Shown here piece by piece: positions 1 through 64,000 of a stretch of 64,000 nt of DNA. This DNA comes from Methanocella arvoryzae MRE50 (lineage in GTDB: Archaea; Halobacteriota; Methanocellia; Methanocellales; Methanocellaceae): positions 2,542,001-2,606,000 of the forward strand of contig NC_009464.1 in assembly GCF_000063445.1 (NCBI RefSeq), written 5' to 3'. Both the position numbers and the translations under genes were made by a program. Numbering within the stretch: the first letter of the stretch is position 1; the number at the start of each line of letters is the position of its first letter. The notes under the pieces are model-generated. The model worked only from the letters and a program-made list of their open reading frames with translations. It was not told the origin of the DNA and did not search any database.

Positions 1-828
1 CTTATAGGAAGTATTATTGGCAGCACATTTATTGCTGGACTTATCATTTCGAATATAACATTATTAATCGCATGCTTTTTCCTCTATAAACTTATCCTCA
101 TCGAGAACGACCCGACAATAGCAAAAAAAGCTATAAAATACACTTTTCTTTTCCCTGTAGCATTCATTTATTCTGGGGTATTTACTGAATCACTTTATCT
201 GGCTTTACTTATTATGTGTTTTTACTATGCGAGAAAAGAACAGTGGCATATCGTAGGACTACTCGGCTTATTTCTTTCGCTTACCCGATCACTCGGTGTT
301 TTTGTCATTTTTCCCATGTTGTTAGAGTATCTTGCCATAAGAGATTATAAAGTAACTAAGGTAAAGTCTAATGTATTGTATTTACTACTTATTCCAGTGG
401 GCCTCGCAATTTTCTCGGTATATAACTTTTACTTTACTGGGGATTTTTTTGCTTTTATTCATATACAATCCGCATGGGGCAGGCATCTTGATAATCCGCT
501 AAATTATTTATTACATGGGTTATTTAGTAATCATGCGGAAGAGTTCTTCTGGGCATTCTTTACTGTGGTTTTTACGGTTCTACTGATAGCAGGAAGTAGT
601 TTAATCAGGCCTTCGTATCTTCTTGTAGGTGTATATTCCATTATTATCCCTCTCTCCTCTGGCATAGCATCCATGCCTCGATACTTTTTGGCAGTATTTC
701 CACTCTATATTATCATGGCTAAACTTACAAAAAATAAATACACTGATATGATACTCACCGCATTACTGATTATTGTCCAGTGCTATTTGATGGCATTATG
801 GGCTATAGGCAGCCCATTTGTAATGTAG
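1..828 (+). CDS. Gpi18-like mannosyltransferase, 5' end outside window (partial)
   Basis: The reading frame is open from base 1, so the gene begins upstream of the window; 275 C-terminal residues are visible. It is a polytopic membrane protein with at least six hydrophobic segments. The stretch FTESLYLALL followed by LSLTRSLGV resembles the luminal loop and helix seen in Gpi18/PIG-V (COG5542) and related lipid-linked sugar transferases. Such enzymes move mannose from a dolichyl or polyprenyl phosphate donor to an acceptor outside the membrane. It sits in the AT-rich surface-glycan block, next to a methyltransferase and a GT2 enzyme. The family is inferred from short motifs and topology; the exact sugar and acceptor cannot be read from sequence. 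Confidence 0.75.
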   Translation, partial: LIGSIIGSTFIAGLIISNITLLIACFFLYKLILIENDPTIAKKAIKYTFLFPVAFIYSGVFTESLYLALLIMCFYYARKEQWHIVGLLGLFLSLTRSLGVFVIFPMLLEYLAIRDYKVTKVKSNVLYLLLIPVGLAIFSVYNFYFTGDFFAFIHIQSAWGRHLDNPLNYLLHGLFSNHAEEFFWAFFTVVFTVLLIAGSSLIRPSYLLVGVYSIIIPLSSGIASMPRYFLAVFPLYIIMAKLTKNKYTDMILTALLIIVQCYLMALWAIGSPFVM

Positions 829-1047
829 TATATCGACGGGTTAATAATGATCATGTCATCGAGAAAAACTGTTTAAGATATTTTATCGTCACTCAAAATT
901 GACCTTTCTCTATATACTTACCTTAACGTACTGTATAAGCAAAATATCACAACTATCACCCTCATTACCACAATCTATATTGCAGTTACCAAACTTACAA
1001 ACTTAGAGCCCGATGTGCTGATACGTCTGTCTTTGAGGTTTATCTTT

Positions 1048-1629
1048 ATGCCAGAAGAAAGTGGTAATTTGCGTAAGTATCGGAATAAAAATCCGCTGCT
1101 TCAGATTTTAATAAAAAAGTTTATTAAAAGTATACATGCGTACATATATTCTTTAGATGTAGATTATATCCTTGATGCTGGGTGTGGAGAAGGGATTATA
1201 ATGAAAAGCCTCCATGGCCGAAATCTCTGTGGCATAGATATCTCCACAAAGGCAATTGCGTTAGCCAAAGAGATGAACCCTGGCTCAAACGTATTTTGTG
1301 GAACATTATATTCGCTGCCTTTTAAAGACGAAAGTTTTGATCTTATTTTATCAATCGAAACTCTCGAACATCTGTATGCACCTGAAAATGCACTCCGGGA
1401 ACTAAAAAGGGTGACTAAAAAGTATTGCATAGTTAGTGTACCTAACGAGCCATTTTTTTGTATGATGAACCTTCTACGGGGGAAAAATATCTCCCGGCTT
1501 GGTAATGATGTTGAACATCTTCAGAAATGGGGTCGTACCGATTTGTGTCGTCTTATCGAGCCTTATTTTGAGATCGTCGATGTAAAAACGCCGTTCCCTT
1601 GGATCGTTGTGTTATGCAAGAAAAAATAA
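1048..1629 (+). CDS. class I SAM-dependent methyltransferase
   Basis: A 193-residue methyltransferase of the Methyltransf_11 type. Motif I (ILDAGCGEG) is at residues 41-49, the acidic motif II (GIDIS) near 62-66, and a post-motif DLILSIETLEHL follows, all typical of the SAM-binding Rossmann fold. I prefer ATG 1048 because TTGAGG lies 9 bases upstream; an in-frame GTG at 1015 would add 11 residues. Its place between glycosyltransferases suggests it modifies a sugar, lipid carrier or related metabolite of surface-glycan synthesis, but the substrate is unknown. The gene is AT-rich like its neighbours. It converges on the GT2 gene at 1667. Confidence 0.85.
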   Translation: MPEESGNLRKYRNKNPLLQILIKKFIKSIHAYIYSLDVDYILDAGCGEGIIMKSLHGRNLCGIDISTKAIALAKEMNPGSNVFCGTLYSLPFKDESFDLILSIETLEHLYAPENALRELKRVTKKYCIVSVPNEPFFCMMNLLRGKNISRLGNDVEHLQKWGRTDLCRLIEPYFEIVDVKTPFPWIVVLCKKK

Positions 1630-1666
1630 ATGTGTTCTTGGCTTATCTATACTTATTCATGGTTTC

Positions 1667-2608
1667 TTATTCATGTTTTATTATCCAGTATTTTCTAGGC
1701 ATCAAATTTACAATCAGTTCACCAATTAATCCTATCGCAACAAACTGCATCCCGATAATGATCATCAGAATCCCTAGATTAAGCAGAGGTCTGTCGCCTA
1801 TCCTTATTCCATTTAACCACTGGTATACAAGGAACGTTAAAACTGCGCATCCCGTTATACCAAATATTGAGCCGATACCGCCAAAAAAATGTAGGGGCTT
1901 CTGACTATATGACATTAGAAATTTAACTGTGATCAGATCTATAAATCCTCTGACGATCCTTTTTGCGCCATATTTTGACTTACCATGAACCCGCTGCCTA
2001 TGGTTTACTGATATCTCACCTACTTTGTATCCAGCGATACGGGCAAGGGCAGGGATATACCGGTGTAATTCGCCATAGAGGTTTATAGATTTTACAACGC
2101 CGCTCCTATAGCCCTTAAAACCACAGTTAAAATCATGTATTTCGACATTAGTTAACCATCTTGTAAGCAAGTTAAATACGCTCGAAGGTAAAGTCTTTGT
2201 CAGAGGGTCCTGTCTTTTTTGTTTCCAACCAGACACCATATCATATTGTTTTAAGGCTTCGATAAACCGCGGTATTTCTTTCGGGTCATCTTGTAAATCT
2301 CCGTCCATGGTTATAACGATATTACCCTTAGCTAGGGTAAAACCGCAGGAAAGGGCGGCCGCTTTACCATAATTTTTTTGAAGGGATATTACCTGCAACC
2401 CGTTATCTACCGTTTTTATTTCGTCTAGTATATCCTTTGTACTGTCCGTAGATCCATCATCGATAAAAATTATTTCGTAACTGACATCAAGTTCTTGGAG
2501 GACCGTTTTTATTTCACCATATAGTTCACGGACACTTCCCTCTTCATTTAGCACAGGTACAATTATAGAAATATATGGCGACTCATGCATGCAGGCTATC
2601 CTCTTCAT
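1667..2608 (-). CDS. GT2 glycosyltransferase, DPM1/ArnC-like with C-terminal membrane helices
   Basis: A 313-residue family 2 glycosyltransferase. The N-terminal GT-A domain shows IIVPVLNEE (16-23), FIDDGS (48-53) and the metal-binding MDGDLQDDP (101-109). HRQRVHGKSKYG lies just before two C-terminal transmembrane helices. This architecture is that of polyprenyl-phosphate glycosyltransferases such as dolichyl-phosphate mannose synthase or ArnC, which load a sugar onto a lipid phosphate at the inner membrane face. GAGGG six bases before the ATG supports this start. It is the last gene of a minus-strand run with the radical SAM and flippase-like genes. A lipid-linked donor from this enzyme could feed the neighbouring Gpi18-like enzyme; that link is inference. 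Confidence 0.88.
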   Translation of the reverse strand: MKRIACMHESPYISIIVPVLNEEGSVRELYGEIKTVLQELDVSYEIIFIDDGSTDSTKDILDEIKTVDNGLQVISLQKNYGKAAALSCGFTLAKGNIVITMDGDLQDDPKEIPRFIEALKQYDMVSGWKQKRQDPLTKTLPSSVFNLLTRWLTNVEIHDFNCGFKGYRSGVVKSINLYGELHRYIPALARIAGYKVGEISVNHRQRVHGKSKYGAKRIVRGFIDLITVKFLMSYSQKPLHFFGGIGSIFGITGCAVLTFLVYQWLNGIRIGDRPLLNLGILMIIIGMQFVAIGLIGELIVNLMPRKYWIIKHE

Positions 2609-2683
2609 ATACTACCCTCTGAATCAATTAAAAATTTTCTGAACACGTCTCCAAGCAATTATTTCAAGATATTAGCGATACTA

Positions 2684-4129
2684 TCATCTTTCCAGAGCAA
2701 AATTAAACACATTTAAACCTGCCAGCATAATCCTTTTTGCATCATCTGCGTTCCGAATTTTTCCCATCCACTTCATCCAGTAAGCCGGCCTTAAATAAAA
2801 CGACTGGTATACTCTCTTCAGGTACTTCTCGATATCTTCGTTGCTCAGATCTGTAAAGTATTGGTTATAGTATCCGGACACGTGTACATTAGAAAGTTTT
2901 CTATCGCTGCCGTCTCCTATTTCCGGGTGTTCCCTCATGATAATATCAAATAGTTCGGTGCCAGGATAAGGTGTACAAATCGCCATAGTCACCGTTGTAG
3001 GGCAGATTTCCTTAATAAACTTAAGCGTTTCATCAATCGTTTCACGGGTTTCCCCTGGGCATCCTATCATCATATGCGCATGAGTATCAATGCCGGCTTC
3101 TTTTAATATTTTGAATGTTTTCTTCGTGTTTTCGACCGTGATGCCCTTCTTGATATTATTTAATATCCTTTGTACTCCGGATTCGACTCCGATCTTGATC
3201 GTATGGCATCCGGCTTGTTTCATCAATCGGGCTGTCTCATAATCTATGGTGCCTACACGAGCATTAGCTATCCAGCTTAAATTATACTTACGATTGATTA
3301 GCTCCTCACAAAATTTTTTATTTCTATCTTTGAAGAATGTAAATGTTTCATCACGGAAAAATATCTCACGATAACCCTGAGAATGGATGATTTCGATCTC
3401 GGAGATGATGTTTCCAGTTGATCTGGATCGGATCTTTTTCCCGTAAAACCTTCCGACTGTACAAAAATTACAGCTACCTGGGCATCCTCTCGAGGTCATC
3501 ATTGTAGCATACGGCATCTTTCGAACTAGCGGGTGGAAATAATCGATAGATTGCGGTAGTAGTGTCCTGTCTGGAAACGGCAATTCGTCCAAGTTTTCTA
3601 TAAACGGGCGGGATTCATTAATGATCGGTCTACCATTGTAAGTGTACCCTATGCCTTTTACTGATTTCCACCTATCATCTCCTTGCCCAATCTGTTCGAC
3701 TAACTCTCTTATCGTAATCTCTGGTTCGTTAATTACTGTGACATCGACTGACTCCTCAGATAGGCAATGTCCAGGCATGAAGGTTGGATGTGATCCGAAT
3801 ATAATCGTTGTCAGCAATGGATTAGCTGATTTTAGTTCTTTTAAAATATCTGCATCTTCATGGAAACTCATAGTTGAAGTAGATATAATCAAGCAGTCAT
3901 AGTTGCAGATTTTACTTTTTACATATTCAAGTGTTCTTCCTTCCCCGATAGCATCCAGCAGTGTCACCTCATGGCCTGCTGACTTCAATACTGTGGCAAT
4001 ATACAGTAGGTTCAGCGGGGGAGTAGATGCTCCCCCAATTCGCTTACCACTACACCAGCACCCATAGATCAAGTCTCTGACGACATTCTTAATGACCCGG
4101 CTTGGCGGGTTTAACACCATCACTCTCAT
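2684..4129 (-). CDS. B12-binding domain radical SAM protein
   Basis: A 481-residue protein. The N-terminal part (about 1-150) has the cobalamin-binding fold layout (MRVMVLNPPS, LLYIATVLKSAGHEVTLLDA). The radical SAM domain has the 4Fe-4S ligands C216, C220 and C223 in CPGSCNFC, followed by an elongated barrel with IKIGVESG and AHMMIGCPGETRETI. These enzymes use SAM and cobalamin, often for methylation at unactivated carbon or phosphorus, in lipid, sugar or natural-product pathways. The start overlaps the end of the upstream flippase-like gene by 41 bases, implying coupled translation. An AGGAGG lies 11 bases before ATG 4129. The substrate is unknown; a modified lipid or surface glycan is an inference from context. 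Confidence 0.88.
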   Translation of the reverse strand: MRVMVLNPPSRVIKNVVRDLIYGCWCSGKRIGGASTPPLNLLYIATVLKSAGHEVTLLDAIGEGRTLEYVKSKICNYDCLIISTSTMSFHEDADILKELKSANPLLTTIIFGSHPTFMPGHCLSEESVDVTVINEPEITIRELVEQIGQGDDRWKSVKGIGYTYNGRPIINESRPFIENLDELPFPDRTLLPQSIDYFHPLVRKMPYATMMTSRGCPGSCNFCTVGRFYGKKIRSRSTGNIISEIEIIHSQGYREIFFRDETFTFFKDRNKKFCEELINRKYNLSWIANARVGTIDYETARLMKQAGCHTIKIGVESGVQRILNNIKKGITVENTKKTFKILKEAGIDTHAHMMIGCPGETRETIDETLKFIKEICPTTVTMAICTPYPGTELFDIIMREHPEIGDGSDRKLSNVHVSGYYNQYFTDLSNEDIEKYLKRVYQSFYLRPAYWMKWMGKIRNADDAKRIMLAGLNVFNFALER

Positions 4130-5024
4130 ATTCTCTTTGTCCTCCTACATGAAGCCACTCAATAATCATCCCAATTAAGCCCAAAAAATATGTGCTGAGT
4201 AGTGCGAAAATGATAGAAAATATCACCGCTATTGTCGGATCAACGCTTGTCAGCAGCATAATATACGATCCTTCGCGAAGTCCCCATCCTCCAATCGTTA
4301 TCGGCACTAAGCTAATAAGCGTCGCCGCAAAAACCGAAAATACGACCAGATCAAATACTATGTTCTGGTTAAGCGAATATAATATAATATAGGCAATTAT
4401 ATCATAACACAACCATACGCCAATGGTAAGTGCTGAGGCAATTACAATCGTCCGGACCGAACCCGCCGCCGTTTGCAGAGATCTGAATCTTTTTACCACG
4501 AATCTGTTATATATGGTGTATAATGATATTATGCTTATTACCCCTAGTATTAATGTTATACAAAATGTCACTGTGAGAGAAGTTTTAAAACATATCGCTG
4601 TAAAAATGAATATTATTGGTATGACAATATCATACAATCTCTCAAAGAATACACTAATCAAACCTTCAGTTTTTGTCATACCTGTCAGCGATTGCAATTG
4701 ATAACCGCGGATGAATTCTCCTGCTTTTCCCGGTGTAATAGATCCATAATATTGCCCTATGAAATACAATCGCGTAAGATCAAGATATTTAACTGTGTAT
4801 GACTGAGATATCATATATTTCCATCGAACTGACCTCAGTAACAACGATACAATCGCTATAAATAGACACAATATTAACAGTTCGTATCTAATTCCCGATA
4901 CTGCTAATAACAGTTCTTCCACGTTTATGACTTTCACGAATAATACATAAAAAAACAGCAGAGAAATGCTAATTTTTATTATGTTTTTATATTTGGTGAG
5001 TAGTTCTGCGCTTTTATGTAACAC
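4089..5024 (-). CDS. LPG synthase TM-region / UPF0104 flippase-like membrane protein
   Basis: A 311-residue protein with about eight hydrophobic helices and the signature pieces RSVRWKYM, GQYYGSITPGKAGEFIRGYQL and TIGGWGLREGS. These mark the lysylphosphatidylglycerol-synthase transmembrane-region family (UPF0104, AglD-like). Members occur throughout archaeal glycan clusters as stand-alone membrane proteins and are suspected of lipid or lipid-linked sugar transport or transfer; biochemical function is rarely proven. Translation starts at GTG 5024, 18 bases after the upstream epimerase gene. The 3' end overlaps the radical SAM gene by 41 bases. Composition is AT-rich. Confidence 0.85.
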   Translation of the reverse strand: MLHKSAELLTKYKNIIKISISLLFFYVLFVKVINVEELLLAVSGIRYELLILCLFIAIVSLLLRSVRWKYMISQSYTVKYLDLTRLYFIGQYYGSITPGKAGEFIRGYQLQSLTGMTKTEGLISVFFERLYDIVIPIIFIFTAICFKTSLTVTFCITLILGVISIISLYTIYNRFVVKRFRSLQTAAGSVRTIVIASALTIGVWLCYDIIAYIILYSLNQNIVFDLVVFSVFAATLISLVPITIGGWGLREGSYIMLLTSVDPTIAVIFSIIFALLSTYFLGLIGMIIEWLHVGGQREYESDGVKPAKPGH

Positions 5025-5042
5025 TCTTTTCCAACCTTAGTA

Positions 5043-5963
5043 TCATTTAAACGTGGCTGACTTCGTGCTTATTATGGTCTTAGAAAGGCCATCATCTAAG
5101 CTAATCGAGTTGTGCCACCCGATCGCTTCAATCCTCAATACATTAGCGTACATGTACGGTATCTCAATTTTCCCTGCTCTCATCCGATCCTGATCGCTCA
5201 CAATCGGTATCGCCGGATCAATCTCATCTCTAATCCTCTGTACAATATCCAATATTTTTGTTTGCTGTCCTGATCCAATATTAAAAATACCTGTTCCCTT
5301 TTCGCCTGCTAATAACATCACTCTCACAGCATCCTCAATGTAAAGAAAGTCCCTCGTCGGCTCTGTATTACCCACTTTAATAACACCATTCTCCAGCGCC
5401 TGCTTAATCACGCCCGGAATCAGAAACGACGGGTCCTGCCCAGGACCAAAGATGTTGAACGGCCTCAAAATCGCATACTCAATCCCATAGCTATTCCCAT
5501 AAGCCTGAACGATATTCTCAGCTGCAATCTTACTGGCAGCATACGCCTCTCTCGGCACTACCGGGTGCTTCTCGTCGATAGGCAGGTATTGCGGAACACC
5601 ATATACATGAGCGCTACTTACATAAACGAACTTTTTCACGCCGGCTTTCCGGGCCTCTTCCAGTACATTGGCAGTACCCATAGCATTTGTTTCAAACGTC
5701 CTTATAGGGTTCCTGATCGAGGCATCGACATTAGAAATTGCAGCCAGATGATAGACGATATCTACCTCTTTACAGAGGCCTTCTATCGAGACGGGCTTAG
5801 TGATATCTCCTCCAGCCCAGCGGAGGCCTTCTTTCTCCGGGCCTGCTCCGTCCGTGGACAGCGCAGTGACTTCAGCTCCTTCATTCAGCAGGGCATCGAC
5901 CAGGTAGCGTCCAATGAAGCCTTTCGCACCTGTGACCAGTACTCTCTTTCCGGACCATGACAT
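5043..5963 (-). CDS. NAD-dependent epimerase/dehydratase (SDR), probable GDP-sugar reductase or epimerase
   Basis: A 306-residue extended short-chain dehydrogenase. The NAD-binding TGAKGFIG is at residues 11-18, the catalytic serines at 116-117 ([10 protein letters not shown]), and the YxxxK pair is Y141/K145 (YAASK). I choose ATG 5963 ([12 protein letters not shown]); a TTG at 5987 that overlaps the gmd stop would add eight residues. The gene lies directly downstream of gmd. This suggests it acts on GDP-4-keto-6-deoxymannose, as a GDP-rhamnose- or GDP-fucose-type reductase. A UDP-sugar 4-epimerase role is equally compatible with the motifs. Confidence 0.82.
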
Positions 5964-5983
5964 CTTACGTACACCCGAACCGA

Positions 5984-7176
<1,193 letters not shown>

Positions 7177-7650
7177 ATGGCTGACATCGAAGGCGTTGTA
7201 ATAAAAAAGCTCAGGGTAATCCCCGACGAGCGTGGATGGCTTATGGAGATCCTGCGCTGTGATGATCCGATGTTCAAGCAGTTTGGCCAGGTCTATGTGA
7301 CCACGGCTTATCCCGGCGTCGTAAAAGGCTGGCATTATCACAAGAAACAGACTGACAACTTCACCTGTATCCATGGCATGATGAAGGTCGCGCTCTACGA
7401 TGCCAGAGAAGGCTCTCCCACCAGGGGTAACCTGATGGAACTCTTCGTTGGCGAGAAGAACCCCATCCTTATCTCGGTCCCTCCCGGAGTCTACCACGGC
7501 TTCAAGGGCATCGGCACTGAAACCGCTTACTTCCTGAGCGTGCCGACATTACCCTATAATTATGCTGAGCCGGACGAATACCGCCTGCCCCCGGACTCTA
7601 AAGAGATTCCTTACGACTGGGGCTTACTACCTGGCTTAAAACACGGCTAA
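7177..7650 (+). CDS. rfbC: dTDP-4-dehydrorhamnose 3,5-epimerase (RmlC family)
   Basis: A 157-residue cupin-fold epimerase acting at step three of dTDP-L-rhamnose synthesis. Residues include DERGWL near 18, the catalytic-region WHYHKKQ (about 53-59), VALYDAREGSPT and PPGVYHGFKG. It is shorter than the classic 180-residue RmlC and carries KGWHYH where many have RGLHYQ, so it belongs to a divergent subgroup. A related dTDP-sugar isomerase function cannot be excluded. Its position directly before rfbB, rfbD and rfbA makes the rhamnose assignment the simplest reading. It is the first gene of the plus-strand rfb operon. Confidence 0.85.
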   Translation: MADIEGVVIKKLRVIPDERGWLMEILRCDDPMFKQFGQVYVTTAYPGVVKGWHYHKKQTDNFTCIHGMMKVALYDAREGSPTRGNLMELFVGEKNPILISVPPGVYHGFKGIGTETAYFLSVPTLPYNYAEPDEYRLPPDSKEIPYDWGLLPGLKHG

Positions 7651-7660
7651 AGGAGCTATC

Positions 7661-8623
7661 ATGATGAAAAATGTACTGGTTACCGGCGGCTGCGGCTTCA
7701 TCGGCAGCAACTTCATCCGCCACATGCTCGAAAAACACCCGAATATCAACATTTTGAACCTTGACAAGCTCACATATGCAGGCAACCCTGACAACCTCCG
7801 TGATCTCGAGGACCATCCCTGCTACGGGTTCGTGCGGGGCGACATCTGCGATGCCTCCATAGTAAACAACGTCATGAAGAACGTCGACACTGTCGTCCAC
7901 TTTGCGGCAGAAAGCCACGTCGACCGCTCTATCCTGGATGGTGACGCCTTTGTCACTACTAACGTGCTCGGCACGCATACTCTCCTGAAAGCAGCGCTGG
8001 AACATAAGATTAAGCGCTTCATCCACGTGTCCACCGATGAGGTCTACGGCAGCATCATGCAGGGCTCGTTCAAAGAGACCGATATCCTCGAGCCATCCAG
8101 CCCGTACTCGGCCAGCAAAGCCGGCTCAGACCTCCTGGCTCTTGCCTATCACAACACTTACAAGCTGCCCGTGATCGTCACCCGGTGTACCAACAACTAC
8201 GGGCCTTACCAGTTCCCGGAAAAGCTGATCCCCCTGTTTGTCACCAACCTGATGCAGGGCAAGAGAGTACCGGTTTACGGCACCGGGAAGAACATCCGGG
8301 ACTGGCTGTACGTTCTCGACCACTGCAGCGCCATCGACTTCATCCTGCAGAACGGCACCGATGGTGAGATCTACAATATCGGCGGCGGGGAAGAGAAGAC
8401 TAACCTGGAGATCACTCGCATGATCCTCAGGCTTCTCGAAAAAGACGAGAGCATGATCGAGTACGTCAGAGACCGGCCTGGCCACGACTTCCGCTATTCG
8501 CTGGACATCTCTAAGCTGAAGAGGCTCGGGTGGTCCCCGTCCTACAGGTTCGAGGACGCTCTGGAAGCCACAGTTAAATGGTACGTCGATAACCGCTGGT
8601 GGTGGGAAAAATTAAAACGGTAA
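7661..8623 (+). CDS. rfbB: dTDP-glucose 4,6-dehydratase
   Basis: A 320-residue extended SDR that converts dTDP-glucose to dTDP-4-keto-6-deoxyglucose. Features are VTGGCGFIGSNF, the AAESHVDRSI loop, the STDEVYGS catalytic segment, YSASKAGSD (Y/K pair), NNYGPYQFPEKLIP and RDWLYVLDH, a string typical of RmlB. The first of two adjacent ATGs (7661) follows AAAGGAG, a good ribosome-binding site. It begins 10 bases after rfbC and overlaps rfbD by 25 bases. It is near the usual RmlB length. Confidence 0.95.
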   Translation: MMKNVLVTGGCGFIGSNFIRHMLEKHPNINILNLDKLTYAGNPDNLRDLEDHPCYGFVRGDICDASIVNNVMKNVDTVVHFAAESHVDRSILDGDAFVTTNVLGTHTLLKAALEHKIKRFIHVSTDEVYGSIMQGSFKETDILEPSSPYSASKAGSDLLALAYHNTYKLPVIVTRCTNNYGPYQFPEKLIPLFVTNLMQGKRVPVYGTGKNIRDWLYVLDHCSAIDFILQNGTDGEIYNIGGGEEKTNLEITRMILRLLEKDESMIEYVRDRPGHDFRYSLDISKLKRLGWSPSYRFEDALEATVKWYVDNRWWWEKLKR

Positions 8624-9393
8624 TCGTCGGGGCCGGCGGCATGCTGGGGACAGACCTGCGTGCAGCCTTTCCAGACGCTTTGGCGATAACTCACAAGGAT
8701 ATGGACATTACCGACCGCGAAGCGGTCATGAGAGCCATCCGCAAGGCAGCCCCCGATGCCGTGATCAACGCCGCAGCCTATACCAATGTAGACGGCTGCG
8801 AGGACGAGCAGGAAAAAGCTTACGCGATTAACGGACTGGGACCAGCTTACCTGGCTGAAGCGTGTAAAGAAGTCGGAGCGACTCTGGTACACTACAGCAC
8901 TGATTACGTGTTTGACGGCAGCCGGCCGGAGTACCGGGAGTCAGACGCGACAAACCCTATCAGTGTCTACGGTAAGTCCAAGCTCGCCGGTGAAAAGAAC
9001 GTCCAGTATAACATGGACGATTACCGTATTGTTCGTACGTCCTGGCTCTTTGGCAGGCACGGGAAAAATTTCGTCGATACGATCCTCTCCCTCTCAAAGC
9101 AGATGCCGACGGTCAAAGTGGTGAACGATCAGGTGGGTAAGCCCACCTATACTGTTGATCTGGCAGAAAAGACCAAAGAGCTTATTACGTTACCGGCAGG
9201 CATTTATCATATCTCAAACGAAGGCGTATGCTCGTGGTTCGAGTTCGCCTCCGCTTTCATCGATAACGCGGTGCCTTGCACTACGGCCGAATTTCCCCGG
9301 AAGGCGAAGCGGCCCAGGTATTCGGTCCTGGTGAATACGAAGACGTCTCCGCTGAGGCACTGGAAAGACGCGTTACGCGATTATCTGTCATGA
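8599..9393 (+). CDS. rfbD: dTDP-4-dehydrorhamnose reductase
   Basis: A 264-residue SDR catalysing the last step to dTDP-L-rhamnose. It shows VIVGAGGMLG at the N-terminus, NAAAYTNVDGCE, STDYVFDG and YGKSKLAGE with the catalytic Y/K pair. The likely start is GTG 8599 inside the rfbB 3' end (GTG 8602 is nearly equivalent), so the genes overlap by 25 bases and are probably translationally coupled. It is followed 15 bases later by rfbA. It is slightly shorter than bacterial RmlD (about 290 residues), as often seen in archaea. Confidence 0.93.
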   Translation: MVGKIKTVIVGAGGMLGTDLRAAFPDALAITHKDMDITDREAVMRAIRKAAPDAVINAAAYTNVDGCEDEQEKAYAINGLGPAYLAEACKEVGATLVHYSTDYVFDGSRPEYRESDATNPISVYGKSKLAGEKNVQYNMDDYRIVRTSWLFGRHGKNFVDTILSLSKQMPTVKVVNDQVGKPTYTVDLAEKTKELITLPAGIYHISNEGVCSWFEFASAFIDNAVPCTTAEFPRKAKRPRYSVLVNTKTSPLRHWKDALRDYLS

Positions 9394-9408
9394 AAAAGGT
9401 GGATTCGA

Positions 9409-10137
9409 ATGAAAGGTATTATTCTTGCAGGTGGCACTGGCTCCCGGCTTTTCCCGCTCACTAAAGTGACTAACAAACACTTACTGCCAGTCTACGACGA
9501 GCCGATGATCTACTATCCGCTCAAGACTCTGATCAACGCCGGCATCAAGGATATCATGATCGTCTCCGGCAAGGGCCATGTCGGCCACTTCTTAGAGCTG
9601 CTGGGCTCCGGCTCAGAGTTCGGGGTTCGGCTATCCTACGAGATCCAGAAGGAAGCCGGCGGCATCGCACAGGCGCTGAGCCTCTGCGAAAGCTTCGTCA
9701 ACGGCGACAACATGACCGTCATCCTCGGCGACAACATCTACGAAGATAACGTACGGGAGGCCGTCCAGAGCTTTAGCAAGGGTGCACGGATCTTCCTTAA
9801 GCCGGTCCCTGATGCACAGCGTTTCGGTGTAGCTGAGGTAGACCAGAAGACTGGCAAGGTGCTTGGCATTGAGGAAAAGCCGAAGAATCCAAAGTCAGAC
9901 TATGCTGTCACCGGCCTGTACATCTACGATAGCCGGGTCTTCGACATCGTGAGGAACCTCAAGCCCTCCGGCCGCGGCGAGCTGGAGATCACCGACGTCA
10001 ACAACAAGTACCTGCATATGGGCGAACTGAGCTACTCGATCCTCGACGGCTACTGGAGTGATGCGGGCACCTTTGAGTCCCTCTACCGCGCGAGCGAGCT
10101 TGTCCGGAGGACGAAAGTCAGGGCCCGGGAAGAATAA
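9409..10137 (+). CDS. rfbA: glucose-1-phosphate thymidylyltransferase
   Basis: A 242-residue nucleotidyltransferase making dTDP-glucose from dTTP and glucose-1-phosphate, the entry step of the rhamnose pathway. The signature LAGGTGSRLFPLT is at residues 6-18, with KHLLPVYDEPMIYYPL, ILGDNIYED (metal site) and GIEEKPKNPKSD following. At 242 residues it lacks the C-terminal extension of bacterial RmlA (about 290), matching the short archaeal type. It closes the rfbC-B-D-A operon, which therefore holds all four enzymes from glucose-1-phosphate to dTDP-L-rhamnose. The next gene is convergent. Confidence 0.93.
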   Translation: MKGIILAGGTGSRLFPLTKVTNKHLLPVYDEPMIYYPLKTLINAGIKDIMIVSGKGHVGHFLELLGSGSEFGVRLSYEIQKEAGGIAQALSLCESFVNGDNMTVILGDNIYEDNVREAVQSFSKGARIFLKPVPDAQRFGVAEVDQKTGKVLGIEEKPKNPKSDYAVTGLYIYDSRVFDIVRNLKPSGRGELEITDVNNKYLHMGELSYSILDGYWSDAGTFESLYRASELVRRTKVRAREE

Positions 10138-10181
10138 GCTTCATTTTAATTTTTTATCAGGTTCAGTCAAAATTTGGATTG

Positions 10182-10874
10182 CTATTTTTTCTTCATTATC
10201 CCAAACCGTGTCTTAATTAAATTAACACCCATCGCCGGAATATACTTAAAACTAAACTTGCTCCCCTTATCGTCCTTCCAGACAACCGGCACTTCCCTGA
10301 TAACACACCCGGCATTCTTCATCCGCCAGAGCAGCTCCACGTCGAACTCGAATCCACTACAAACCATCAGCGGCGCCACTTTCTCGACGTACTCCCTCTT
10401 GAAAATCTTCCCGCCGCACTGGGAGTCCTTAATCTTCAACCCGAACAGCAGCCTCGGAAACAGAGTATTAAAAGACTCGCTGGCCAGCCTCCTGATCAGG
10501 TACTGGCTCTCCACAATAATCGCCTCTTTCGACTTCCGATCGGCGATCACGCAGCCGGCGCCCGTCTTCTTCATCTCCTCGATCAGCTTGAGGAACTGGT
10601 CTACCTTCAGCGAGTTATCCGCATCCGTAAACCCGACAATGTCGCCCCGGGCGACCTTGAACCCCTCAAGCACCCCGCCGCCCTTACCTAACCGGTTCGG
10701 GAAAGTCAGAACTTTAGCGTACTTAGCGGCGATCTCCGGCGTCCTGTCCTTGCACCCGTCGCATACGACGATAATCTCAAAATCCCCGGCAGACTTCAAG
10801 CCCTCGCTATAGTCTGCGAGAGTCTTCTCGATCCGGTCTTCTTCGTTGTACGCGGGGACGATGACGCTGATCAA
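10182..10874 (-). CDS. GT2 glycosyltransferase (dolichyl-phosphate-sugar synthase type)
   Basis: A 230-residue family 2 glycosyltransferase with ISVIVPAYNEEDRI at the N-terminus, IIVVCDGCKD, the FTDADNSL metal motif and KDSQCGGKIFKREY. I place the start at TTG 10874, because GAGGT lies five bases upstream and the glycosyltransferase fold begins immediately after; the longer open frame upstream is a shadow of the neighbouring gene. It has no C-terminal membrane helices, unlike the other two GT2 enzymes here, so it is probably a peripheral enzyme like short archaeal dolichyl-phosphate glucose or mannose synthases. It follows the GT4 gene on the same strand. Confidence 0.85.
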   Translation of the reverse strand: MISVIVPAYNEEDRIEKTLADYSEGLKSAGDFEIIVVCDGCKDRTPEIAAKYAKVLTFPNRLGKGGGVLEGFKVARGDIVGFTDADNSLKVDQFLKLIEEMKKTGAGCVIADRKSKEAIIVESQYLIRRLASESFNTLFPRLLFGLKIKDSQCGGKIFKREYVEKVAPLMVCSGFEFDVELLWRMKNAGCVIREVPVVWKDDKGSKFSFKYIPAMGVNLIKTRFGIMKKK

Positions 10875-10911
10875 AGTGATACCTCGGGTGTGGTGATTAT
10901 TTTCCTCTCTT

Positions 10912-12072
10912 CTATTTATAATGATCACTGGCAATACCGTCGCATGCCGGTTTTCCTTCGTAGGCCTGCTCCAGCTTCCCGACGAGCAGATCCCAGTCGT
11001 AGGCTGCAGTTGCGGTGACGCACTCCACCGACATCCTGCTCCTCCCCGGCTCATCGTCCAGAAGTGATACGATCGCTTCGGAGATTTCCTTTGCGTCGAG
11101 CCTGACCACGAGGCCTGTCTGTCCTTCCGCAATCAGGTCAGTCGCATAGTTCTTCTCGCAGTCTACTGTGATCACCGGCAGGCCGCAGGCCATGGCCTCC
11201 AGCGTCGTGATGCTGAACCCCTCCCGGGACGAGGGTAACACGAATAACCGGGCAGCTTTCATCCGGGCCATCAGTTCTCCCTCTTCAAGGAAGCCCGCAA
11301 ACTCCGTTGTGGCTTCAATTCCGAGCTCTCTGGCCAGCTTCTCAAGGCTGTCTCTCTCCGGCCCGTCTCCCAGGATCGAGAGCCTGATAGGTTTTCCAGC
11401 CAGGCTGCAGGCCCGGAGCAGCACGTCTATATGCTTGTCCTTGATGAGCCGGCCGGCGAACAGTACGTCACACTTCTCTGCCGCAGGCGGTATTTCCCGG
11501 ATGTGCCGATAGGGGATACCGTTGGAAACGACTAAAACTTTCTGGCCGGGCAGTCCCGATGATCTCAGCGCATGAGCAGTCCGGTCCGATACGGCAATTA
11601 TGCGATCGGGCATCCGGGCACCCCACTTCTCGATCGTTCGCCCCACAAAGCCTTTTACTCCCCATAGGTACTCGTACCAGTAATCCCCCCAGTACTCGTG
11701 CCAGGTGGCCAGAAAGCGCTTCCCTTTGATCACAGCTATAGCTTTGCAGACGAACAGCGGAAAATATGGGTGCTGGTTGCAGTCGATCACGTCAAACCGC
11801 TCTCTGGCGAGAGGTACAGACAGGCAGATGGCGAACCAGATCGCCTCAAATATCGACCGACGACCGCCGACGTACAGGTCTTTCTTCCCGCAGACGCCGT
11901 GATAAGTGATCCCGCCGATATTCTGGACAGCTCCGCCGTCCCACCACTTCACCCCAAAAACGTGTACCTCGTGGCCTCTGGCCACCAGGCGCCGGGCTAT
12001 CTCGTAAATGCGCTTCTCAGCGCCGCCCTTGACGTACGGGTAGATGACGTCGCTGACGAAGACGATCTTCAT
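10912..12072 (-). CDS. GT4 glycosyltransferase
   Basis: A 386-residue GT-B fold glycosyltransferase. The N-terminal half shows VSDVIYPYVKGGAEKRIYEIA (the acceptor-domain glycine loop). The C-terminal donor domain shows VLFAGRLIKDKHIDVLL, LSILGDGPERDSLE and EGFSITTLEAMACGLPVI with the E-x7-E signature. Such retaining enzymes add mannose, glucose or rhamnose to growing surface glycans from nucleotide sugars. AAAGGAG lies eight bases before ATG 12072. It is the middle gene of a three-glycosyltransferase minus-strand operon. The sugar specificity is unknown. Confidence 0.9.
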   Translation of the reverse strand: MKIVFVSDVIYPYVKGGAEKRIYEIARRLVARGHEVHVFGVKWWDGGAVQNIGGITYHGVCGKKDLYVGGRRSIFEAIWFAICLSVPLARERFDVIDCNQHPYFPLFVCKAIAVIKGKRFLATWHEYWGDYWYEYLWGVKGFVGRTIEKWGARMPDRIIAVSDRTAHALRSSGLPGQKVLVVSNGIPYRHIREIPPAAEKCDVLFAGRLIKDKHIDVLLRACSLAGKPIRLSILGDGPERDSLEKLARELGIEATTEFAGFLEEGELMARMKAARLFVLPSSREGFSITTLEAMACGLPVITVDCEKNYATDLIAEGQTGLVVRLDAKEISEAIVSLLDDEPGRSRMSVECVTATAAYDWDLLVGKLEQAYEGKPACDGIASDHYK

Positions 12073-12090
12073 CCTCCCGGCTCCTTTACC

Positions 12091-13041
12091 CTATCGTCTG
12101 GACCGCAGCGCTACGAGAATGATGTCGGCCAGCAGCCCGAAAAACACTATCTGCAGCCCTGCGAGGAATAGCATGGTGCCGCCTACTACTGAGGCGAACC
12201 TGCTGATGATGCCCGTCTGCAGCCACTCCTGCACGACGAAGGCCCAGGCGATCACGCCGCCGAGCATCAGCAGTCCGCCGATCGGCAGGAAAATGGTGAG
12301 CGGGTTGTAGTCCCGGACCATCCGGATAACCAGGCCCAGGATCAGCGATCCGTCTTTGTATGCCTTGAGCTTCGGAACTCCGACGCGCTGCCTGTATCTG
12401 ATAGGCACTTCTGCGATGCGGATGGACTTTTTCCTTGCGTCAATGATCATCTCGCTGGCGAACGGCATGCCTTCGGATGTGATCTCCATCATTTCCATGG
12501 CAGTGCGGCTCATGGCCCTGAAACCTGACTGGGAGTCGCGCAGCCTCAGTTTGTAGAGCACGTTGATCGTAGCGGTGATCAGGCCGTTTCCCATCCTGTT
12601 GCGGACGTTCATTGCCCCTTCTTCCATGTGGCCGAACCGGTTGCCAAGGACTATGTCCGCGTAGCCGTCCACGATCGGGTCGATGAGGAGGGGTATTTCG
12701 TAAGGATCGTAAGTGTAGTCGCCGTCCATCATGACGACGATATCAGCATCAGGGCTGACGTGCCTGAAACCGAGGAGGTATGCGTTGCCGTAGCCGATCT
12801 GTTCCTGGGTGATCACTCTTGCGCCGGCTTTACGTGCTTTCTTGGGCGTATCGTCAGTGGACTTATCCACTACGATGATTTCAGTGACATAGTGTTTCAG
12901 CGCCTGCCTGGTCTCGTTCACGACCTTGCTGATGGCGGGCTCATTCATCGTGGGTATGATGACCGATACTTTAATGTCCCTTACCTTGCCTGAATCTTCA
13001 GGTTCCGGGTGTACTGTCGTCTGAGTTTGCGACGCCTGCAT
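12091..13041 (-). CDS. GT2 glycosyltransferase with C-terminal membrane domain
   Basis: A 316-residue polyprenyl-phosphate-type glycosyltransferase. The catalytic domain has VSVIIPTMNEP, IIVVDKSTDDTP and MMDGDYTYDP (metal site), followed by RDSQSGFRAMSR and RYRQRVGVPKLKAYKDG. Two hydrophobic helices occupy about 250-310. This resembles archaeal dolichyl-phosphate sugar synthases that prepare membrane-linked donors for glycosylation. GAGGG lies six bases before ATG 13041. It is first in the minus-strand glycosyltransferase operon and ends 18 bases before the GT4 gene. Confidence 0.88.
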   Translation of the reverse strand: MQASQTQTTVHPEPEDSGKVRDIKVSVIIPTMNEPAISKVVNETRQALKHYVTEIIVVDKSTDDTPKKARKAGARVITQEQIGYGNAYLLGFRHVSPDADIVVMMDGDYTYDPYEIPLLIDPIVDGYADIVLGNRFGHMEEGAMNVRNRMGNGLITATINVLYKLRLRDSQSGFRAMSRTAMEMMEITSEGMPFASEMIIDARKKSIRIAEVPIRYRQRVGVPKLKAYKDGSLILGLVIRMVRDYNPLTIFLPIGGLLMLGGVIAWAFVVQEWLQTGIISRFASVVGGTMLFLAGLQIVFFGLLADIILVALRSRR

Positions 13042-13407
13042 GCGATCCCTCGGGGCCAGCGGCCATTGCCACGCCTGTATTCAAAAGATGATCAGTGGGC
13101 AGCCTATAAACTTTACCCTATAGTATAAAAGGGTTTGTAGGTGTGCTGCGCTAATGGCGATCAGAGTTGTTATGTCAGCTCATCTTCCTCGTACTGCGGA
13201 CGTTAGCCCTCCGCATGCACTCTGCCGGCTACTTTCGGCTTAGTATTAACAAATTTGTAAGCCATATTTACAGTCTTTTTAAAGAATTAATGCATAATTT
13301 GCTTATTTTTTTGAAACAGAAAGTTAATTATCTGGCAATTAGAGATTATCGGTTAAATTTCGTTGGCTCCCATTGGCTGGATATGGGAGGAACAGGATGT
13401 ATGGGCA
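13042..13407. promoter_or_regulatory. 366-base divergent intergenic region
   Basis: The stretch lies between the glycosyltransferase operon and the chemoreceptor gene. It contains CTATAAACTTTACC near 13105, a TATA-like element for the leftward operon. An AT-rich tract (13235-13350) probably drives the rightward gene. No ORF, tRNA or clear repeat is visible. Confidence 0.35.
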
Positions 13408-15363
13408 ATGTTAACCTCTATCATGGCAATAATGACAGGCGGCATAAGCCGTAATGGCGCTGGCAGGATGAATAGCGCCTACTATGAAAAGATCCTTTCC
13501 TACATCCCCGATCCTATCATGGTCAGGGATGCAGATCGGAACATCATTTACGCGAACAAAGCTGCTTTTGCGCTTACCGGCAGGGGGGAACACGAAGGGT
13601 TCAAGTGCGACCGTTTCATGTGTAACAATATCCCTGCAGGGTACTGCGATTCCAGCTGCCCGATAGAAAAAGCCTACCGCTCCGGCCAGAAAGAAGTGAT
13701 TCAGGACGTCAAGCTCAAAAATGCCCACGGCGATGTCATGTATGGCCAGCTCACCGCCATCGTGATGACGGATGATAAAGGCAACTTTGTCGGCGGCATG
13801 GAGATCATCAGAGACACCACTGCCCAGCGGAAAGAGGAACTTGCTGCCAAAGAGCAGGCCGAGCATATCAGGAATCTCATCAAGGAGATCCCGGCCAGCC
13901 TCATCATCTCTGACAACAACCACGTGGTCACCCACGCCAGCAATGGCTTCTCGGCCTTTACCGGCAAGAGCGTCGATGAGATGATCGGCAAGAAGATCAA
14001 AGACGTGCTGGGTGTCAAGTCTGATACTGTGCTGGACATCGTCATCGATACTCATAAGAGCGTCCTAAACGAGGAGCGCAAGATACCGACCGGCAAAGGC
14101 CAGTTCCAGCCAGTCCTCATCTCCGCTATCCCTGTGAAGGACGCAAAGGGCAACTACATCGGCGGCATCGAGCTCATCCAGAATATTCAGGCTCTCAAGG
14201 ATAAGGAAAACGAGATCAAGGCCCAGCTTGAGTACAACAGCCGGATGTCCGCCCGGCTCATCAGCGGCATCGAGGCGATCGCCAGCGGCGACCTGAATGT
14301 AGTCCTGGCTAAAGAGCGGGACGACGATTTCGGCCGGACCATAGACGCCTATAACCACCTGGTCAACGATCTGAAGGCGCTGATCCTCGAGGTAAAAGCA
14401 AACGCCGACGAGACGAGGATTAAGGCTAAGGAAATTGCGGACAGCGCCGAGCAGATGAGCACCAGCATTCAGCAGGTGGCCGCCGCATCCAACGAGATCT
14501 CGCAGGGCTCGGAGAACCTCGCCAGGCTGTCTGAAGAGGCATCCCAGAGAGTGAGGGAAACTAACCTGCTCTTCAAGAAGCTCACGGATAACGCCACTAA
14601 ATCCGCCTCCCTGGCGAACGAAGGGGCAAAGAAAGCCAAGGAAGTGGGCAACGAGGCCGCTAACGTCTCCAGCGGCATGAAGAACATACGCATTGCTGTC
14701 AGCGAGACCACCGAGGTCGTCTCAGGCCTTAACAACGCCGTCAAGGAGATCGGAAAAGTCACCGACACGATCAAGAGCATCGCCGACCAGACGAACCTGC
14801 TCGCCTTGAACGCCGCCATCGAGGCCGCGAGGGCGGGAGAGCATGGCAGAGGCTTTGCCGTCGTGGCCGAAGAGGTCCGCAAGCTTGCCGACGAGTCCAG
14901 AAAGAGCACGGAGCGCATCAACAACCTGATCGAGAATGTGCAGCATGAGACCGACCGGGTCATGCAGTCCATCGACAAGGTCACTGCCGAATCGTCCGAA
15001 GGCGAGCAGGTGATCACCGGCGCGATGACGAAGATCCAGGATGTCGTGGCATCGGTCGACCTGATTAACGCTGTTAGCTCGGAGGTCTCGGACGACGTGA
15101 AGAAGGGCAGTGCTGCGCTTGATTCTATCGCGAAGAGCATAGAATCGGCCGCTGCTACCGCAGAAGAGACCGCCTCGTCGTCCGAAGAGACGAGCGCCGC
15201 CATCGAAGAGCAGACTGCGGCTGTGGAAGAGCTCAACGCCAGCACTCAGGTGCTTAGCGATGTCTCAGAGAATACGTACAAGCTGCTGTCTGAGAAGTTC
15301 AAGATCGAGCTGCCGGCGGGCGCCGGCTCTGCCGGATCGCAAAAGAAGCGGATGCATGCTTAA
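13408..15363 (+). CDS. soluble methyl-accepting chemotaxis protein with two PAS domains
   Basis: About 651 residues. Two PAS domains (roughly 22-145 and 150-265) precede a HAMP-like segment (about 280-330) and a long coiled-coil signalling domain. The latter contains the receptor hairpin tip [20 protein letters not shown] and [15 protein letters not shown]. No transmembrane helix is predicted, so this is a cytoplasmic sensor acting on CheA/CheW. PAS1 carries four cysteines (C67, C72, C80, C84), which could ligate a metal or cluster or sense redox. No chemotaxis kinase gene is in the window. The start is uncertain: I take ATG 13408 after a GGAGG 16 bases upstream; ATG 13468 is an alternative. 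Confidence 0.88.
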
Positions 15364-15424
15364 GGGGCTGTTAAACCCCTTTAAGGGGCTGTTAAGCCAC
15401 TTTAAGGGGCTGTAAAGCCCCTCC
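15362..15424 (+). repeat. three tandem 21-base hairpin repeats
   Basis: Three direct 21-base units start at 15362, 15383 and 15404, each beginning AAGGGGCTGT. Unit 1 forms AAGGGG/CCCCTT. Unit 3 forms a perfect GGGGCT-GTAA-AGCCCC stem with a GNRA-type tetraloop. Unit 2 is imperfect. They begin inside the chemoreceptor stop codon and may act as a transcription terminator or mRNA 3' stabiliser. Confidence 0.6.
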
Positions 15425-15443
15425 ACTTTCTTAAAAAGTCTTA

Positions 15444-15459
15444 AAGCCGAATCAGGCTT
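15444..15459 (-). terminator. hairpin terminator of the rubrerythrin operon
   Basis: AAGCC (15444-15448) pairs with GGCTT (15455-15459) around a six-base loop. On the minus strand a T-rich run follows. The hairpin abuts the stop codon of the ferritin-like gene. Confidence 0.45.
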
Positions 15460-15830
15460 CAGATGCTTTTGAGGAAACCCTCAAGGCCAGACCTGTGCCT
15501 GTTCTCGTCTCTCGACGCGGCATCGAAGAACGTGGCGGCCTCCTGGTTTCCCTCTTCCCTGGCGATCCTCGCGGCGTCGGCTTTTTCTTTGGTAGCCATA
15601 GTCTCGCCCTGGTGCATCATCTCCAGGTTGGCCTTTGTGTCGCCGATCTTGCCCAGCATCGTCGCCACTTCGCAGGCGTGCCCCGCCTCTTCCCAGGCCA
15701 GCTGTTTCAGGTACATGGCGATATCCGCCCGGCCTTCCAGCTCTGCTTTCTTCGCCATAGCTAGGTACAGGCCTACTTCCATTGTCTCTCCCTTAAACGT
15801 TGCTTCCATAATATTAGTGAGCTTGCTCAT
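15459..15830 (-). CDS. rubrerythrin-like ferritin-fold protein without rubredoxin tail
   Basis: A 123-residue four-helix-bundle protein. Acidic and histidine residues in the expected spacing (E15/E18, E47-E48 with H51, E109 with H112) suggest a di-iron site of the rubrerythrin type, used for peroxide reduction. It lacks the C-terminal rubredoxin domain of classical rubrerythrin (about 190 residues). A separate rubredoxin-like gene lies one base upstream (stop, one base, ATG), so the two modules are split but co-transcribed. A peroxidase role is inferred from the family. The operon probably defends against oxidative stress. Confidence 0.82.
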   Translation of the reverse strand: MSKLTNIMEATFKGETMEVGLYLAMAKKAELEGRADIAMYLKQLAWEEAGHACEVATMLGKIGDTKANLEMMHQGETMATKEKADAARIAREEGNQEAATFFDAASRDENRHRSGLEGFLKSI

Positions 15831-15831
15831 G

Positions 15832-15981
15832 TTACTTTCCTCCCTGTATGGCAGCAGGCGATCTGTCTACCGTCACACTGTGCAAAAACTTCCTCGGAGC
15901 GCCGCACTTCCTGCAGAGATGCGGCCTTATTGCAGCCTTGTTTACGAAGCCGCACTTTTCGCATTTGTACTCGTTGAGCAT
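15832..15981 (-). CDS. 49-residue rubredoxin-like zinc/iron ribbon protein
   Basis: A short gene with four cysteines in two knuckles: YKCEKCGF (C7, C10) and HLCRKCGAP (C23, C26). This spacing matches the rubredoxin-like module found at rubrerythrin termini. ATG 15981 follows AGGTGATAGGT, a good ribosome-binding region, and the stop TAA is separated from the ferritin-like ATG by a single base. It probably supplies electrons to, or forms a complex with, the ferritin-like protein encoded next. A longer overlapping frame on the same strand lacks the cysteine pattern and is rejected. Confidence 0.8.
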   Translation of the reverse strand: MLNEYKCEKCGFVNKAAIRPHLCRKCGAPRKFLHSVTVDRSPAAIQGGK

Positions 15982-16004
15982 ACCTATCACCTGTCTGCGC
16001 AAAT

Positions 16005-16026
16005 TCATTCGTATACATACGAATGA
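16005..16026. promoter_or_regulatory. 22-base palindrome, probable redox-regulator operator (MsvR-like)
   Basis: Two perfect 10-base arms (16005-16014 and 16017-16026) flank a 2-base centre. The core is TTCGTA-N4-TACGAA, which as I recall matches the palindromes reported for the methanogen redox regulator MsvR. A TATA-like ATAGTTATAT (16060-16051, minus strand) places the transcription start at about 16028, so a bound protein would block initiation of the split rubrerythrin operon. Confidence 0.6.
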
Positions 16027-16131
16027 TTAATGGACTATTGTCTTCTAAGGATATAACTATTTCTATTCACTCGCGTACCCGGGGTATATCCAAAATCCAT
16101 ATATTCTTGAAAAGCTTGAAGTTTAACCAGT

Positions 16132-17046
16132 ATGGACGACTTTACCTCGGCCCTTCGTAGAGGGCTTTCGGGCACCGTGAAAAGCCCGGTGCTTATAGTG
16201 GCAGGCCTGCTTTCCGGCCTGGTAATGGCAGTTACCCTGATCCAGTACGGCCCCCTGAACAGCGTCGTCAACTCGACTCAGCCAGATTTAATCGAGACTA
16301 TCCTCGTCCTCGGAGTTTCCACTGTACTGCCCATGTTCGCCATGCCTTTTATCCTCGGCGGCGCTCTCGGTTGCGCGGTAGCTCAATCTACGGGTGGCAA
16401 GGCAAGCTGGGGCCTCTTTTTCGAGACCGGCAGAAAGCACTACCTGAACATGCTGATGGCAGGCATCGCCGCCTGGCTGGTCTACTATTTCCTGTCCCTC
16501 CTAATGATAGTCCTTATCATCATGGGCTCCGCATCTCCGCTTTTCATGTTTCTCCTCGTCCTCATCGGCGGCGCCGCCCTGTTCTTCGGCCTCATGTTCA
16601 TCGAGTTCTACGACATCTCCATCGTGGCCGGCAAAGTGGACTTCATCAGGTCTTTCGGGGAGAGCATCGGCTTTGTCAGAAAACACGTGGCCATCGTCAT
16701 ACCCTTCTTTATCATTGTCGTGGCACTAAAAACGCTGGTGCAGCTGCCGCTGCTGACCGCCTACCTGCTGAAAGGCATCTCCATCATCGCGGCAAACCTC
16801 ACCTACTACGACAATGGTACGGTTAATTCCACTCTCCTAAACGAGACTGTCAACTCCACCACGGCTGCCCTGCAAACCATCAGCTTCAGCGCCCCATCGC
16901 TCCTTGCTATCATGCTGCTGCAGGGGCTGGTACAGTCCATCGTATTCGCCTTCCTCATATCCTGCAAGGCCGAATTCTACCAGTGGGCGAAGAATATTAA
17001 GAAGATCACCGACTTCGACTACGACTTCTCTGCCGATCGGCAGTAA
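16132..17046 (+). CDS. polytopic membrane protein of unknown function
   Basis: A 304-residue protein with about six hydrophobic segments, including long glycine-rich helices (LIVAGLLSGLVMAVTLI; FVTAF-type spans around 120-160 and 240-280). The soluble loops contain FETGRKHYLNML and DFIRSFGESIGFVRKH, resembling the large archaeal families of uncharacterised membrane proteins with internally repeated helix pairs. No catalytic motif is visible. It is probably monocistronic, with an ATG at 16132 shortly after AT-rich promoter-like DNA. Function unknown; transport or membrane organisation are guesses. Confidence 0.75.
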   Translation: MDDFTSALRRGLSGTVKSPVLIVAGLLSGLVMAVTLIQYGPLNSVVNSTQPDLIETILVLGVSTVLPMFAMPFILGGALGCAVAQSTGGKASWGLFFETGRKHYLNMLMAGIAAWLVYYFLSLLMIVLIIMGSASPLFMFLLVLIGGAALFFGLMFIEFYDISIVAGKVDFIRSFGESIGFVRKHVAIVIPFFIIVVALKTLVQLPLLTAYLLKGISIIAANLTYYDNGTVNSTLLNETVNSTTAALQTISFSAPSLLAIMLLQGLVQSIVFAFLISCKAEFYQWAKNIKKITDFDYDFSADRQ

Positions 17047-17145
17047 GAGTATCGGGGTGGGTTGCGAGCGTGCATTACTGCCCGGGCTTTTTCTTTATTT
17101 TTTACCATGCAAACCCTTATATTACCGGTTACAAAACTTATATTC

Positions 17146-17511
17146 ATGGAATTGCAAAAATCTGAACTCGCAGTCATACTCCTGCTTCTGCTCTCCACCC
17201 TCGCAGTCGGGTTCGTATACCTGGCAGCAACCCCTTCCTCCCTGATCCCCTCGGCTAAGACCAGCCACGATGGATCTGTGACCATAGAGGGAACACTGCT
17301 CCACAAAGAGACCACTTACACGGGCAAGCATGTGCTCATGACGGTCAAAACTATCGACGGCCCAATAGCGGTATTTATCCCTGCCAACAGCGATTGCTAT
17401 AGCACTGCGTCAAAAGTGGAGCCAGGGGCTATACTTCTCATTACCGGTAAAGAGCAAGAATATAATGGGGAGCCAGAGATCGTGGCGAGTGCGATTCAGA
17501 TCAAGCTATGA
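17146..17511 (+). CDS. membrane-anchored OB-fold protein, 3' end at IS boundary
   Basis: A 121-residue protein with one N-terminal hydrophobic helix (about 8-28) followed by a small beta-rich domain (SVTIEGTLLHKET, VLMTVKTIDGPIAVFIP, ILLITGKEQEY) that looks like an exported OB-fold (tRNA_anti-like). ATG 17146 is preferred, with TTATATTACC about 25 bases upstream suggesting a leaderless transcript. The stop codon uses the first base of the IS1634-like element's terminal repeat, so the insertion may have replaced the original C-terminus. The domain looks nearly complete. Function unknown; related domains bind nucleic acid or oligosaccharide. Confidence 0.65.
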   Translation: MELQKSELAVILLLLLSTLAVGFVYLAATPSSLIPSAKTSHDGSVTIEGTLLHKETTYTGKHVLMTVKTIDGPIAVFIPANSDCYSTASKVEPGAILLITGKEQEYNGEPEIVASAIQIKL

Positions 17512-17529
17512 TCCTGAGTTCTCGTGGTT

Positions 17530-19059
17530 TTAGGCGCATAATCCTAGTGGTTTCAGGAGTTCTTTGTGTTTTTTCGTCAATTCGGTGGTCACCTGGGTGC
17601 CGTCTTCAAGTTCTATTTTCTTGATCTTTTCCAGTTCGAACAGCAATGAGTCGATAGTGTATTTTTCGTGGAGGCCGGTGTCTTTCATCATACGGAGCAG
17701 TCTCATTTTCAGGATGAGGCTCAGGAAATTTACGAACAGGAGTCCTTTAAGCGTGCTCTCTTTCTGTATGTTCAGGGGTCTGGCTTCCAGGTCGTTCTTA
17801 AGGATGTCGAATCCTTTTTCGACCAGGTCACGGCTTTTATATGTGCTGAGACATTCATCCCATGACAGGGTATCATTAGTGAAAAGGATGTACAATCCCA
17901 TCTTGTTTACCCGTTGAGCCACAGCATTCTTCTTAATTTTTACCTGGAACCGTCCCTCAACCAGTTTCCATGTGAAGTATTGCGTGTACCCTGCGCAGGT
18001 CTCCTGGAATACGTGGTAGGGTTTCATCCATTTTTTCAGTTCGAAGCGTTCCAGGCGTGCTTTCAGGTCATGCAGCTTCCTGTAGAACGAGTCCTCGTCG
18101 CCATGCTCTTTCCGTAGACTATAGTAACAATAGCCTTTCAAACAGTGTTCTCCCACATCCAACTCTACGCTTTTAACGAACAGGGTTTCTTTACCGTACA
18201 TGTGAAGATTGTTAGGATCATTGATACTACGATGCATCTTGGATACCAGTTGTTTGACAGTTTTCAGTTGATATGTGGCCGGAACCACGAATTTTAAAGT
18301 GCTTTTCATGAGCTCGTCGATATTGCCAGTGCTGAAGAACCCCCGGTCAAGAATGAGAGTACAATCCTGAACACCCATCGCCCTCATCTTCTTAACAGTG
18401 TTAAGAAGAGTGGACACATCTGTAATACTTCCAGGGTAGACGTCATACAGCAGAGGTATCGTCTTCTCTTTATCTATAACCAGGCCCATGTTCACTTGTC
18501 TGATACCAGTATGTTCCCGGTTATACCCATGCTCTAACAACCCGATCTGCCGGGAGTAGCTGGATATGCTGGTAATATCATAGATTAAAGAGCCCTGGGG
18601 TGCATCCCTCTCAATCAATCTCCGGGCGAATTTATCTGGTATGCTGCTCTCCCCGATCATAGACAAGAGTTCGCTGATCCGTGGCCCCGAGAGGTCCAGT
18701 CCCCATTCATTCTGGAGCCATGTAGTCTCATACCATGACGCTGCCTGGTAGAACGGCAAGGGACGGACCACCCGGTTAAAGCTCAACGCTAAAAGCATTC
18801 TGGCCTTCTCATCACTGAGGTACTCGGAGAGGATCTCTTCCAATCCCAGTTTCTTCACCGTATCGAGCAACGGTAAAAACTCACCGTAATGATACGTGTT
18901 CCTCGGAGCCTTAACCTTCTTAACCGGTTTACCATCAACGTTTTTACCAAGATAGCGTGAGCGATGCCGGATCTGTTTTTTCTCCTTATCATAGTATGGC
19001 GTGTCCTCGTACAGGTACTCCTTACCGTTGATCCGTTTAACCCTCACACTACTCTTCAT
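17530..19059 (-). CDS. IS1634-like DDE transposase
   Basis: A 509-residue full-length transposase. The catalytic aspartates are probably in LIYDITSISSYS and CTLILDRGFFS, with the acidic partner in the C-terminal YKSRDLVEKGFDILKNDLE segment, which has the Y-(2)-R-(3)-E-(6)-K signature (YKSRDLVEKGFDILK) typical of IS4-like enzymes. The frame is uninterrupted, so the element may still be active. ATG 19059 overlaps a 22-base palindrome that could limit expression. It fills almost all of the IS, leaving 19 bases to the left terminal repeat. Confidence 0.92.
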   Translation of the reverse strand: MKSSVRVKRINGKEYLYEDTPYYDKEKKQIRHRSRYLGKNVDGKPVKKVKAPRNTYHYGEFLPLLDTVKKLGLEEILSEYLSDEKARMLLALSFNRVVRPLPFYQAASWYETTWLQNEWGLDLSGPRISELLSMIGESSIPDKFARRLIERDAPQGSLIYDITSISSYSRQIGLLEHGYNREHTGIRQVNMGLVIDKEKTIPLLYDVYPGSITDVSTLLNTVKKMRAMGVQDCTLILDRGFFSTGNIDELMKSTLKFVVPATYQLKTVKQLVSKMHRSINDPNNLHMYGKETLFVKSVELDVGEHCLKGYCYYSLRKEHGDEDSFYRKLHDLKARLERFELKKWMKPYHVFQETCAGYTQYFTWKLVEGRFQVKIKKNAVAQRVNKMGLYILFTNDTLSWDECLSTYKSRDLVEKGFDILKNDLEARPLNIQKESTLKGLLFVNFLSLILKMRLLRMMKDTGLHEKYTIDSLLFELEKIKKIELEDGTQVTTELTKKHKELLKPLGLCA

Positions 19060-19080
19060 ATGCGCTTATTTAAGCGCATA
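19059..19080. promoter_or_regulatory. palindrome overlapping the transposase start
   Basis: TATGCGCTTA (19059-19068) and TAAGCGCATA (19071-19080) form perfect 10-base arms around TT. It covers the transposase start codon, so it could be a protein-binding site or a hairpin that restrains translation. Confidence 0.5.
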
Positions 19081-19324
19081 AAATATTTAAGGATTATGGC
19101 ACCAGAAACACAAACAGAACCACGATCCCTTCAGATCATGCAGTTAAAAACCAGAGAACTCAGGATGATTAGATTATAGTTGTTATTGTTACTTTTTGAA
19201 TATTTTCCATTCAATCCTGAGGGGTCTCTGGCCCCTCACTATCCTCTTCTCTGATCTCTTGACCTTGGGATATCCGTATAGAGTCTATTAAAAATTGAAA
19301 GTTGGCCCTGTGTGAGTCGAAAAT

Positions 19325-19457
19325 ACCGCCAAGACCGCCAGGGTGCCAAGCTCGCCAAGAGATATTTTTCATGGAACGCCAAGATTTTTTGCTATTCTTG
19401 GTGATCCTGATCGATAAAGCCCTTGGCGAGCTTGGCTTCTTGGCGAGCTTGGCGGCC
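19325..19457. repeat. inverted repeat built from GCCAAGCTCGCCAAG units
   Basis: The left arm carries CCGCCAAGACCGCC and GCCAAGCTCGCCAAGAG. The right arm carries two CTTGGCGAGCTTGGC-type units in reverse orientation. The arms can fold on each other. It resembles the dispersed low-complexity repeats often seen beside insertion sequences. Confidence 0.55.
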
Positions 19458-19516
19458 TTATAACTATAGTCGATATAACACATTTTTCATAAGACTATAG
19501 TAGAGAAACTGGTGTT

Positions 19517-19777
19517 AGCGGTCGACGGAGGTTTTTCGGGCTTGTCCTGCCCGTCAGGGCAGGATGCTGAGGCGGCGGGGCAATGGACACCTGCCGAAAG
19601 GCGGCTACGCGACCGAAGGGTCGAGCGCTTGATGATCGCTTAGCGCTTGCGAAGGAGGTTCGACTGGCGCTGCCGAAGGCGCTGCCAGGTCGGACCTCCG
19701 AGGGTGCGAGCGCGGCCCCGACGGCGTAGCACCCGAAAAACCGTAGTAGGGCGCCGTCAGGCGACCGTCGACCCGCT
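19517..19777. ncRNA. 261-base self-complementary GC-rich element (candidate structured RNA or MITE)
   Basis: The ends pair: AGCG plus GTCGACGG (19521-19528) with CCGTCGAC (19765-19772) plus a bulged GCT, then GGTTTTTCGGG (19530-19540) with CCCGAAAAACC (19732-19742). Internal helices include TCCTGCCC-GTCA-GGGCAGGA, CGACC/GGTCG, GCTACGC/GCGTAGC and GGAGGT..ACCTCC. A CGCC-GTCA-GGCG hairpin sits near the 3' end. The GC content contrasts with the AT-rich flanks. I do not recognise it as RNase P or SRP RNA. It may be a non-coding RNA or a non-autonomous transposable element; orientation is unknown. Confidence 0.4.
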
Positions 19778-19886
19778 ATGGTTTATTATTATGCTGTTTA
19801 TTGGTTTTATTGTAAGAAGCCGTCAGGCGACCGTCGATCTGTATAAATATTATCTCCATTCAAAGCCCATTCTATATTTAGCGTAC

Positions 19887-19914
19887 GGGGGAACTTTTTG
19901 TAAAAAGTTCCCCC
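19887..19914. terminator. perfect 13-bp hairpin
   Basis: GGGGGAACTTTTT (19887-19899) pairs fully with AAAAAGTTCCCCC (19902-19914) around GT. No gene ends nearby, so it may be a repeat-associated hairpin rather than a true terminator. Confidence 0.5.
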
Positions 19915-19976
19915 TGCGCCCCCTCAAAAACATCACTTTAAAATGCCCTTCGGGCTTGATCGTGTGTCGAGAGTCA

Positions 19977-20002
19977 GGAAAACCTTTTAAAAAAGGTTTT
20001 CC
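19977..20002. repeat. perfect 12-bp hairpin GGAAAACCTTTT, repeated near 31879
   Basis: GGAAAACCTTTT and AAAAGGTTTTCC flank AA. A close variant occurs at about 31879-31904 beside the ISL3 element. It lies 25 bases downstream of the 3' end of the leftward tRNA-Gly and might also terminate its transcript. Confidence 0.55.
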
Positions 20003-20026
20003 GACAGCCTTTCTAAAACTATTCTA

Positions 20027-20098
20027 TGCGCCGGTCGGGAATTGAACCCGAGTCTATAGCTTGGCAAGCTACAGTGATAACCACTACACTACCGGCGC
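20027..20098 (-). tRNA. tRNA-Gly(GCC), copy 1
   Basis: The minus strand folds as a cloverleaf. The acceptor stem is GCGCCGG/CCGGCGC with discriminator A, the anticodon loop is TTGCCAA (anticodon GCC), and the T-loop is GGTTCAATTCC. CCA is not encoded. It is base-for-base identical to copy 2, which lies 62 bases away. Confidence 0.95.
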
Positions 20099-20160
20099 AT
20101 TGCGGTATAACGTTTTTTAAGGCACAAAGGCCATTTTTCTAAAATCTAATTTTTTGGTGG

Positions 20161-20232
20161 TGCGCCGGTCGGGAATTGAACCCGAGTCTATAGCTTGGCA
20201 AGCTACAGTGATAACCACTACACTACCGGCGC
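20161..20232 (-). tRNA. tRNA-Gly(GCC), copy 2
   Basis: Identical in sequence to copy 1, with anticodon GCC, acceptor stem GCGCCGG/CCGGCGC and no encoded CCA. The two genes are in tandem on the same strand and may share a transcript. The spacer sequences differ, so the duplication is limited to the tRNA. Confidence 0.95.
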
Positions 20233-20323
20233 ATCGCATTTCTGTGTGATGCAGAGTCCTAAATGCACTTATCAGATATAATATTTTCGCCCCGGGATCG
20301 GACCTCTCAACTCTAAAATGTGC

Positions 20324-21685
20324 TTACAGGCCTCCGCCTCTGGTCCGGTGTCTGTGCCTGCTGCGGATGGGGGGTGTCTGTGATCTGCTCTTGCTGAACG
20401 TGACGTTCAGGAGGAATGGCGTGATGATCGAGGTGGCTATGATGAGGAGTCCCAGTACTGAGAATAGCTGGCTCGTCACGAGGGGCTGGCCTTCTGCCGT
20501 GCCGGCGGCGAAGAGCACGGTGGAGCCGATCTGGGCGATCACCAGGGTGTCTTCCCCGACGCAGACTGCCGAGCTGCCGATCTTGCCGGCCTCGAAGGGC
20601 TTGAATCCCCCGGCGTAGGCACAGCCTATGATTGCTCCTGCGTACTTGGATACGAGCACGCCTCCCAGGAGCAGCAGGAAGAGCAGGAAGTAGTACGGTA
20701 TGCCGATTCCCAGCACGTTCAGCGAGGCTCCGCCGAAGATGGCTCCGAAGTCCATCTTCATGCCTATGAAGGCGAAGAAGATGGGGATGAACAGCCCGTA
20801 GCCGACTGCCTTGATCTTCGGGGCGATGACGGTCTCTGAGAACGGCGATCCGGCCAGGATGGCGCCCGCGAGGAACGCGCCGATCACGGGCGTAAGCTGG
20901 AGCCACTCGCTCAGCCAGGCTACCCCGAAGAGGAGGACCAGCGACAGGGTGATGATCGTGTCGTTCTCGCCTTCTTTGCGGGTGATGCCCAGCATCCAGT
21001 TGGCGACTTTGCCCCCGAACTTGATCACAAGGATCATGAAGCCGAGGATGAGGAGGAGCAGCTTGAACGAAGACCAGCCGATCTCCGACAGCAGCTTTCC
21101 TAAGTCCGCTCCGCCACCGGCCACCATAGTCGTGTAGACGCCGATGACGGAGAGGAATACAGCCAGGAGCACTATCGAGAAGATGCCGTCGGTCACTTCG
21201 ACAGCCACGAGGGTTTTGAAGACGTTGGAGAACCGGTCGCCGATGGCTGTCAGGTACCTGAAGCCGATGACGGTGGATGTGGAGGTCAGCGCGATGCCTA
21301 TGATGCATGCCTGCGCCAGCGAATAGTAGAACTCCTGACCCATGGCCAGGCCTGTGACGAGGGTGAAGAACGCGGCCGTCACGAAGACCAGCGACGCGCC
21401 TATCAGGGTGATCGCAGTGGCGCTCCTGGCGTTCGCCTTCATCACAGTCTCGATGTTGATGGACAGGCCCATGATGAACATCATAAACATGACGCCCAGG
21501 TTCGCCATGAACTCGAGGTCTGTTTCATATTCGTGTACCATGCCCGGCAGGAGGAGCACCATGACGATGCCCACTGTCAGCTCGCCGATGATGGAGGGGA
21601 AGCCTAACCGTTCGGAGATCATCCCCAGGATTTTACCGCCGGCCAGTGCCAGCAGTATCAGCAATAGAAGATCGGTGTCTAACAC
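20324..21685 (-). CDS. CPA2-family cation/proton antiporter (Kef/NapA type)
   Basis: A 453-residue membrane protein with about 12-13 helices. The N-terminal GKILGMISERLGFPSIIGEL is the typical CPA2 opening. GLSINIETV, SSTVIGFRYL-like TSTSTVIGF and LTPVIGAFLAGAILAGSP (the antiporter core) follow, plus EVTDGIFSIVLL in the position of the ion-binding acidic residue. It exchanges Na+ or K+ for protons at the cytoplasmic membrane. There is no C-terminal TrkA-N (KTN) domain; the tail is short and Arg-rich (RSRHRHRTRGG). The tandem tRNA-Gly genes lie downstream on the same strand. Ion specificity is not deducible. Confidence 0.88.
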   Translation of the reverse strand: MLDTDLLLLILLALAGGKILGMISERLGFPSIIGELTVGIVMVLLLPGMVHEYETDLEFMANLGVMFMMFIMGLSINIETVMKANARSATAITLIGASLVFVTAAFFTLVTGLAMGQEFYYSLAQACIIGIALTSTSTVIGFRYLTAIGDRFSNVFKTLVAVEVTDGIFSIVLLAVFLSVIGVYTTMVAGGGADLGKLLSEIGWSSFKLLLLILGFMILVIKFGGKVANWMLGITRKEGENDTIITLSLVLLFGVAWLSEWLQLTPVIGAFLAGAILAGSPFSETVIAPKIKAVGYGLFIPIFFAFIGMKMDFGAIFGGASLNVLGIGIPYYFLLFLLLLGGVLVSKYAGAIIGCAYAGGFKPFEAGKIGSSAVCVGEDTLVIAQIGSTVLFAAGTAEGQPLVTSQLFSVLGLLIIATSIITPFLLNVTFSKSRSQTPPIRSRHRHRTRGGGL

Positions 21686-21921
21686 TTTTTATGCTCCATC
21701 CGAGTGCAACCCGCAGGTTGCCACCCTACCCCTTAAACGCAGTATCTAAGCGTTTATCTACAGATGTACTTCCCCACTATTTGTACTTGTCTGTTTTTTA
21801 CGGCGCTGTAAAATGGGCTATTTTCCGTATAGAGGCCGGATAAGGAGTAAAAAGGCGCCCGATCACTAATCAAGGTTTCTCCGGGCAGGCCCTGACTCCG
21901 GTTTAAAAAAAGATGGCGGTT

Positions 21922-22116
21922 TCAGCCTAACAGCAGGATTGCCGGCAAAAGCACTCTGCCACCAAACAGGATGACGAGCACGGCCAGAATCACGAATATG
22001 ATGACCAGCCACTTTGCGATCTCCATGCTGAACCCCGCCACTCCTCGTGCACCGAGGACGTATGCGATCAGCGCCAGTACCAGAAAGACTACCGCTAACC
22101 AAATCAGACCATCCAT
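21922..22116 (-). CDS. small DUF1328/UPF0391-like membrane protein
   Basis: A 64-residue protein with two hydrophobic helices (about 4-22 and 34-55) joined by [15 protein letters not shown]. The pattern, with a central GxAGxSxxxAK, is that of DUF1328 (YtjA) proteins, tiny conserved membrane proteins of unknown function often linked to envelope stress. GGTGA lies four bases before ATG 22116. It appears monocistronic and is flanked by the antiporter and the MFS cluster. Confidence 0.75.
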
Positions 22117-22342
22117 AGTATCACCAACTTTGTTAGTAGGAGTGTCCTATTTTTATAAATATAAACGTTCATTGATTTTTGTGCTTATATCTGTGAAAAA
22201 ATCCGTATAAATGCTTATATATGTGGTTTCTAGGTAATCCACTGCCAATTTACTGATTACCGCCCTTTTCCTGGCCTTTCCGGCTCATGCAGAAGACTTT
22301 AAACCGGCAGCGTAAAAGATTGCCCAAAAACCGGCGATCAGT

Positions 22343-23572
22343 ATGATAATCCAGTATATACGCAGCATGTTAAGCTTCAACCGGAACGTCAAACTGTTCC
22401 TGGCCCAGGTGTTCATCATGGGCATCTATACGGGCATCTACGGTATCGTATTCAACCTGCATATCCTGGAGTTGGGCTTCAAGACCGATTTCCTCGGGCT
22501 GATGCTCTCCGTATCTCTGCTCGCAGCCTCGATAGCATCGGTGCCGGCCGGCTTCCTGTGCGATCGCTTCGACCACAAAAAAATCCTGGTCGGCTCGACC
22601 TTCCTGTCTGCACTGGCAGTGCTGCCTCTCTTCATATCGTCCTCTCCGCCGGTCCTGCTGGTGGCCAGCGCTCTCGGCGGCATGCTGGGATCTATCAGCA
22701 CCGTCTGCGCTACGCCCTTCCTGACCGAGAACTGCGAGAGAGACGAGGCGGTCCACGTGTTCAGCGCCAGCGCGGCGCTGGGATGGGCTGCCTCGGTGGT
22801 CGGCGCCGCCCTCGGCGGCCTGGTACCCATGATCTGGCCTTTGCTGCACCTGCAGGCAAACCGCTACCAGCTCACGCTTATCGCCTCGGTCGTGCTGCTG
22901 TTCGCGGGCTGTGCAATGCTGTTGTTCCTCAAGGGCGGCAAATGTACCAGAAGGCACACCACGAAGCCGTTCTCGATAACGAAGGTGCGGCCGTCCCCGG
23001 AAACGCTCAAGTTTGCGGCGATCAGCGTCATCATCGGCCTCGGATCCGGCATGGTCGTCCCATACTTCAACGTGTACTTCACTAAGATCATCCGGGCGAG
23101 CATCTTCGAGACCGGGGTGATCTTCGCCGTCGCCAACATCTTCATGGTAGCCGGCTTCATCTTCATCCCCTACCTGGCTGAAAAGATCGGCAGAGCCCGC
23201 TCGGCGGTCATCACTCAGGCGGCGTCGCTGCCCTTCCTGATCCTGATGGCGATCACGACTAACCTGATGGCTGCTTCGGCCGCGTACATCATGCGTATGA
23301 TGCTGATGAACATGGCCGGCCCGGCGACGACCAGCCTGCAGATGGAAGTCATTCATCCGGAGGAGCGAGGGTTCGCCGTAGGCCTGATTTCTACGGGGAA
23401 CAGCCTCGCGGTCGCCGCCAGCACCTACGTCAGCGGCCTGCTCATGGTCGGCGGGAACTACGTGCTGCCGTTCACCATCACCTGCATCGCGTACCTCGCG
23501 GCAGCCGGGCTATTATACTACTTCTTCGGCCACCGTGAGCGCCGGCAAAACCCGGGCTCCACGACGGCATGA
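22343..23572 (+). CDS. MFS transporter, paralog 1 of 3
   Basis: A 409-residue, 12-helix major facilitator. The loop-2/3 motif is GFLCDRFDHKK, a degenerate form of the usual GxLaDrxGrRr. The second half carries MVVPYFNVYFTKI, shared in almost the same form with the next two genes. GPATTSLQMEVI is shared closely with paralog 2. The cassette probably exports or imports a small solute by proton coupling; the substrate is unknown. TTTAAACC near 22298 could be its TATA box. The three genes are on one strand with 131- and 156-base gaps, suggesting separate promoters after duplication. Confidence 0.88.
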   Translation: MIIQYIRSMLSFNRNVKLFLAQVFIMGIYTGIYGIVFNLHILELGFKTDFLGLMLSVSLLAASIASVPAGFLCDRFDHKKILVGSTFLSALAVLPLFISSSPPVLLVASALGGMLGSISTVCATPFLTENCERDEAVHVFSASAALGWAASVVGAALGGLVPMIWPLLHLQANRYQLTLIASVVLLFAGCAMLLFLKGGKCTRRHTTKPFSITKVRPSPETLKFAAISVIIGLGSGMVVPYFNVYFTKIIRASIFETGVIFAVANIFMVAGFIFIPYLAEKIGRARSAVITQAASLPFLILMAITTNLMAASAAYIMRMMLMNMAGPATTSLQMEVIHPEERGFAVGLISTGNSLAVAASTYVSGLLMVGGNYVLPFTITCIAYLAAAGLLYYFFGHRERRQNPGSTTA

Positions 23573-23703
23573 TCCTCTTCATGCTCCGAGTTGAGCCCTC
23601 AGGCGCAGGTATCGCCACCTGCTTTTCTTTTCTGACCGCCGGAGGCGCAGGCAGAAGACTATAAACTAGTCCTGCCACACCCCCTATTCCACTAGCAGGA
23701 GGG

Positions 23704-24984
23704 ATGAAAACGGAATTTATAAAAAACTACGTGAGTACGGTCGCCAGCTTCAACCGGAACGTCCGGCTATTGCTGCTCCGCACCATCGCTATGGGGCTTT
23801 ACGCCGGTATTCACGGTCTCATCTTCAACTTCTACATTCTGGAGATGGGCTACAAGACGGACTTTTTAGGGCTGCTGCTCTCCATCTCTCTCATGGCTTC
23901 CTCCGCTATGTCCATCCCGGCCGGCGTTTTGTGCGACCGGTTCGATCGCCGGAAGCTGCTGATCATCTCCAGTGTGCTCGCTATGGCGGCTACCCTGCCG
24001 GTTTTCCTGTTGAGAGACCCCGCTGTGATGCTTCTGTTCAGCGCCGCAGGGGGAATCTTCGGCTCCGTCAGCGCGGTCTGCCTGACCCCGATCCTGTCTG
24101 ACAACTGTGATCGTAACGGGACTGTCCATGTCTTCAGCGCCAACGCTTCGCTGGGCTGGATCGCTTCGGTGATAGGGTGCGCCCTCGGCGGAGTCCTGCC
24201 GGGCTTAATGATCGCCCACCTCCCCATAGGGCGTAGCGGATACCAGCTCACGCTGCTTGCCTCCATGACGCTGCTGGCCATAAGCTGCATGTTTGCGCTG
24301 CTGCTGAAAAAAGGAAGGACTTGTGCTGACCCGTCGCCCATTACTAAGCCGCATAAGCCGAAGTTCAGGTTCTCGCTCAAAGACCTGCGGCCGTCCCCGA
24401 CGGTGCTGAAGTTCACCCTGACCAGCGTCACCTTCGGCGTCGCCTCGGGCATGATCGTGCCGTACTTCAACGTCTACTTCATGAAAGTGCTCCACATGGA
24501 CGTGTTCCAGATCGGCGTCATCTCGGCGGCCGCCGGCGCCTTCATGCTGGTGGGCTTCATCATCACCCCGTACCTGACCGCACACATCGGCAAAGTCAGG
24601 TCCGCCGTGTTCACCAAGCTGATCTCGGCGCCGTTCGTGGTGCTGATGGCCTTCACCAAGGACTTCGTGATCGCTGCCGGCGCCTACGTTGTCTACATGT
24701 TCCTGATCAACATGGCCGGCCCGGCGACGACCAGCTTCCAGATGGAGCAGATCAAGAAGCACGAGCAGGGCTTCGCTGTAGGGCTGATGTCCACCGGCAG
24801 CTGCCTCGCCGTATCCGCCAGCTCGTTTATCAGCGGCCTGCTGATCTCCCACGGGAACTATACCGTGCCGTTTATCCTTACCTGCGCCGGCTACATAGCC
24901 ACCGCGGTGCTGCTCTACCACTATTTCAAGGATGTGGAGGCCGTACCTCTGCTCCGGCCGCTGGCCAAAGCCATTGCAGATTAG
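23704..24984 (+). CDS. MFS transporter, paralog 2 of 3
   Basis: A 426-residue, 12-helix major facilitator very like paralog 1: both have SFNRNV near the N-terminus, YKTDFLGL or FKTDFLGL, a CDRFD loop motif (GVLCDRFDRRK), RPSPT/RPSPE before helix 7, and MAGPATTSFQMEQI. AGGAGGG directly precedes ATG 23704. CTATAAAC near 23662 is a likely TATA element. Close similarity to paralog 1 marks a recent local duplication. The substrate is unknown. Confidence 0.88.
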   Translation: MKTEFIKNYVSTVASFNRNVRLLLLRTIAMGLYAGIHGLIFNFYILEMGYKTDFLGLLLSISLMASSAMSIPAGVLCDRFDRRKLLIISSVLAMAATLPVFLLRDPAVMLLFSAAGGIFGSVSAVCLTPILSDNCDRNGTVHVFSANASLGWIASVIGCALGGVLPGLMIAHLPIGRSGYQLTLLASMTLLAISCMFALLLKKGRTCADPSPITKPHKPKFRFSLKDLRPSPTVLKFTLTSVTFGVASGMIVPYFNVYFMKVLHMDVFQIGVISAAAGAFMLVGFIITPYLTAHIGKVRSAVFTKLISAPFVVLMAFTKDFVIAAGAYVVYMFLINMAGPATTSFQMEQIKKHEQGFAVGLMSTGSCLAVSASSFISGLLISHGNYTVPFILTCAGYIATAVLLYHYFKDVEAVPLLRPLAKAIAD

Positions 24985-25140
24985 AGGGTGCCAGAGTCCT
25001 GTAGATCATAGAATATGGCCATGATTCAAACAGCAGCAGCCCTGCATTCACTCTGGTTTCCCTCTGCTCATTGCCACTGATTTTCCAGAGTACCATGCTC
25101 TATCAGCAAAAAATGTTAATCAATACTTTTTGTCTAAACT

Positions 25141-26415
25141 ATGTCGGTGGGCAGGTCGCTGATGTTAGACTATATACGCGCGTTGAAAAACTCGACATTT
25201 AACGCCAGGGCCTTCGTCATATTCACCTTTTTGATGTCCCTTTATATAGGCATCTACAACGTCATCTTCAACCTGTACGTGATCAAGCTCGGGTACACCG
25301 AGCAGTTCCTGGGGCTAATCATCTCCGCCTCTATGATCTCTACCGGCCTGTTCGCCTTTCCAGCAGCCCAGTGCTGCGATCGCATGGGCAGCAAGATGTG
25401 CCTGGTCACATCGGGCCTGCTGACCTCAGTCACACTCTATCTGCTGTATACGGTCACGTCCGCTGACCTGTTGCTGGTGCTGAGCATCCTGAACGGCATC
25501 CTGGGCGCCATTCCTACGGTTATAGGCCACCCGTTTCTGGTCGAGAACAGCTCCCGGGAAAACCGCCTGCACGTGTTCAGCATCAGCTTCGGCACTATCA
25601 TGGCGGCCACCATTATTGGCACCTCGGCAGGCGGCTATCTGCCCCAGCTATGCCAGGCCTTTTTCGGGCTGCAGGAGATCGGGGTCGACGCATACAGGTA
25701 TACCCTGATGATCTCTCTGGCTATAGCTGCGCTGAGCGTCGTGCCGCTGATCTTCATCAAGGACCGCAAGAAGCCCTGTTCTGTGAAGGGTGATATGAAA
25801 ACCTTTGTCCGCAGGCTTGCCGAGTCCAGAGTAGTCCGGCAACTTGTGCTGATCAGCTGCCTGATCGGCATGGGTGCAGGCCTTATCGTCCCGTTCTTCA
25901 ACGTCTACTTTAATAAAGTGCTCTATGCGACCACGGGGGAGATCGGCATCATCTTCTCCCTGGCGCAGATCTCAATGGTCGCGAGTGCTGTCATCGTGCC
26001 CTATCTGGCCCGCCGCATAGGCAAAGTCAGGATGATCGCGCTCTCCTACCTCTGCTCTATACCCTTTCTCGTAATGCTGGCCCTGACATCTAACCTCTAC
26101 CTTGCCGGGGCGGCCTACGTGCTGCGTATGCTGTTCATGAACATGTCCTCCCCGATAAGCAACAGCTTTTCCATGGAGATCGTCGACGCTGAGGACATGG
26201 CCTCCGTCTCCAGCCTCACTTCTACCGGGAACTACATAGCGATCTCCATTGGCTCGCTGATCGCCGGCGTCCTGATGTCCTGGGGGGCTTACACGATGCC
26301 GTACTACAGCGCCTGCATCTTTTACGGCCTTGCCGCCGTCCTCTACTTCAAATTCTTCCGCAGGTATGAGGAGAAGGCCGAGACCCCGCTCCGGGAAGTG
26401 GAGGTCAGCATGTAG
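25141..26415 (+). CDS. MFS transporter, paralog 3 of 3
   Basis: A 424-residue, 12-helix major facilitator, the most diverged of the trio. It keeps LIVPFFNVYFNKV in the C-terminal half and the NMSSPISNSFSMEIV counterpart of the paralogs' NMAGPATTS segment, but its loop motif is AAQCCDRMGSKM. ATG 25141 has no strong ribosome-binding site, so a leaderless transcript is possible. A sugar-isomerase-like gene follows 64 bases later on the same strand and could be functionally linked. Substrate unknown. Confidence 0.86.
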   Translation: MSVGRSLMLDYIRALKNSTFNARAFVIFTFLMSLYIGIYNVIFNLYVIKLGYTEQFLGLIISASMISTGLFAFPAAQCCDRMGSKMCLVTSGLLTSVTLYLLYTVTSADLLLVLSILNGILGAIPTVIGHPFLVENSSRENRLHVFSISFGTIMAATIIGTSAGGYLPQLCQAFFGLQEIGVDAYRYTLMISLAIAALSVVPLIFIKDRKKPCSVKGDMKTFVRRLAESRVVRQLVLISCLIGMGAGLIVPFFNVYFNKVLYATTGEIGIIFSLAQISMVASAVIVPYLARRIGKVRMIALSYLCSIPFLVMLALTSNLYLAGAAYVLRMLFMNMSSPISNSFSMEIVDAEDMASVSSLTSTGNYIAISIGSLIAGVLMSWGAYTMPYYSACIFYGLAAVLYFKFFRRYEEKAETPLREVEVSM

Positions 26416-26479
26416 CTGACGCGGTAAGCCTTGCCCCGCATCGGCAAAATTATGGTCGATTATCTACAGAGTACTGTTT

Positions 26480-27235
26480 ATGAGAACCGTCCGGATCGGG
26501 TTTTCCACCCTCTCGCTCTTCTGGAAGACGCCGCCCGAATGGGCTGAGGCGGCCAGGACAGACGGGTTCGGCTCCATCGAGATCCTCTGCGAAGGCCCCC
26601 AGTGGCCCAGACAGGCGGATAAAGATACGATCAGGGAAAGTATTGCAGGCTCCGGCATTGACCTCTACCTGCACTCCCCGACGATAGACCTGAACCCGGC
26701 CAGCATGAATCCCGGCATACGTGAGGAAACGCTGCGCCAGCTTCGGGAAACGGCTGACCTTGCAGCCGCCATCGGCGCCTCCTGCCTGACGACGCACCCG
26801 GGCATCGTTCACAAGGACAAAGTCCGCAATGTCGGTGTGGAGTTCGCAAAACAGGTGCTCGGGGAGGCCGCTGACTACGCGAGGTCTGCCGGGGTGACGC
26901 TGTCCATTGAGAACATGCCTGCCTCAAAGCAGTATCTGTGCAATACGCCTGAAGAGCTATCTGATTTCCGGGCTCATTGCGGTTGCGGCGTTACAATCGA
27001 TGTCGGCCACGCGATCCTGTGCGCAGAGCCACAGGAATTCCTGCGGATGCCTGAAATCTCCTACCTGCATGTCAACGATAACATGGGCGAACGTGATCAG
27101 CATCTTTGCCCGGGAGAAGGCATCCTCGACCTGAAAATGTTGCGGGGCCAGGACCGGATGATCATAGAGATCGACGACTACGGCAAGGTACTTAAAGGCC
27201 GTGAGGCTATACTGCGCTCAATAATGCCGGCGTAA
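26480..27235 (+). CDS. sugar phosphate isomerase/epimerase-like TIM barrel (AP endonuclease 2 family)
   Basis: A 251-residue protein with the Xylose isomerase-like TIM-barrel pattern: IGFSTLSLFW at the start, IEILCEGP on strand 2, YLHSPTIDLNP, LTTHPGI, SIENMP, TIDVGHAIL and YLHVNDNMGERDQHLCPGEG. The histidines and acidic residues in these strand ends are the usual metal ligands. Family members include sugar isomerases, epimerases and endonuclease IV; the lack of the full endonuclease IV set and the context beside transporters favour a small-molecule isomerase. The real substrate is unknown. Confidence 0.82.
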   Translation: MRTVRIGFSTLSLFWKTPPEWAEAARTDGFGSIEILCEGPQWPRQADKDTIRESIAGSGIDLYLHSPTIDLNPASMNPGIREETLRQLRETADLAAAIGASCLTTHPGIVHKDKVRNVGVEFAKQVLGEAADYARSAGVTLSIENMPASKQYLCNTPEELSDFRAHCGCGVTIDVGHAILCAEPQEFLRMPEISYLHVNDNMGERDQHLCPGEGILDLKMLRGQDRMIIEIDDYGKVLKGREAILRSIMPA

Positions 27236-27243
27236 TACGGCGA

Positions 27244-27388
27244 TTTTGCTTGCTTTGCAAGCGATTACGCCATATAAATGCAAATACGAATGTCACAGCT
27301 CATTGTATATAAAATAGCAAGCCATTTTTAACAATTATTTCATTTTAACTGAAATAATCAGCCGGTTTTTCAAACCGGGCAAGCAAAA
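27244..27388. other. 145-base inverted-repeat-bounded structured region
   Basis: TTTTGCTTGC (27244-27253) is complementary to GCAAGCAAAA (27379-27388), closing a domain that contains further hairpins: GCTTGC-TTT-GCAAGC (27248-27262), ATTATTTCA/TGAAATAAT (27334-27358) and CCGGTTT-TTC-AAACCGG (27362-27378). It lies between the isomerase and SprT genes. It could be a terminator array, a structured leader RNA or a small transposon remnant. Confidence 0.4.
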
Positions 27389-27428
27389 ACGACAAAGTTA
27401 ATAAAAGATATGCATTTATTTAGGTTCT

Positions 27429-27557
27429 GTGCTGGCAAGATGCCACACGATCAATAGAGCTATCGAACGTCTCGAGCCGGCCAGGCTCGAAGGCCATTAC
27501 AAGCATAAGACGCTTTACCACAGAAAGGTGAGTGGATGGAATACGATCGGGCTTTGA
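27429..27557 (+). CDS. possible 42-residue ORF overlapping the SprT-like start
   Basis: An open frame from GTG 27429 to TGA 27557 would encode a basic, His/Arg-rich peptide. TAGG lies four bases upstream. It runs into the SprT-like gene in another frame, so it could be a leader that couples translation. There is no recognisable domain, and it may be spurious. Confidence 0.2.
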   Translation: MLARCHTINRAIERLEPARLEGHYKHKTLYHRKVSGWNTIGL

Positions 27558-28216
27558 GAATGGAGATAATGAACGGGTACCTCAGCGATACCCGGGAACG
27601 GTTCGAAAACATCAATAAGGTTTACTTTGATAACCGGATTCCGGACATCATGCTCCGGATCAGCGACCGGCTGCTGAGCCGTATCGGCTATGCCCACAGC
27701 AACCCGCTTGGCATCGTCCTTTCCTACCGGTACATGGACAAGTACGGGTGGGAAGTGATGGACGAGGTGCTGAAGCACGAGGTCGCTCACATTTACGCAT
27801 TTCACTTCTATGGCGAGCGGGGTCACCGCGGCCACAATTTCCGCAGCGCCTGCGAGATGATGAACGTCTCCCCTACAGCAAGGACGAATGAGCTGTTCGT
27901 AGAACGGGATAAGTGGCACTACCGCTGCCGCGCCTGCGGACAGACCTACTCCACTTACCGGCCTTTCAGCACCGTCCAGTTCTGCGACTGCGGCGAAAAG
28001 TCGGACGAGAGAATGTTGATCAAGATCACCAAGGATCAGATGACTATCCCCCTGCAGGAGTTCCGCGCCCACATCCGCCCGAAGATCACCGTTTACAAGT
28101 GTACCCAGTGCGGGAGAGAAGTCAGGCGGTACAAACGCTGGTCAGAGAAGCACTCCTGCGCAATCTGCCACCCGGGCGAGTACGACGAGAGCTGCCTGAT
28201 GCAGCTCGTGAAATAA
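27536..28216 (+). CDS. SprT-like metalloprotease-fold protein with two zinc ribbons
   Basis: A 226-residue protein. The SprT-like domain has the zinc-protease motif HEVAH (H81, E82, H85) with a further GHRGHNF histidine pair (97 and 100). A first zinc ribbon uses C131, C134, C150 and C152; a second uses C189, C192, C208 and C211. SprT/Spartan proteins cleave or bind proteins cross-linked to DNA; in archaea the role is mostly unproven. The second ribbon makes it longer than many SprT proteins (about 150-170 residues). GGTGA precedes ATG 27536. Confidence 0.86.
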   Translation: MEYDRALRMEIMNGYLSDTRERFENINKVYFDNRIPDIMLRISDRLLSRIGYAHSNPLGIVLSYRYMDKYGWEVMDEVLKHEVAHIYAFHFYGERGHRGHNFRSACEMMNVSPTARTNELFVERDKWHYRCRACGQTYSTYRPFSTVQFCDCGEKSDERMLIKITKDQMTIPLQEFRAHIRPKITVYKCTQCGREVRRYKRWSEKHSCAICHPGEYDESCLMQLVK

Positions 28217-28350
28217 GCCCGGGGATTCTTTTTTTCTTTTTCCGTAGTGCAGGATGACTGCGGAATAGCTGCCCCGGGGGGCCGATCAAATCGCAGCATG
28301 ACGTTTTTAACCCGCGATACCCATATATTGTCGGGTCCTGACTCTGTATC

Positions 28351-28602
28351 ATGGACTTCGCTGCCGTAGTACACAGGCACGGGGAAGACACCACTCAGCT
28401 GGCGATGTTCAAGCTGGTATCAAGGATACGCGAGATACTGCAGTTCAGGACAGACTCTGCCGTCAATGGTGTGCTCACGATATCGGTGGAAGAACTGCGG
28501 GAAGACGCCCTGAAAGTGGCGAGAGAGCTCGACGAGTTCCCCTTCGACGACGTGGAGAAATGTGCCATCATAGAAAAGGCGTGGGAGATCATTGGCCCGT
28601 AA
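28351..28602 (+). CDS. small hypothetical protein, 83 residues
   Basis: A soluble, acidic, mainly helical protein with no recognised domain (VEELREDALKVARELDEFPF, VEKCAIIEKAWEII). CCATATATT lies about 28 bases before ATG 28351, so a leaderless transcript is likely. It ends six bases from the convergent GNAT gene. The frame shows the codon bias of its neighbours, which supports a real gene, but the function is unknown. Confidence 0.6.
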   Translation: MDFAAVVHRHGEDTTQLAMFKLVSRIREILQFRTDSAVNGVLTISVEELREDALKVARELDEFPFDDVEKCAIIEKAWEIIGP

Positions 28603-28608
28603 GCCCGT

Positions 28609-29112
28609 TTAGCCGATGATTTTCTGGTAGGCGACCACATCGAGCCGCTGCCCGAACTTCCGGCCGACCTCTCTGTAATGGGCACACTTATCGTAGCCGT
28701 TTTTCTCAAACAGCCCGATGCTCCGGGCATTTTCCCCGCAGATCGTGGCGACCAGCACGTGAATCCCGCGCTCTACTGCTACCTGTTCGATGAACTGCAG
28801 CGCCCTGCTTCCGAGGCCTTTCCCGACGCTGCCCGGGGCCAGGTATACGGTCACCTCGGCAGTTTCGTCGTACGCTTCCCGCTTCTTGTGCTGCGTCAGC
28901 AAAACGTAGCCGCAGATGATGCCAGCTTCCTTTATCACGTAAGTCCGGTACCGCGGGTTGTCGAAGAACACCAGCTCCCTGAACTCGTCTCTTCCGAACG
29001 CGTGGGCGTGGAAGGTGGCGGTCGTGTTCAAGACATAGTGGTTGTAGATGCCCAGCACCGCGTCGAGGTGCTCTTCTCCGATTTCCTCAAAGCTGACAGT
29101 GTCCGTACGCAT
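28609..29112 (-). CDS. GNAT N-acetyltransferase (phosphinothricin-acetyltransferase-like)
   Basis: A 167-residue GNAT-fold enzyme. Acetyl-CoA-binding motif A appears as VYLAPGSVGKGLGSRALQ, and a conserved GENARSIGLFEKNGY segment (motif B) follows. N-terminal YNHYVLNTTATF matches the phosphinothricin/methionine-sulfone acetyltransferase subfamily (Pat/MnaT). It transfers acetyl to an amino group of a small amino-acid-like compound; the natural substrate here is unknown. It is convergent with the small gene at 28351 and divergent from the YkgJ-like gene. Confidence 0.86.
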   Translation of the reverse strand: MRTDTVSFEEIGEEHLDAVLGIYNHYVLNTTATFHAHAFGRDEFRELVFFDNPRYRTYVIKEAGIICGYVLLTQHKKREAYDETAEVTVYLAPGSVGKGLGSRALQFIEQVAVERGIHVLVATICGENARSIGLFEKNGYDKCAHYREVGRKFGQRLDVVAYQKIIG

Positions 29113-29228
29113 ACCCTCTCAGGGACAGCTATCTGCGTCATGATTATTAATACCTACTCTTTTCCCCTGCACTCTGGCCACAAAACTATTTTAATACCCT
29201 CGCAATATCGATGCTGTGGTAGACCTAC

Positions 29229-30224
29229 ATGAGTGGTGACATCAGACCCTTCGAGTGTGCGATGTGCGGCCAGTGCTGCGCTAACCAGGACCTGATCCAG
29301 CTGACGTCGTACGAGCTGTTCCGGCTGGCAGAGCGCCTGAATACCCCGCCGGCGGAGCTTTTCAGCCGTTACTGTGAGATCGGAGAGACTTCGCTAAACC
29401 CGATGATCCACATGTACATCCGGACGGTAGAGCAGCGGTGCCCGTTTTTAGACGGGAAGCTGTGCAGCGTACACGACGCCCGTCCTTATGCTTGTCGCGC
29501 ATATCCCAAGCGGCAGCCGTACCTTAAAGCCGGGGAGATGAAGGCGTTTGTCAGGTCGAAATACCCCATGCTCGAGGCGACCTGCGACCTCTTCAAGCTG
29601 GACGACACGGTGGAGATGATAGGAGATGCAGACGTGCTGACCGATCAGACGATCGCCTACATGACGGACGAGCTTTACTTTAATACCATCAGGCCCGAAC
29701 ACGTAGATCTCACCGTGCCCTACGACGTCACTGACTCATTCCTGCGCGACGGGGTCATGAGAGAGATCGTGCTCACTCACCTCGCCCGGCCTTATCTCGG
29801 ATCGCTGGCCGACAGCCCGCTGACGGGCATTATTGCGATGACACTGCAGGCCCGTGTCTGGGGCGCGGGAGTCTCCTTCGTCCGCCAGCCGTCTGACATC
29901 TCCGTCCAGGAAGACGCCCGGATCGGCCAGTACCTGCTGGCGAAAACAGATGCGACTTCCGTGGAAGCGCTCCGCGCCCTGGTGGAAAGCGGCCGGATGG
30001 ACCTCGGAAGGACCTTCTTCGCCGCCGGTACGACAGGCGACAAAGTCCGGATCAGCGCGGTTCACGGGTCTTCCGCAGATAAAGTTGCCATAGGGTTCCA
30101 GATAGAAGCCGACGCCGCTGCGGTAGAGCGCCTCTCCGCCGGCGGAGCACGCCCCGTATACGTGTTCTTCCTGCCAGAAGACGGGTCTTCGACCAGAGCG
30201 GTCGGGCTCGCTATCGGGGGATGA
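29229..30224 (+). CDS. YkgJ-family cysteine-cluster protein with long C-terminal extension
   Basis: A 331-residue protein. The N-terminal third has the cysteine pattern of the YkgJ/CxxCxxCC family: CAMCGQCC near residues 10-17, then CPFLDGKLCSVHDARPYACRAYP, which probably binds zinc or an iron-sulfur cluster. Residues from about 120 onward are not recognised and make the protein roughly twice the usual length. It appears monocistronic, starting at ATG 29229 after TTTTAATACC at about 29190. Function unknown; YkgJ proteins have been linked to metal handling and protein modification without a settled role. Confidence 0.8.
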   Translation: MSGDIRPFECAMCGQCCANQDLIQLTSYELFRLAERLNTPPAELFSRYCEIGETSLNPMIHMYIRTVEQRCPFLDGKLCSVHDARPYACRAYPKRQPYLKAGEMKAFVRSKYPMLEATCDLFKLDDTVEMIGDADVLTDQTIAYMTDELYFNTIRPEHVDLTVPYDVTDSFLRDGVMREIVLTHLARPYLGSLADSPLTGIIAMTLQARVWGAGVSFVRQPSDISVQEDARIGQYLLAKTDATSVEALRALVESGRMDLGRTFFAAGTTGDKVRISAVHGSSADKVAIGFQIEADAAAVERLSAGGARPVYVFFLPEDGSSTRAVGLAIGG

Positions 30225-30366
30225 TTTCAGGCCTGAGTAAATTATATATGTGATGTATAATATAATTAGTTGCAGTTCATTGAATGGACTTGCGGAGGCG
30301 CCGGAAATACTTAAATAGTATAAAGGTAGATAAGGCCTCTGCACTGATTCAGTGTTCTGTCATATT

Positions 30367-30450
30367 GTCGCGGTATCCAAGCCTGGTATGGAGCAGGTTT
30401 GCTAAACCTGTGCTCGAAAGAGCTCCGGAGTTCAAATCTCCGCCGCGGCG
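30367..30450 (+). tRNA. tRNA-Ser(GCT)
   Basis: The acceptor stem is GTCGCGG/CCGCGGC with a T-G pair and discriminator G. The anticodon loop is TTGCTAA (anticodon GCT), and a long variable arm (TGCTCGAAAGAGCTC) is typical of class II tRNASer. The T-arm is CGGAG-TTCAAAT-CTCCG. CCA is not encoded. An ISL3 element is inserted 20 bases after its 3' end. Confidence 0.95.
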
Positions 30451-30470
30451 CTTTCCTTATTACTTCTTTC

Positions 30471-30478
30471 CTTATTAC
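30471..30478. repeat. left 8-bp target-site duplication CTTATTAC
   Basis: This is identical to 31803-31810 at the other end of the ISL3 element. Eight bases is the usual duplication length for the family. The perfect match indicates a recent insertion. Confidence 0.85.
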
Positions 30479-31802
30479 GGTTCTTCTCCCTGTTTGGGAT
30501 CGGGGTTAGAGGCCGCATATTTTTATTATTTTTAGCATGAAGTATTCGATGTCCCGGAAACCGTATGCTCTACGTTTGATGAGCCCGATCTTATTGTTGA
30601 ACCCCTCGCTGGCGGCATTCGTCACTCCGTGTTTGAAGTAGTTGTGGATGCCGTACAGGTAATTGTTAATGGTCTTCACCACTTTGTCGTATTCTTGTAT
30701 GCCGGACTCCTGAACATTGGCCTTCCAGGTTTCCAATCGTCGTATGGCGACATCGTAGCATTTTTCGTCCAGGATGCTGAGGAGTTGCTCTTTTAGCACA
30801 TATGCACTGTACAGGGTCTGATTCTTCTCCAGGAGACTGTTGAGGGTTTCTCGTCGGTCAGGTGGCACATTCTCGTTTCTCAGGAGGATCAGGAAACGTT
30901 TTTTCTTGAACTCCTTCTGCTCATCCTTACCAGCATTCCTGAACTCGTGTCGGCGTATCGAATCCAACGCTTCGTTCACCTTTTTAGCGACATGGAACTT
31001 GTCGAAGACGATGTCCGCCCTCGTGTACTCTTTCACACTAGCGATAAAGGGATCCCACATATCCATAACTGCCACCTTGATCAACTGACATTTCTCAGGT
31101 CCAAGCTCCTGGAAGAAGGCGTTCAGAGTCTCCTTCTTACGGTCCAGGCCAACCCAGAGGACATAACCATGGTCCACGTCACGGACGACCGTGAGATATT
31201 TATGCCCTTTCTGATAAGCGATCTCATCAACACCAATCCTGACAGGATGCACCTCGGACAAACCCTTCAGGGCTGACCGAATAGATTCTTTATCGATGTT
31301 CTTAACCGTCTTCCAGTCCAACCCTACAAAGCTCGCCGCTTCTTTCACACTCATATGATCACAGAGACGGCCCACATACGCTTCATACGCCCTTGTACAA
31401 TTACTGTAATCCCTTACGAAACCCACATCCTCATACCCACGGTACCCACATTTACAATGCAATTTGTACTCCTCAAAGTACAGGTAGCATTCGAACCCCG
31501 AGAAGTCCAGGTGACGGACAAGCCGGCCATACGAGCCTTCAAAACGTTTCACCACACGGTTACAGCAAGGACACCGGACCTTATGCTTCGATCGTCCGAG
31601 CTGGATGACCACCATGCCAACCAGCATGGTCATCACGCTCAGACCAACAATCTTAAAGCCTGGAAAATTATACACGGTACTGAATACCATCGAGTATTTG
31701 CATCGTTTACTCATGATTGTTTGCCAAAACTAAAAGAGCAAACGATGCCTTACTACTTACCGATCAGCCAACAGGACTCAATCCCAACCTTGGAGAAGAG
31801 CC
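30479..31802 (-). mobile_element. ISL3-family insertion sequence, 1324 bp
   Basis: The terminal inverted repeats start GGTTCTTCTCC on the left and GGCTCTTCTCC on the right (minus strand), continuing imperfectly through TTGGGAT. The element carries one intact transposase and is flanked by the 8-bp duplication CTTATTAC. Intact ends, gene and duplication suggest a recently mobile copy. Confidence 0.92.
30506..31714 (-). CDS. ISL3-family transposase
   Basis: A 402-residue transposase of the DDE_Tnp_ISL3 type. The N-terminal zinc finger includes RCPCCNRVVKRFEG and HCKCGYRG; a helix-turn-helix-like region follows (MSVKEAASFVGLDWKTVKNI). The catalytic acidic residues are expected in RIGVDEIAYQKG, VAVMDMWDPF with FDKFHVAK, and NAASEGFNNKIGLIKR. 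The frame is complete. It is transcribed toward tRNA-Ser(GCT). Confidence 0.94.
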   Translation of the reverse strand: MSKRCKYSMVFSTVYNFPGFKIVGLSVMTMLVGMVVIQLGRSKHKVRCPCCNRVVKRFEGSYGRLVRHLDFSGFECYLYFEEYKLHCKCGYRGYEDVGFVRDYSNCTRAYEAYVGRLCDHMSVKEAASFVGLDWKTVKNIDKESIRSALKGLSEVHPVRIGVDEIAYQKGHKYLTVVRDVDHGYVLWVGLDRKKETLNAFFQELGPEKCQLIKVAVMDMWDPFIASVKEYTRADIVFDKFHVAKKVNEALDSIRRHEFRNAGKDEQKEFKKKRFLILLRNENVPPDRRETLNSLLEKNQTLYSAYVLKEQLLSILDEKCYDVAIRRLETWKANVQESGIQEYDKVVKTINNYLYGIHNYFKHGVTNAASEGFNNKIGLIKRRAYGFRDIEYFMLKIIKICGL

Positions 31803-31810
31803 CTTATTAC
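31803..31810. repeat. right 8-bp target-site duplication CTTATTAC
   Basis: This matches 30471-30478 exactly and bounds the ISL3 element on its right. Confidence 0.85.
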
Positions 31811-31837
31811 TTATATTACAATATTAAGTAATAACTC

Positions 31838-31904
31838 GCAACTCCGAAGGAGTTGCATTAGTAAAAAGTTTTGGAAAGGCTCACGGAAAACCTTTCTCAA
31901 AAGG
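31838..31904. terminator. two hairpins downstream of the ISL3 insertion
   Basis: GCAACTCC-GAA-GGAGTTGC (31838-31856) is a perfect 8-bp hairpin. A second hairpin (about 31879-31904) pairs GGAAAACCTTT with AAAGGTTTTCC and repeats the 19977 motif. They lie downstream of the leftward kinase gene and may terminate it. Confidence 0.5.
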
Positions 31905-31969
31905 TTTTCCTGTGATAGTAATTCCTGTGATCGTATTCGTTTTCCTGTAATTCAATGTCCATACTCTTG

Positions 31970-33058
31970 CTAGTTCGCGGCCGGCAACATGATCACGAAC
32001 TTAGTGCCCTTCGTGTGGTCGCCGGGCACCCGATCTTCTACCCTGATTTGCCCCCGGGCGGACTCGATCAGCCTTCCGACAAGGTATAATCCCAGCCCTC
32101 CCCGGACCTGATGTTCGCCCCTGCTTAAAGGGACGCGGAACAGCCGGGCTTTAAGCTCGTCGGGAATGCCCGGGCCATTGTCCTCTATGATGGCCATTGA
32201 GTAGGCCTGATCCTTTACCTTTGTGTGCTCTACCCTGATGTCGATGGTCAGATCCCTGTCTGGCGGTGAGTGCTTAACGGCATTGTCCAGGATATTGGAG
32301 AATACCTGGCTAATAAGCTCGTTCGCCAGGACCATACAATCATGCCCTGGCACAAAGTTGATGGCGATGTTTCTGCCCGGGATATGGGAGTATATGGGCA
32401 ATACCTCTGAGATCATCCTGCACAGATCCAGAGGAACCAGTTTCAGGCTGGTGACCTCTATTTTCTGTAATGTCCTCATCGTCTGTATCAACTTCGAACT
32501 TCTCCGTATTGCATCCAGTGGCGCCGATATCCATTTCTTCTCTTCCTCTTTAAGCGCCAGCGCTGATAAAGCATATTCGAGGTGCGACAGGGCTATCTGG
32601 TTGAGGTTGCTCATGTCGTGTGTTATCAGGCTGAGATACAGGTTAATCCGCTCGTTAGCCTTTCTGAGCCTGTCCTCAGTTTCCATCAGGCGTCTCACGT
32701 CGGCGGCAGACCAGAGCAGGCCGATTAAGTGCCCATCGTCGGAGCGGATCCCGGATTGAGCCACTACGACCCATATTGTTTCCCCGTCTTTCTTGCGGAT
32801 CAGTATCGGCGGGCTTTCGGGCTGTTCATCGAGTCGATGGAACAATTCTTCGATTGCGCCGGGCCGGGCGTCGACTAAGAAGTCGGTAATATTCTTGCCT
32901 ACGGTTTCTTCAATGGCAAATCCTGTTATCCTGAAGAAACCCTTGTTTACGAAAGTGATCCGGTGGCTCGTATCCATCACGATCATGATTTCCAGAATGT
33001 GGTCTACGACGAACTTAAAGGTCTCCTCGTTTCCGTACAATATCTCTTTGCCCGCCAA
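31970..33058 (-). CDS. PAS-domain sensor histidine kinase
   Basis: A 362-residue soluble kinase. A PAS domain (about 10-130: ILEIMIVMDTSHRITFVN, GKNITDFL) is followed by a dimerisation helix with the phospho-acceptor histidine in SLITHDMSN. The ATPase domain has the N-box ILDNAVKH, G1 box DNGPGIP and G2 box GGLGLYLV. TTG 33058 is the apparent start, with AGGTATCG upstream. No response-regulator gene is adjacent, so its partner lies elsewhere. The signal is unknown. Downstream hairpins and the ISL3 element separate it from tRNA-Ser. Confidence 0.9.
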   Translation of the reverse strand: MAGKEILYGNEETFKFVVDHILEIMIVMDTSHRITFVNKGFFRITGFAIEETVGKNITDFLVDARPGAIEELFHRLDEQPESPPILIRKKDGETIWVVVAQSGIRSDDGHLIGLLWSAADVRRLMETEDRLRKANERINLYLSLITHDMSNLNQIALSHLEYALSALALKEEEKKWISAPLDAIRRSSKLIQTMRTLQKIEVTSLKLVPLDLCRMISEVLPIYSHIPGRNIAINFVPGHDCMVLANELISQVFSNILDNAVKHSPPDRDLTIDIRVEHTKVKDQAYSMAIIEDNGPGIPDELKARLFRVPLSRGEHQVRGGLGLYLVGRLIESARGQIRVEDRVPGDHTKGTKFVIMLPAAN

Positions 33059-33228
33059 CTTCGATACCTGATCATATAAACACTAAAAATGATTAAATAT
33101 ATTTTTGATATTATGTACCTGCTATACGATGCGGCGGACTACCATTAACGCCTGTATCGGATAAACCACTTCCTTTCCAGCCGCAATAGGGGCAAATCTT
33201 AATCCGTGGCGAGCAACAACTTTTACCT

Positions 33229-33693
33229 ATGAAGATCGGTATCATCGTTTACTCCCAGACCGGCCACACCCTGCTCGTAGCCGAAAACCTCAAAAACAAG
33301 CTCACTGCTGCAGGACACTCAGCTGCTGTCGAGAGGCTCGTGCCCCTCAGCGGCGAGAAAGACGGGAAGAACATCCAGTTCGGCAATCTGCCTGACTTAA
33401 ATCAGTACGAAGGGCTGGTCTTCGGCTCTCCGGTGCAGGCATTTTCCCTTGCACCAGTCATGGCTGCCTACATGAAGCAGCTACCTCCTCTTAATGGTAA
33501 AAAGGTCGCATGCTTCGTCACCAAAGGCTTGCCCTTTAGATGGACCGGCGGCAGCGGGGCCGTCAACAGGCTTAAGAAGGAAGCCGAAGTCAGGGGCGGG
33601 AAAGTGGGCGCTGCCGGAGTCATCGTATGGAGAGGCACCAGCCTGGATAGCAACATTGCTGAAGTAGTGGACGTAATCAGCAAGTCGTTTTGA
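33229..33693 (+). CDS. flavodoxin-family protein
   Basis: A 154-residue flavodoxin-like fold. The FMN phosphate loop is IVYSQTGHT near the N-terminus. LVFGSPVQAFSLAP and VACFVTKGLPFRWTGGSGAVN correspond to the later FMN-contacting loops. It probably carries electrons or acts as an NAD(P)H-quinone-reductase-like flavoprotein. Its stop overlaps the ATG of the DUF169 gene (TGATG), so the two are coupled and may form one redox-related system. Confidence 0.87.
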   Translation: MKIGIIVYSQTGHTLLVAENLKNKLTAAGHSAAVERLVPLSGEKDGKNIQFGNLPDLNQYEGLVFGSPVQAFSLAPVMAAYMKQLPPLNGKKVACFVTKGLPFRWTGGSGAVNRLKKEAEVRGGKVGAAGVIVWRGTSLDSNIAEVVDVISKSF

Positions 33694-34505
33694 TGCTCAG
33701 AACTGTTATGGATGCGGATACCATGACTCTCTCCCCAAAAGAAATCGGTGAAAAGCTGGCGGTAGCCGGCAGGCTCAAGTTTCGGCCGCTCTGCATCTAC
33801 GGCTCGGAGACCGTTCCGGCCGGCGGGAGGCCGATGACCTCCGTAGACCGCTGTATCGCAAAGGCAATGTTCGCTGCCTCGGCATGCGCTGACATGCCTC
33901 CTCTGTACTTCGGCAAGGGTGCCATGGCCGGGTGCTGTCCGGGCGGAATCGGATGGACTGGCTACGGCAGACTGGCCCCGGCGCTGGAGTACTTCGTGTC
34001 GTACGGGACCAGAGAGTTCAGGGATGGCGCAGCCGAGTACCTGAAAGCCAGCCCGGAGCTGGTCAGGGCCTCCAAAGACGCGGTCGGCATCATCACCCCG
34101 CCCGGCACCTACACGGTAGTGCGGGCTTGCGAAGACCTGGATCAGGATCCGGGTGTCAGGGCAGTCATCTGTTTCGGCAACAGCGAGCAGATCAGAAACC
34201 TGTCAGCCCTCATCCATTTCCGCAGCGCGGACCCCTTCAACCCGGTAAGGGCCGCCTGGGGCCCGACCTGCGCATCGTGGATCACTTATCCGGCCGGCAT
34301 GGCAGAAAAGGCGCCGGCAGACTCGGCCTACCTGGGGCCCATGGACCCGACAGGCAATTGCTGGTTCCCGGAAAACTGCCTCGGGATCGGCATCCCTGTA
34401 AAGCTGGCGATCGCCATGTGCGAGGACCTCGACAGCTCGTTCATTGTCAGGAGGCCGGAGGTAGCTTACCCTGTGGTAAGAGATGATGTTTGTTCGAGAA
34501 AATAG
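33693..34505 (+). CDS. DUF169-family protein
   Basis: A 270-residue protein of the DUF169 family, common in methanogens and anaerobes. The recognisable parts are RPLCIYGSETVP, RCIAKAMFAASA, GCCPGGIGWTGYG and GPTCASWITYP. Two cysteine-containing motifs could bind a cofactor, but no function is established. ATG 33693 overlaps the flavodoxin stop codon. Alternative starts are at TTG 33690 or ATG 33708. It is co-transcribed with the flavodoxin, which hints at a redox role (inference). Confidence 0.85.
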   Translation: MLRTVMDADTMTLSPKEIGEKLAVAGRLKFRPLCIYGSETVPAGGRPMTSVDRCIAKAMFAASACADMPPLYFGKGAMAGCCPGGIGWTGYGRLAPALEYFVSYGTREFRDGAAEYLKASPELVRASKDAVGIITPPGTYTVVRACEDLDQDPGVRAVICFGNSEQIRNLSALIHFRSADPFNPVRAAWGPTCASWITYPAGMAEKAPADSAYLGPMDPTGNCWFPENCLGIGIPVKLAIAMCEDLDSSFIVRRPEVAYPVVRDDVCSRK

Positions 34506-34613
34506 GTGCATGGCGCAGCGTTCGTTTTCTTCCGCTGGCCTACTAACAACCTTTTATCGATGCCGGCGGAATCTTTCGTTGATTTTTTCATTCCGCCCGC
34601 CAAGATTCTAATT

Positions 34614-35174
34614 ATGTCCGTAGAGCAGCCAGCATACGAAACGCTGAAGCAGGACGGTAGTTTTGAGGTACGACGGTACAACGGCTACGTTCTCGCCCAT
34701 GTGGACGTGGAGGCTGACTTCGACACCGCGCTGAATGAGGGTTTCCGGGCGCTGTTCGGCTACATTACTGGCCATAACCGGGTGCGGACAAAAGTCCCTC
34801 TGACCATGCCCGCCACTGGAGAGGTCGGGGAGCGCACAGAGACCATTCCCATGACTGTGCCGGTGATCATGGAGCCCAGGCGAGAAGGCGTTTACCGCGT
34901 CGGCTTTATCATGCCCGGGAGGTACACCCTCGAGACCCTGCCGAGGCCTGACAACGAGTCCATAGGCTTCACTGAGATACCTGACCATAAAGTGGCGGTC
35001 ATACGGTTTTCCGGCCACTCGCACGAGCCGAAGGTGAGGGAGAAAATAGGCGAGCTGAAGGATTGGCTTAGAGGGAATGATCTGGAGCCGAAGTCCAGTT
35101 TCCGGTTGGCCCGGTATGACCCGCCCTGGATACCGGGGTTCCTGAGGCATAACGAGATCATGGTCGACGTCTGA
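34614..35174 (+). CDS. SOUL-family heme-binding protein
   Basis: A 186-residue protein matching the SOUL/HBP fold: PAYETLKQDGSFEVRRYNGY at the N-terminus, GFRALFGYITGHN, IPMTVPVIME and the C-terminal ARYDPPWIPGFLRHNEIMV, the family hallmark. SOUL proteins bind heme or tetrapyrroles and have been proposed as carriers. The ATG at 34614 is preferred over an upstream frame start at 34506 that lacks family similarity. The next gene converges three bases away. Confidence 0.92.
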   Translation: MSVEQPAYETLKQDGSFEVRRYNGYVLAHVDVEADFDTALNEGFRALFGYITGHNRVRTKVPLTMPATGEVGERTETIPMTVPVIMEPRREGVYRVGFIMPGRYTLETLPRPDNESIGFTEIPDHKVAVIRFSGHSHEPKVREKIGELKDWLRGNDLEPKSSFRLARYDPPWIPGFLRHNEIMVDV

Positions 35175-35177
35175 CTT

Positions 35178-35990
35178 TCAGCCGTGGCTCTTCCGGTACT
35201 CCGTCAGCCACTTCGTGGCGAAGTCGACTGCCTCCCGCTGCCGGAACAGCCTGGACCCGGCGGAGCCGACGTAGCCTCTGGATATCTGTACGCTCTCTTC
35301 GAAGTCCGCTCCGATGTGGGGGAAAATATCGGAGTCCAGCACGATGTCTTCGCTTTCTACCCATGTCCGCCTGCCATCTTTCATGATCGGGAAGCCGTCT
35401 CTGCAGGGCTTCGCACCGGGAGCCCTGTACTCGGCGAGGTGAAGCGAGGTACAGGTATCGTATCCTGTGCCCAGCATTAGCACGTACCCATCGAGATCAT
35501 AGATGCGGGCGAGGGGAGAATTTTCCCCGAGGGCATAGTCGATAGTCTGGCCTTCTGTTATCCGTCTGGCATTTTTCCCCAGGGCGGACAGCGAAAGGTT
35601 AGGATGGGAACTTCTGACTGCCCCTGGCCATTTTCTAAAAGTTTCAGCGATGATGCCAATCCCTCTCGTAGGGGTGACGGCGGCGTCGTATGCAGGCATC
35701 GTCTCCCGGATGATCGCTACCCACGGGGCAGGCACAGGCGGGTTTTTCCAGCCGGCAGGGTCTGAGAGCCCGGTTTGTGCAGGCATGACGAGGGTGCCCT
35801 CTTCTGTGACCACGTTGAGGAGCGCCTGTATCACGGCTACCGCTTCGCCGCACACCCAGCCTATCGAGCTGAGGGAAGCGTGCACAATGACTGTCATGCC
35901 TTCTCGCAATCCCAGCGCCCGCAGGTCTCTCGATATGCTCTCGACTGTGCGGGGCTCCGGGGTTTTCTGAATAATCTCAGACTCTCTCAT
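35178..35990 (-). CDS. AAC(3)-family N-acetyltransferase
   Basis: A 270-residue member of the aminoglycoside 3-N-acetyltransferase fold family. The signature VHASLSSIGWVCG binds acetyl-CoA, followed by GTLVMPAQTG, FRKWPGAVRSSHPNLS and LLGTGYDTCTSLHLAEY. Relatives acetylate aminoglycosides at N-3, but archaeal members may have other substrates, so drug resistance should not be assumed. ATG 35990 has AGGA nine bases upstream. It is convergent with the SOUL-family gene and divergent from the GyrI-like gene. Confidence 0.88.
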   Translation of the reverse strand: MRESEIIQKTPEPRTVESISRDLRALGLREGMTVIVHASLSSIGWVCGEAVAVIQALLNVVTEEGTLVMPAQTGLSDPAGWKNPPVPAPWVAIIRETMPAYDAAVTPTRGIGIIAETFRKWPGAVRSSHPNLSLSALGKNARRITEGQTIDYALGENSPLARIYDLDGYVLMLGTGYDTCTSLHLAEYRAPGAKPCRDGFPIMKDGRRTWVESEDIVLDSDIFPHIGADFEESVQISRGYVGSAGSRLFRQREAVDFATKWLTEYRKSHG

Positions 35991-36160
35991 AATATAGTCC
36001 TGCCTGCTATAACTACTTATGAACCTGTACGTATACTCTCTTGTGAGGTCACGACACGCTGTTACTTTCAGGTAGCTCTTACGTTAATATTTTCATATAA
36101 GAGAGCAAAAGTTAGCTGAAAGCTACAATCTTATCATGCTTCTCTGGAGTAAATGATTCT

Positions 36161-36622
36161 ATGCCTTTTACCTGCGAGATCAAAGAATTGCCTGTACAGC
36201 AGGCTTTATCTGTACGCACCCGGTCGCCTGTGGAGAACCTGCCCAATGTGATCGGCCAGACCTATGGGACCATCATCCAGTACATGTCCGAGCTTGGCGA
36301 GCAGCCTGCGGGAGCGCCCTTCGTGGCCTACTACAATATGGACATGACTGACCTGGACCTCGAAATCGGTTTCCCGGTGAACCGGGAGCTGCCGGGCAAA
36401 GGCGTCGTGCAGCCTTCCCGGATCCCTGGTGGCAGGACAGGAACCTGCATGTACACTGGCCCATACCAGGAAATAGCCCCGGCATACGATGCGCTGGCAA
36501 AGCTGATCGCCGAGAAAGGGCTGGAGCCGACCGGAGTTGCCTACGAGATTTACTATAACAGCCCGATGGATACCGAGCCGTCGAAGCTGCAGACACTGAT
36601 CCTCTTCCCGATTAAGAGCTAA
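36161..36622 (+). CDS. GyrI-like small-molecule-binding protein
   Basis: A 153-residue stand-alone GyrI-like (AraC effector-binding-type) domain. The pattern includes LPVQQALSVRTRSPVENLP, VAYYNMDMTDLDLEIGFPV, TGTCMYTGPYQEIAPAYDAL and a central YEIYYNSPMDTEPSKLQT. It has no DNA-binding domain. Stand-alone GyrI-like proteins bind or hydrolyse small hydrophobic or cationic compounds. It converges on the trkH gene four bases away. Confidence 0.86.
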   Translation: MPFTCEIKELPVQQALSVRTRSPVENLPNVIGQTYGTIIQYMSELGEQPAGAPFVAYYNMDMTDLDLEIGFPVNRELPGKGVVQPSRIPGGRTGTCMYTGPYQEIAPAYDALAKLIAEKGLEPTGVAYEIYYNSPMDTEPSKLQTLILFPIKS

Positions 36623-36626
36623 ACTA

Positions 36627-38084
36627 CTATCTGCCAAAACCTCTGAACACGGTCCTCAACAGCAGTATGACCGGGACGATCTCCAGCCTCCCCATCCACA
36701 TGTCGGCTATGAAGATCAGCTTTGCCAGAGGGCTGATAGCCGGGTTGATAATACCGGTGGTCAGGCCACAGTTGCCCTGAGCTGAGCACACTTCGAAGAT
36801 GAGGTTGGAGAGGCTGACTTCCGGTCCCAGGATGTTGGCCAGCAGCATGATGCTGACGAGGATGTTCAGGATCCAGAGGAACGAGATAAGGGTGGCTTCG
36901 TTCAGCTCTTCCGTTATCGTTTTTTCGACTACCTTGTGCTGTCCCAGCCTGATCACGATGACCGCTTTTTTTGACAGCAGGGTCTTTTTCAGCCAGAGCT
37001 TGATCTGGTTGACCAGAAAAATCTCTCTGGCGACCTTGATGCCGCCGCTGGTCGACCCGGCGCATCCGCCTATGATCATGGCGATGGACATGATCAGGAG
37101 CGCGGTGGGGGACCAGCCGGAAATGTCCGTGGTCTGCAAACCCGTGCTTGTAATGGCCGATACGAGCTGGAAAACCGAATACCTGGTGGCGCTGAACAGG
37201 TCGTTGTAAAAGTAAAAGTAGTTCTGGGCCACCAGCAGCAGACAACCAGTGGCAATCAAGCCTGCAAAAGTCCTCACCTGGATATCGTAGATCATCGTAT
37301 GCAGCTTCAGCTTGAACATCATGAAGAGGACAGCGAAAGGTATCGCCCCGGCGATCATGACTGGCAGCAGCACGATCTCGATCGGGAGGCTGTCGTAATG
37401 GCCTATGCTGTCTGAGTAGAGCGTGAAGCCTCCCCCTATGGCGGTCATGGAAACGTTCAGGGCATCCCACGCGGGCATCCCCGCCAGTAGCAGGATAAAA
37501 AAAGAGATGATCGTCAGCGCTAAGTAAACCTTCCAGATTGTCCGTACAGTCGACCTTATGCTTGGCCTTATCCTCTCTTTTCTGGCTTCAGACTGATAAA
37601 GGATGTAAGCGCTGGTGCCCGGCCGGATCAGGACAGTCACCATCAGCAGAATGACGCCCACCGCGCCGATCCACTGGGTCACGCTGCGCCATAGCTGCAT
37701 TGAGTGGCCGATGCTGTCCGGCGCTGGTAGCATCGTAAAGCCGCTGCTCGTCCAGCCCGAGATCGACTCGAAATAGGCATCTACAGGCGACATCCCTGTG
37801 CTGATCATATAGGGGATAGCGCTCACTGCCGGGATTAAGAGGTAAGCGAGGGCTGCGATGATAATCGCGTGCTTAAGCTCGAGCGCTTCCGACCTCGGCG
37901 TGATCGAGTGGATCGCCGCCGCTATGATCAGGCTGACGAGCATCCCTGCGATAAAGCCGGCAGCGCTCCTCAGTTCCCAGAAGAGCAGGCTGGAGACAAC
38001 CATTGCGGACATCAGCACGGCTGCAATTGAAAACAGGCTCTTCAGATCCCCGAGGATGATGTTTAAATCATTGTTCCGCGGCAA
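36627..38084 (-). CDS. trkH: TrkH-type potassium uptake protein
   Basis: A 485-residue membrane protein with the fourfold repeat of TrkH/KtrB. The four selectivity-filter loops are visible as ISGWTSSGFTM, SMTAIGGGFTLY, ITSTGLQTTD and GNCGLTTGI. It moves K+ into the cell with a gating partner. The start is TTG 38084, with GGTGA six bases before it. It lies 35 bases downstream of trkA on the same strand. Confidence 0.93.
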   Translation of the reverse strand: MPRNNDLNIILGDLKSLFSIAAVLMSAMVVSSLLFWELRSAAGFIAGMLVSLIIAAAIHSITPRSEALELKHAIIIAALAYLLIPAVSAIPYMISTGMSPVDAYFESISGWTSSGFTMLPAPDSIGHSMQLWRSVTQWIGAVGVILLMVTVLIRPGTSAYILYQSEARKERIRPSIRSTVRTIWKVYLALTIISFFILLLAGMPAWDALNVSMTAIGGGFTLYSDSIGHYDSLPIEIVLLPVMIAGAIPFAVLFMMFKLKLHTMIYDIQVRTFAGLIATGCLLLVAQNYFYFYNDLFSATRYSVFQLVSAITSTGLQTTDISGWSPTALLIMSIAMIIGGCAGSTSGGIKVAREIFLVNQIKLWLKKTLLSKKAVIVIRLGQHKVVEKTITEELNEATLISFLWILNILVSIMLLANILGPEVSLSNLIFEVCSAQGNCGLTTGIINPAISPLAKLIFIADMWMGRLEIVPVILLLRTVFRGFGR

Positions 38085-38119
38085 TTTCCCTCACCGGGCC
38101 GTTTCTTATATGCCTGAAC

Positions 38120-38770
38120 TTACTGGAATATGCTCGAAACCTTATCCACGACATCGCTTCTGGCAAACACGTACAGCGAATCGTTGGGCAGGATCAGGGT
38201 GCTGCCTTCCGGAATGATCACTTCGTCGCCGCGCTCGATGGCTATGATCAGGGTGTTTGATGGCAGGCCAAGCTCCCGGATGGCCTTCCCTGCGGCATGA
38301 GACCCTTCGTGTATGATCACCTCTATGATCTCGGCTTTTCCCCCGGCCATCGAAGTGAAGGCGTTGATGCCCGGCCTCCAGATCGAGTTAAAGATGTTTT
38401 CAGCCACGATTGCATCCGGGTCTTTGTGGATGATAGCGCCTGTTTTTTTAAAAATCTCGATGTTTTCCTGCTCGTTAACTACTGTCGTGACAGTCTTGAT
38501 TCCAAGCTCCAGGGCCTTGAGCACGACCATCAGGTTTACGTTGTCGTCTCCCGTTGTGCAGATGACCGCGTCGGCCTCTGATATGTTCGCCTCTTCCAGC
38601 GTCGACAGCATCGAGGCATCGCCAGTGATGCCTACGAGATCGTACTTTAAGGCCATGTTCTCGGTCCTCTCAGCGTTCCGATCGATGACCATCACGTTAT
38701 GCTTCTCAGCCACCGCTATCTTCGCCAGGCTTCTGCCTATCCCTCCCAGCCCGATGATGATGATGTACAA
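38120..38770 (-). CDS. trkA: TrkA potassium uptake regulatory protein
   Basis: A 216-residue cytosolic protein with an N-terminal NAD-binding TrkA-N (RCK) domain (IIIIGLGGIGRSLAKIA, VMVIDRNAERTE, GDASMLSTLEEANI) and a C-terminal TrkA-C domain (about 135-216). It binds NAD(H) or nucleotides and gates TrkH. The start is TTG 38770, with GGAG nine bases upstream. Bacterial TrkA has two RCK copies; here there is one, as usual in archaea. First gene of a two-gene operon. Confidence 0.93.
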   Translation of the reverse strand: MYIIIIGLGGIGRSLAKIAVAEKHNVMVIDRNAERTENMALKYDLVGITGDASMLSTLEEANISEADAVICTTGDDNVNLMVVLKALELGIKTVTTVVNEQENIEIFKKTGAIIHKDPDAIVAENIFNSIWRPGINAFTSMAGGKAEIIEVIIHEGSHAAGKAIRELGLPSNTLIIAIERGDEVIIPEGSTLILPNDSLYVFARSDVVDKVSSIFQ

Positions 38771-39104
38771 AAAGGTAGCTCCTGAGGCTTTTATAAATTA
38801 TCTTACATAATTATATTAATAATTTATATATAAAACTGCTTTAAACTATCAACAGGGCCACCGTGATTTTATACTGTGCCCTCGTCTTCGTCATTACTCC
38901 GTCTGCTACATGTCACCTTCACTTTTGCATCCGGGGTAGTCGGCTGAAGGAATTCATGTCCAAAGTAATCACCGATATGTTGAATATAAACGAATAAATA
39001 AATATTATTGCACCTGGTACTAGAAAGATTATTATGTCCGCCATCATTACTGTAGTAATCTCCACAGGCTATAGTAGTATCATCCCTGACTATCTCGCCT
39101 GTTG
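38771..39104. promoter_or_regulatory. 334-base divergent region between trkA and a kinase gene
   Basis: The left part is strongly AT-rich, with TTTATATATAAA near 38823-38834 as a likely core promoter for trkA. The right part contains a 23-codon open frame (ATG 39034 to TGA 39105) whose stop overlaps the kinase ATG; it may be a leader that couples translation, or chance. No palindromic operator is evident. Confidence 0.4.
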
Positions 39105-40898
39105 ATGATTCTGGATTTCCGCACGGGGCTTGATATTCTGGTACTCTGTCTGTCCACGAGTCAGATCGGCTACGCTACTATTGTGATAGTGGCCATCATA
39201 CTGGTAATGCACATATGGCAGCGGCGTAGCATGCCCGGCGGCAGGTATTTTTCCCTGTTACTGACCGCCTTATCTTTTTGGGCCCTCATGTGCCTGATAG
39301 AGCTGTCTGCCACAGACCAATTCCTTTTGAACACGGTAATCCGGCTGCAATATGTGGCCGTCACCTGTGCAGGCCCGCTGTGGCTGCTGTTCGTCCTCGA
39401 TTACGGCTATCGCAGCCACTGGATCTTAAAAAGTAAAATTCACTGGATATGGGTAATCCCCGTGATCGCCAGCATTCTCGCCTTGACGAATGAATGGCAC
39501 GGGCTGATCTGGCCCCGGGCCGCAGGTGACCTGTCTATACTCGGACATGGCCTGTTCCTCTCGATCAACCTCGCATACACTTACCTGTTGCTGCTGGCCG
39601 GCTTTTGCCTCATGCTATTGACTACCATGAGTTCCTATAAGAGCGACCTTCGCAAAGCCCTTACCCTTATGGCTGCGACGATGATCCCTATAGCCAGCAG
39701 CCTTATCATTTTTTTAGGCCTGGAACCGGCCGGCATCGACATCACGCCTCCGGCGCTCACTGCTACTATCATGATCTTCGCATGGAGCATCTACCATCAG
39801 CAACTGTTCCCGCTGGTCCCGGTGGCAAAAGAGCTGCTGGTCAGGAGCATGCCAGACGGGATGCTGGTGCTGGATAAGGACGGCAGGCTTGTCGATCAGA
39901 ATCCGGCAGCTGAGAGTCTGCTGGGCATTACCGGTGATTCGCTCGGACAGTCTGCAGAAAAAGTCCTGTCCAGATGGCCCGGACTGATCGATTGTATCAA
40001 CCTCGGCACGACGACCGAGATCGTGGTCAGTGAGGCGGACGCCCAAACGTGGCTTGACGTCCGTGTATCTACCATCGACGACGGCCCCGGCAAGTTTTAT
40101 GGCAGGCTCGTTGCACTGCGGGATATCACTCAGCATAAGCTCTCAGAAGAAGCGATCACCCGGTCTAACGAGTCTCTCCGGGTCGAGATTGCCGAGCGAA
40201 AGCAGGTGGAAAAGGCACTGCAGGCTGAGATCGAAGTCCGCCGGCAGGCAGAAGAAAAGCTGGAAATCTCGCTGAAAGAGAAAGAGCTGCTGCTGAAAGA
40301 GATACACCACCGGGTGAAGAACAACCTCCAGATTATCTCCAGCCTCATGAACCTGCAGATCTCCACAATGACGAACGAGGCTGCTCGCGCCAGCCTGAAG
40401 GAGAGCCAGAACCGGATAAAGTCCATGGCCCTGATCCACGAGCAGCTATACCTGTCCAGAGACCTGGCGAGCATCGATTTCAAGGGCTACGTCGCGAACC
40501 TTATCTCTTTCTGGGCCCGGTCATACGTGATCCGCCCCGAAGTTACCTTCGTTGCCCGGATCGACGACATCTCTCTGGATATCGACACGGCGATCCCCTG
40601 CGGCCTGATCATCAACGAGCTGATCTCGAACAGCCTGAAGTACGCGTTTGTGGGAGGGCAGCCCGGAACCATTGAGGTAGCTATGACCTGGGCGGGCGGA
40701 GGGTATCGCCTCTCCGTGAGCGATGACGGCATCGGGCTGCCCTCCGGCCTCGATTTCCGGAATACCACTACCCTCGGCATGCAGCTGGTCGTGACCCTGA
40801 CCGAACAGCTGGGCGGGCTTATCGAGCATCCCGACGGTCCCGGGACGACGTTTATCATCACCTTCAGTAAGGGCCTCGACAAAGCCGCCCACGGGTAG
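39105..40898 (+). CDS. membrane sensor kinase, 7TM-PAS-HisKA_2
   Basis: A 597-residue kinase. About seven helices (residues 15-245) resemble the HisKA_7TM sensor region ([21 protein letters not shown]). A PAS domain spans about 250-345 and a charged coiled coil 345-395. The HisKA_2 histidine lies in [12 protein letters not shown], followed by an HWE/HisKA_2-type ATPase domain with [17 protein letters not shown] and DDGIGLP. These kinases often lack a typical receiver partner and are frequent in methanogens. ATG 39105 is assumed. It converges on the surface-protein gene 15 bases away. The signal is unknown. Confidence 0.9.
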
Positions 40899-40913
40899 GC
40901 TACTGTCAGACTT

Positions 40914-43325
40914 TCAGCTCTTGCGCCTGAAGAATACCAGGTATCCGGTGACGATTATTGCCAGCCCTCCGAAAACCGCCAACATCAGCCACACTATTGT
41001 GGACGTGACCGATCCGTCAGTCCCCGGAGATGGGGATGGCGTGCCTGTCGGAGCCTGCGACGGCTGGATTGTCGGCTCCGGTGTCGGTGTTGCCTCGCCC
41101 GAATTGTCTCCATTGCTGCCTTCGCTTGAGCCGGTATCGCTATCACTTACAGTGGTGACGTTGATTTCGTCGGTCTGATACGAAACCGACTCCCCGTCCA
41201 CCTCTATCAGGAACGTGGTGATCCGGTATTTGCCGGGTACGGTGTAGGTATGCTCTCCCGTGATCGTGCCCGATCCTGAGCTTTCGCTGACCGATGCATA
41301 CGATTTTGCGCCGTCACCCCAGTAGATTGTGGCAATGTGGGTATTTTCTGGATCCGGATCGGTAAACGACAGGCTGAAGCTGATAGGCTTGCCTGGTTCC
41401 GTCCTGGACGGGTACGATGGATTCTTAAAAGAGGGGAGATCGTTCACCGGGTTGACCTTGATTCTCACCGTCGCAGCGCTTGAATTCGAGCTTCCGTCCC
41501 CGGCGGTGTACTTGAACGAGTCCTCGCCATAGTAATTAGAGGCCGGGACATACCGGAAGGATCCATTGTTATAAAGCGTCAGTGAACCGTGGCTGGGGCC
41601 TGAGACTAAATATGCGCCCATCTGGGTGCCGTCAGCGTCCCAGTCGTTCCCGAGCACGCCCGGGACCTGCGGGGATAGCGTAGAATCCTCGCTGACCTCA
41701 TAGCTGTCATCGCTGGCTACCGGCACGTCGTTGATGCTGTTTACGGTGATTGTGACGGTCCGTGGCTCCGAGTATTCGATTCCGTCGTACGCCTTGTATG
41801 TGAACCAGTCCAGGCCATGATAGTTAGCCCATGGGGTATATACAAAGCTGCCGTCGGCATTAAGCGTCAGAGTGCCGTGATCCGGCCCCGACATAAGTAC
41901 TGCCGTCAAGGTGCCCCCATCCGGGTCTGCATCATCATTGAGCACTCCCGGGGCTGCTATGGCCAGAGTGGTATCCTCGTTCAGGCTATATGCATTATCA
42001 CCTGCTACGGGGGCCTTGTTTACAATCAGGCTTACTGTGGCTGTCACTGAGTCCTCAGTGCCGTCATTCACCTTGTAGGTAAACGTGTCAATCCCCAGGT
42101 ACCCATCTTCAGGTGTGTATGCAAATGTCCCATTCGAGTATAAGGCAAGCGTGCCGTGGGTAACGCCTGTCACGAGCATCACGATCATATTGTCTCCCTC
42201 GACGTCAACATCGTTGTGGAGCACGCCCTGGGCTGCCCATAGTGACGTATTCCTGTCGATCCTGTAAGAATCATCTACGGCTGTGGGCGCATCGTTGACC
42301 GGTGTGATAGTGATGGTGGCTGTCGCTGTGTTGGAGTCTGCGGTGCCGTCATTGGCTTTATAGGTGAAGGAGTCGGTGCCGTAGAAGTTGGCGTTCGGGA
42401 TGTAGGTGAAGGTTCCGTCGGGGTTGAGGGAGAGAGCACCGTGCGCAGGACTCGTGACGATGATGGCGGTCAGGCTGTCTGCGTCGATATCTGCGTCGTT
42501 CCCCAGTACGCCCTCGCTGACAGTACTCTTGATCAGCGGGGCATCCTCAGAAGTAGTGTATGTGTCATTACCGGCAACCGGGAGATCATTGATCGGATTT
42601 ACTGTGATAGTAACAGTCGCTATGTCGGATTCTGCGGTGCCGTCGAGGCCCCTGTAGGTGAGGGCCTTGTAGGTGAAGGAGTCGGTGCCATGGTAGTTAG
42701 TCGAGGGGGTATATACAAAGCTGCCGTCGGCGTTGAGCGTCAGAGTGCCGTGATTCGGCAGTGAATTATATACTGCCGTTAAGGTGCCCCCCTCCGGGTC
42801 CACATCATTACTAAGGACTCCTGGGGCTGCTATGGTCAGCGTGTTATCCTCTGCCACCTGGTAATCGTCATTAAGAGCTATCGGCATGTCGTCGACCGGG
42901 TTGACCGTCAGCGTAACTGTGGCCGCACTGGAGTTTGCGGTACCATCGTTTGCTACGTACGTGAACGAATCGGTGCCATGCCAGTCTGGCTTTGGAGTGT
43001 AGGCGAACGATCCGTTCAGGTTGAGTGTGAGTGCTCCGTTCACGGGCCCGGCGATCAAGATCGCAGTGATGGTATCACCATCACTATCTGCGTCGTTGCT
43101 CAGTACGCCGGGGGCTGGCACGTTCAGGGGTGTATCTTCGTCCGTGGTGTATGCGTCGTCTTCAGCCAGCGGTGACGCGGCTAACGATACTCCTATGGGA
43201 CCGGATGCGCTGCTTATGAGCAATCCCAGGAGAACTATGCTGACTGTGACTATATTCAGGATTTTATAACAGACGCCCGGCCATTGGAAAAGCCGATCAT
43301 TGTATAGCCGATATTTGTCCTTCAT
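40914..43325 (-). CDS. tandem-95-repeat surface protein with C-terminal anchor
   Basis: An 803-residue exported protein. After an N-terminal hydrophobic signal segment (about 20-50) come six repeats of about 90-98 residues (each with xDDxY..xEDxxL, GVLxND.D, HGTLTLNxDGSFxYTP, GxDSFTYxxxDG). This is the tandem-95 / cadherin-like Big_9 fold. A PKD-like domain (about 645-725), a Pro/Ser/Thr-rich stalk and one C-terminal helix followed by FFRRKS anchor it in the membrane. It probably mediates adhesion or forms a surface layer. Repeat 2 carries a short insertion (LTYRGL). Two HisKA_2 kinase genes flank it, and a small membrane gene lies to its right. Confidence 0.88.
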   Translation of the reverse strand: MKDKYRLYNDRLFQWPGVCYKILNIVTVSIVLLGLLISSASGPIGVSLAASPLAEDDAYTTDEDTPLNVPAPGVLSNDADSDGDTITAILIAGPVNGALTLNLNGSFAYTPKPDWHGTDSFTYVANDGTANSSAATVTLTVNPVDDMPIALNDDYQVAEDNTLTIAAPGVLSNDVDPEGGTLTAVYNSLPNHGTLTLNADGSFVYTPSTNYHGTDSFTYKALTYRGLDGTAESDIATVTITVNPINDLPVAGNDTYTTSEDAPLIKSTVSEGVLGNDADIDADSLTAIIVTSPAHGALSLNPDGTFTYIPNANFYGTDSFTYKANDGTADSNTATATITITPVNDAPTAVDDSYRIDRNTSLWAAQGVLHNDVDVEGDNMIVMLVTGVTHGTLALYSNGTFAYTPEDGYLGIDTFTYKVNDGTEDSVTATVSLIVNKAPVAGDNAYSLNEDTTLAIAAPGVLNDDADPDGGTLTAVLMSGPDHGTLTLNADGSFVYTPWANYHGLDWFTYKAYDGIEYSEPRTVTITVNSINDVPVASDDSYEVSEDSTLSPQVPGVLGNDWDADGTQMGAYLVSGPSHGSLTLYNNGSFRYVPASNYYGEDSFKYTAGDGSSNSSAATVRIKVNPVNDLPSFKNPSYPSRTEPGKPISFSLSFTDPDPENTHIATIYWGDGAKSYASVSESSGSGTITGEHTYTVPGKYRITTFLIEVDGESVSYQTDEINVTTVSDSDTGSSEGSNGDNSGEATPTPEPTIQPSQAPTGTPSPSPGTDGSVTSTIVWLMLAVFGGLAIIVTGYLVFFRRKS

Positions 43326-43501
43326 AGTGACCCCACAACATATTGTATACTACTCGCTTGTTATGTCTGCTAAGTATTCTCAGTATATAATATTACTCTC
43401 ATAATCTGTTAATTGAAAGTATTCCGGGCGGCTGCGTTTGTGATCAATGGTTATATGTAACCGAAGCCATTAATCAGAAGAGATAACCTGGTGATACTGC
43501 T

Positions 43502-43723
43502 ATGAGCTCAATTGTACGGAACGTGCAGGCTTTCCTGACGCCATTCCTCTTCATCGTGTGGGTGGTCTGCGGGGTAGTCCTGATATGCCAGTATAAAGGA
43601 ATGCTGCCCTGGCTGGAGGGGTGGTCCCAGACACTGATAGTACTGATCGTGATCGTACCGCCGGTGCTGCTGATCATCTATGCCGTCATCGAAGTGCTGA
43701 AGAAGTACGTGCTTCAGACATAG
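43502..43723 (+). CDS. small two-helix membrane protein, 73 residues
   Basis: The protein has two predicted helices (about 10-30 and 43-65) and short charged ends (VIEVLKKYVLQT). GGTGA lies seven bases before ATG 43502. No family is recognised. It is divergent from the surface-protein gene and next to a repeat-rich spacer. The coding frame looks genuine because of its clean hydrophobic pattern, but function is unknown. Confidence 0.6.
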   Translation: MSSIVRNVQAFLTPFLFIVWVVCGVVLICQYKGMLPWLEGWSQTLIVLIVIVPPVLLIIYAVIEVLKKYVLQT

Positions 43724-43810
43724 CAGGCTGTCACATAATTCATTTTCATTATACAATAAGGAACTAATTATCCTTATTAGAGAAACCGTACGATCTTATA
43801 CTGTAATTTC

Positions 43811-44128
43811 GCCCGCCAGAACGCCTGCAATTGCAGGCGTCCGATGCGGGCGATGTGATGACGATCGCTGCGCTGTGCCTGGACACAGATTGCACAGATG
43901 ATACAGATTGCACAGATGATCGTCGAATCAGATGGTAAAGGCGTTCATTACCTGTATTATCTATTGTGTTCATCTGTGCAATCTGTACAATCTGTTAAAT
44001 CTGTGTCCCAGCACAGCGCAGCGTTCGTCTTGCTGTCTCACAGAATCCGGGCAACCAGAGAACACACAGCGCAGCGATAGTATACGGATCGCCTTCGAGA
44101 ACGCCTGCCCTGGCAGGCGTTCAAAAGG
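43811..44128. repeat. intergenic inverted-repeat cluster
   Basis: Two hairpins with near-identical inner arms (ACGCCTGC.../...GCAGGCGT) lie at 43811-43851 and about 44090-44128, each with an outer stem (GCCCGC/GCGGGC; CGCCTT/AAGGCG). Between them, arms at 43866-43919 and 43971-44023 form a roughly 52-base imperfect inverted repeat made of ACAGATTGCACAGATG-type units. Open frames across it (SVQSV-type) are repeat translations. No gene lies in 43724-44249. Confidence 0.7.
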
Positions 44129-44249
44129 CGTACATCCTGAAAGGATACAATTATGCATTTGGGTATCGTATTATCTTAACAGGCAATCGCAATGAATTAT
44201 GAGACAACCTGATAGTCTTATTGTTTTAGCTACTTGATCGGCAATCCTG

Positions 44250-46154
44250 TCACAGGTCGCTCTTCTCTCGTATCCGTATGCTGTACTCGGTGCCGCCGTC
44301 GGACCTGATCTCCAGGCTGCCGTTCAGCTGAGTGGCCAGGCTGCTGATCAAGATCATGCCGAGGGAGCTGGCTTTTTCTATGGAAAAGCCCTCGGGAAGC
44401 CCTATTCCGTTATCCTTCACTTTGAGGAGGTACTGCTTTTCGCCATCGCCGGGGTACTCATGCATGTCGATCACAATCTCTCCCGGCCTGCCATCCGGGA
44501 AGGCATGTTTCATAGCGTTGGAGATCATCTCGTTGATCATCAGGCCGCATGGTACAGCCATGTCTATGCCTATCAGGATCTTATCGACATTGACTCTCAT
44601 GGCCACGTTTCCTTTCATAGAGTACGTGGTCGAAATCTGGGATGCGAGCATCTGGATGTACTCAGAAAAGTCTATCCGGGCCAGGTCTCTGGACCTGTAG
44701 AGCTTCTCGTGGATCAGAGCCATCGACATGACCCGGTTCCGGGTCTCATTGAACGCGTCGATCGATTTCTGGTCGGAGAGGTAGGCGGATTGCAGGCTCA
44801 GGAGGCTGGTGACTATCTGCAGGTTGTTTTTCACTCTGTGGTGCACTTCTTTCAGCAGAACGTCTTTCTCGTCGAGGGATATCTTGAGTTCGCGTTCCAG
44901 CTTGACCCGTTCGGTGATGTCCTCCATGACTACTGCAAAGCTTTCGATCTGGTCGTCCGAGGCCATTATCGGGTATAGTTTTACCTGCAGGTATACCGGC
45001 GGTTTATCTCCTGAAGCTGGCAACTCGGCCAGGGGTATCGTCGTACTTGTGCCTTCCCTGAGCGTGGCCAGGCACTCGGCGGATATCTCCGGGATCTTCT
45101 CCGGCAGCATCGAGAGGTTGAGGCGCCTTGATATGTCTGTCCTTTTCATCCCGAGGACTTCGAGGAAATGATCGTTGACCAGGACTGCCCTGCCCGATGT
45201 ATCAAATATGCCCATGGCGTCGGGTGATTTCATCACTATGTTTTCCATCGCCAGTGTAGTGTCCTTGAGCTTCTTTATCAGGTTTCCCAGCGTCTTTTCC
45301 CGGATGTCGTTAGTCGTGTATACAAACAGTGCCGAGGAGAGGAATAGGATGGACGCATTGTAAATAATACCTGTAATGTAGTACAGGTTTTCGGATATAA
45401 TGCGGATGCCCATGAGGAAGTTAACTATGTTCACTATATCTCCAATGGAGTTTATCAGGCAGAATACGAAAATGGATATGAGCAGGTACTTCAGGTTGAC
45501 TTTCAGGTTCATCAGGAGCAGCTTGAAAAACGTGCTGACGATGTAGATGTCCAGCAGGATGTAGATCATCAAGATCAGGATATCGTCCAGATCTCTGCTT
45601 TGCCAGTTGATGGTGGCCAGCACCCAGGCGAGAAAAACAATCGCCAGCGTCAACCCGGCAATATTGATAATCCTGGATCTGGACGGGCTTATGTACCATT
45701 GTTTCGAATTTATCAGGGTATAAAGCCCGTATGCAATGATGCAGTAGCTGATTAGCCATACTATCGCTCCGGCTCCCTTGATGTACCAGCCCAGCTTCAG
45801 GGCGGGAGGGATTATCATAGGCAGCAGGTACCATACACTGCTGGACATCGTCCAGAAGAGCAAAGCGGCGGTCAATATGATGCTGAGGAACTTGATGTTC
45901 CGGTCACGCTCGCTAAAGTATAGCTTAATTGTCAGAACCATGCAGAAGAGCGGCAAGATCACCTGTACCAGATTGTTGGCCAGGCTCTGGCCATCTGCCG
46001 GTACCAGCAACAGAATAAAACTAACGATGCTCGTGATGAACATCGCCACAATCATTAGCCCGATCCTGTTCGACCCATTTTTTACTCCCGCATCCCCATC
46101 CATTCCAATCAGCCCTGCCGCAATATGCAACCGCTTGAATAGAATAATTTCCAC
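44250..46154 (-). CDS. membrane sensor kinase, multi-TM-PAS-HisKA_2
   Basis: A 634-residue kinase. Eight or so helices (about 30-290) form the membrane sensor. A PAS domain (about 305-415: VMKSPDAMGIFDTSGRAVLVN) follows, then HisKA_2 with the histidine in [12 protein letters not shown] and a matching ATPase domain (CGLMINEMISNAMKHAF, DNGIGLP). The kinase core closely resembles that at 39105, but the sensor regions differ, so they are paralogs with different inputs. GTG 46154 is the apparent start, with a TATA-like TTTTATATAAC about 25 bases upstream. It flanks the tandem-95 surface protein. Confidence 0.9.
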   Translation of the reverse strand: MEIILFKRLHIAAGLIGMDGDAGVKNGSNRIGLMIVAMFITSIVSFILLLVPADGQSLANNLVQVILPLFCMVLTIKLYFSERDRNIKFLSIILTAALLFWTMSSSVWYLLPMIIPPALKLGWYIKGAGAIVWLISYCIIAYGLYTLINSKQWYISPSRSRIINIAGLTLAIVFLAWVLATINWQSRDLDDILILMIYILLDIYIVSTFFKLLLMNLKVNLKYLLISIFVFCLINSIGDIVNIVNFLMGIRIISENLYYITGIIYNASILFLSSALFVYTTNDIREKTLGNLIKKLKDTTLAMENIVMKSPDAMGIFDTSGRAVLVNDHFLEVLGMKRTDISRRLNLSMLPEKIPEISAECLATLREGTSTTIPLAELPASGDKPPVYLQVKLYPIMASDDQIESFAVVMEDITERVKLERELKISLDEKDVLLKEVHHRVKNNLQIVTSLLSLQSAYLSDQKSIDAFNETRNRVMSMALIHEKLYRSRDLARIDFSEYIQMLASQISTTYSMKGNVAMRVNVDKILIGIDMAVPCGLMINEMISNAMKHAFPDGRPGEIVIDMHEYPGDGEKQYLLKVKDNGIGLPEGFSIEKASSLGMILISSLATQLNGSLEIRSDGGTEYSIRIREKSDL

Positions 46155-46380
46155 TATTACATGTTATATAAAACTTGCCAGTAATTATTAGCTAAAATAC
46201 AATGGTCTAATGTCCGCGAAGTGTTATATCGCCTAAAACATTTATTCTGTAGAATATCATGGCTGCCGCTGAGCCTCGGGCACCACGTTGCTTATCGGTT
46301 AGCGTATAACTGGTATGGTCTTGAAAAATGGGGGTGCTGTAGATCCGGCAGTAATCCAGTCGTGCAATCGTAAGGCTGTT

Positions 46381-46653
46381 TTATCCCAGCTTATAGAGCT
46401 TACTCTGCAAGCTTTTCGCCCGCTCCTCGGCGTCGCTGATTCTCCGCAGCACGCCTACGCTACCGATGACGGCTCCGCATGGCAGTGTGACGTGCTCATG
46501 TTCTCTGGCATCTCGCGCGGAAACCTTGTGTATTTTGCCGCACATGGGACAGGGTACCAGGACTTCTTCGATGCTTCCGGCGTTCTTCATGTACTGTAAT
46601 ATTCGAGGTACGGCAAGATAGATGTTGCGACGGGATAGGCTCTCTAAATCCAT
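46381..46653 (-). CDS. small zinc-knuckle protein downstream of corA
   Basis: A 90-residue protein with a CPMCGKIHKV knuckle and a distal LPCGAVIG, possibly a partial zinc or metal site, followed by a helical tail (RISDAEERAKSLQSKLYKLG). ATG 46653 lies within the last ten bases of corA, so the genes are overlapping and co-translated. No family is recognised. The association with a divalent-cation transporter suggests, but does not prove, a metal-related role. Confidence 0.6.
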   Translation of the reverse strand: MDLESLSRRNIYLAVPRILQYMKNAGSIEEVLVPCPMCGKIHKVSARDAREHEHVTLPCGAVIGSVGVLRRISDAEERAKSLQSKLYKLG

Positions 46654-47594
46654 TTTTTTGCCCTGAAGTAGGCCAGCATAATCAGGGTGACAGATATGAT
46701 GATCACCCAGACTGTGTAGTACCCGTATTCCCAGTATAGCTCAGGCATGTTTTTGAAGTTCATGCCGTAGACGCCTACTATAAAGCTGAGGGGGAGCATG
46801 ATGGTGGCTATGATGGTCAACTGCTTCATGATCTGGTTGAGCGATACTGAGACGGCGGACATGTATACGTCCCGTGATGAGGTCAGTATGTCTCTGTAGG
46901 TTTCTATGAGGTCCATCACCTGGGTGACGTGGTCGTCGATATCCCTGATGTATATCAGGGTAGTGGGCGCTATGAACGGGGAAGCACCTCTGCTCAGGTC
47001 GTTGACGACATTCCTGATCTGCCAGGCGGACTTCCTGAGGGTCAGCAGGCTCTTCCTGACATCGGCCATCTTCGATAATAACTCCTTGCCCGGGGTGGCC
47101 ATCGCCTCGTCTTCTATCTCCTCGATGAGGTCTTCCAGGCGGTCCAGGACGGGGTAGAAGTGGTCCGTGGCGTGATCCAGCAGGGTGTACGCAAGAAAAT
47201 CTGGCCCACTTTCGCTTATGATGCCTGCCTTGTTGATCAGCCCTGTCTCTGCAGTCCTGATAGTATCCCAGTGATCGGAGGCGCTGATCAGGAAATCTTT
47301 TCCGAGGATTATGTAGAGCTTGTGGATGATCACGCTCTCGTTTTCGATCTCCGGTATATCGGTAACCACGAAAGTATAGCCAGCGTACTCGTCGACCTTC
47401 GGGATCTCCCGGGGGTTGGTGATGTCCTCGATCACCAGGGGGTGCAGCGAAAATTTAGAGACGACGAGATCGATATCCTGCTTTTCCGGGCGGGTGAGGC
47501 TAATCCACCTGTTATAGCCCTGATATCTGTCGAATTGTTCCGGCCGGACCACTTCGACTTCCCCTTTCCGGTAAGCGAAAGCCTGGAGGCTCAT
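46644..47594 (-). CDS. corA: CorA magnesium/cobalt transporter
   Basis: A 316-residue CorA-type channel. The large N-terminal cytoplasmic domain (about 1-250) ends in a long helix. Two C-terminal helices follow, and the selectivity motif GMN is in VYGMNFKNMPE at the end of the first. It imports Mg2+ (also Co2+ or Ni2+) as a pentamer. The protein starts at ATG 47594 and the gene overlaps the downstream small zinc-knuckle gene by ten bases. Confidence 0.94.
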   Translation of the reverse strand: MSLQAFAYRKGEVEVVRPEQFDRYQGYNRWISLTRPEKQDIDLVVSKFSLHPLVIEDITNPREIPKVDEYAGYTFVVTDIPEIENESVIIHKLYIILGKDFLISASDHWDTIRTAETGLINKAGIISESGPDFLAYTLLDHATDHFYPVLDRLEDLIEEIEDEAMATPGKELLSKMADVRKSLLTLRKSAWQIRNVVNDLSRGASPFIAPTTLIYIRDIDDHVTQVMDLIETYRDILTSSRDVYMSAVSVSLNQIMKQLTIIATIMLPLSFIVGVYGMNFKNMPELYWEYGYYTVWVIIISVTLIMLAYFRAKKWI

Positions 47595-47682
47595 ATAATA
47601 TAACTATATTGTTATTATAATATGAGCCTATCTCGGGCTTATGGAGAAATAGTTTTTAAAAAGTAAGAAAAAGGGGTTAGAT

Positions 47683-48072
47683 TCACTCCGGCACAAACTT
47701 CGTGCCGTAGTGGATCATGCCCTTGTCGCCGTCTTCGCCGATCCGGCGGAAGACTTTCTTGACTCTCATGCCGATCTTTATCTCCGAAGGGTCGCAGATG
47801 ACCTGGGTGGTCACGTGGGGGCCCTCGTCCAGCCTGACGATGGCCAGCACGTAGGGCTTGCCGCCGATCCAGCTTTCGCCGGGGGCGTATATCGTGGAGT
47901 AGGTGACGACTTCGCCGGTACCCTTGTACTGTACCTCCGTCATCTTGCCCTGTCTCCTGCACTGGGGGCACCAGGCCCTGGGCGGGTAGTAGTGGGTGCC
48001 GCAGGTCTCGCACTTGGTTCCCATCAGGTTGTAGCGGGCCGGGATCTCTCTCCAGAATCTTGGGACGCTCAT
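47683..48072 (-). CDS. DUF35 zinc-ribbon/OB-fold protein of the HMG-CoA complex
   Basis: A 129-residue protein. The rubredoxin-like zinc ribbon has CETCGTHYYPPRAWCPQC (four cysteines), followed by an OB-fold (GTGEVVTYSTIYAPG, GMRVKKVFRRIGED). In archaea this protein bridges acetoacetyl-CoA thiolase and HMG-CoA synthase in a channelling complex that makes HMG-CoA for isoprenoid lipids (established for a methanogen). Its ATG is one base after the thiolase stop, matching that co-assembly. Last gene of the operon. Confidence 0.93.
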   Translation of the reverse strand: MSVPRFWREIPARYNLMGTKCETCGTHYYPPRAWCPQCRRQGKMTEVQYKGTGEVVTYSTIYAPGESWIGGKPYVLAIVRLDEGPHVTTQVICDPSEIKIGMRVKKVFRRIGEDGDKGMIHYGTKFVPE

Positions 48073-48073
48073 G

Positions 48074-49255
48074 TTATTTCCTCCTCTTCTCGTTCGAGAA
48101 TATGTGGCAGACTGCCGTGCCGCCGGTGCCGCCCACGTTGTGGGTCATGGCGATCTTAGCGCCGTCTACCTGTCTCTTGCCTGCTTCGCCGCGGAGCTGT
48201 TCGACGCATTCTACTGCCTGCTTGATACCAGTGGCGCCCACCGGATGTCCAGTAGCCTTCAGGCCGCCCGAGGCGTTGACTGCGATCTTGCCGCCGATGG
48301 CTGTGTCGCCTCTCTCCGTCGCCGGGCCGCCTTCTCCCTTCTTGAAGAAGCCGAGGTCCTCGATGGCCAGCAGCTCAGCGATGGTGAAGCAGTCGTGGAC
48401 TTCTACGAGATCGATGTCCTCCGGGCCGACGCCTGCCTGCTCGTACGCCCTCTTGCCTGCGGCGACGGTGGCGCCGAAGGTGCAGAAATCCTTCCTGTTG
48501 TGCAGGGAGATGGTGTCAGTCGCCTGGCCGGCGCCCAGCACGTAGATCGGGCTGTCGGTGTACTTCTTTGCGATCTCGACGGGGGCCACGATGACTGCGG
48601 CTGCACCGTCGGTGATCGGAGAGCAGTCGAACAGGGTGAACGGGTCTGCGACCATGGATGCGTTGAGGACGGTGTCGACGGTGATCTCGTTCCTGAACTG
48701 GGCTCTGGGGTTGTGGACGGCGTTCCTGTGGTTCTTGACCGCCACTTCCGCTAACTGTTTCCTGGTGGTGCCGTACTTGTGCATGTGGAGCCTGGCTATC
48801 ATTGCGTACAGCGCGGGGAAAGTGGCGCCCATGAAGCCTTCCCATTCCCTGTCTGCCGCAGATGCCAGTGCATCTACGGTGACGCCGGTCTCCACGTCGG
48901 TCATCTTCTCGACGCCGGCCGCGACGACTACATCGTGGTAGCCCGACGCGACGGCGATGACAGCGTTCCTCAGAGCTAAGCCGCCGGAAGCGCATGCCGC
49001 CTCTACACGGGTCGCCGGGATGTTGAAGTCCCTGGCGAGGCCTGCGTAGTCTGCGATGAGGGAGCCGATGTGCTCCTGCTGGACGAACTGGCCGCCGCTC
49101 ATGTTGCCCACGTACATGGCCTCGATCTCTTCGCCGGAGAGGTTGGCGTCCTCAATGGCCTGGGCGCCTGCCTCCACGAAGATGTCTCTGAATGAGCGGT
49201 CCCACATTTCGCCGAACTTGGTGCATCCTACACCTATGATTGCTACGTCTCTCAT
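48074..49255 (-). CDS. acetyl-CoA C-acetyltransferase (thiolase) of mevalonate entry
   Basis: A 393-residue thiolase condensing two acetyl-CoA to acetoacetyl-CoA. The nucleophile cysteine is in [21 protein letters not shown] and [11 protein letters not shown] supply the catalytic histidine region. The C-terminal [12 protein letters not shown] replaces the classic CxGxG motif, as in the archaeal/SCP-x subgroup. It begins 11 bases after HMG-CoA synthase with a GGGGTGA ribosome-binding site. Together with the DUF35 protein it forms the archaeal HMG-CoA-making complex. Confidence 0.94.
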
Positions 49256-49266
49256 TTTGTCACCCC

Positions 49267-50310
49267 TTAGTTGTCAGTATTGATCTTGCCCTTGTGCCTG
49301 GCGTAAGACGCGTAGTCAAGGTACTTTGCCTTCTTAATGTAGTCCCAGGTCTTGGGAGCCAGGTCCTGCACCTCAGTGATCCGGTCTGTGACCGTGATGT
49401 CGAACGAGTCGCTGCCTGCGCCCGAGCCGAACGAGGTGACGAAGATCCTCTCGCCGGGCTTAGCGATGTCCAGCACTGCGGATAAGCCTACCATGCTGGC
49501 GCCGGAGTAGGTGTTGCCCATCATCGGGCAGGTCAGGCCGGGGCTTAGCTGCTCTTTCTTGAAGCCGAGAGTCAGGGCTGCCCTCGTGGGGAACTTGCCG
49601 TTCGGCTGGTGGAACACTGCATAGTTATAGTCAGAGGGTTTGGTGCCCTGGCATTCCAGCATCATCCTCGAAGCCGAGAGGACGTGCTTGAAGTAGCCGG
49701 GGTCTCCGGTGAACCTGCCGCCGTGCCTCGGGTAGTCTGCGCCTTCCCTTCTCCAGAAGTCCGGGGTGTCGGAGGTGAACGAGCAGGTGTGGTTGATGAC
49801 TGCGATGTGGTCATTCTTGCTGATGACGAACGCTGCGCCGCCTGCGGCTGCAGTGTATTCCAGCGCGTCCCCGGGGGCGCCCTGGGAAGTGTCTGCACCG
49901 ATGGCGAGGGCGGTCTCGGCCAGGCCGGAGGCCACTACACCCATGGAAGTCTGGATGGCCGCGGTGCCTGCCTTGCAGGCGAACTCGAAGTCGGCCGCCG
50001 TCATCCGGTTCGGTGCTCCTATGGCAGCCGCCACGATAGTGGCTGTCGGCTTGACCGCGTACGGGTGACTTTCCGATCCTACGTAGATGGCGCCGATCTT
50101 CTTCGGGTCTGCACCTCTGGCGATGGCGTTCCTCGCTGCTTCCACGGCGATCGTCGCCGTGTCCTCGTCGACGTCCGGCACCGACTTTTCAGAAACCATT
50201 AAGCCGTTCCTGTAGTCGTCCGCGTCGTCGCCCCACACTTTGGCGATCTCCTCTACCTTGATGCGGTACTGGGGGACGTACGCTCCATATGCACTAATTC
50301 CGAGCTTCAT
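49267..50310 (-). CDS. hydroxymethylglutaryl-CoA synthase (archaeal type)
   Basis: A 347-residue enzyme making HMG-CoA from acetoacetyl-CoA and acetyl-CoA, the committed step toward archaeal isoprenoid lipids. The catalytic cysteine is in [13 protein letters not shown], the histidine in [12 protein letters not shown] and the acidic residue in [12 protein letters not shown]. Its length matches archaeal HMGS rather than the longer eukaryotic form. Its start overlaps the HTH regulator's stop by four bases (ATGA-type), making a four-gene operon. Confidence 0.95.
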
Positions 50311-51026
50311 TCTTTCAAACCCTTTAGCGTCTTTATCATCTCTTCTATCTCTGTCATCGAGGTCATCAGCGGGAACGACTCGACCGAGGCGATCTTGCGC
50401 GCCACGGGGTCAATCCTGTCCGACTCCAGCCCGTGCAAAACGACTGCCGCCGGCTTGAGGGTCGAGACTCGCAGCGCTACCATGGGAGACCTTCCTGTAG
50501 AAACGTTACAGAAGATCAGGGCGCGCTCGGTGCTCCAGCCGTAGAGCCGGTAGAACTCGTTCGCCGAGAACTGGAAAATTGCGTTGAGACTGTCGACGAT
50601 GGTGTAGCCGTTGATCGCCCTGTCGAAATTGCCGGAGACCTTCTCGGCGCCTATAGCGCGGGCAAATTTGCTCAGCGGCACCGGCGACCGGTATTCGTGG
50701 ATGTCCAGAATGACGTCGGAATCATACCGGTCTAAGAACATGGTCTCGTAGGCACGTATCTTGTGCGACCCGGCCTTCTCGTCCAGGTCGAGCATCGCCT
50801 CAACGATCTTGCTGATGATTGTCGTTCCCGGGGATTTCCTCCTCCCGCTCTCGTAGTCGCTGATAACAGACGGCGACACCCCGATGCTGCTGGCAAGGTC
50901 GATCTGGGAGATCCCGAAGTTTTTCCTCCACTTCTTGATCGTCTCGCCGGGGTTTTCCGAAAGCGTGATTTCGCCCGCCATCTTCTCGGCAAGCTTGGCC
51001 CTCAGGTTGACAATATCGTTCTGCAT
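50307..51026 (-). CDS. HTH (XRE-type) regulator leading the mevalonate-entry operon
   Basis: A 239-residue protein with an XRE-type helix-turn-helix (about 28-72: [31 protein letters not shown] split over two helices). A 160-residue C-terminal domain is unrecognised. It probably senses a ligand or effector and controls the HMG-CoA genes that follow; autoregulation is plausible. The direct overlap with HMG-CoA synthase is consistent with pathway regulation. The ligand is unknown. Confidence 0.85.
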
Positions 51027-51229
51027 CTGTCGCTAATAAACGAAGTCCTAGTATATAAGCCTTGTAGTAGTTCGGTTCGACAATTGACGTAACTTTTCCG
51101 CATTATAATTATGGGGAATAAAAATCGTACCACGCCGCCCGTGTAAATCGACAGGCGCCGGAGGGCCGGTTCGGTTTTTTAATAGGGCGGAAGGTGACGA
51201 AGCGGATTTCGACAGCCAGAATAAAAAGG

Positions 51230-51249
51230 CTCTCGGGCACAGCCGAGAG
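51230..51249 (-). terminator. rho-independent-like terminator after the amino-acid ABC operon
   Basis: CTCTCGG (51230-51236) pairs perfectly with CCGAGAG (51243-51249) around a six-base loop. On the minus strand it is followed by CCTTTTTATTC. It lies 70 bases after the ABC ATPase gene, in a 292-base spacer with no other gene. Confidence 0.65.
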
Positions 51250-51318
51250 TTAAATAATGGGTGGGTAAGTAAAAAAGTGGAGCGGAGCCCGGCACTTTGC
51301 GGCCGCCCGCAGGCGGCC

Positions 51319-52056
51319 TCAGTTCTTGATCATGTTGAGGAACTTCTTGGTCCTCTCGTGCCGGGGGTTGGTGAAGAACTGGTCGGGGGTGTTCTCCTCG
51401 ACGATGACACCGCCATCCATCAGGACGACGCGGTCGCCTACTTCCCTTGCGAAGTTCATCTCGTGGGTGACCACCATCATGGTCATGCCATCCATGGCGA
51501 GGTTGCGCATGACGTCCAGCACTTCTTTCACTAACTCGGGATCGAGTGCCGAGGTGACTTCGTCGAACAGCATGACGTCCGGCTTCATGGCGAGGGCGCG
51601 GGCGATAGCAACTCTCTGCTGCTGGCCGCCGGAGAGCTGCATGGGATAGCTGTTAATCTTTTGCTCCAGGCCCACCTTCTTCAGGAGTTCTTTACCCAGC
51701 GTTTCTGCCTCTGCTTTCGACTTCTTCTGCACCTTGATGGGGGCGAGAGTGACGTTCTGCAGGGCGGTCATGTGGGGGAACAGGTTGAACTGCTGGAAGA
51801 CCATGCCGACGCGCTGCCTGATCTTGTTGAGATCTGTCCTCCTGTCGGTGACCTCAATGCCTTCCACGAAGATTTTGCCTGAGGTGGGCTCCTCGAGCCG
51901 GTTGATGCACCGCAGGATGGTGCTCTTGCCTGAGCCGCTGGGGCCCAGGATGACCACCACTTCGCCTTTCTTCACCTGCATATTGATCCCTTTCAGGACT
52001 TCCAGTTCTCCGAACTGCTTGTGGAGGTCCTGCAGCTCTACCATGTACTGGCTCAT
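51319..52056 (-). CDS. polar amino-acid ABC transporter ATPase (GlnQ type)
   Basis: A 245-residue ATPase with Walker [10 protein letters not shown], signature [15 protein letters not shown], Walker [14 protein letters not shown] and switch [11 protein letters not shown], all matching the GlnQ/HisP subfamily. It energises uptake of a polar amino acid. It overlaps the permease stop by four bases (ATGA). A terminator follows its end. The precise amino acid is unknown. Confidence 0.95.
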
Positions 52057-53375
52057 ACGGTTGCCTCCTTCTGGGGTGTTTTCTTCTTCTTGGCCGGCAG
52101 GTTGCCTTTTCTGGCGTTGACGTTATACTTCTTTTCCATGTACTGGACTATCCTGCCCAGGGGTATGGTGATGCACAGGTACACCAGTCCGGCGGCGAGC
52201 AGCGGGGTGAAGGTGTTGTAGTGCTCTGCTCCTACCGTCTTGGACCACCACAGGACTTCCGAGACCGATATGACCAGGCCGATTGAGGAGTCCTTGATGA
52301 GGGCGATAAACTCGTTACCCAGCGCCGGAAGGACGATCTTGAACGCCTGGGGGAGGATGATGAAGGTCATCGCCTGGTAGTGGGACATGCCCAGCGACCT
52401 GGCGGCTTCCATCTGGCCCTTGTGGATCGCTTCGATGCCGGCCTTGAAGATCTCTGCCATGTAGGCGCCGCTGTTCATGGAAAGGGCTACGATACAGGCC
52501 GTGAACCCGTCGATGTTGAAAGACCCGCCGGTCAGGTCCTGGATCAGGAATGGCAGGCCGAAGTTGACGAACAGCAGCTGGAGCAGGAGGGGTAATCCTC
52601 TGATGCCTTCCACGTAGATCGAGGCGATGCCCCGGAACAGGATGTTAGTAGAAGTCCTTCCCAGGCCCATGATCAGGCCGATTACGAGGCCTATCGCCAT
52701 CGCAATTATCGACAGCTCCAGGGTTGTAACCAGGCCTTTGGTGACTTCTTTCTCTAAAGAATAGATGAATAGTTCTCCGTCGAAGATAGAGAAGGTCTTT
52801 CCGGGCGTCAGCGCGATCATGTACGTCTGGCCGTGCTTGACGTCAATAGTCGACGTATTGACCATCATGCCGCTTTTATGGACGCTAATCTCGTGGATGC
52901 CCTCTGTCAGCTCTATCTGGAGCTTGCCATCCCTTGTATCGGTCGTTCCCGCCAGTTGATTATCTATGTAGATCGATGCTCCGGCGACGATGCTTTTAGA
53001 TGCGCTGTCTTCCCGGATAATGAATGTGACAATGTCTGGTGAAATGCTCGTCGTCACCCTCTTCATCTGTAGCTGGACGGTGACGCCCGACTGGAGGTTG
53101 TACTCTCTGACCCGGTCCTGGAGACCCTCCTTTTTTGCGGTGATCTTGTGCATGCCCGGGGTAAAATTGCTTACTTTGATCGAGCCGTCATAATTGGTCA
53201 GGCCCATATAAGTTTCATCAATATAAACAGAGGCTCCCTGGACGGGTGAAAACAGGTCGTCGTTTACGACCACAATGGCGTTCGTACTTTGGGCCGAGGC
53301 AGGAGCTGCAAAAGCCAGACATGTAAGCAGAGTCAGTATGCCGATTAACCACAACGATCTATACCCTTTATTCAC
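52053..53375 (-). CDS. amino-acid ABC permease fused to N-terminal PEGA domains
   Basis: A 440-residue fusion. A signal peptide (about 1-28) precedes two PEGA-like beta domains (about 35-103 and 112-190; [39 protein letters not shown]). The last half (about 205-425) is a HisM/GlnP-type permease with [14 protein letters not shown] and the EAA loop [20 protein letters not shown]. Typical permeases of this family have about 220 residues and no exported beta domain. The PEGA part may contact the cell surface or the substrate-binding protein. GTG 53375 follows GGTGA. Confidence 0.9.
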
Positions 53376-53523
53376 CTTATATCACCGCACCATTTTTTTA
53401 AAGTACTAAGGTCGCCCGTTCCCCGGATTCCTCAGCAAGTTACTTACTAATAATCAATCAATTAAAAAGCTTTTTATCCATACTCAATTAGCTAACGTTT
53501 TTTTACATCATAATAAAAATAAG

Positions 53524-53544
53524 AGGCACGTAATTTACGTGCCT
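53524..53544 (-). terminator. hairpin between substrate-binding protein and permease genes
   Basis: AGGCACGTAA (53524-53533) and TTACGTGCCT (53535-53544) pair fully. On the minus strand a CTTATTTTTATTAT run follows. It probably attenuates transcription so that the binding protein is made in excess. Confidence 0.65.
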
Positions 53545-53553
53545 TTCAGGCGC

Positions 53554-54378
53554 TTATGCGAACCATCTGTCGTAAATGGTCTGGTACCTGCCGTCTGCCT
53601 TTATGTTGGCAAGGGCCTCGTTGATGGCTGCAGTGAGCTGCTTGTTCTGCTTGTTTACCACGATGCCGAAGTACTCGGTCTCGCTGAGGGGTCCTGCAAG
53701 CGCGTAGTCACCCGGGGTGTCCCTGTAGTAGGGCTCGCAAACGGGGTAGTCGCCGACGACTGCCTCGACTTCGCCCTTCTTGAGTGCCATGAAGGCCTCA
53801 TTCATGGTGGCGTAGGACTTGACGTTCTCTTCGGGCATGCCCTCGATGGCCTTGGTTGCGTCGAAGCCGACAGTGCCAGCCTGGGCGCCGACAATCTTGC
53901 CGACAAGGTCAGAAGCGTTCTTGATAGAGCTGCCGGGCTTGGTGACGATAGCCTGGCCTGCGGACTCGTAGTACCAGTCAGTGAAGTCGATAGACTGCTG
54001 CCTGTCCGGCCTGATGGTGAACGCCGAGATGGCGCAGTCAAACTTGCCAGCCTGGACGGCCGGGATGATGGTGTCGAAGGCGTGGTCAGTGTACTTGACC
54101 TCGAGGCCCAGTTCCTTGCCGATCTCGTTCATGAGGTCGATGTCAAAGCCGTAGAACTCGCCAGTCGTGGTGTTGATGTTCTCGAAGGGCGGGTAGTGCG
54201 CTTCGGTGGCGACTGACAGGACACCCGGGGTCATAGTCAGGTTCTGGGTAACGTTGGCGGCCGGAGTCGGGGTGACGTCGGCTGCCGGAGTGGCGGTCGG
54301 AGTCGTGCAACCGCTGACGACGAGCACGACCGTCATCAGAGCGATAGCAATAATCGATACTGCGGATAATTTCTTCAT
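53554..54378 (-). CDS. amino-acid ABC transporter substrate-binding lipoprotein
   Basis: A 274-residue SBP_bac_3-type protein. The lipobox VVSGC near residue 24 marks a lipoprotein, and a Thr/Pro-rich linker follows. The binding domain shows VATEAHYPPFENI, YGFDIDLMNEIGKELGL, DGAI-like DCAISAFTIRPDRQQSIDFT and the C-terminal YQTIYDRWF. It captures a polar amino acid outside the cell. GGGAGGT lies six bases before ATG 54378. It is first in the importer operon, with a terminator hairpin before the permease. Confidence 0.94.
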   Translation of the reverse strand: MKKLSAVSIIAIALMTVVLVVSGCTTPTATPAADVTPTPAANVTQNLTMTPGVLSVATEAHYPPFENINTTTGEFYGFDIDLMNEIGKELGLEVKYTDHAFDTIIPAVQAGKFDCAISAFTIRPDRQQSIDFTDWYYESAGQAIVTKPGSSIKNASDLVGKIVGAQAGTVGFDATKAIEGMPEENVKSYATMNEAFMALKKGEVEAVVGDYPVCEPYYRDTPGDYALAGPLSETEYFGIVVNKQNKQLTAAINEALANIKADGRYQTIYDRWFA

Positions 54379-54665
54379 GTATATACCTCCCGTTTACCAT
54401 GCACCGAAAAGGGCTGTGCCATGCTAAACCATAGCATCGGATCGGCGCCTGATAACTAGATTCATATGCTCTATCGATCGTGTAGATATTAAACTTTTGT
54501 AAAGGGTTATCGATTTATCCGTTCTGAAGTAAGCAACGGATATTATTTATCCTGTCCACCCGGCTATGGTACTCCCCGCCTGTCCGGTTCCCGGACAGGA
54601 ACTACCTGGTCTCACGCAATATGCTTATATGATTCCGCACCATTATCGAGCACGAAGCGTCCGCA

Positions 54666-55847
54666 ATGACTGACTCTCTCGACAGGATCCGGCTGAACAT
54701 CAAGCTCAACTACGTTTACACGGCGCTCATGAACTGCACACTGGACCGGGCAATCTGGATGCTTTTCCTGAGCTTAAGGGGCATGAGCCTGTTAGAGATC
54801 GGGCTGATAGAATCCGTTTATCAGCTGGCTATGCTGCTGTTCGGGATACCGGCAGGAGCCATCTCGGACATCCTCGGCCGGAAAACCAGCCTGATCATCG
54901 CAGCGATCGCAAGGATCGCCGGGTATACGCTCATCCTCTTCTCCCATAGCTTTGCAGGCTTTGCGCTCGGCTTCGCGGTGAACGCCCTGGCGATGGTCCT
55001 GTACAGCAGCGCCTCGGAGTCGTTCACCTACGACACGTGCAAGCAGACCGGACAGCAGGTGAGCTACAGGCAGGTGTACGGCAACGTCCTCGCCGTCACC
55101 TTCATCGCTGCGGCAGCAGGCATCGCCGCAGGCGGCTTCATAGCCAACGTCTCCTACGACTGGGTTTACTATGCCACGATTGGCATACTGCTCTGCGCAC
55201 TGATACCTGCGCTGCTGTTCACAGAAACCCGCAAGCGCGCTGACGGCTCACGCAGGCCGAGGCTGAGAGAACTGCTGACCAGGTCGGTCACGCTGATCGC
55301 CGGCAATCCGGTGATCCTGTACCTGCTGGTCATATCGGCAGCCATTACGGTCATCGATCAGACCATCTACATGTACTCCCAGAAATACTTCGAGGCGATG
55401 GCAATCCCCGTCTACTTTATAGGCCTGATCCTGAGCGCCGATTCGATCTTCGCCGCACTGGGCGCCAGGTATGCCCACGTGCTGGAAAGATTCAGCAACC
55501 GGGATATCGTCATCATAGTACCGGCCGTCATCCTGGCCATGTACCTGCTCTTTGCCGTCGTAGATTCGCCTGTAGTAGTCCTGTTCCTCTGGATTGCCAC
55601 GATCTTCGTCGTGGGGTTCTGGCCCATACTGAGCGATCTGATCAACAAAAGAGTGCCATCGGAGAACCGGGCGACGGTGCTCTCGATGAAGGCCCAGATG
55701 AACAGCATCGCCGTCATGATCGTCTTCCCAATCGTAGGCTTCATCGCCGAGCGGACCTCCATGTCCCTCGCCTTCATCTGGCTTATAGTATCCATAATGC
55801 CACTGATCGCTTACTCGGTGATGAAGATCAGAAAAGTAGCGTTTTAG
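54666..55847 (+). CDS. MFS transporter
   Basis: A 393-residue, 12-helix major facilitator with the loop motif GAISDILGRKTS (a good GxxSDxxGRR/K form) and TETRKR after helix 6. It is unrelated in detail to the three MFS paralogs at 22343-26415 (no PYFNVYF motif), so it belongs to another MFS subfamily, possibly a drug or metabolite exporter. It is monocistronic. A repeat-rich spacer follows it. Confidence 0.86.
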   Translation: MTDSLDRIRLNIKLNYVYTALMNCTLDRAIWMLFLSLRGMSLLEIGLIESVYQLAMLLFGIPAGAISDILGRKTSLIIAAIARIAGYTLILFSHSFAGFALGFAVNALAMVLYSSASESFTYDTCKQTGQQVSYRQVYGNVLAVTFIAAAAGIAAGGFIANVSYDWVYYATIGILLCALIPALLFTETRKRADGSRRPRLRELLTRSVTLIAGNPVILYLLVISAAITVIDQTIYMYSQKYFEAMAIPVYFIGLILSADSIFAALGARYAHVLERFSNRDIVIIVPAVILAMYLLFAVVDSPVVVLFLWIATIFVVGFWPILSDLINKRVPSENRATVLSMKAQMNSIAVMIVFPIVGFIAERTSMSLAFIWLIVSIMPLIAYSVMKIRKVAF

Positions 55848-55856
55848 GGCTTGGAC

Positions 55857-56273
55857 TAAACCACGGCGGCACGGCTCCTTATCCCGACAACTATAGGGCA
55901 GATGTTCTAACCACGGCGGCACGGCGGCACGGAGACAGTGCGAGAAACGATGGCAGGATGGTTATTTGAACCACGGCGGCACGGCGGCACGGCGACAACC
56001 GTACCAGAAGTGCAAGGCTCTTTTTTATGACCCACAGCGACACGGCGGGCCGGGAGCACGGAGACAACCGACTTATTGTTACCCGGCTGGAGGAACGAGG
56101 AATCACTATAGAATTTAGTTTACCGGTCATGAGACCATAATGATATAATGTAACATCTAGCCAGTAAACCGTTATTGGTTAATAGGCTGTCTCCGTGTCG
56201 CAGCGGACTAAAAAGGAGTGCTCTGTTCGGCGTCACAGTTGTCTCTGTGTCTCTGTGTCGCCGTGGTTAGAAC
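55857..56273. repeat. GC-rich CCACGGCGGCACGG repeat cluster in a 450-base spacer
   Basis: Copies of CCACGGCGGCACGG-type units lie near 55860, 55911, 55971 and 56031, many followed by AGACA. GTTCTAACCACGG at 55904-55916 recurs inverted at 56261-56273, so the whole stretch is an inverted-repeat-bounded block. No credible gene lies between 55848 and 56299. Confidence 0.65.
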
Positions 56274-56299
56274 TTTTAGGGCTGTTCGTGGTCGCTGGC

Positions 56300-56680
56300 T
56301 CATGCGACGATCTGGTTGCCGGTGGCCACCCACTCTCTTATTCCATGGACCAGGCTGCGGACGTCGGAGTAGCCGTATACTCTCAGAAACATGGTGGCGT
56401 AGGCGGAGCGGATGCCGCTGGCGCAGTAAGCAACAATTTTCATGTCCTTCTCGCGAGGCAGCTCTTTGACGCGCTGGGGGATCTCTCTGACAGATATATT
56501 AACAGCACCCGGGATGTGGCCGGAAGCGAACTCGTCCCTTTCCCGGACGTCTAACAGGAAAAGTTTCGGGTTCGATGCAAGCTCTTGCTTCAACTCCTCT
56601 ACTGTAACCGTGTTCCAGTCCGAGGGGGCGTTCATCATGTAGCTTTCCATCGCCGAACAGATGTCGTCTCGTAAGGCCAT
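56300..56680 (-). CDS. rhodanese-like domain protein
   Basis: A 126-residue single rhodanese domain. LFLLDVRERDEFASGHIPGA is the first signature and the active-site loop is CASGIRS with its nucleophilic cysteine. It may transfer sulfur or bind sulfur-containing substrates. Single-domain rhodaneses serve many redox and sulfur-trafficking roles; the partner is unknown. ATG 56680 is the likely start. It lies upstream (on the map) of the acetate-transport block but is transcribed the same way. Confidence 0.9.
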   Translation of the reverse strand: MALRDDICSAMESYMMNAPSDWNTVTVEELKQELASNPKLFLLDVRERDEFASGHIPGAVNISVREIPQRVKELPREKDMKIVAYCASGIRSAYATMFLRVYGYSDVRSLVHGIREWVATGNQIVA

Positions 56681-56781
56681 AAACAGATCTATCCTGTATT
56701 GGCAGATAAACCTTGTCTGGCAGTTATCCGGGATATAAGTCCCTGATGGTAAAAAAGATATAATGTGGCCTTACGGCCACT

Positions 56782-57438
56782 TCACACGGGCAACACTTTC
56801 TTCCCGTATGCATCATTCATGATTTCGGCGCAGGCGAGGTATATGGCTGACAGGCCGCAGAGGATGCCCTCATATCCGGCAATGGTCTTGATCATGGCGC
56901 TGCCCGTGAAGTCGGCGATGGCCAGCAGGAAGAATAGCACGGTCAGACTGCCGAAGACGATCTGCAGGGCCAGATTCTTCTTGAGGGTGGCCACGAACAT
57001 GAACGCGGTGAATAGGCCCCAGACTCCGAGGAAGAATCCCATCGAGGCGCTATCGACACTGGCTGCCCAGCCCATGTTGGGGAACTGGAGGAGCGCGACC
57101 AGCGCGATCCAGAACATGCCGTAGGACGTGAATGCCGTCATGCCGAAGGTGTTGCCCTTCCTGAACTCCAGGATGCCGGCGATGACCTGGGCGAGGCCTC
57201 CGTAGAAGATGCCCATGGCGAAGATCATGCCAAGGCTCGTAGCGGAAATTATGTTCGCGTTGTGCAGGTTGAGCAGCACAGTGGTCGCTCCGAAGCCCAT
57301 CAGCCCGAGGGGGGCCGGGTTCGCAAGCACTGATGCGCCAGTTTTAGTAACATCCTCTATCGCGAGCGCTGATGCGCCAGTTTTTGTCATATTCTGTTGA
57401 ACCATTGAATAGTCACCGGTATTGTCACGATAGTTCAT
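56782..57438 (-). CDS. acetate/succinate uptake transporter (GPR1/FUN34/YaaH, SatP type)
   Basis: A 218-residue, six-helix membrane protein. The family signature is NPAPLGLMGFG at the start of helix 1, followed by GIFYGGLAQVIAG and FTSYGMFWI, which line the channel. SatP-type proteins bring in acetate (or succinate) with protons. The N-terminus contains a short internal duplication (MTKTGASALAIEDV / VTKTGASVLANPAP). TTTAAGTATTTTAG just before ATG 57438 suggests a leaderless transcript. It lies beside a second, ActP-type acetate symporter. Confidence 0.92.
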   Translation of the reverse strand: MNYRDNTGDYSMVQQNMTKTGASALAIEDVTKTGASVLANPAPLGLMGFGATTVLLNLHNANIISATSLGMIFAMGIFYGGLAQVIAGILEFRKGNTFGMTAFTSYGMFWIALVALLQFPNMGWAASVDSASMGFFLGVWGLFTAFMFVATLKKNLALQIVFGSLTVLFFLLAIADFTGSAMIKTIAGYEGILCGLSAIYLACAEIMNDAYGKKVLPV

Positions 57439-57519
57439 TCTAAAATACTTAAATGTTTTTATAACGATTAATCGTGGTTGTTCTACCGGGAATTTGAATA
57501 AAAAAGTTGCAGGACCAGC

Positions 57520-59025
57520 TTATGATCCTGCAGTTTTTACGGTTATCTCATCCGCAACTCTCCTTGCATCGAGCAGCGAGACGCCGACTGTCACCGCAAA
57601 GCCCAGCGGAATGCTGACGATTCCCGGGTTGTTCAGCGGGAAAATCGCCCCTGAGCCCATTATTGTAGGGCTGATCAGGATCAGGACGATCGACGATACC
57701 AGTCCGGTGAGTATGCCCGCTATTATGCCCTTGTCGGTCGCCCTTTTCCAGAAGAGCGTGCTCAGGATAGCCGGCAGGTTAGCCGAGGCGGCTATGGCGA
57801 AAGCGAGCCCGACCAGGAAGGCGACGTTCTGTCCTTTGGCCAGGATACCCAGAGCTATCGCGATGACTCCCACTGCGATCGCTGTCAATTTCGAGACCTT
57901 CAGGCTCTTCGACTCATCCGATTTATTGCCCAGTATCTCTGTGTATATGTCGTGAGCGATCGCTCCTGCGGCCGCCATGATCAGGCCTGCCACAGTTCCC
58001 AGGATGGTGGCGAACGCGATGGACGATATGAGGGCGAAGAATACCTCACCGCCTATGTATTGCGCCAGCAGAGGGGCGGCCAGATTCTCGTTCCCGGGGT
58101 CGAAAGTCCCGAAGTAGTTCGCTCCGAGGCCCAGGAACAGCGTCAGGATATAGAAGATCCCGATGGCTATGATGGCGATTACAGTGGACTTCCGGGCGTC
58201 TGCGGGACTCGGCACCGTGTAGTACCGGATCAGGATGTGGGGCAGCGCAGCAGTTCCGAGCACCAGTCCGAGGGCCAGCGAGGCGAAGTCCCACGGGTTG
58301 GTGTACTTGAGGCCGGGGGACAGGAACTGCTCGCCAGTCACCGTTGTCCCTTTGGGGAGCTGGATCGACTGGCTCGACAGTATCGACGAGATGAAGTCGA
58401 TCGGGCCCTGGCCCGCCATTATAAGCACTCCTATGGTAAGACCTCCGGCGGCGATCAAAAGCAGGAAGCCCTTGATGAACTGGACCCAGGTGGTGGATAC
58501 CATCCCGGCCGTGGCCACGATCACGATAACCAGACTCCCCACGATAACTACGCCTAGCTCGTAGGGCAGGCCGATCAATGGCTGTACGATCGAGCCAGCG
58601 CCGACCATCTGGGGAATGAGGTAAAACACGCTGACCACCAGCGTACTGATGGCCGCAGTGAGCCTGACGTACTTGTTTTTGAAGGTGCTGGTCAGCGCGT
58701 CTGCGAACGTATACTTCCCGATCTTCCTGAGCGGCTCCGCCACGATGAACAGGGCCACGATCCAGCCCGCGAGGAAGCCGATGCTGTACATGAAGCCGTC
58801 GAACCCGCTCGCCGCGATCATTCCTGCTATGCCCAGGAACGAGGCAGCGCTCAGGTAGTCCCCGGAGAAAGCGATGCCGTTGACAAACCACTTGACTCCT
58901 CCGCCCGCCGCGTAGAAGTGGCCGGCAGTCCTCACGCCTCTGGCAGCGTAAGCCGAAAGCCCCAGGGCCAGCAGCGTGATGAGGCAGAATAGTGCGAACG
59001 CAATGGGCTTGAAACTATAATCCAT
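57520..59025 (-). CDS. actP: sodium:acetate symporter (SSS family, ActP type)
   Basis: A 501-residue, about 13-helix sodium-solute symporter: GHFYAAGGGVKWFVNGIAF (the SSS signature loop), GDYLSAASFLGIAG and LPHILIRYYTVPSPADARKS are close to ActP. It imports acetate with Na+ at low concentration. Its ATG begins at the base following the stop of the upstream USP-DUF485 gene; in bacteria DUF485 (YjcH) is encoded next to actP. The assignment to acetate is from family and neighbourhood. Confidence 0.9.
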   Translation of the reverse strand: MDYSFKPIAFALFCLITLLALGLSAYAARGVRTAGHFYAAGGGVKWFVNGIAFSGDYLSAASFLGIAGMIAASGFDGFMYSIGFLAGWIVALFIVAEPLRKIGKYTFADALTSTFKNKYVRLTAAISTLVVSVFYLIPQMVGAGSIVQPLIGLPYELGVVIVGSLVIVIVATAGMVSTTWVQFIKGFLLLIAAGGLTIGVLIMAGQGPIDFISSILSSQSIQLPKGTTVTGEQFLSPGLKYTNPWDFASLALGLVLGTAALPHILIRYYTVPSPADARKSTVIAIIAIGIFYILTLFLGLGANYFGTFDPGNENLAAPLLAQYIGGEVFFALISSIAFATILGTVAGLIMAAAGAIAHDIYTEILGNKSDESKSLKVSKLTAIAVGVIAIALGILAKGQNVAFLVGLAFAIAASANLPAILSTLFWKRATDKGIIAGILTGLVSSIVLILISPTIMGSGAIFPLNNPGIVSIPLGFAVTVGVSLLDARRVADEITVKTAGS

Positions 59026-59817
59026 CTATACCCCTCCGGTTTCTGATTCCATCCTGCCCGCGTACCAGCTATAGCCGATGGCCATGAGGATGGCTGCGGC
59101 GATCAGAACCATGCCTGACACCAGGGCGACGTTCAGCCCCAGCAAGCCCTGGCTGAACAGGCCTTTGGCGAAGCTGCCCGTGATGGTGAAGGCCGAGTAG
59201 CCTGCTATGTACAGGCCAAAAAGCACGAGCCCGACTTTAAATCTGGCAGAGCCGGTTATGTCGGAGATATCGATAGCCGGCACCTTGTGCCCGGCACCGT
59301 TGAGGATATCCAGGGCTGTCTGGATTTCGGCTTCTGTCGGCTTGATGACCACGACTGAGCAGTGGGCCTGTTTCACCACTGCTTCCGCTACGTTCCCCAG
59401 AAGTAATCCGCTGATACCCCTGGGGTCTGAAGCTCCCATTATGATCATGTCTGCCTTGATGTCCGCGGCAGTCCGGATGATTTCTCCTACCACCGGCCCG
59501 TCTCTGGTCAGGAACTCGGCGGCAACGCTCTGGCTGCCAGCCAGCCTGCGGGCAAATTCCATGCCGTCGACTTCGGGCTTCCTGCGAAGGGCCGAGTTTT
59601 CCGCCATCTTCTCGATGCCAGTTACCGGTCCCTGCTCTCTGACGTTGAGCACGGAGAGCTTTGCTTTCCTGGCTCTGGCCAGTTCTACTGCCTGTATCGT
59701 AGCAGCCAGCGCCGGGAGCGAGCCATCTGTGGCCAGCAATATTGTCCCGCTTATTCTGGACTCCTCCGTCTTGTCATCCTCTATCAATCTCCTGTCATCC
59801 CTCCAGCGGGATAACAA
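59026..59817 (-). CDS. universal stress protein fused to DUF485 (YjcH-like)
   Basis: A 263-residue fusion. The N-terminal half (about 20-165) is a UspA domain: ILLATDGSLPALAAT, MGASDPRGISGLLLGNVAE with the ATP-binding GxxG-type loop, and VVVIKP. The C-terminal part (about 190-262) is a DUF485/YjcH domain with two helices (RFKVGLVLFGLYIAGYSAF, then a second span). YjcH is normally a separate ~100-residue protein beside ActP. A stress-nucleotide sensor attached to it could tune acetate uptake (inference). The start is uncertain: TTG 59817 or TTG 59787. Confidence 0.88.
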   Translation of the reverse strand: MLSRWRDDRRLIEDDKTEESRISGTILLATDGSLPALAATIQAVELARARKAKLSVLNVREQGPVTGIEKMAENSALRRKPEVDGMEFARRLAGSQSVAAEFLTRDGPVVGEIIRTAADIKADMIIMGASDPRGISGLLLGNVAEAVVKQAHCSVVVIKPTEAEIQTALDILNGAGHKVPAIDISDITGSARFKVGLVLFGLYIAGYSAFTITGSFAKGLFSQGLLGLNVALVSGMVLIAAAILMAIGYSWYAGRMESETGGV

Positions 59818-60020
59818 ATTATAATGATTATTTATGGTATTTAAAAGTATTGATTTATAACGATTATTAATTAGCTATTGTGGTCAAAGAAATGACGGAT
59901 GATTGCCTGAGTGATCTTTGACGGCCCAGTTTCGTACATAATAAAGATTATCAGCTGACAGGTCCTATTTTATGAAGAATCGAATCTGGGGCATCACTGG
60001 CCTCCACGTATAGCCGGAAA

Positions 60021-60028
60021 CTTTAAAC
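60021..60028 (+). promoter_or_regulatory. likely TATA element of the SPFH/zinc-ribbon operon
   Basis: CTTTAAAC, preceded by CCGGAAA, lies 28-35 bases before ATG 60056. Expected initiation near 60050 would leave a very short leader. AAGGGA (60044-60049) could instead act as a ribosome-binding site. Confidence 0.45.
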
Positions 60029-60055
60029 TAACCTATAACTGGCAAGGGATTTGAC

Positions 60056-60583
60056 ATGGTTGACTTAAGAGATAAGGTCGTGCAAGATCGGGGCATCATA
60101 GCCAAAATCCAGAGCATGATCCCGGGGTTCAGCGGGTATCGAGCGAAAGAAGATCTGAGGGCCGCTGACAACATGTTACGCATTCAGGTGGCTGACCGGC
60201 TGGCATCGATCAGGGGCGACTTTGAGGAATGCAGGACTATCCTGCTGGACAACGGGCAGATGGAAGGCCTGGACAAGATCGGGATACTCATCAGCAAGTT
60301 CAAAACCGTAGAAGGCGAAATTCGGCATGCCGCCCAGGGCTATTCAGGCATCGACGCCCGGATCAGGGTGGGCGAAGACCGGCTGAACAAGCTGTACGAG
60401 TATGACCTGAATATGGTCACGCTGCTGACCGAGATCAAGGCTGAAGTAGACAGGGTTAAGTCTCTGGCCGTCACGGGCGGCCCGGATTACCGGCAGGCGC
60501 TGGCTCAACTCGCGATCAAGCTCGACGGCATGCAGGGCACGAACAAGAGGCGGATGGCCTTCATCACAGGCACAGAGGTGTAA
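60056..60583 (+). CDS. coiled-coil protein, first gene of the SPFH/zinc-ribbon operon
   Basis: A 175-residue soluble, largely helical protein with heptad-like stretches (ADNMLRIQVADRLASIRGDF; RVGEDRLNKLYEYDLNMV). No enzyme motif is visible. It resembles PspA-type or other membrane-associated scaffold proteins only in its helical nature. It ends four bases before the SPFH-like gene. Its role in the complex is unknown; it could be a partner that oligomerises at the membrane. Confidence 0.7.
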   Translation: MVDLRDKVVQDRGIIAKIQSMIPGFSGYRAKEDLRAADNMLRIQVADRLASIRGDFEECRTILLDNGQMEGLDKIGILISKFKTVEGEIRHAAQGYSGIDARIRVGEDRLNKLYEYDLNMVTLLTEIKAEVDRVKSLAVTGGPDYRQALAQLAIKLDGMQGTNKRRMAFITGTEV

Positions 60584-60587
60584 AAGC

Positions 60588-61736
60588 ATGGCAATCATAG
60601 GCGGAGATAAGAAGAGCGTCATCGGCGCTGCGACGATCGCCTGGGAAGAGAACGAGAAGCGCGGCAACATCATGTGGAAGGTGCCGCGGAACATCCGGTT
60701 CAACGACAACATCGTCGTCCGGGAGGACGAGATGGCGGTCTTCTACAGGGACGGCAAAGCCCTCGACTATATCGACCGGCCTGACCGGTATGCGCTGACA
60801 TCCATGAACGCGCCCATCGTCGGCCGCATCGTGGAATTCCTGTCCGGCGTCAGGCAGGACGCGGAAGTATACTACATCCAGAAGCGGGTATTCGACGGCA
60901 AGTTCGGCAGCAAGCAACCATACGTATTCCGGGACAAGGACTTCGGGCTGGTCAACCTCCGGGTGTTCGGCGAGTTCAGGTACAAGGTCACCGGCCCCAT
61001 GAACTTCATCAACCAGTTCGTCGGCACCTTCAGCTACACCACCTCGGCTGACGTGGAAGAGCGCATCAAGGACCAGGCGGTAGTCGTTTTATACGACGTG
61101 CTGGGCGACGCCAAGAACGGCGGCATGGGCGTGGCAGACCTCGCGGCCAACCTGACCAACATCGAGCAGGCGTGGCTGGAGCGGTCCAAGGCTCACTTCG
61201 AGCCTTACGGCATCACCATGGACAAACTCTCCGGACTGTACATCACCATGCCGGAGGAAGTCCAGAAGGCTGTTGATACCAGATCGTCCATGGGCGTGCT
61301 GGGCACTAACTATATGCAGTACCAGACCGGCCAGGCCATGCGCGAGGCAGCCCAGAACCCTTCGGGCGGCGGCGCTGGAGCAGGCGTCGGAGTCGGCGCA
61401 GGCATCGGCATGGGCTATATGATGGTCGACCAGATGCGCCAGATGGGCCAGCAGCAACAACAGCCCCAGCAGCAGCCCCAGCAACAGGCTGCCGCCGGCA
61501 CTCCTTGCGCGAAGTGCGGCGCCAGCGTCCCGCAGGGAGCGAAGTTCTGTCCGTCCTGCGGTGCGAAGCAGGAGACCGCCGTCTGCAGCAAGTGCGGGGC
61601 AGCGCTGCCTCCCGGTGCGAAGTTCTGTCCGTCCTGCGGCCAGCCCGCCGGTGGGGAGCAGGCCTGCCCCAAATGCGGCACTAAAGTCGCTGCCGGCAGC
61701 AAGTTCTGCCCCAGCTGCGGAAATCAGCTAGGGTGA
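60588..61736 (+). CDS. SPFH-like (virion-core-protein family) protein with three C-terminal zinc ribbons
   Basis: A 382-residue protein. Residues about 20-235 form a band-7/SPFH-like domain (IMWKVPRNIRFNDNIVVRED, FGLVNLRVFGEFRYKV, GITMDKLSGLYI), as in YdjI/virion-core-like proteins. A glycine-rich segment, a Gln-rich linker and three zinc ribbons (each CxxCG...FCPSCG) make up the last 130 residues. There is no clear transmembrane helix. Such proteins assemble on membranes. It is followed after seven bases by a zinc-ribbon membrane protein. The specific function is unknown. Confidence 0.88.
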   Translation: MAIIGGDKKSVIGAATIAWEENEKRGNIMWKVPRNIRFNDNIVVREDEMAVFYRDGKALDYIDRPDRYALTSMNAPIVGRIVEFLSGVRQDAEVYYIQKRVFDGKFGSKQPYVFRDKDFGLVNLRVFGEFRYKVTGPMNFINQFVGTFSYTTSADVEERIKDQAVVVLYDVLGDAKNGGMGVADLAANLTNIEQAWLERSKAHFEPYGITMDKLSGLYITMPEEVQKAVDTRSSMGVLGTNYMQYQTGQAMREAAQNPSGGGAGAGVGVGAGIGMGYMMVDQMRQMGQQQQQPQQQPQQQAAAGTPCAKCGASVPQGAKFCPSCGAKQETAVCSKCGAALPPGAKFCPSCGQPAGGEQACPKCGTKVAAGSKFCPSCGNQLG

Positions 61737-61743
61737 AAAACTA

Positions 61744-62520
61744 ATGGCAGAGATCAGGTGCACCCGGTGCGGTGCACCCATACCTTTCGACTCCGGCGTC
61801 AAGTTCGTCAAGTGCAGCCACTGCGGTACGCAGCTGTACATCGACAAAAGCGGCGCTGGCTTCTTCTACATCATGCCCTTCTTCATTCAGCGGAACGACG
61901 CAGAGGGCATCTTCAAGCGGTGGACTGCAGGGGCCAAAATGGCCAGGGACCTGGAACAGACAGCGAAGATCACCGACTTCAGGCAGCTATACTTCCCGGT
62001 CTACCTATTCAGGCGGAACATCTCCGGCCAGGAAAAAGTGTTCGTCGAGCCGGCCAAATCCACGACCATGCCCGGGCTCCACTCCCTGAAAGTTCCCGCC
62101 GGCGATCTAAAAATATTCGACGAGAGCTACAGCACCGGCGGTGTCGAGCTGGTCAAGCCGGACATCGAGATGACGGCTTACCTGTCAAGCCTGGAGGGCA
62201 CTCCGCTCGAGCAGGCGCTGGTCTTCTTCCCGATCTGGGCTATCCAGTACGAGTACAGGGGTACTAAGTACCCTGCCGTCATCGACGGCTCGTCCGGGGA
62301 AGTCTATACCGGCCAGTTCCCGACCAGGAAAGCGGCGCCCTACCTGCTCATCGCTGCCGCGGCTTTCGGCATCTTCTTCCTGGAAGGGCTCGCCGGTTTC
62401 ATCTTATCCATGGGCGCGGGAGATTCGGCTATATTCGTATGGATCATCATCCTGCTGGTCGCGCTCTTCACCATCCCGTTCGTCACAGCAGCCGCATACG
62501 TCGTAGTCAGGAGGTTCTAA
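61744..62520 (+). CDS. zinc-ribbon membrane protein A
   Basis: A 258-residue protein. An N-terminal zinc ribbon (C6, C9, C24, C27: CTRCGAPIPF...CSHCG) is followed by a soluble domain with LYFPVYLFRRNISG and FFPIWAIQYEYRGTKYPAV, then DGSSGEVYTGQFP and two transmembrane helices (about 197-220 and 228-256). The FFPIW...DG.SGxVxxGxxP stretch recurs in the next gene, so these are paralogs. It is probably anchored with its ribbon in the cytoplasm. Function unknown. Confidence 0.82.
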   Translation: MAEIRCTRCGAPIPFDSGVKFVKCSHCGTQLYIDKSGAGFFYIMPFFIQRNDAEGIFKRWTAGAKMARDLEQTAKITDFRQLYFPVYLFRRNISGQEKVFVEPAKSTTMPGLHSLKVPAGDLKIFDESYSTGGVELVKPDIEMTAYLSSLEGTPLEQALVFFPIWAIQYEYRGTKYPAVIDGSSGEVYTGQFPTRKAAPYLLIAAAAFGIFFLEGLAGFILSMGAGDSAIFVWIIILLVALFTIPFVTAAAYVVVRRF

Positions 62521-62521
62521 C

Positions 62522-63535
62522 ATGAGCATATCTCTCTCCATGAACTGCCCCAACTGCGGCGGCGACGTGAGCGTCGACGAGGGGACGAAGTATACCTCAT
62601 GTAAGTACTGCTCTGCGATCCTGTCCATAGAAGGCGACGACGGTGTCCGCCGCATCACCTTCAGGAATAAAGTGAGCCGAGACCAGGCGATCGCCGAGGT
62701 ACGCCGGTGGTGGAAAGGTGGGTTCAAGGCCCGGGACCTGCGCCGGCGGGGCGAAGTGACCGAGTGCTATCCAATCTACGTGCCCTTCTGGCGCCTGCGG
62801 GCGAGGGCGGCGGGCTGGGTTTGCGGCTACAAGACGGTCCAGCGGAACAAGCGCACCGAGAGAGTGCCGCTGGAAAAGATGGTGGCCCGGGACATGGACT
62901 GGACTCAGGTAGCCAGCGACGCCGGGGACATCGGTGTCGAGCGCCTGCGCAACCTGGACGGAGAAGCGGTCATCCTCGACGAGGGGAGCATCCCCACTTT
63001 CGAGGCGACGACCTCCAGCACCGACGCGCTGAGTACCGGCCTGTCCCAGATTCGCTCTGAAGCAGTGTCCTATGCAGGCGTGCCGAGCATCACCTTCCAG
63101 CAGGTGAACGTGATTCCCCGGGGGCTGTCGCTGGTCTTCTACCCGATATGGATGGTCCGGTACAAGTACGCCGATCGCATGTATTTCGCTACCGTGGACG
63201 GTATCACCGGCCGGGTCCTTTCCGGCAGGGCGCCAGGCGACTACCTGTGGCGGAGCCTCAGCATGGCCGTCGGCATGGCCGTCGGCGGAGTCGGCATCGG
63301 CTTCAGCGCGTGGATCGGGCTTGTCATCGAGTCCGAGGGAGGCTGCGGATTGGCGCTGTTCCTGATGGCCGCAAGCCTCATTATCGCCGCCGGATCCTTC
63401 GGGTTCTTCAGGCACGGTGTAGAAATGACAGCCGGCGACGTCAAAGGCGGGTACAACCTGTTCAAGAATAACAGGCCGGATGCGGAAGACGCCGCGTTCG
63501 ACAAGATCGCGCCGTCGCTGTTCGGAGGGCGATAA
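62522..63535 (+). CDS. zinc-ribbon membrane protein B
   Basis: A 337-residue protein with the same plan as its neighbour: zinc ribbon (C9, C12, C27, C30), a domain with YPIYVPFWRLRARAAG and LVFYPIWMVRYKYADRMYF, then DGITGRVLSGRAP and two transmembrane helices (about 240-290). It is longer in the middle region. ATG 62522 begins one base after the previous stop. It is a diverged duplicate of gene A. Function unknown. Confidence 0.82.
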   Translation: MSISLSMNCPNCGGDVSVDEGTKYTSCKYCSAILSIEGDDGVRRITFRNKVSRDQAIAEVRRWWKGGFKARDLRRRGEVTECYPIYVPFWRLRARAAGWVCGYKTVQRNKRTERVPLEKMVARDMDWTQVASDAGDIGVERLRNLDGEAVILDEGSIPTFEATTSSTDALSTGLSQIRSEAVSYAGVPSITFQQVNVIPRGLSLVFYPIWMVRYKYADRMYFATVDGITGRVLSGRAPGDYLWRSLSMAVGMAVGGVGIGFSAWIGLVIESEGGCGLALFLMAASLIIAAGSFGFFRHGVEMTAGDVKGGYNLFKNNRPDAEDAAFDKIAPSLFGGR

Positions 63536-63536
63536 G

Positions 63537-64000
63537 ATGACGACAAAAATTGTACAGGTATACTGCCCGAACTGTAAGACGCCCATGTTCTCAAAACCGC
63601 AGGACGTCGACAACGTTTTTCTCTGCGACAACTGCGGGACCATGCACGTCCGCAGCAACGGCAACGTAGAAACGATCGGCTACGAGTTCGGGGCTTTCGA
63701 CGTAGATAAAAAAAGCGAAGGCGAACGCGTTTACCTGCCCTTCTGGGTGCTGAACGCGCAGTTCGACATCCACAACCTGAGCGCCCAGGGAGGCGGGCTG
63801 GGGAACCTGTTCGGCCTCCTCGGCGGCGGCCAGGACCGGCAGGGTACGATCGTGATTTACATGCCCGCCTATGACATGGATCCCGGGCATTTCAAGGACG
63901 TCTCCATGTACCATACGGGCAACCCGCCCCAGTACCGGGCATCAAAGCCCGAGCCCGGCGTCCGGAGGCTGAAGTGCGCGCTGACCGTCGAGCTCCTGCC
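63537..64000 (+). CDS. zinc-ribbon protein C, 3' end outside window (partial)
   Basis: At least 154 residues are visible, and the frame is open at the window edge. The N-terminal zinc ribbon has C10, C13, C30 and C33 (YCPNCKTPMF...LCDNCG). YLPFWVLNAQFDI is the counterpart of the YxPxW/Y motif of genes A and B. A glycine-rich loop follows (GGGLGNLFGLLGGGQ). ATG 63537 begins one base after the stop of gene B. No transmembrane segment is visible yet. Function unknown. Confidence 0.75.
   Translation, partial: MTTKIVQVYCPNCKTPMFSKPQDVDNVFLCDNCGTMHVRSNGNVETIGYEFGAFDVDKKSEGERVYLPFWVLNAQFDIHNLSAQGGGLGNLFGLLGGGQDRQGTIVIYMPAYDMDPGHFKDVSMYHTGNPPQYRASKPEPGVRRLKCALTVELL

Follow-up and report, generated by a model that had tools for sequence, protein, structure and literature searches.

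The window analysed here, a 64-kb stretch of the genome of Methanocella arvoryzae MRE50, contains a GC-rich, self-complementary sequence positioned between an insertion-sequence transposase gene and two tRNA genes. What is this sequence, and does it belong among structured RNAs or among mobile elements? The initial annotation had suggested that it could be either a miniature transposon or a structured RNA of a new type. The genome of the window is 3,179,916 bp long and is designated G000, and the three other Methanocellia genomes that enter the comparison are designated G001–G003.

The element in the window and its surroundings

The self-complementary element, first annotated at 19517–19777, was recovered as a 259-nt copy, E01, at positions 19518–19776 of the plus strand (match R1, G000:C1:2561518–2561776). 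Its description as GC-rich is borne out by a local G+C content of 64%, against 38–46% in the sequence windows immediately upstream. The minimum free energy of the E01 RNA is -154.8 kcal/mol, compared to a mean of -118.3 kcal/mol for dinucleotide shuffles (z -7.4), and none of 200 shuffles equalled it. The RNA fold of the minus strand has a z of -5.3.

The consensus fold consists of the closing stem P1 and helices P2–P8, with coordinates given for the plus strand of E01. The 5' arm of P1, GCGGTCGACGG (19518–19528), pairs with the 3' arm, CCGTCGACCCGC (19765–19776), which contains one bulged C, forms the 3' terminus of the element, and reappears downstream in many copies. Both end stems of the initial annotation are present: GTCGACGG (19521–19528) pairs with CCGTCGAC (19765–19772) within P1, and GGTTTTTCGGG (19530–19540) pairs with CCCGAAAAACC (19732–19742) to form P2, where double changes affect 6 of the 11 pairs (helices 2 and 3). 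The two hairpins with GTCA loops were also found. They are P3 (approximately 19544–19565, CCC-GTCA-GGG), a module that differs among copies, and P8 (19752–19763, helix 14, CGCC-GTCA-GGCG). The 5' arm of P4 (19566–19581) pairs with 19715–19730, and an inner pair of this helix (column 105/410 of the copy alignment) occurs as A-U, G-C, and C-G. The P5 region (19582–19642) lies between the conserved motifs CAATGG and GCTTA, and is broken in E01 and in copy E02 by a REP-like insert that includes 19609–19631. The 5' arm of P6, GCGCTTGCG (19643–19651), pairs with 19705–19713. This helix is paired in 98.6% of the alignment cells, and its column 208/374 is G-C in 29 copies and C-G in 11. P7 (19654–19699, helices 11–13) is a long variable hairpin, in place of which other copies carry unrelated stems. 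The copy alignment further contains the conserved sequence GAGGGTGCGAGC in the internal loop between P6 and P7 (19700–19711), and, between P2 and P8, the conserved junction GTAGTAG / GAGTAG (19743–19749).

A 24-mer of the REP-like sequence (19601–19624, within GCGACCGAAGGGTCGAGCGCTTG; insert region 19601–19631) is found at six other sites in G000 at 92%. At locus L035 (G001:C141), a REP-like hairpin pair encloses about 100 bp, forming a long inverted repeat.

The repetition of a motif from the 3' end, noted initially, extends over 19 nt: GCCGTCAGGCGACCGTCGA occurs at 19753–19771 and, offset by 66 bases, at 19819–19837, and is absent from the rest of the 64-kb window. The linker that separates the 3' end from this second copy (19777–19818, plus strand) aligns with the tail of E02 (83% over 54 nt). 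The second copy is the counterpart of tandem arrays in G002, which are described below.

A tRNA-Gly(gcc) gene (20026–20099, minus strand) is positioned tail-to-tail with E01, and another tRNA-Gly(gcc) gene is located at 20158–20232 (minus strand). The transposase gene next to E01 is of the DDE_Tnp_1 type (17530–19059). A distinct long inverted repeat at about 19325–19458 (CCGCCAAGACCGCC / CTTGGCGAGCTTGGC) has a homologous copy near locus L102. MicroRNA-type matches obtained with Rfam at relaxed thresholds were rejected, as they were located on this separate inverted repeat or were far below threshold. Perfect palindromes at 19887–19914 (GGGGGAACTTTTT) and 19977–20002 (GGAAAACCTTTT) are possibly terminators or another repeat, and the stretch holding both has relatives that lie next to tRNA genes in G000, G002, and G003.

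Copies of the element and conservation of the fold

A covariance model was built from 20 aligned copies (16 from G000, one from G002, and three from G003), with its structure determined by a vote over the folds of individual copies. The model identified the copies elsewhere for which the initial annotation had proposed such a search: 42 full-length copies in four genomes, with 18 in G000 (and one fragment), one in G001, 15 in G002, and eight in G003. Under stricter filters, 290 of 294 genomes of the phylum had no match, and the positive ones were G000–G003 only. A search of 60 genomes taken as relatives gave matches in the window's own and the three other family genomes and none in the remaining 56. 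A blastn search of G000 returned 46 matches at E <=10; many of these divide single copies into fragments, and others are weak or due to chance. No match to the element was found in a plasmid search, and a strict exact pattern had none in the genome-wide and viral contig scans, from which records close to this genome may be missing; a 5'-end pattern allowing two mismatches was uninformative, with counts of 97/105 versus 81/106 in controls. Among the genomes searched so far, the family is confined to Methanocellales. At the gathering threshold, Rfam contains no family for the element; the matches that pass are tRNAs and, in another part of L033, a single ribosomal leader, and those to the element at relaxed thresholds score far lower than the thresholds of their families. 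The element was not found in a surface-level search of the open-licence literature on repeats and RNAs of Methanocella and Methanocellales and on archaeal MITEs. Two copies have unusual forms: the one at L113 (3081–3632) contains an interruption of some 300 bp that is unrelated in sequence, and at L100 a full copy is followed by a 5'-truncated second one.

The helices covary strongly, and this and the copies elsewhere run counter to two of the three refuting outcomes named in the initial annotation. In an alignment of 43 rows, which comprise the 42 full copies and one fragment, standard pairs occupy 90.8% of the cells, compared to only 37–42% in controls with slid partners. Double changes affect 51 of the 82 pairs and amount to 421 cells, versus 129.4 +/- 9.5 in 500 shuffles, counts that lean towards the fold because the rows were aligned to that structure, and the shuffles ignore relatedness. 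Unconstrained folds of 41 copies contain P1 in 34, P2 in 38, P4a in 30, P4b in 37, P5 in 32, P6 in 37, P7 in 38, and P8 in 35; P3 is the weakest helix and was recovered in 17. The individual folds have mean z of -5.4 for the plus strand and -4.6 for the minus strand (25 shuffles per copy). Entire stem modules are swapped among copies, and the junction letters CAATGG, GCTTA, GAGGGTGC, and GAGTAG are common to all three genera. Conservation is about equal in paired and unpaired columns, in which the commonest letter accounts for a mean of 80.6% and 78.4%, respectively. The fold is preserved by compensatory change while the letters vary.

The 43 rows contain 229 G·U cells versus 45 A·C cells. The plus strand has a lower minimum free energy than the minus strand in all 41 copies scored, and a lower z in 30 of them. 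The excess of G·U and the better folds of the plus strand indicate selection on this strand as a single strand, and the fold is almost certainly strand-specific. The family is a real, previously uncatalogued repeat family with such a fold.

The selected strand is probably RNA rather than single-stranded DNA. The preference for RNA comes from wobble pairs that persist within helices (the interior P6 pair in column 214/369 is U-A in 22 copies and U·G in 19) and from the A-rich composition of the plus-strand tail in G002 and G003. The hairpin loops of the plus strand count against the RNA reading. C(GAA)G, C(GUA)G, and C(AUCA)G predominate among them, GNRA loops are rare, and there are no UUCG loops among those listed, a repertoire that is unusual for a stable RNA. 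C(GNA)G loops are especially stable in DNA. A promoter search of the copies identified no TATA-like motif at a constant upstream distance.

Placement, tails, and possible spread of the copies

The copies are located mainly between the 3' ends of genes: with a crude gene caller, 32 of the 42 copies are faced by their nearest downstream gene. According to ARAGORN, with introns included, the nearest downstream feature is a tail-to-tail tRNA gene in 10 of the 15 copies in G002, 5 of the 8 in G003, and 2 of the 18 in G000. One further copy in G003 has a codirectional tRNA gene, one in G000 has a tRNA gene on its 5' side, and the single copy in G001 has none adjacent. Rfam tRNAs are positioned within 500 bp of 9/15 copies in G002 (binomial P 1.7e-16), 5/8 in G003 (1.9e-9), and 2/18 in G000 (0.009). 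The copies are preferentially located behind the 3' ends of tRNA genes in a tail-to-tail arrangement, mainly in G002 and G003. Such placement, together with the facing downstream genes, is what would be expected of a bidirectional terminator or insulator between convergent genes that was multiplied because it is useful there. Nevertheless, this function is very improbable: it does not need eight conserved helices and conserved junction letters, and archaeal termination relies on T-rich tracts, whereas the tail is A-rich on the plus strand in G002 and G003. Sixteen of the 18 copies in G000 lie within 0.998–1.990 Mb, one third of the chromosome, which also contains the stronger orc1/cdc6 match at 1.792 Mb. 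The orientation of the G000 copies relative to the replichore appeared mixed by eye.

Downstream of the element, its last 13–20 bases occur again, either once or in a tandem array whose linkers are A-rich. A single extra 3' end follows at least 6 of the 18 copies in G000, including that in the window, and at least one exact extra 3' end follows 8 of the 15 copies in G002. At L078 of G002, a 28-nt unit made up of linker and 3' end is repeated at least nine times, and L086 contains 7.7 copies of a 39-nt unit at 100% match. The unit length in G002 is also 39 nt in L088, 45 nt in L085, and 48 nt in L077, L080, and L083. We infer that the tail arrays formed by slippage or recombination on an initial duplicate.

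In the tree of copies, those of G002 are all on one side of a branch, as are those of G003, and the copies of G000 and G001 are placed together. The genome label changes 3 times on the tree, versus 19.3 in shuffles. Since the copies cluster by genome, they were multiplied or homogenised within each lineage, and amplification by movement is the likelier of the two. The flanks of copies from different genera match at three tRNA regions: tRNA-Gly (the window copy and L099), tRNA-Asp (L080 and L097), and tRNA-Met (L085, L092, and L101). The copies at these regions fail to group in the tree, which fits either repeated insertion at the same sites or old loci homogenised within genomes. The three positional matches could be old, vertically kept loci with homogenised sequence.

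One alternative is a family of host non-coding RNA genes whose RNA serves the cell, with gene conversion keeping old loci alike within each genome. The presence of the family in all four Methanocellia genomes, the strong constraint on fold and loops, and the three tRNA regions at which copies of different genera match in position speak for such genes. However, the copy number ranges from 1 to 18, the sets of occupied tRNA genes mostly differ among genomes, and there are an interrupted copy at L113 and a truncated one beside L100. The positional matches are ungrouped in the tree, although gene conversion would give the same result. We regard the host-gene reading as doubtful.

The tRNA-Ser(gct) locus, which is syntenic on both sides, contains the element in G002 (L089) and none in the window; the window site holds an ISL3-type transposase gene (30506–31714) beside the tRNA gene, and is not a clean empty site. 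In G000, L104 and L108 contain divergent A-B pairs of copies with identities of 87.6% in A, 78.4% in the spacer, and 82.9% in B, whereas their flanks are 56–58% identical, a background level given the 56% of one shuffled flank. L103 also contains an A-B pair, with a shorter spacer. The alignment of these loci suggests that A-B pairs were duplicated as a unit at the DNA level.

A second repeat of unrelated sequence is present in G003 (L094 3191–3420; L098, L099), positioned 5'-to-5' against three of the eight family copies. Its 3' end is followed by tandem units of about 24 nt of its own 3' terminus (L094, L098). It has five matches in G003 and none in G000–G002.

Enzymes that could have moved the element were sought in the family genomes. 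The reverse transcriptase domain RVT_1 was found in none of the four, and the control search was positive in 3 of 14 reference genomes; the reverse-transcriptase route was rejected on account of the absence from G000–G003. The Y1 transposase is absent from G000 and G003 and has one match each in G001 and G002, which weakens the Y1 mobilisation route. No target-site duplication was seen by eye in the flanks of 43 matches, although old insertions could have lost it. Of the 16 exact 3' ends in G000, 14 belong to known copies or to the additional 3' ends of these. No larger or autonomous element sharing this 3' end was found in G000, and the family is not an obvious internal-deletion derivative of such a transposon in that genome.

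A non-autonomous DNA element moved as a folded single strand in the Y1/HUH manner, its fold being a DNA hairpin array and any transcript incidental, would agree with several of these results: the mainly C(GNA)G loops, the z of -8.0 obtained when the plus strand of E01 is folded as DNA, the missing target duplication, and the pairs duplicated as units. The strand asymmetry fits a single DNA strand too. The lack of Y1 in G000 and G003, with their 18 and 8 copies, and the frequent U·G at the P6 pair, which suits RNA better, make such an element unlikely.

Each half of the initial proposal has gained some support, and neither is proven. The structured RNA is supported by the compensatory changes, the predominance of G·U over A·C, the better folding of the plus strand in 41/41 copies, and the lack of an Rfam family. 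The transposon is supported by the dispersed copies that cluster by genome, the syntenic difference at tRNA-Ser, and the paired units with unrelated flanks. A classical DDE-type miniature inverted-repeat transposon with an incidental internal fold would account for the inverted ends formed by the P1 arms, the dispersal, and the DDE_Tnp_1 gene next to E01. This form of transposon is scarcely credible, since no target duplication was seen, a search of G000 found no full-length element that shares the 3' end, compensatory changes occur in the interior, and conservation reaches the internal helices and loops as well as the ends.

Interpretation and comparison with known systems

The family may be a Methanocellales-specific amplifying repeat that encodes a putative structured RNA, a reading drawn from sequence comparison in which we place about equal belief and doubt. 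The single copy in G001, one of the four family genomes, counts against an amplifying element. The plus strand would be transcribed, perhaps by read-through from the upstream gene, given that the promoter search revealed none shared by the copies. The RNA would close on itself via P1 and expose the conserved junctions CAAUGG, GCUUA, GAGGGUGC, and GAGUAG to a binding protein, and its tail would consist of the linker and repeats of the P1 3' strand. The family may spread with DNA-mobilising machinery borrowed from the host or from another element; it counts against the reading as a whole that neither a reverse transcriptase in the four genomes nor, in G000, an autonomous partner with the same 3' end was found. 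Insertion would occur into AT-rich sequence behind terminators, either because it does no harm there or because these sites are targeted. The extra 3' ends may have been left by adjacent insertions and then multiplied by slippage.

More tentatively, the element might represent a novel type of selfish element in archaea, namely a compact and structured RNA that spreads although its host has no reverse transcriptase, inserts behind the terminators of tRNA and other genes, singly or as divergent pairs, and builds arrays of its own 3' end. The second repeat of G003, with the same architecture, would make this selfish strategy one used more than once. To our knowledge, few structured RNA families beyond the universal ones have been described in archaea. 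The present family is large, multicopy, and restricted to one methanogen order as far as searched, which makes its function amenable to tests in cultured strains. A selfish element would pose the problem of how a folded repeat that codes for RNA can spread when it has no enzyme of its own, and an element of use to the host would be a multicopy RNA missing from the catalogues. For annotation, a covariance model is readily available from the 42 copies.

The family resembles MITEs in being short and non-coding, with inverted ends and many dispersed intergenic copies. It differs from them in the lack of an observed target duplication or parent transposon, the strand-specific covariation of its interior, and its 3' tandem arrays. 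Non-autonomous elements derived from IS200/IS605 include PATEs and REP/BIME. The family shares with them a folded single strand, the lack of target duplication, and the form of short intergenic repeats. However, its fold has eight helices and is closed by its own ends, and Y1 is absent from two of the four genomes, including the most copy-rich one. The RNA-like body, the repetitive A-rich 3' tail, and one 5'-truncated copy are reminiscent of SINE-like retroelements, as is the preference for tRNA neighbourhoods, which some eukaryotic retroelements also exhibit. The four family genomes, in contrast, lack RVT_1, and pairs of copies duplicate as units. Compared to the large structured non-coding RNAs GOLLD, ROOL, OLE, and HEARO, the family falls below the Rfam threshold, has no linked gene seen, and occurs as many short copies per genome, but it has in common with them a complex conserved fold that is found by covariation.

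Follow-up and report, generated by a model that had tools for sequence, protein, structure and literature searches.

A conserved archaeal gene set joining an SPFH/zinc-ribbon protein, a helical partner and zinc-ribbon membrane proteins: a candidate membrane-maintenance complex in Methanocella arvoryzae

Based on analyses of the operon at the end of the window, i.e. the 64,000-base stretch studied here (contig 1, 2542001-2606000 of the 3,179,916-base M. arvoryzae genome), combined with comparisons to related loci, we find that five adjacent genes form a defined, conserved archaeal gene set. We propose, with a probability of about one half, that their products assemble into a single complex at the cytoplasmic face of the membrane, with an SPFH scaffold anchored by the products of genes 3 and 4, similar to YdjGHI of Bacillus subtilis yet operating without PspA. 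Slightly less firmly, we take this to be an undescribed archaeal membrane-maintenance complex, combining the SPFH scaffold with a non-ESCRT, LIMLP_15305-like helical partner and a zinc-ribbon hairpin family of new fold, with a range that extends from methanogens to Thermoplasmatota and Nitrososphaeria and, for relatives of gene 1, into spirochaetes. Most parts of the operon lie outside any family of known function.

All five open reading frames are on the plus strand and are separated by 4, 7, 1 and 1 bases, the tight packing reported in the first-pass annotation matching the coordinates exactly. Gene 1 (60056-60583) encodes a soluble helical protein of 175 residues and is followed by gene 2 (60588-61736), which encodes the SPFH protein, and by the zinc-ribbon genes 3 (61744-62520), 4 (62522-63535) and 5, the last of which starts at 63537 and continues across the window end at 64000. 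Extension into the genome sequence places its stop at window-equivalent position 64148, giving a full length of 203 residues; no close sixth co-directional gene follows, the next clear gene being PEBP-like and on the opposite strand. Approximately 30 bases upstream of gene 1, a candidate archaeal BRE/TATA-like element, CCGGAAACTTTAAACT, with the TATA-like part CTTTAAAC, was identified by eye (60014-60029, plus strand). Divergent from gene 1, the window encodes a SatP-like acetate transporter, an SSS-family symporter and a membrane universal-stress protein (56782-59817), and each of the four Methanocella-family genomes inspected has the SatP relative adjoining the operon.

The helical nature of the gene 1 product, as first read from the sequence, is borne out by its AF2 model, a five-helix bundle with a pLDDT of 84.7. 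No Pfam family scored over cut-off, and the protein is matched over its full length by the NCBIfam model LIMLP_15305 (NF047596; E 2.7e-10), with a score of 40.4 bits that is far under the equivalog cut-off of 210 bits. The same model matches all 14 aligned sequences, i.e. gene 1 and 13 homologues, over nearly their full length with E-values of 1e-10 to 1e-14. Judged by these profile matches, gene 1 is a member of a family homologous to NF047596, and not an equivalog. Invariant segments of the homologues include PGFxGYRxxEDxRxADxxLRxQ and HAxQGYxG. Searches for PDB homologues with the sequences of genes 1 and 2 returned nothing useful. A weak paralogue of gene 1 (174 residues; G000 contig 1:2158489-2158650, L039:7172-7696) is found beside a CheW-like gene, with no SPFH gene match nearby.

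Gene 2 is an SPFH-like protein ending in three zinc ribbons, as had been claimed: the SPFH domain (PF13421, Band_7_1; E=4e-36, 124.9 bits against a curated cut-off of 24) is followed by a glycine-rich and glutamine-rich linker and by three C-terminal ribbons detected by profile search. Across 16 homologues, all eight cysteines of ribbons one and two are invariant. The genome encodes no other PF13421 protein, and a control search found PF13421 also in B. subtilis. No membrane helix was detected in gene 2, the maximum hydropathy over 19 residues being 1.25, so that in combining PF13421, C-terminal zinc ribbons and the lack of an anchor it is of the YdjI type. B. subtilis YdjI has no membrane anchor and carries a C-terminal zinc finger, and YdjI, YdjG and YdjH are all needed for membrane foci of PspA (PMC8581546); YdjI, itself of PF13421 type, reaches the membrane only with YdjG/YdjH (PMC8581546, PMC11237479). 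A 2009 classification divided prokaryotic SPFH proteins into twelve subfamilies and predicted two of them to be soluble (PMC2636767).

Genes 3, 4 and 5 each encode an N-terminal CxxC...CxxC ribbon, the cysteines of which are invariant in homologues, and all three contain the YxP(F/V)(W/Y) motif noted at first reading. The PIW...DG.(S/T)GxV segment followed by two hydrophobic stretches was likewise confirmed in genes 3 and 4. Gene 3 thereby comprises the ribbon, an undescribed domain with two YP-motifs and two predicted membrane helices at the C-terminus; gene 4 has the same layout with a bigger central domain, and gene 5 has a ribbon and a YxPFW motif, without hydrophobic membrane segments. 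Once the ribbon is taken out, hhalign matches genes 3 and 4 over 166 columns at 98.95% probability, with a score of 122 against a shuffled maximum of 20. On this comparison they are true paralogues that unite a zinc ribbon, a domain absent from Pfam and the PDB, and two predicted membrane helices. Gene 5, treated in the same way, reaches 54% against gene 4, where the alignment shrinks to 20 columns surrounding the YxPFW motif (score 36 against 23), and is at noise level against gene 3 (5%). The first-pass annotation had proposed three related subunits and had made a common fold of the three a test of the system; both hold for genes 3 and 4, whereas gene 5 has only the ribbon and a short motif in common with them and lacks membrane helices. 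Its reading as a full paralogue is not supported by the comparison without the ribbon. Basic residues flank the hairpin of the gene 3 and gene 4 proteins on both sides, suggesting that both ends of each are cytoplasmic. Pfam recognised the ribbon alone in 14 homologues of gene 4. The structure model of gene 4 (mean pLDDT 79, pTM 0.64) contains long strands with helices and found nothing better in the PDB than E 0.07 with a TM-score near 0.1, values at which its arrestin-like top matches are meaningless.

The gene order is conserved elsewhere, the absence of which would have argued against a defined system, and it recurs across archaeal lineages with modular shuffling. In the phylum sample, the order 1-2-3-4-5 is present at five loci (four Methanocella-family genomes and G191) and 3-4-5-1-2 at eight; genes 1-2 stand alone at two loci and next to a single zinc-ribbon gene at one. 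The two genomes with lone pairs encode the trio elsewhere (G135) or hold two pairs and two trios (G217). The order within the trio 3-4-5 is thus constant, while its position is before the pair, after it or elsewhere in the genome. In 80 further archaeal loci from named genomes, gene 1 adjoins gene 2 at 78 of the 78 where the contig continues; one downstream zinc-ribbon gene is present in 27, and complete sets are found in either order. Titles of gene 1 homologues cover Methanocella (among them Methanocella sp. PtaU1.Bin125), Methanocorpusculum, Methanomicrobium, Methanoperedens, Thermoplasmata, Methanomassiliicoccales and Thaumarchaeota/Nitrososphaerales. Genes 1 and 2 are separated by a median of 3 bases, genes 3 and 4 by -4 and genes 4 and 5 by 3.5; where the trio comes first, the median gap between the modules is 338 bases, which suggests two transcription units at those loci.

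Presence is tightly linked as well. Among 295 genomes of the phylum, gene 1 was found in 16 (one weak), the SPFH type in 15 (matches at E<=1e-20) and gene 5 in 14, the latter two nested within the genomes positive for gene 1, a pattern for which the hypergeometric figures ignore shared descent. Relatives of gene 4 without gene 1 are multi-copy in three genomes of one family, besides two very weak matches; tandem arrays of three to five gene-4-like proteins are encoded in three genomes lacking gene 1 (L140, L141, L142). Divergence is correlated between genes 1 and 2 (r=0.85) and genes 4 and 5 (r=0.93), compared with permutation maxima of 0.08 and 0.24, a correlation that shared descent predicts too. 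In five genomes (G135, G163, G212, G217 and G266), a single open frame matches gene 4 and then gene 5. Three such frames of about 500 residues were read directly (L137:6754-8271, L138:6446-7945, L139:6620-8116): a relative of gene 3 precedes each, the gene 3 and gene 4 parts are ribbonless, and the gene 5 part retains its ribbon. Fusions of this sort usually reflect physical association. The recurrence across archaea, together with the homology of genes 3 and 4 outside the ribbon, shows that the set is not a chance assembly, and recurring order, linked presence and fusion of two subunits in relatives agree with the defined system first suggested.

The conserved set probably encodes a physical complex. 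From analogy to YdjGHI and from protein anatomy, we infer the complex, its topology, the zinc-ribbon contacts and a role in stress as follows. Gene 2 would supply a soluble SPFH protein that probably oligomerises as a scaffold and is held at the membrane by the paralogous proteins of genes 3 and 4, each predicted to insert a two-helix hairpin while keeping its folded part in the cytoplasm. Contacts between subunits are probably made by the zinc ribbons of genes 2-5, with the gene 5 protein likely docking on that of gene 4. Gene 1 is probably an obligate partner or effector of the SPFH protein, and would take the place that PspA occupies in the pspA-ydjGHI operon. The likely role is membrane organisation or maintenance, perhaps under stress. 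The membrane-bound scaffold envisaged at first reading fits this anatomy as well as the published analogue YdjI/YdjG/YdjH (PMC8581546).

Membrane partners also occur at related loci. By a simple hydropathy test devised after viewing the data, a zinc-ribbon protein with helices is encoded at 37 of the 73 loci having enough flank, and at the others, where zinc-ribbon proteins are helixless or missing, a small membrane protein lies directly beside the pair in 27 of 36, mostly with four segments, one or more of these neighbours (L076) being an unrelated permease fragment. Substitution by a small membrane protein beside genes 1-2 is at this stage suggestive only. Four-segment examples (L027:7991-8335, L063:1882-2442, L084:6527-6910) are possibly another component of the system. 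The same test detected no membrane partner at nine loci (L062, L068, L073, L074, L081, L083, L094, L102, L113), which appear to be of Nitrososphaeria type with the pair retained, and this speaks against the proposed complex. In bacterial plasmids, the SPFH-type neighbourhood of Gemmatirosa has weak, frame-shifted zinc-ribbon similarity adjacent and no gene 1, and the SPFH-type genes of Nocardia and Novosphingobium have other partners, the latter (L124:5968-12443) being followed by two DUF4178 genes, DUF350 and polyamine-metabolism genes.

Alternatively, the operon may encode a quality-control platform akin to HflK/C-FtsH, in which an SPFH cage and zinc-ribbon adaptors pass misfolded membrane proteins to a protease, e.g. 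of the M48 family. An M48 (HtpX-like) gene is present near the pair at seven related loci (L046, L047, L048, L049, L050, L059, L092), with EF-hand matches in both M48 proteins scanned; an arrestin-domain-like gene is also encoded at one of these (L092), and at L026 and L075. Elsewhere, SPFH proteins are binding partners of FtsH (PMC2636767). However, the M48 gene is on the opposite strand in all seven cases, and a protease is absent from the operon and from most loci. We regard this alternative as unlikely.

It is considerably less probable that the operon is a divergent branch of the PspA-YdjGHI phage-shock system with gene 1 as a strongly diverged PspA/ESCRT-III protein. The SPFH type with C-terminal zinc ribbons and the zinc-ribbon membrane partners are shared, and gene 1 is helical and in first position, as is pspA in B. 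subtilis. Nevertheless, against a profile of 12 archaeal PspA sequences gene 1 scored 13, below the shuffled maximum of 18 and compared with 566 for a PspA control, so that it is not detectably PspA; its model gave no significant Foldseek match in the PDB, with PspA absent among the matches, and Pfam found no TPM domain, the domain of YdjH, in genes 3-5 at E<=1. This controlled profile comparison and the fold search disfavour gene 1 as a diverged PspA/ESCRT-III protein. PspA (PF04012) has no match in the M. arvoryzae genome, and where gene-1 genomes have PspA it is encoded elsewhere, indicating that the system operates with no PspA gene beside it. A general replacement of PspA is not supported: PspA is present in 4 of 15 gene-1 genomes and in 128 of 280 others, a difference that is not significant (Fisher p=0.19), and three relatives of the same family as M. 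arvoryzae carry it elsewhere in the genome.

Membership in an ESCRT or vesicle-type system is equally hard to uphold. In the Meth_adaptin loci of methanogens, too, an SPFH protein bearing a coiled coil and a zinc ribbon, likened to YdjI in the same study, is encoded with zinc-ribbon adaptin-like proteins (PMC11188069). On the other hand, no Vps4 or ESCRT-III frame is found in or beside the operon, Snf7 (PF03357) has no match in the genome, using a model that is weakly sensitive for archaea, and the predicted fold of gene 4 does not match adaptin appendage structures. Conflict systems often include membrane SPFH and zinc-ribbon proteins, yet it is scarcely credible that the operon is a defence or signalling island, as none of the five proteins matches PADLOC models, no relatives of gene 1 were found in viruses (IMG/VR) or plasmids, and synteny is conserved within the family, unlike that of an island.

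Membrane surveillance in archaea is poorly known: a 2022 survey of 915 archaeal genomes found over half of them to lack any Psp domain (PMC9239133), and the M. arvoryzae genome has no PspA. If correct, the conserved, PspA-free SPFH complex proposed here is a candidate for the missing surveillance role, and SPFH/zinc-ribbon platforms would pair with different effectors. The operon also provides defined targets, namely one uncharacterised helical family and a membrane-protein family with a predicted fold unmatched in the PDB. No description of the present gene set was found in the open-access literature searched. The first-pass annotation knew of no named system with this layout, which stands for the gene set, apparently unpublished, but not for its theme, which is published for PspA-YdjGHI (PMC11237479) and in the SPFH/zinc-ribbon parts of Meth_adaptin (PMC11188069), neither with the present genes.

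In comparison with known systems, the stomatin/NfeD and HflK/C-FtsH operons similarly encode an SPFH scaffold with membrane partners; their scaffolds have an N-terminal membrane segment of their own and pair with NfeD or FtsH, neither of which is in the M. arvoryzae operon. The Meth_adaptin ESCRT loci (Makarova et al. 2024, PMC11188069) resemble the present operon in placing an archaeal SPFH/zinc-ribbon protein beside other zinc-ribbon proteins, and differ in their Vps4, ESCRT-III and adaptin-appendage proteins. Gene 1 is alike over nearly its whole length to the uncharacterised LIMLP_15305 family, named for a Leptospira protein, whose context there receives passing mention only in the literature. 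The pspA-ydjGHI operon differs in that its SPFH gene is last, rather than second, and that it encodes PspA, to which gene 1 shows no detectable relation. YdjG comprises two zinc ribbons, an NTF2-like domain and a membrane segment, and YdjH is a TPM-domain protein (PMC11237479); genes 3-5, compared to these by published description only, have their own undescribed domain and no TPM match, and genes 3 and 4 combine a zinc ribbon with predicted membrane helices. Common to both is the overall design, i.e. an anchorless PF13421 SPFH protein with a C-terminal zinc ribbon and a zinc-ribbon membrane partner, encoded in a compact operon that is opened by a helical protein.
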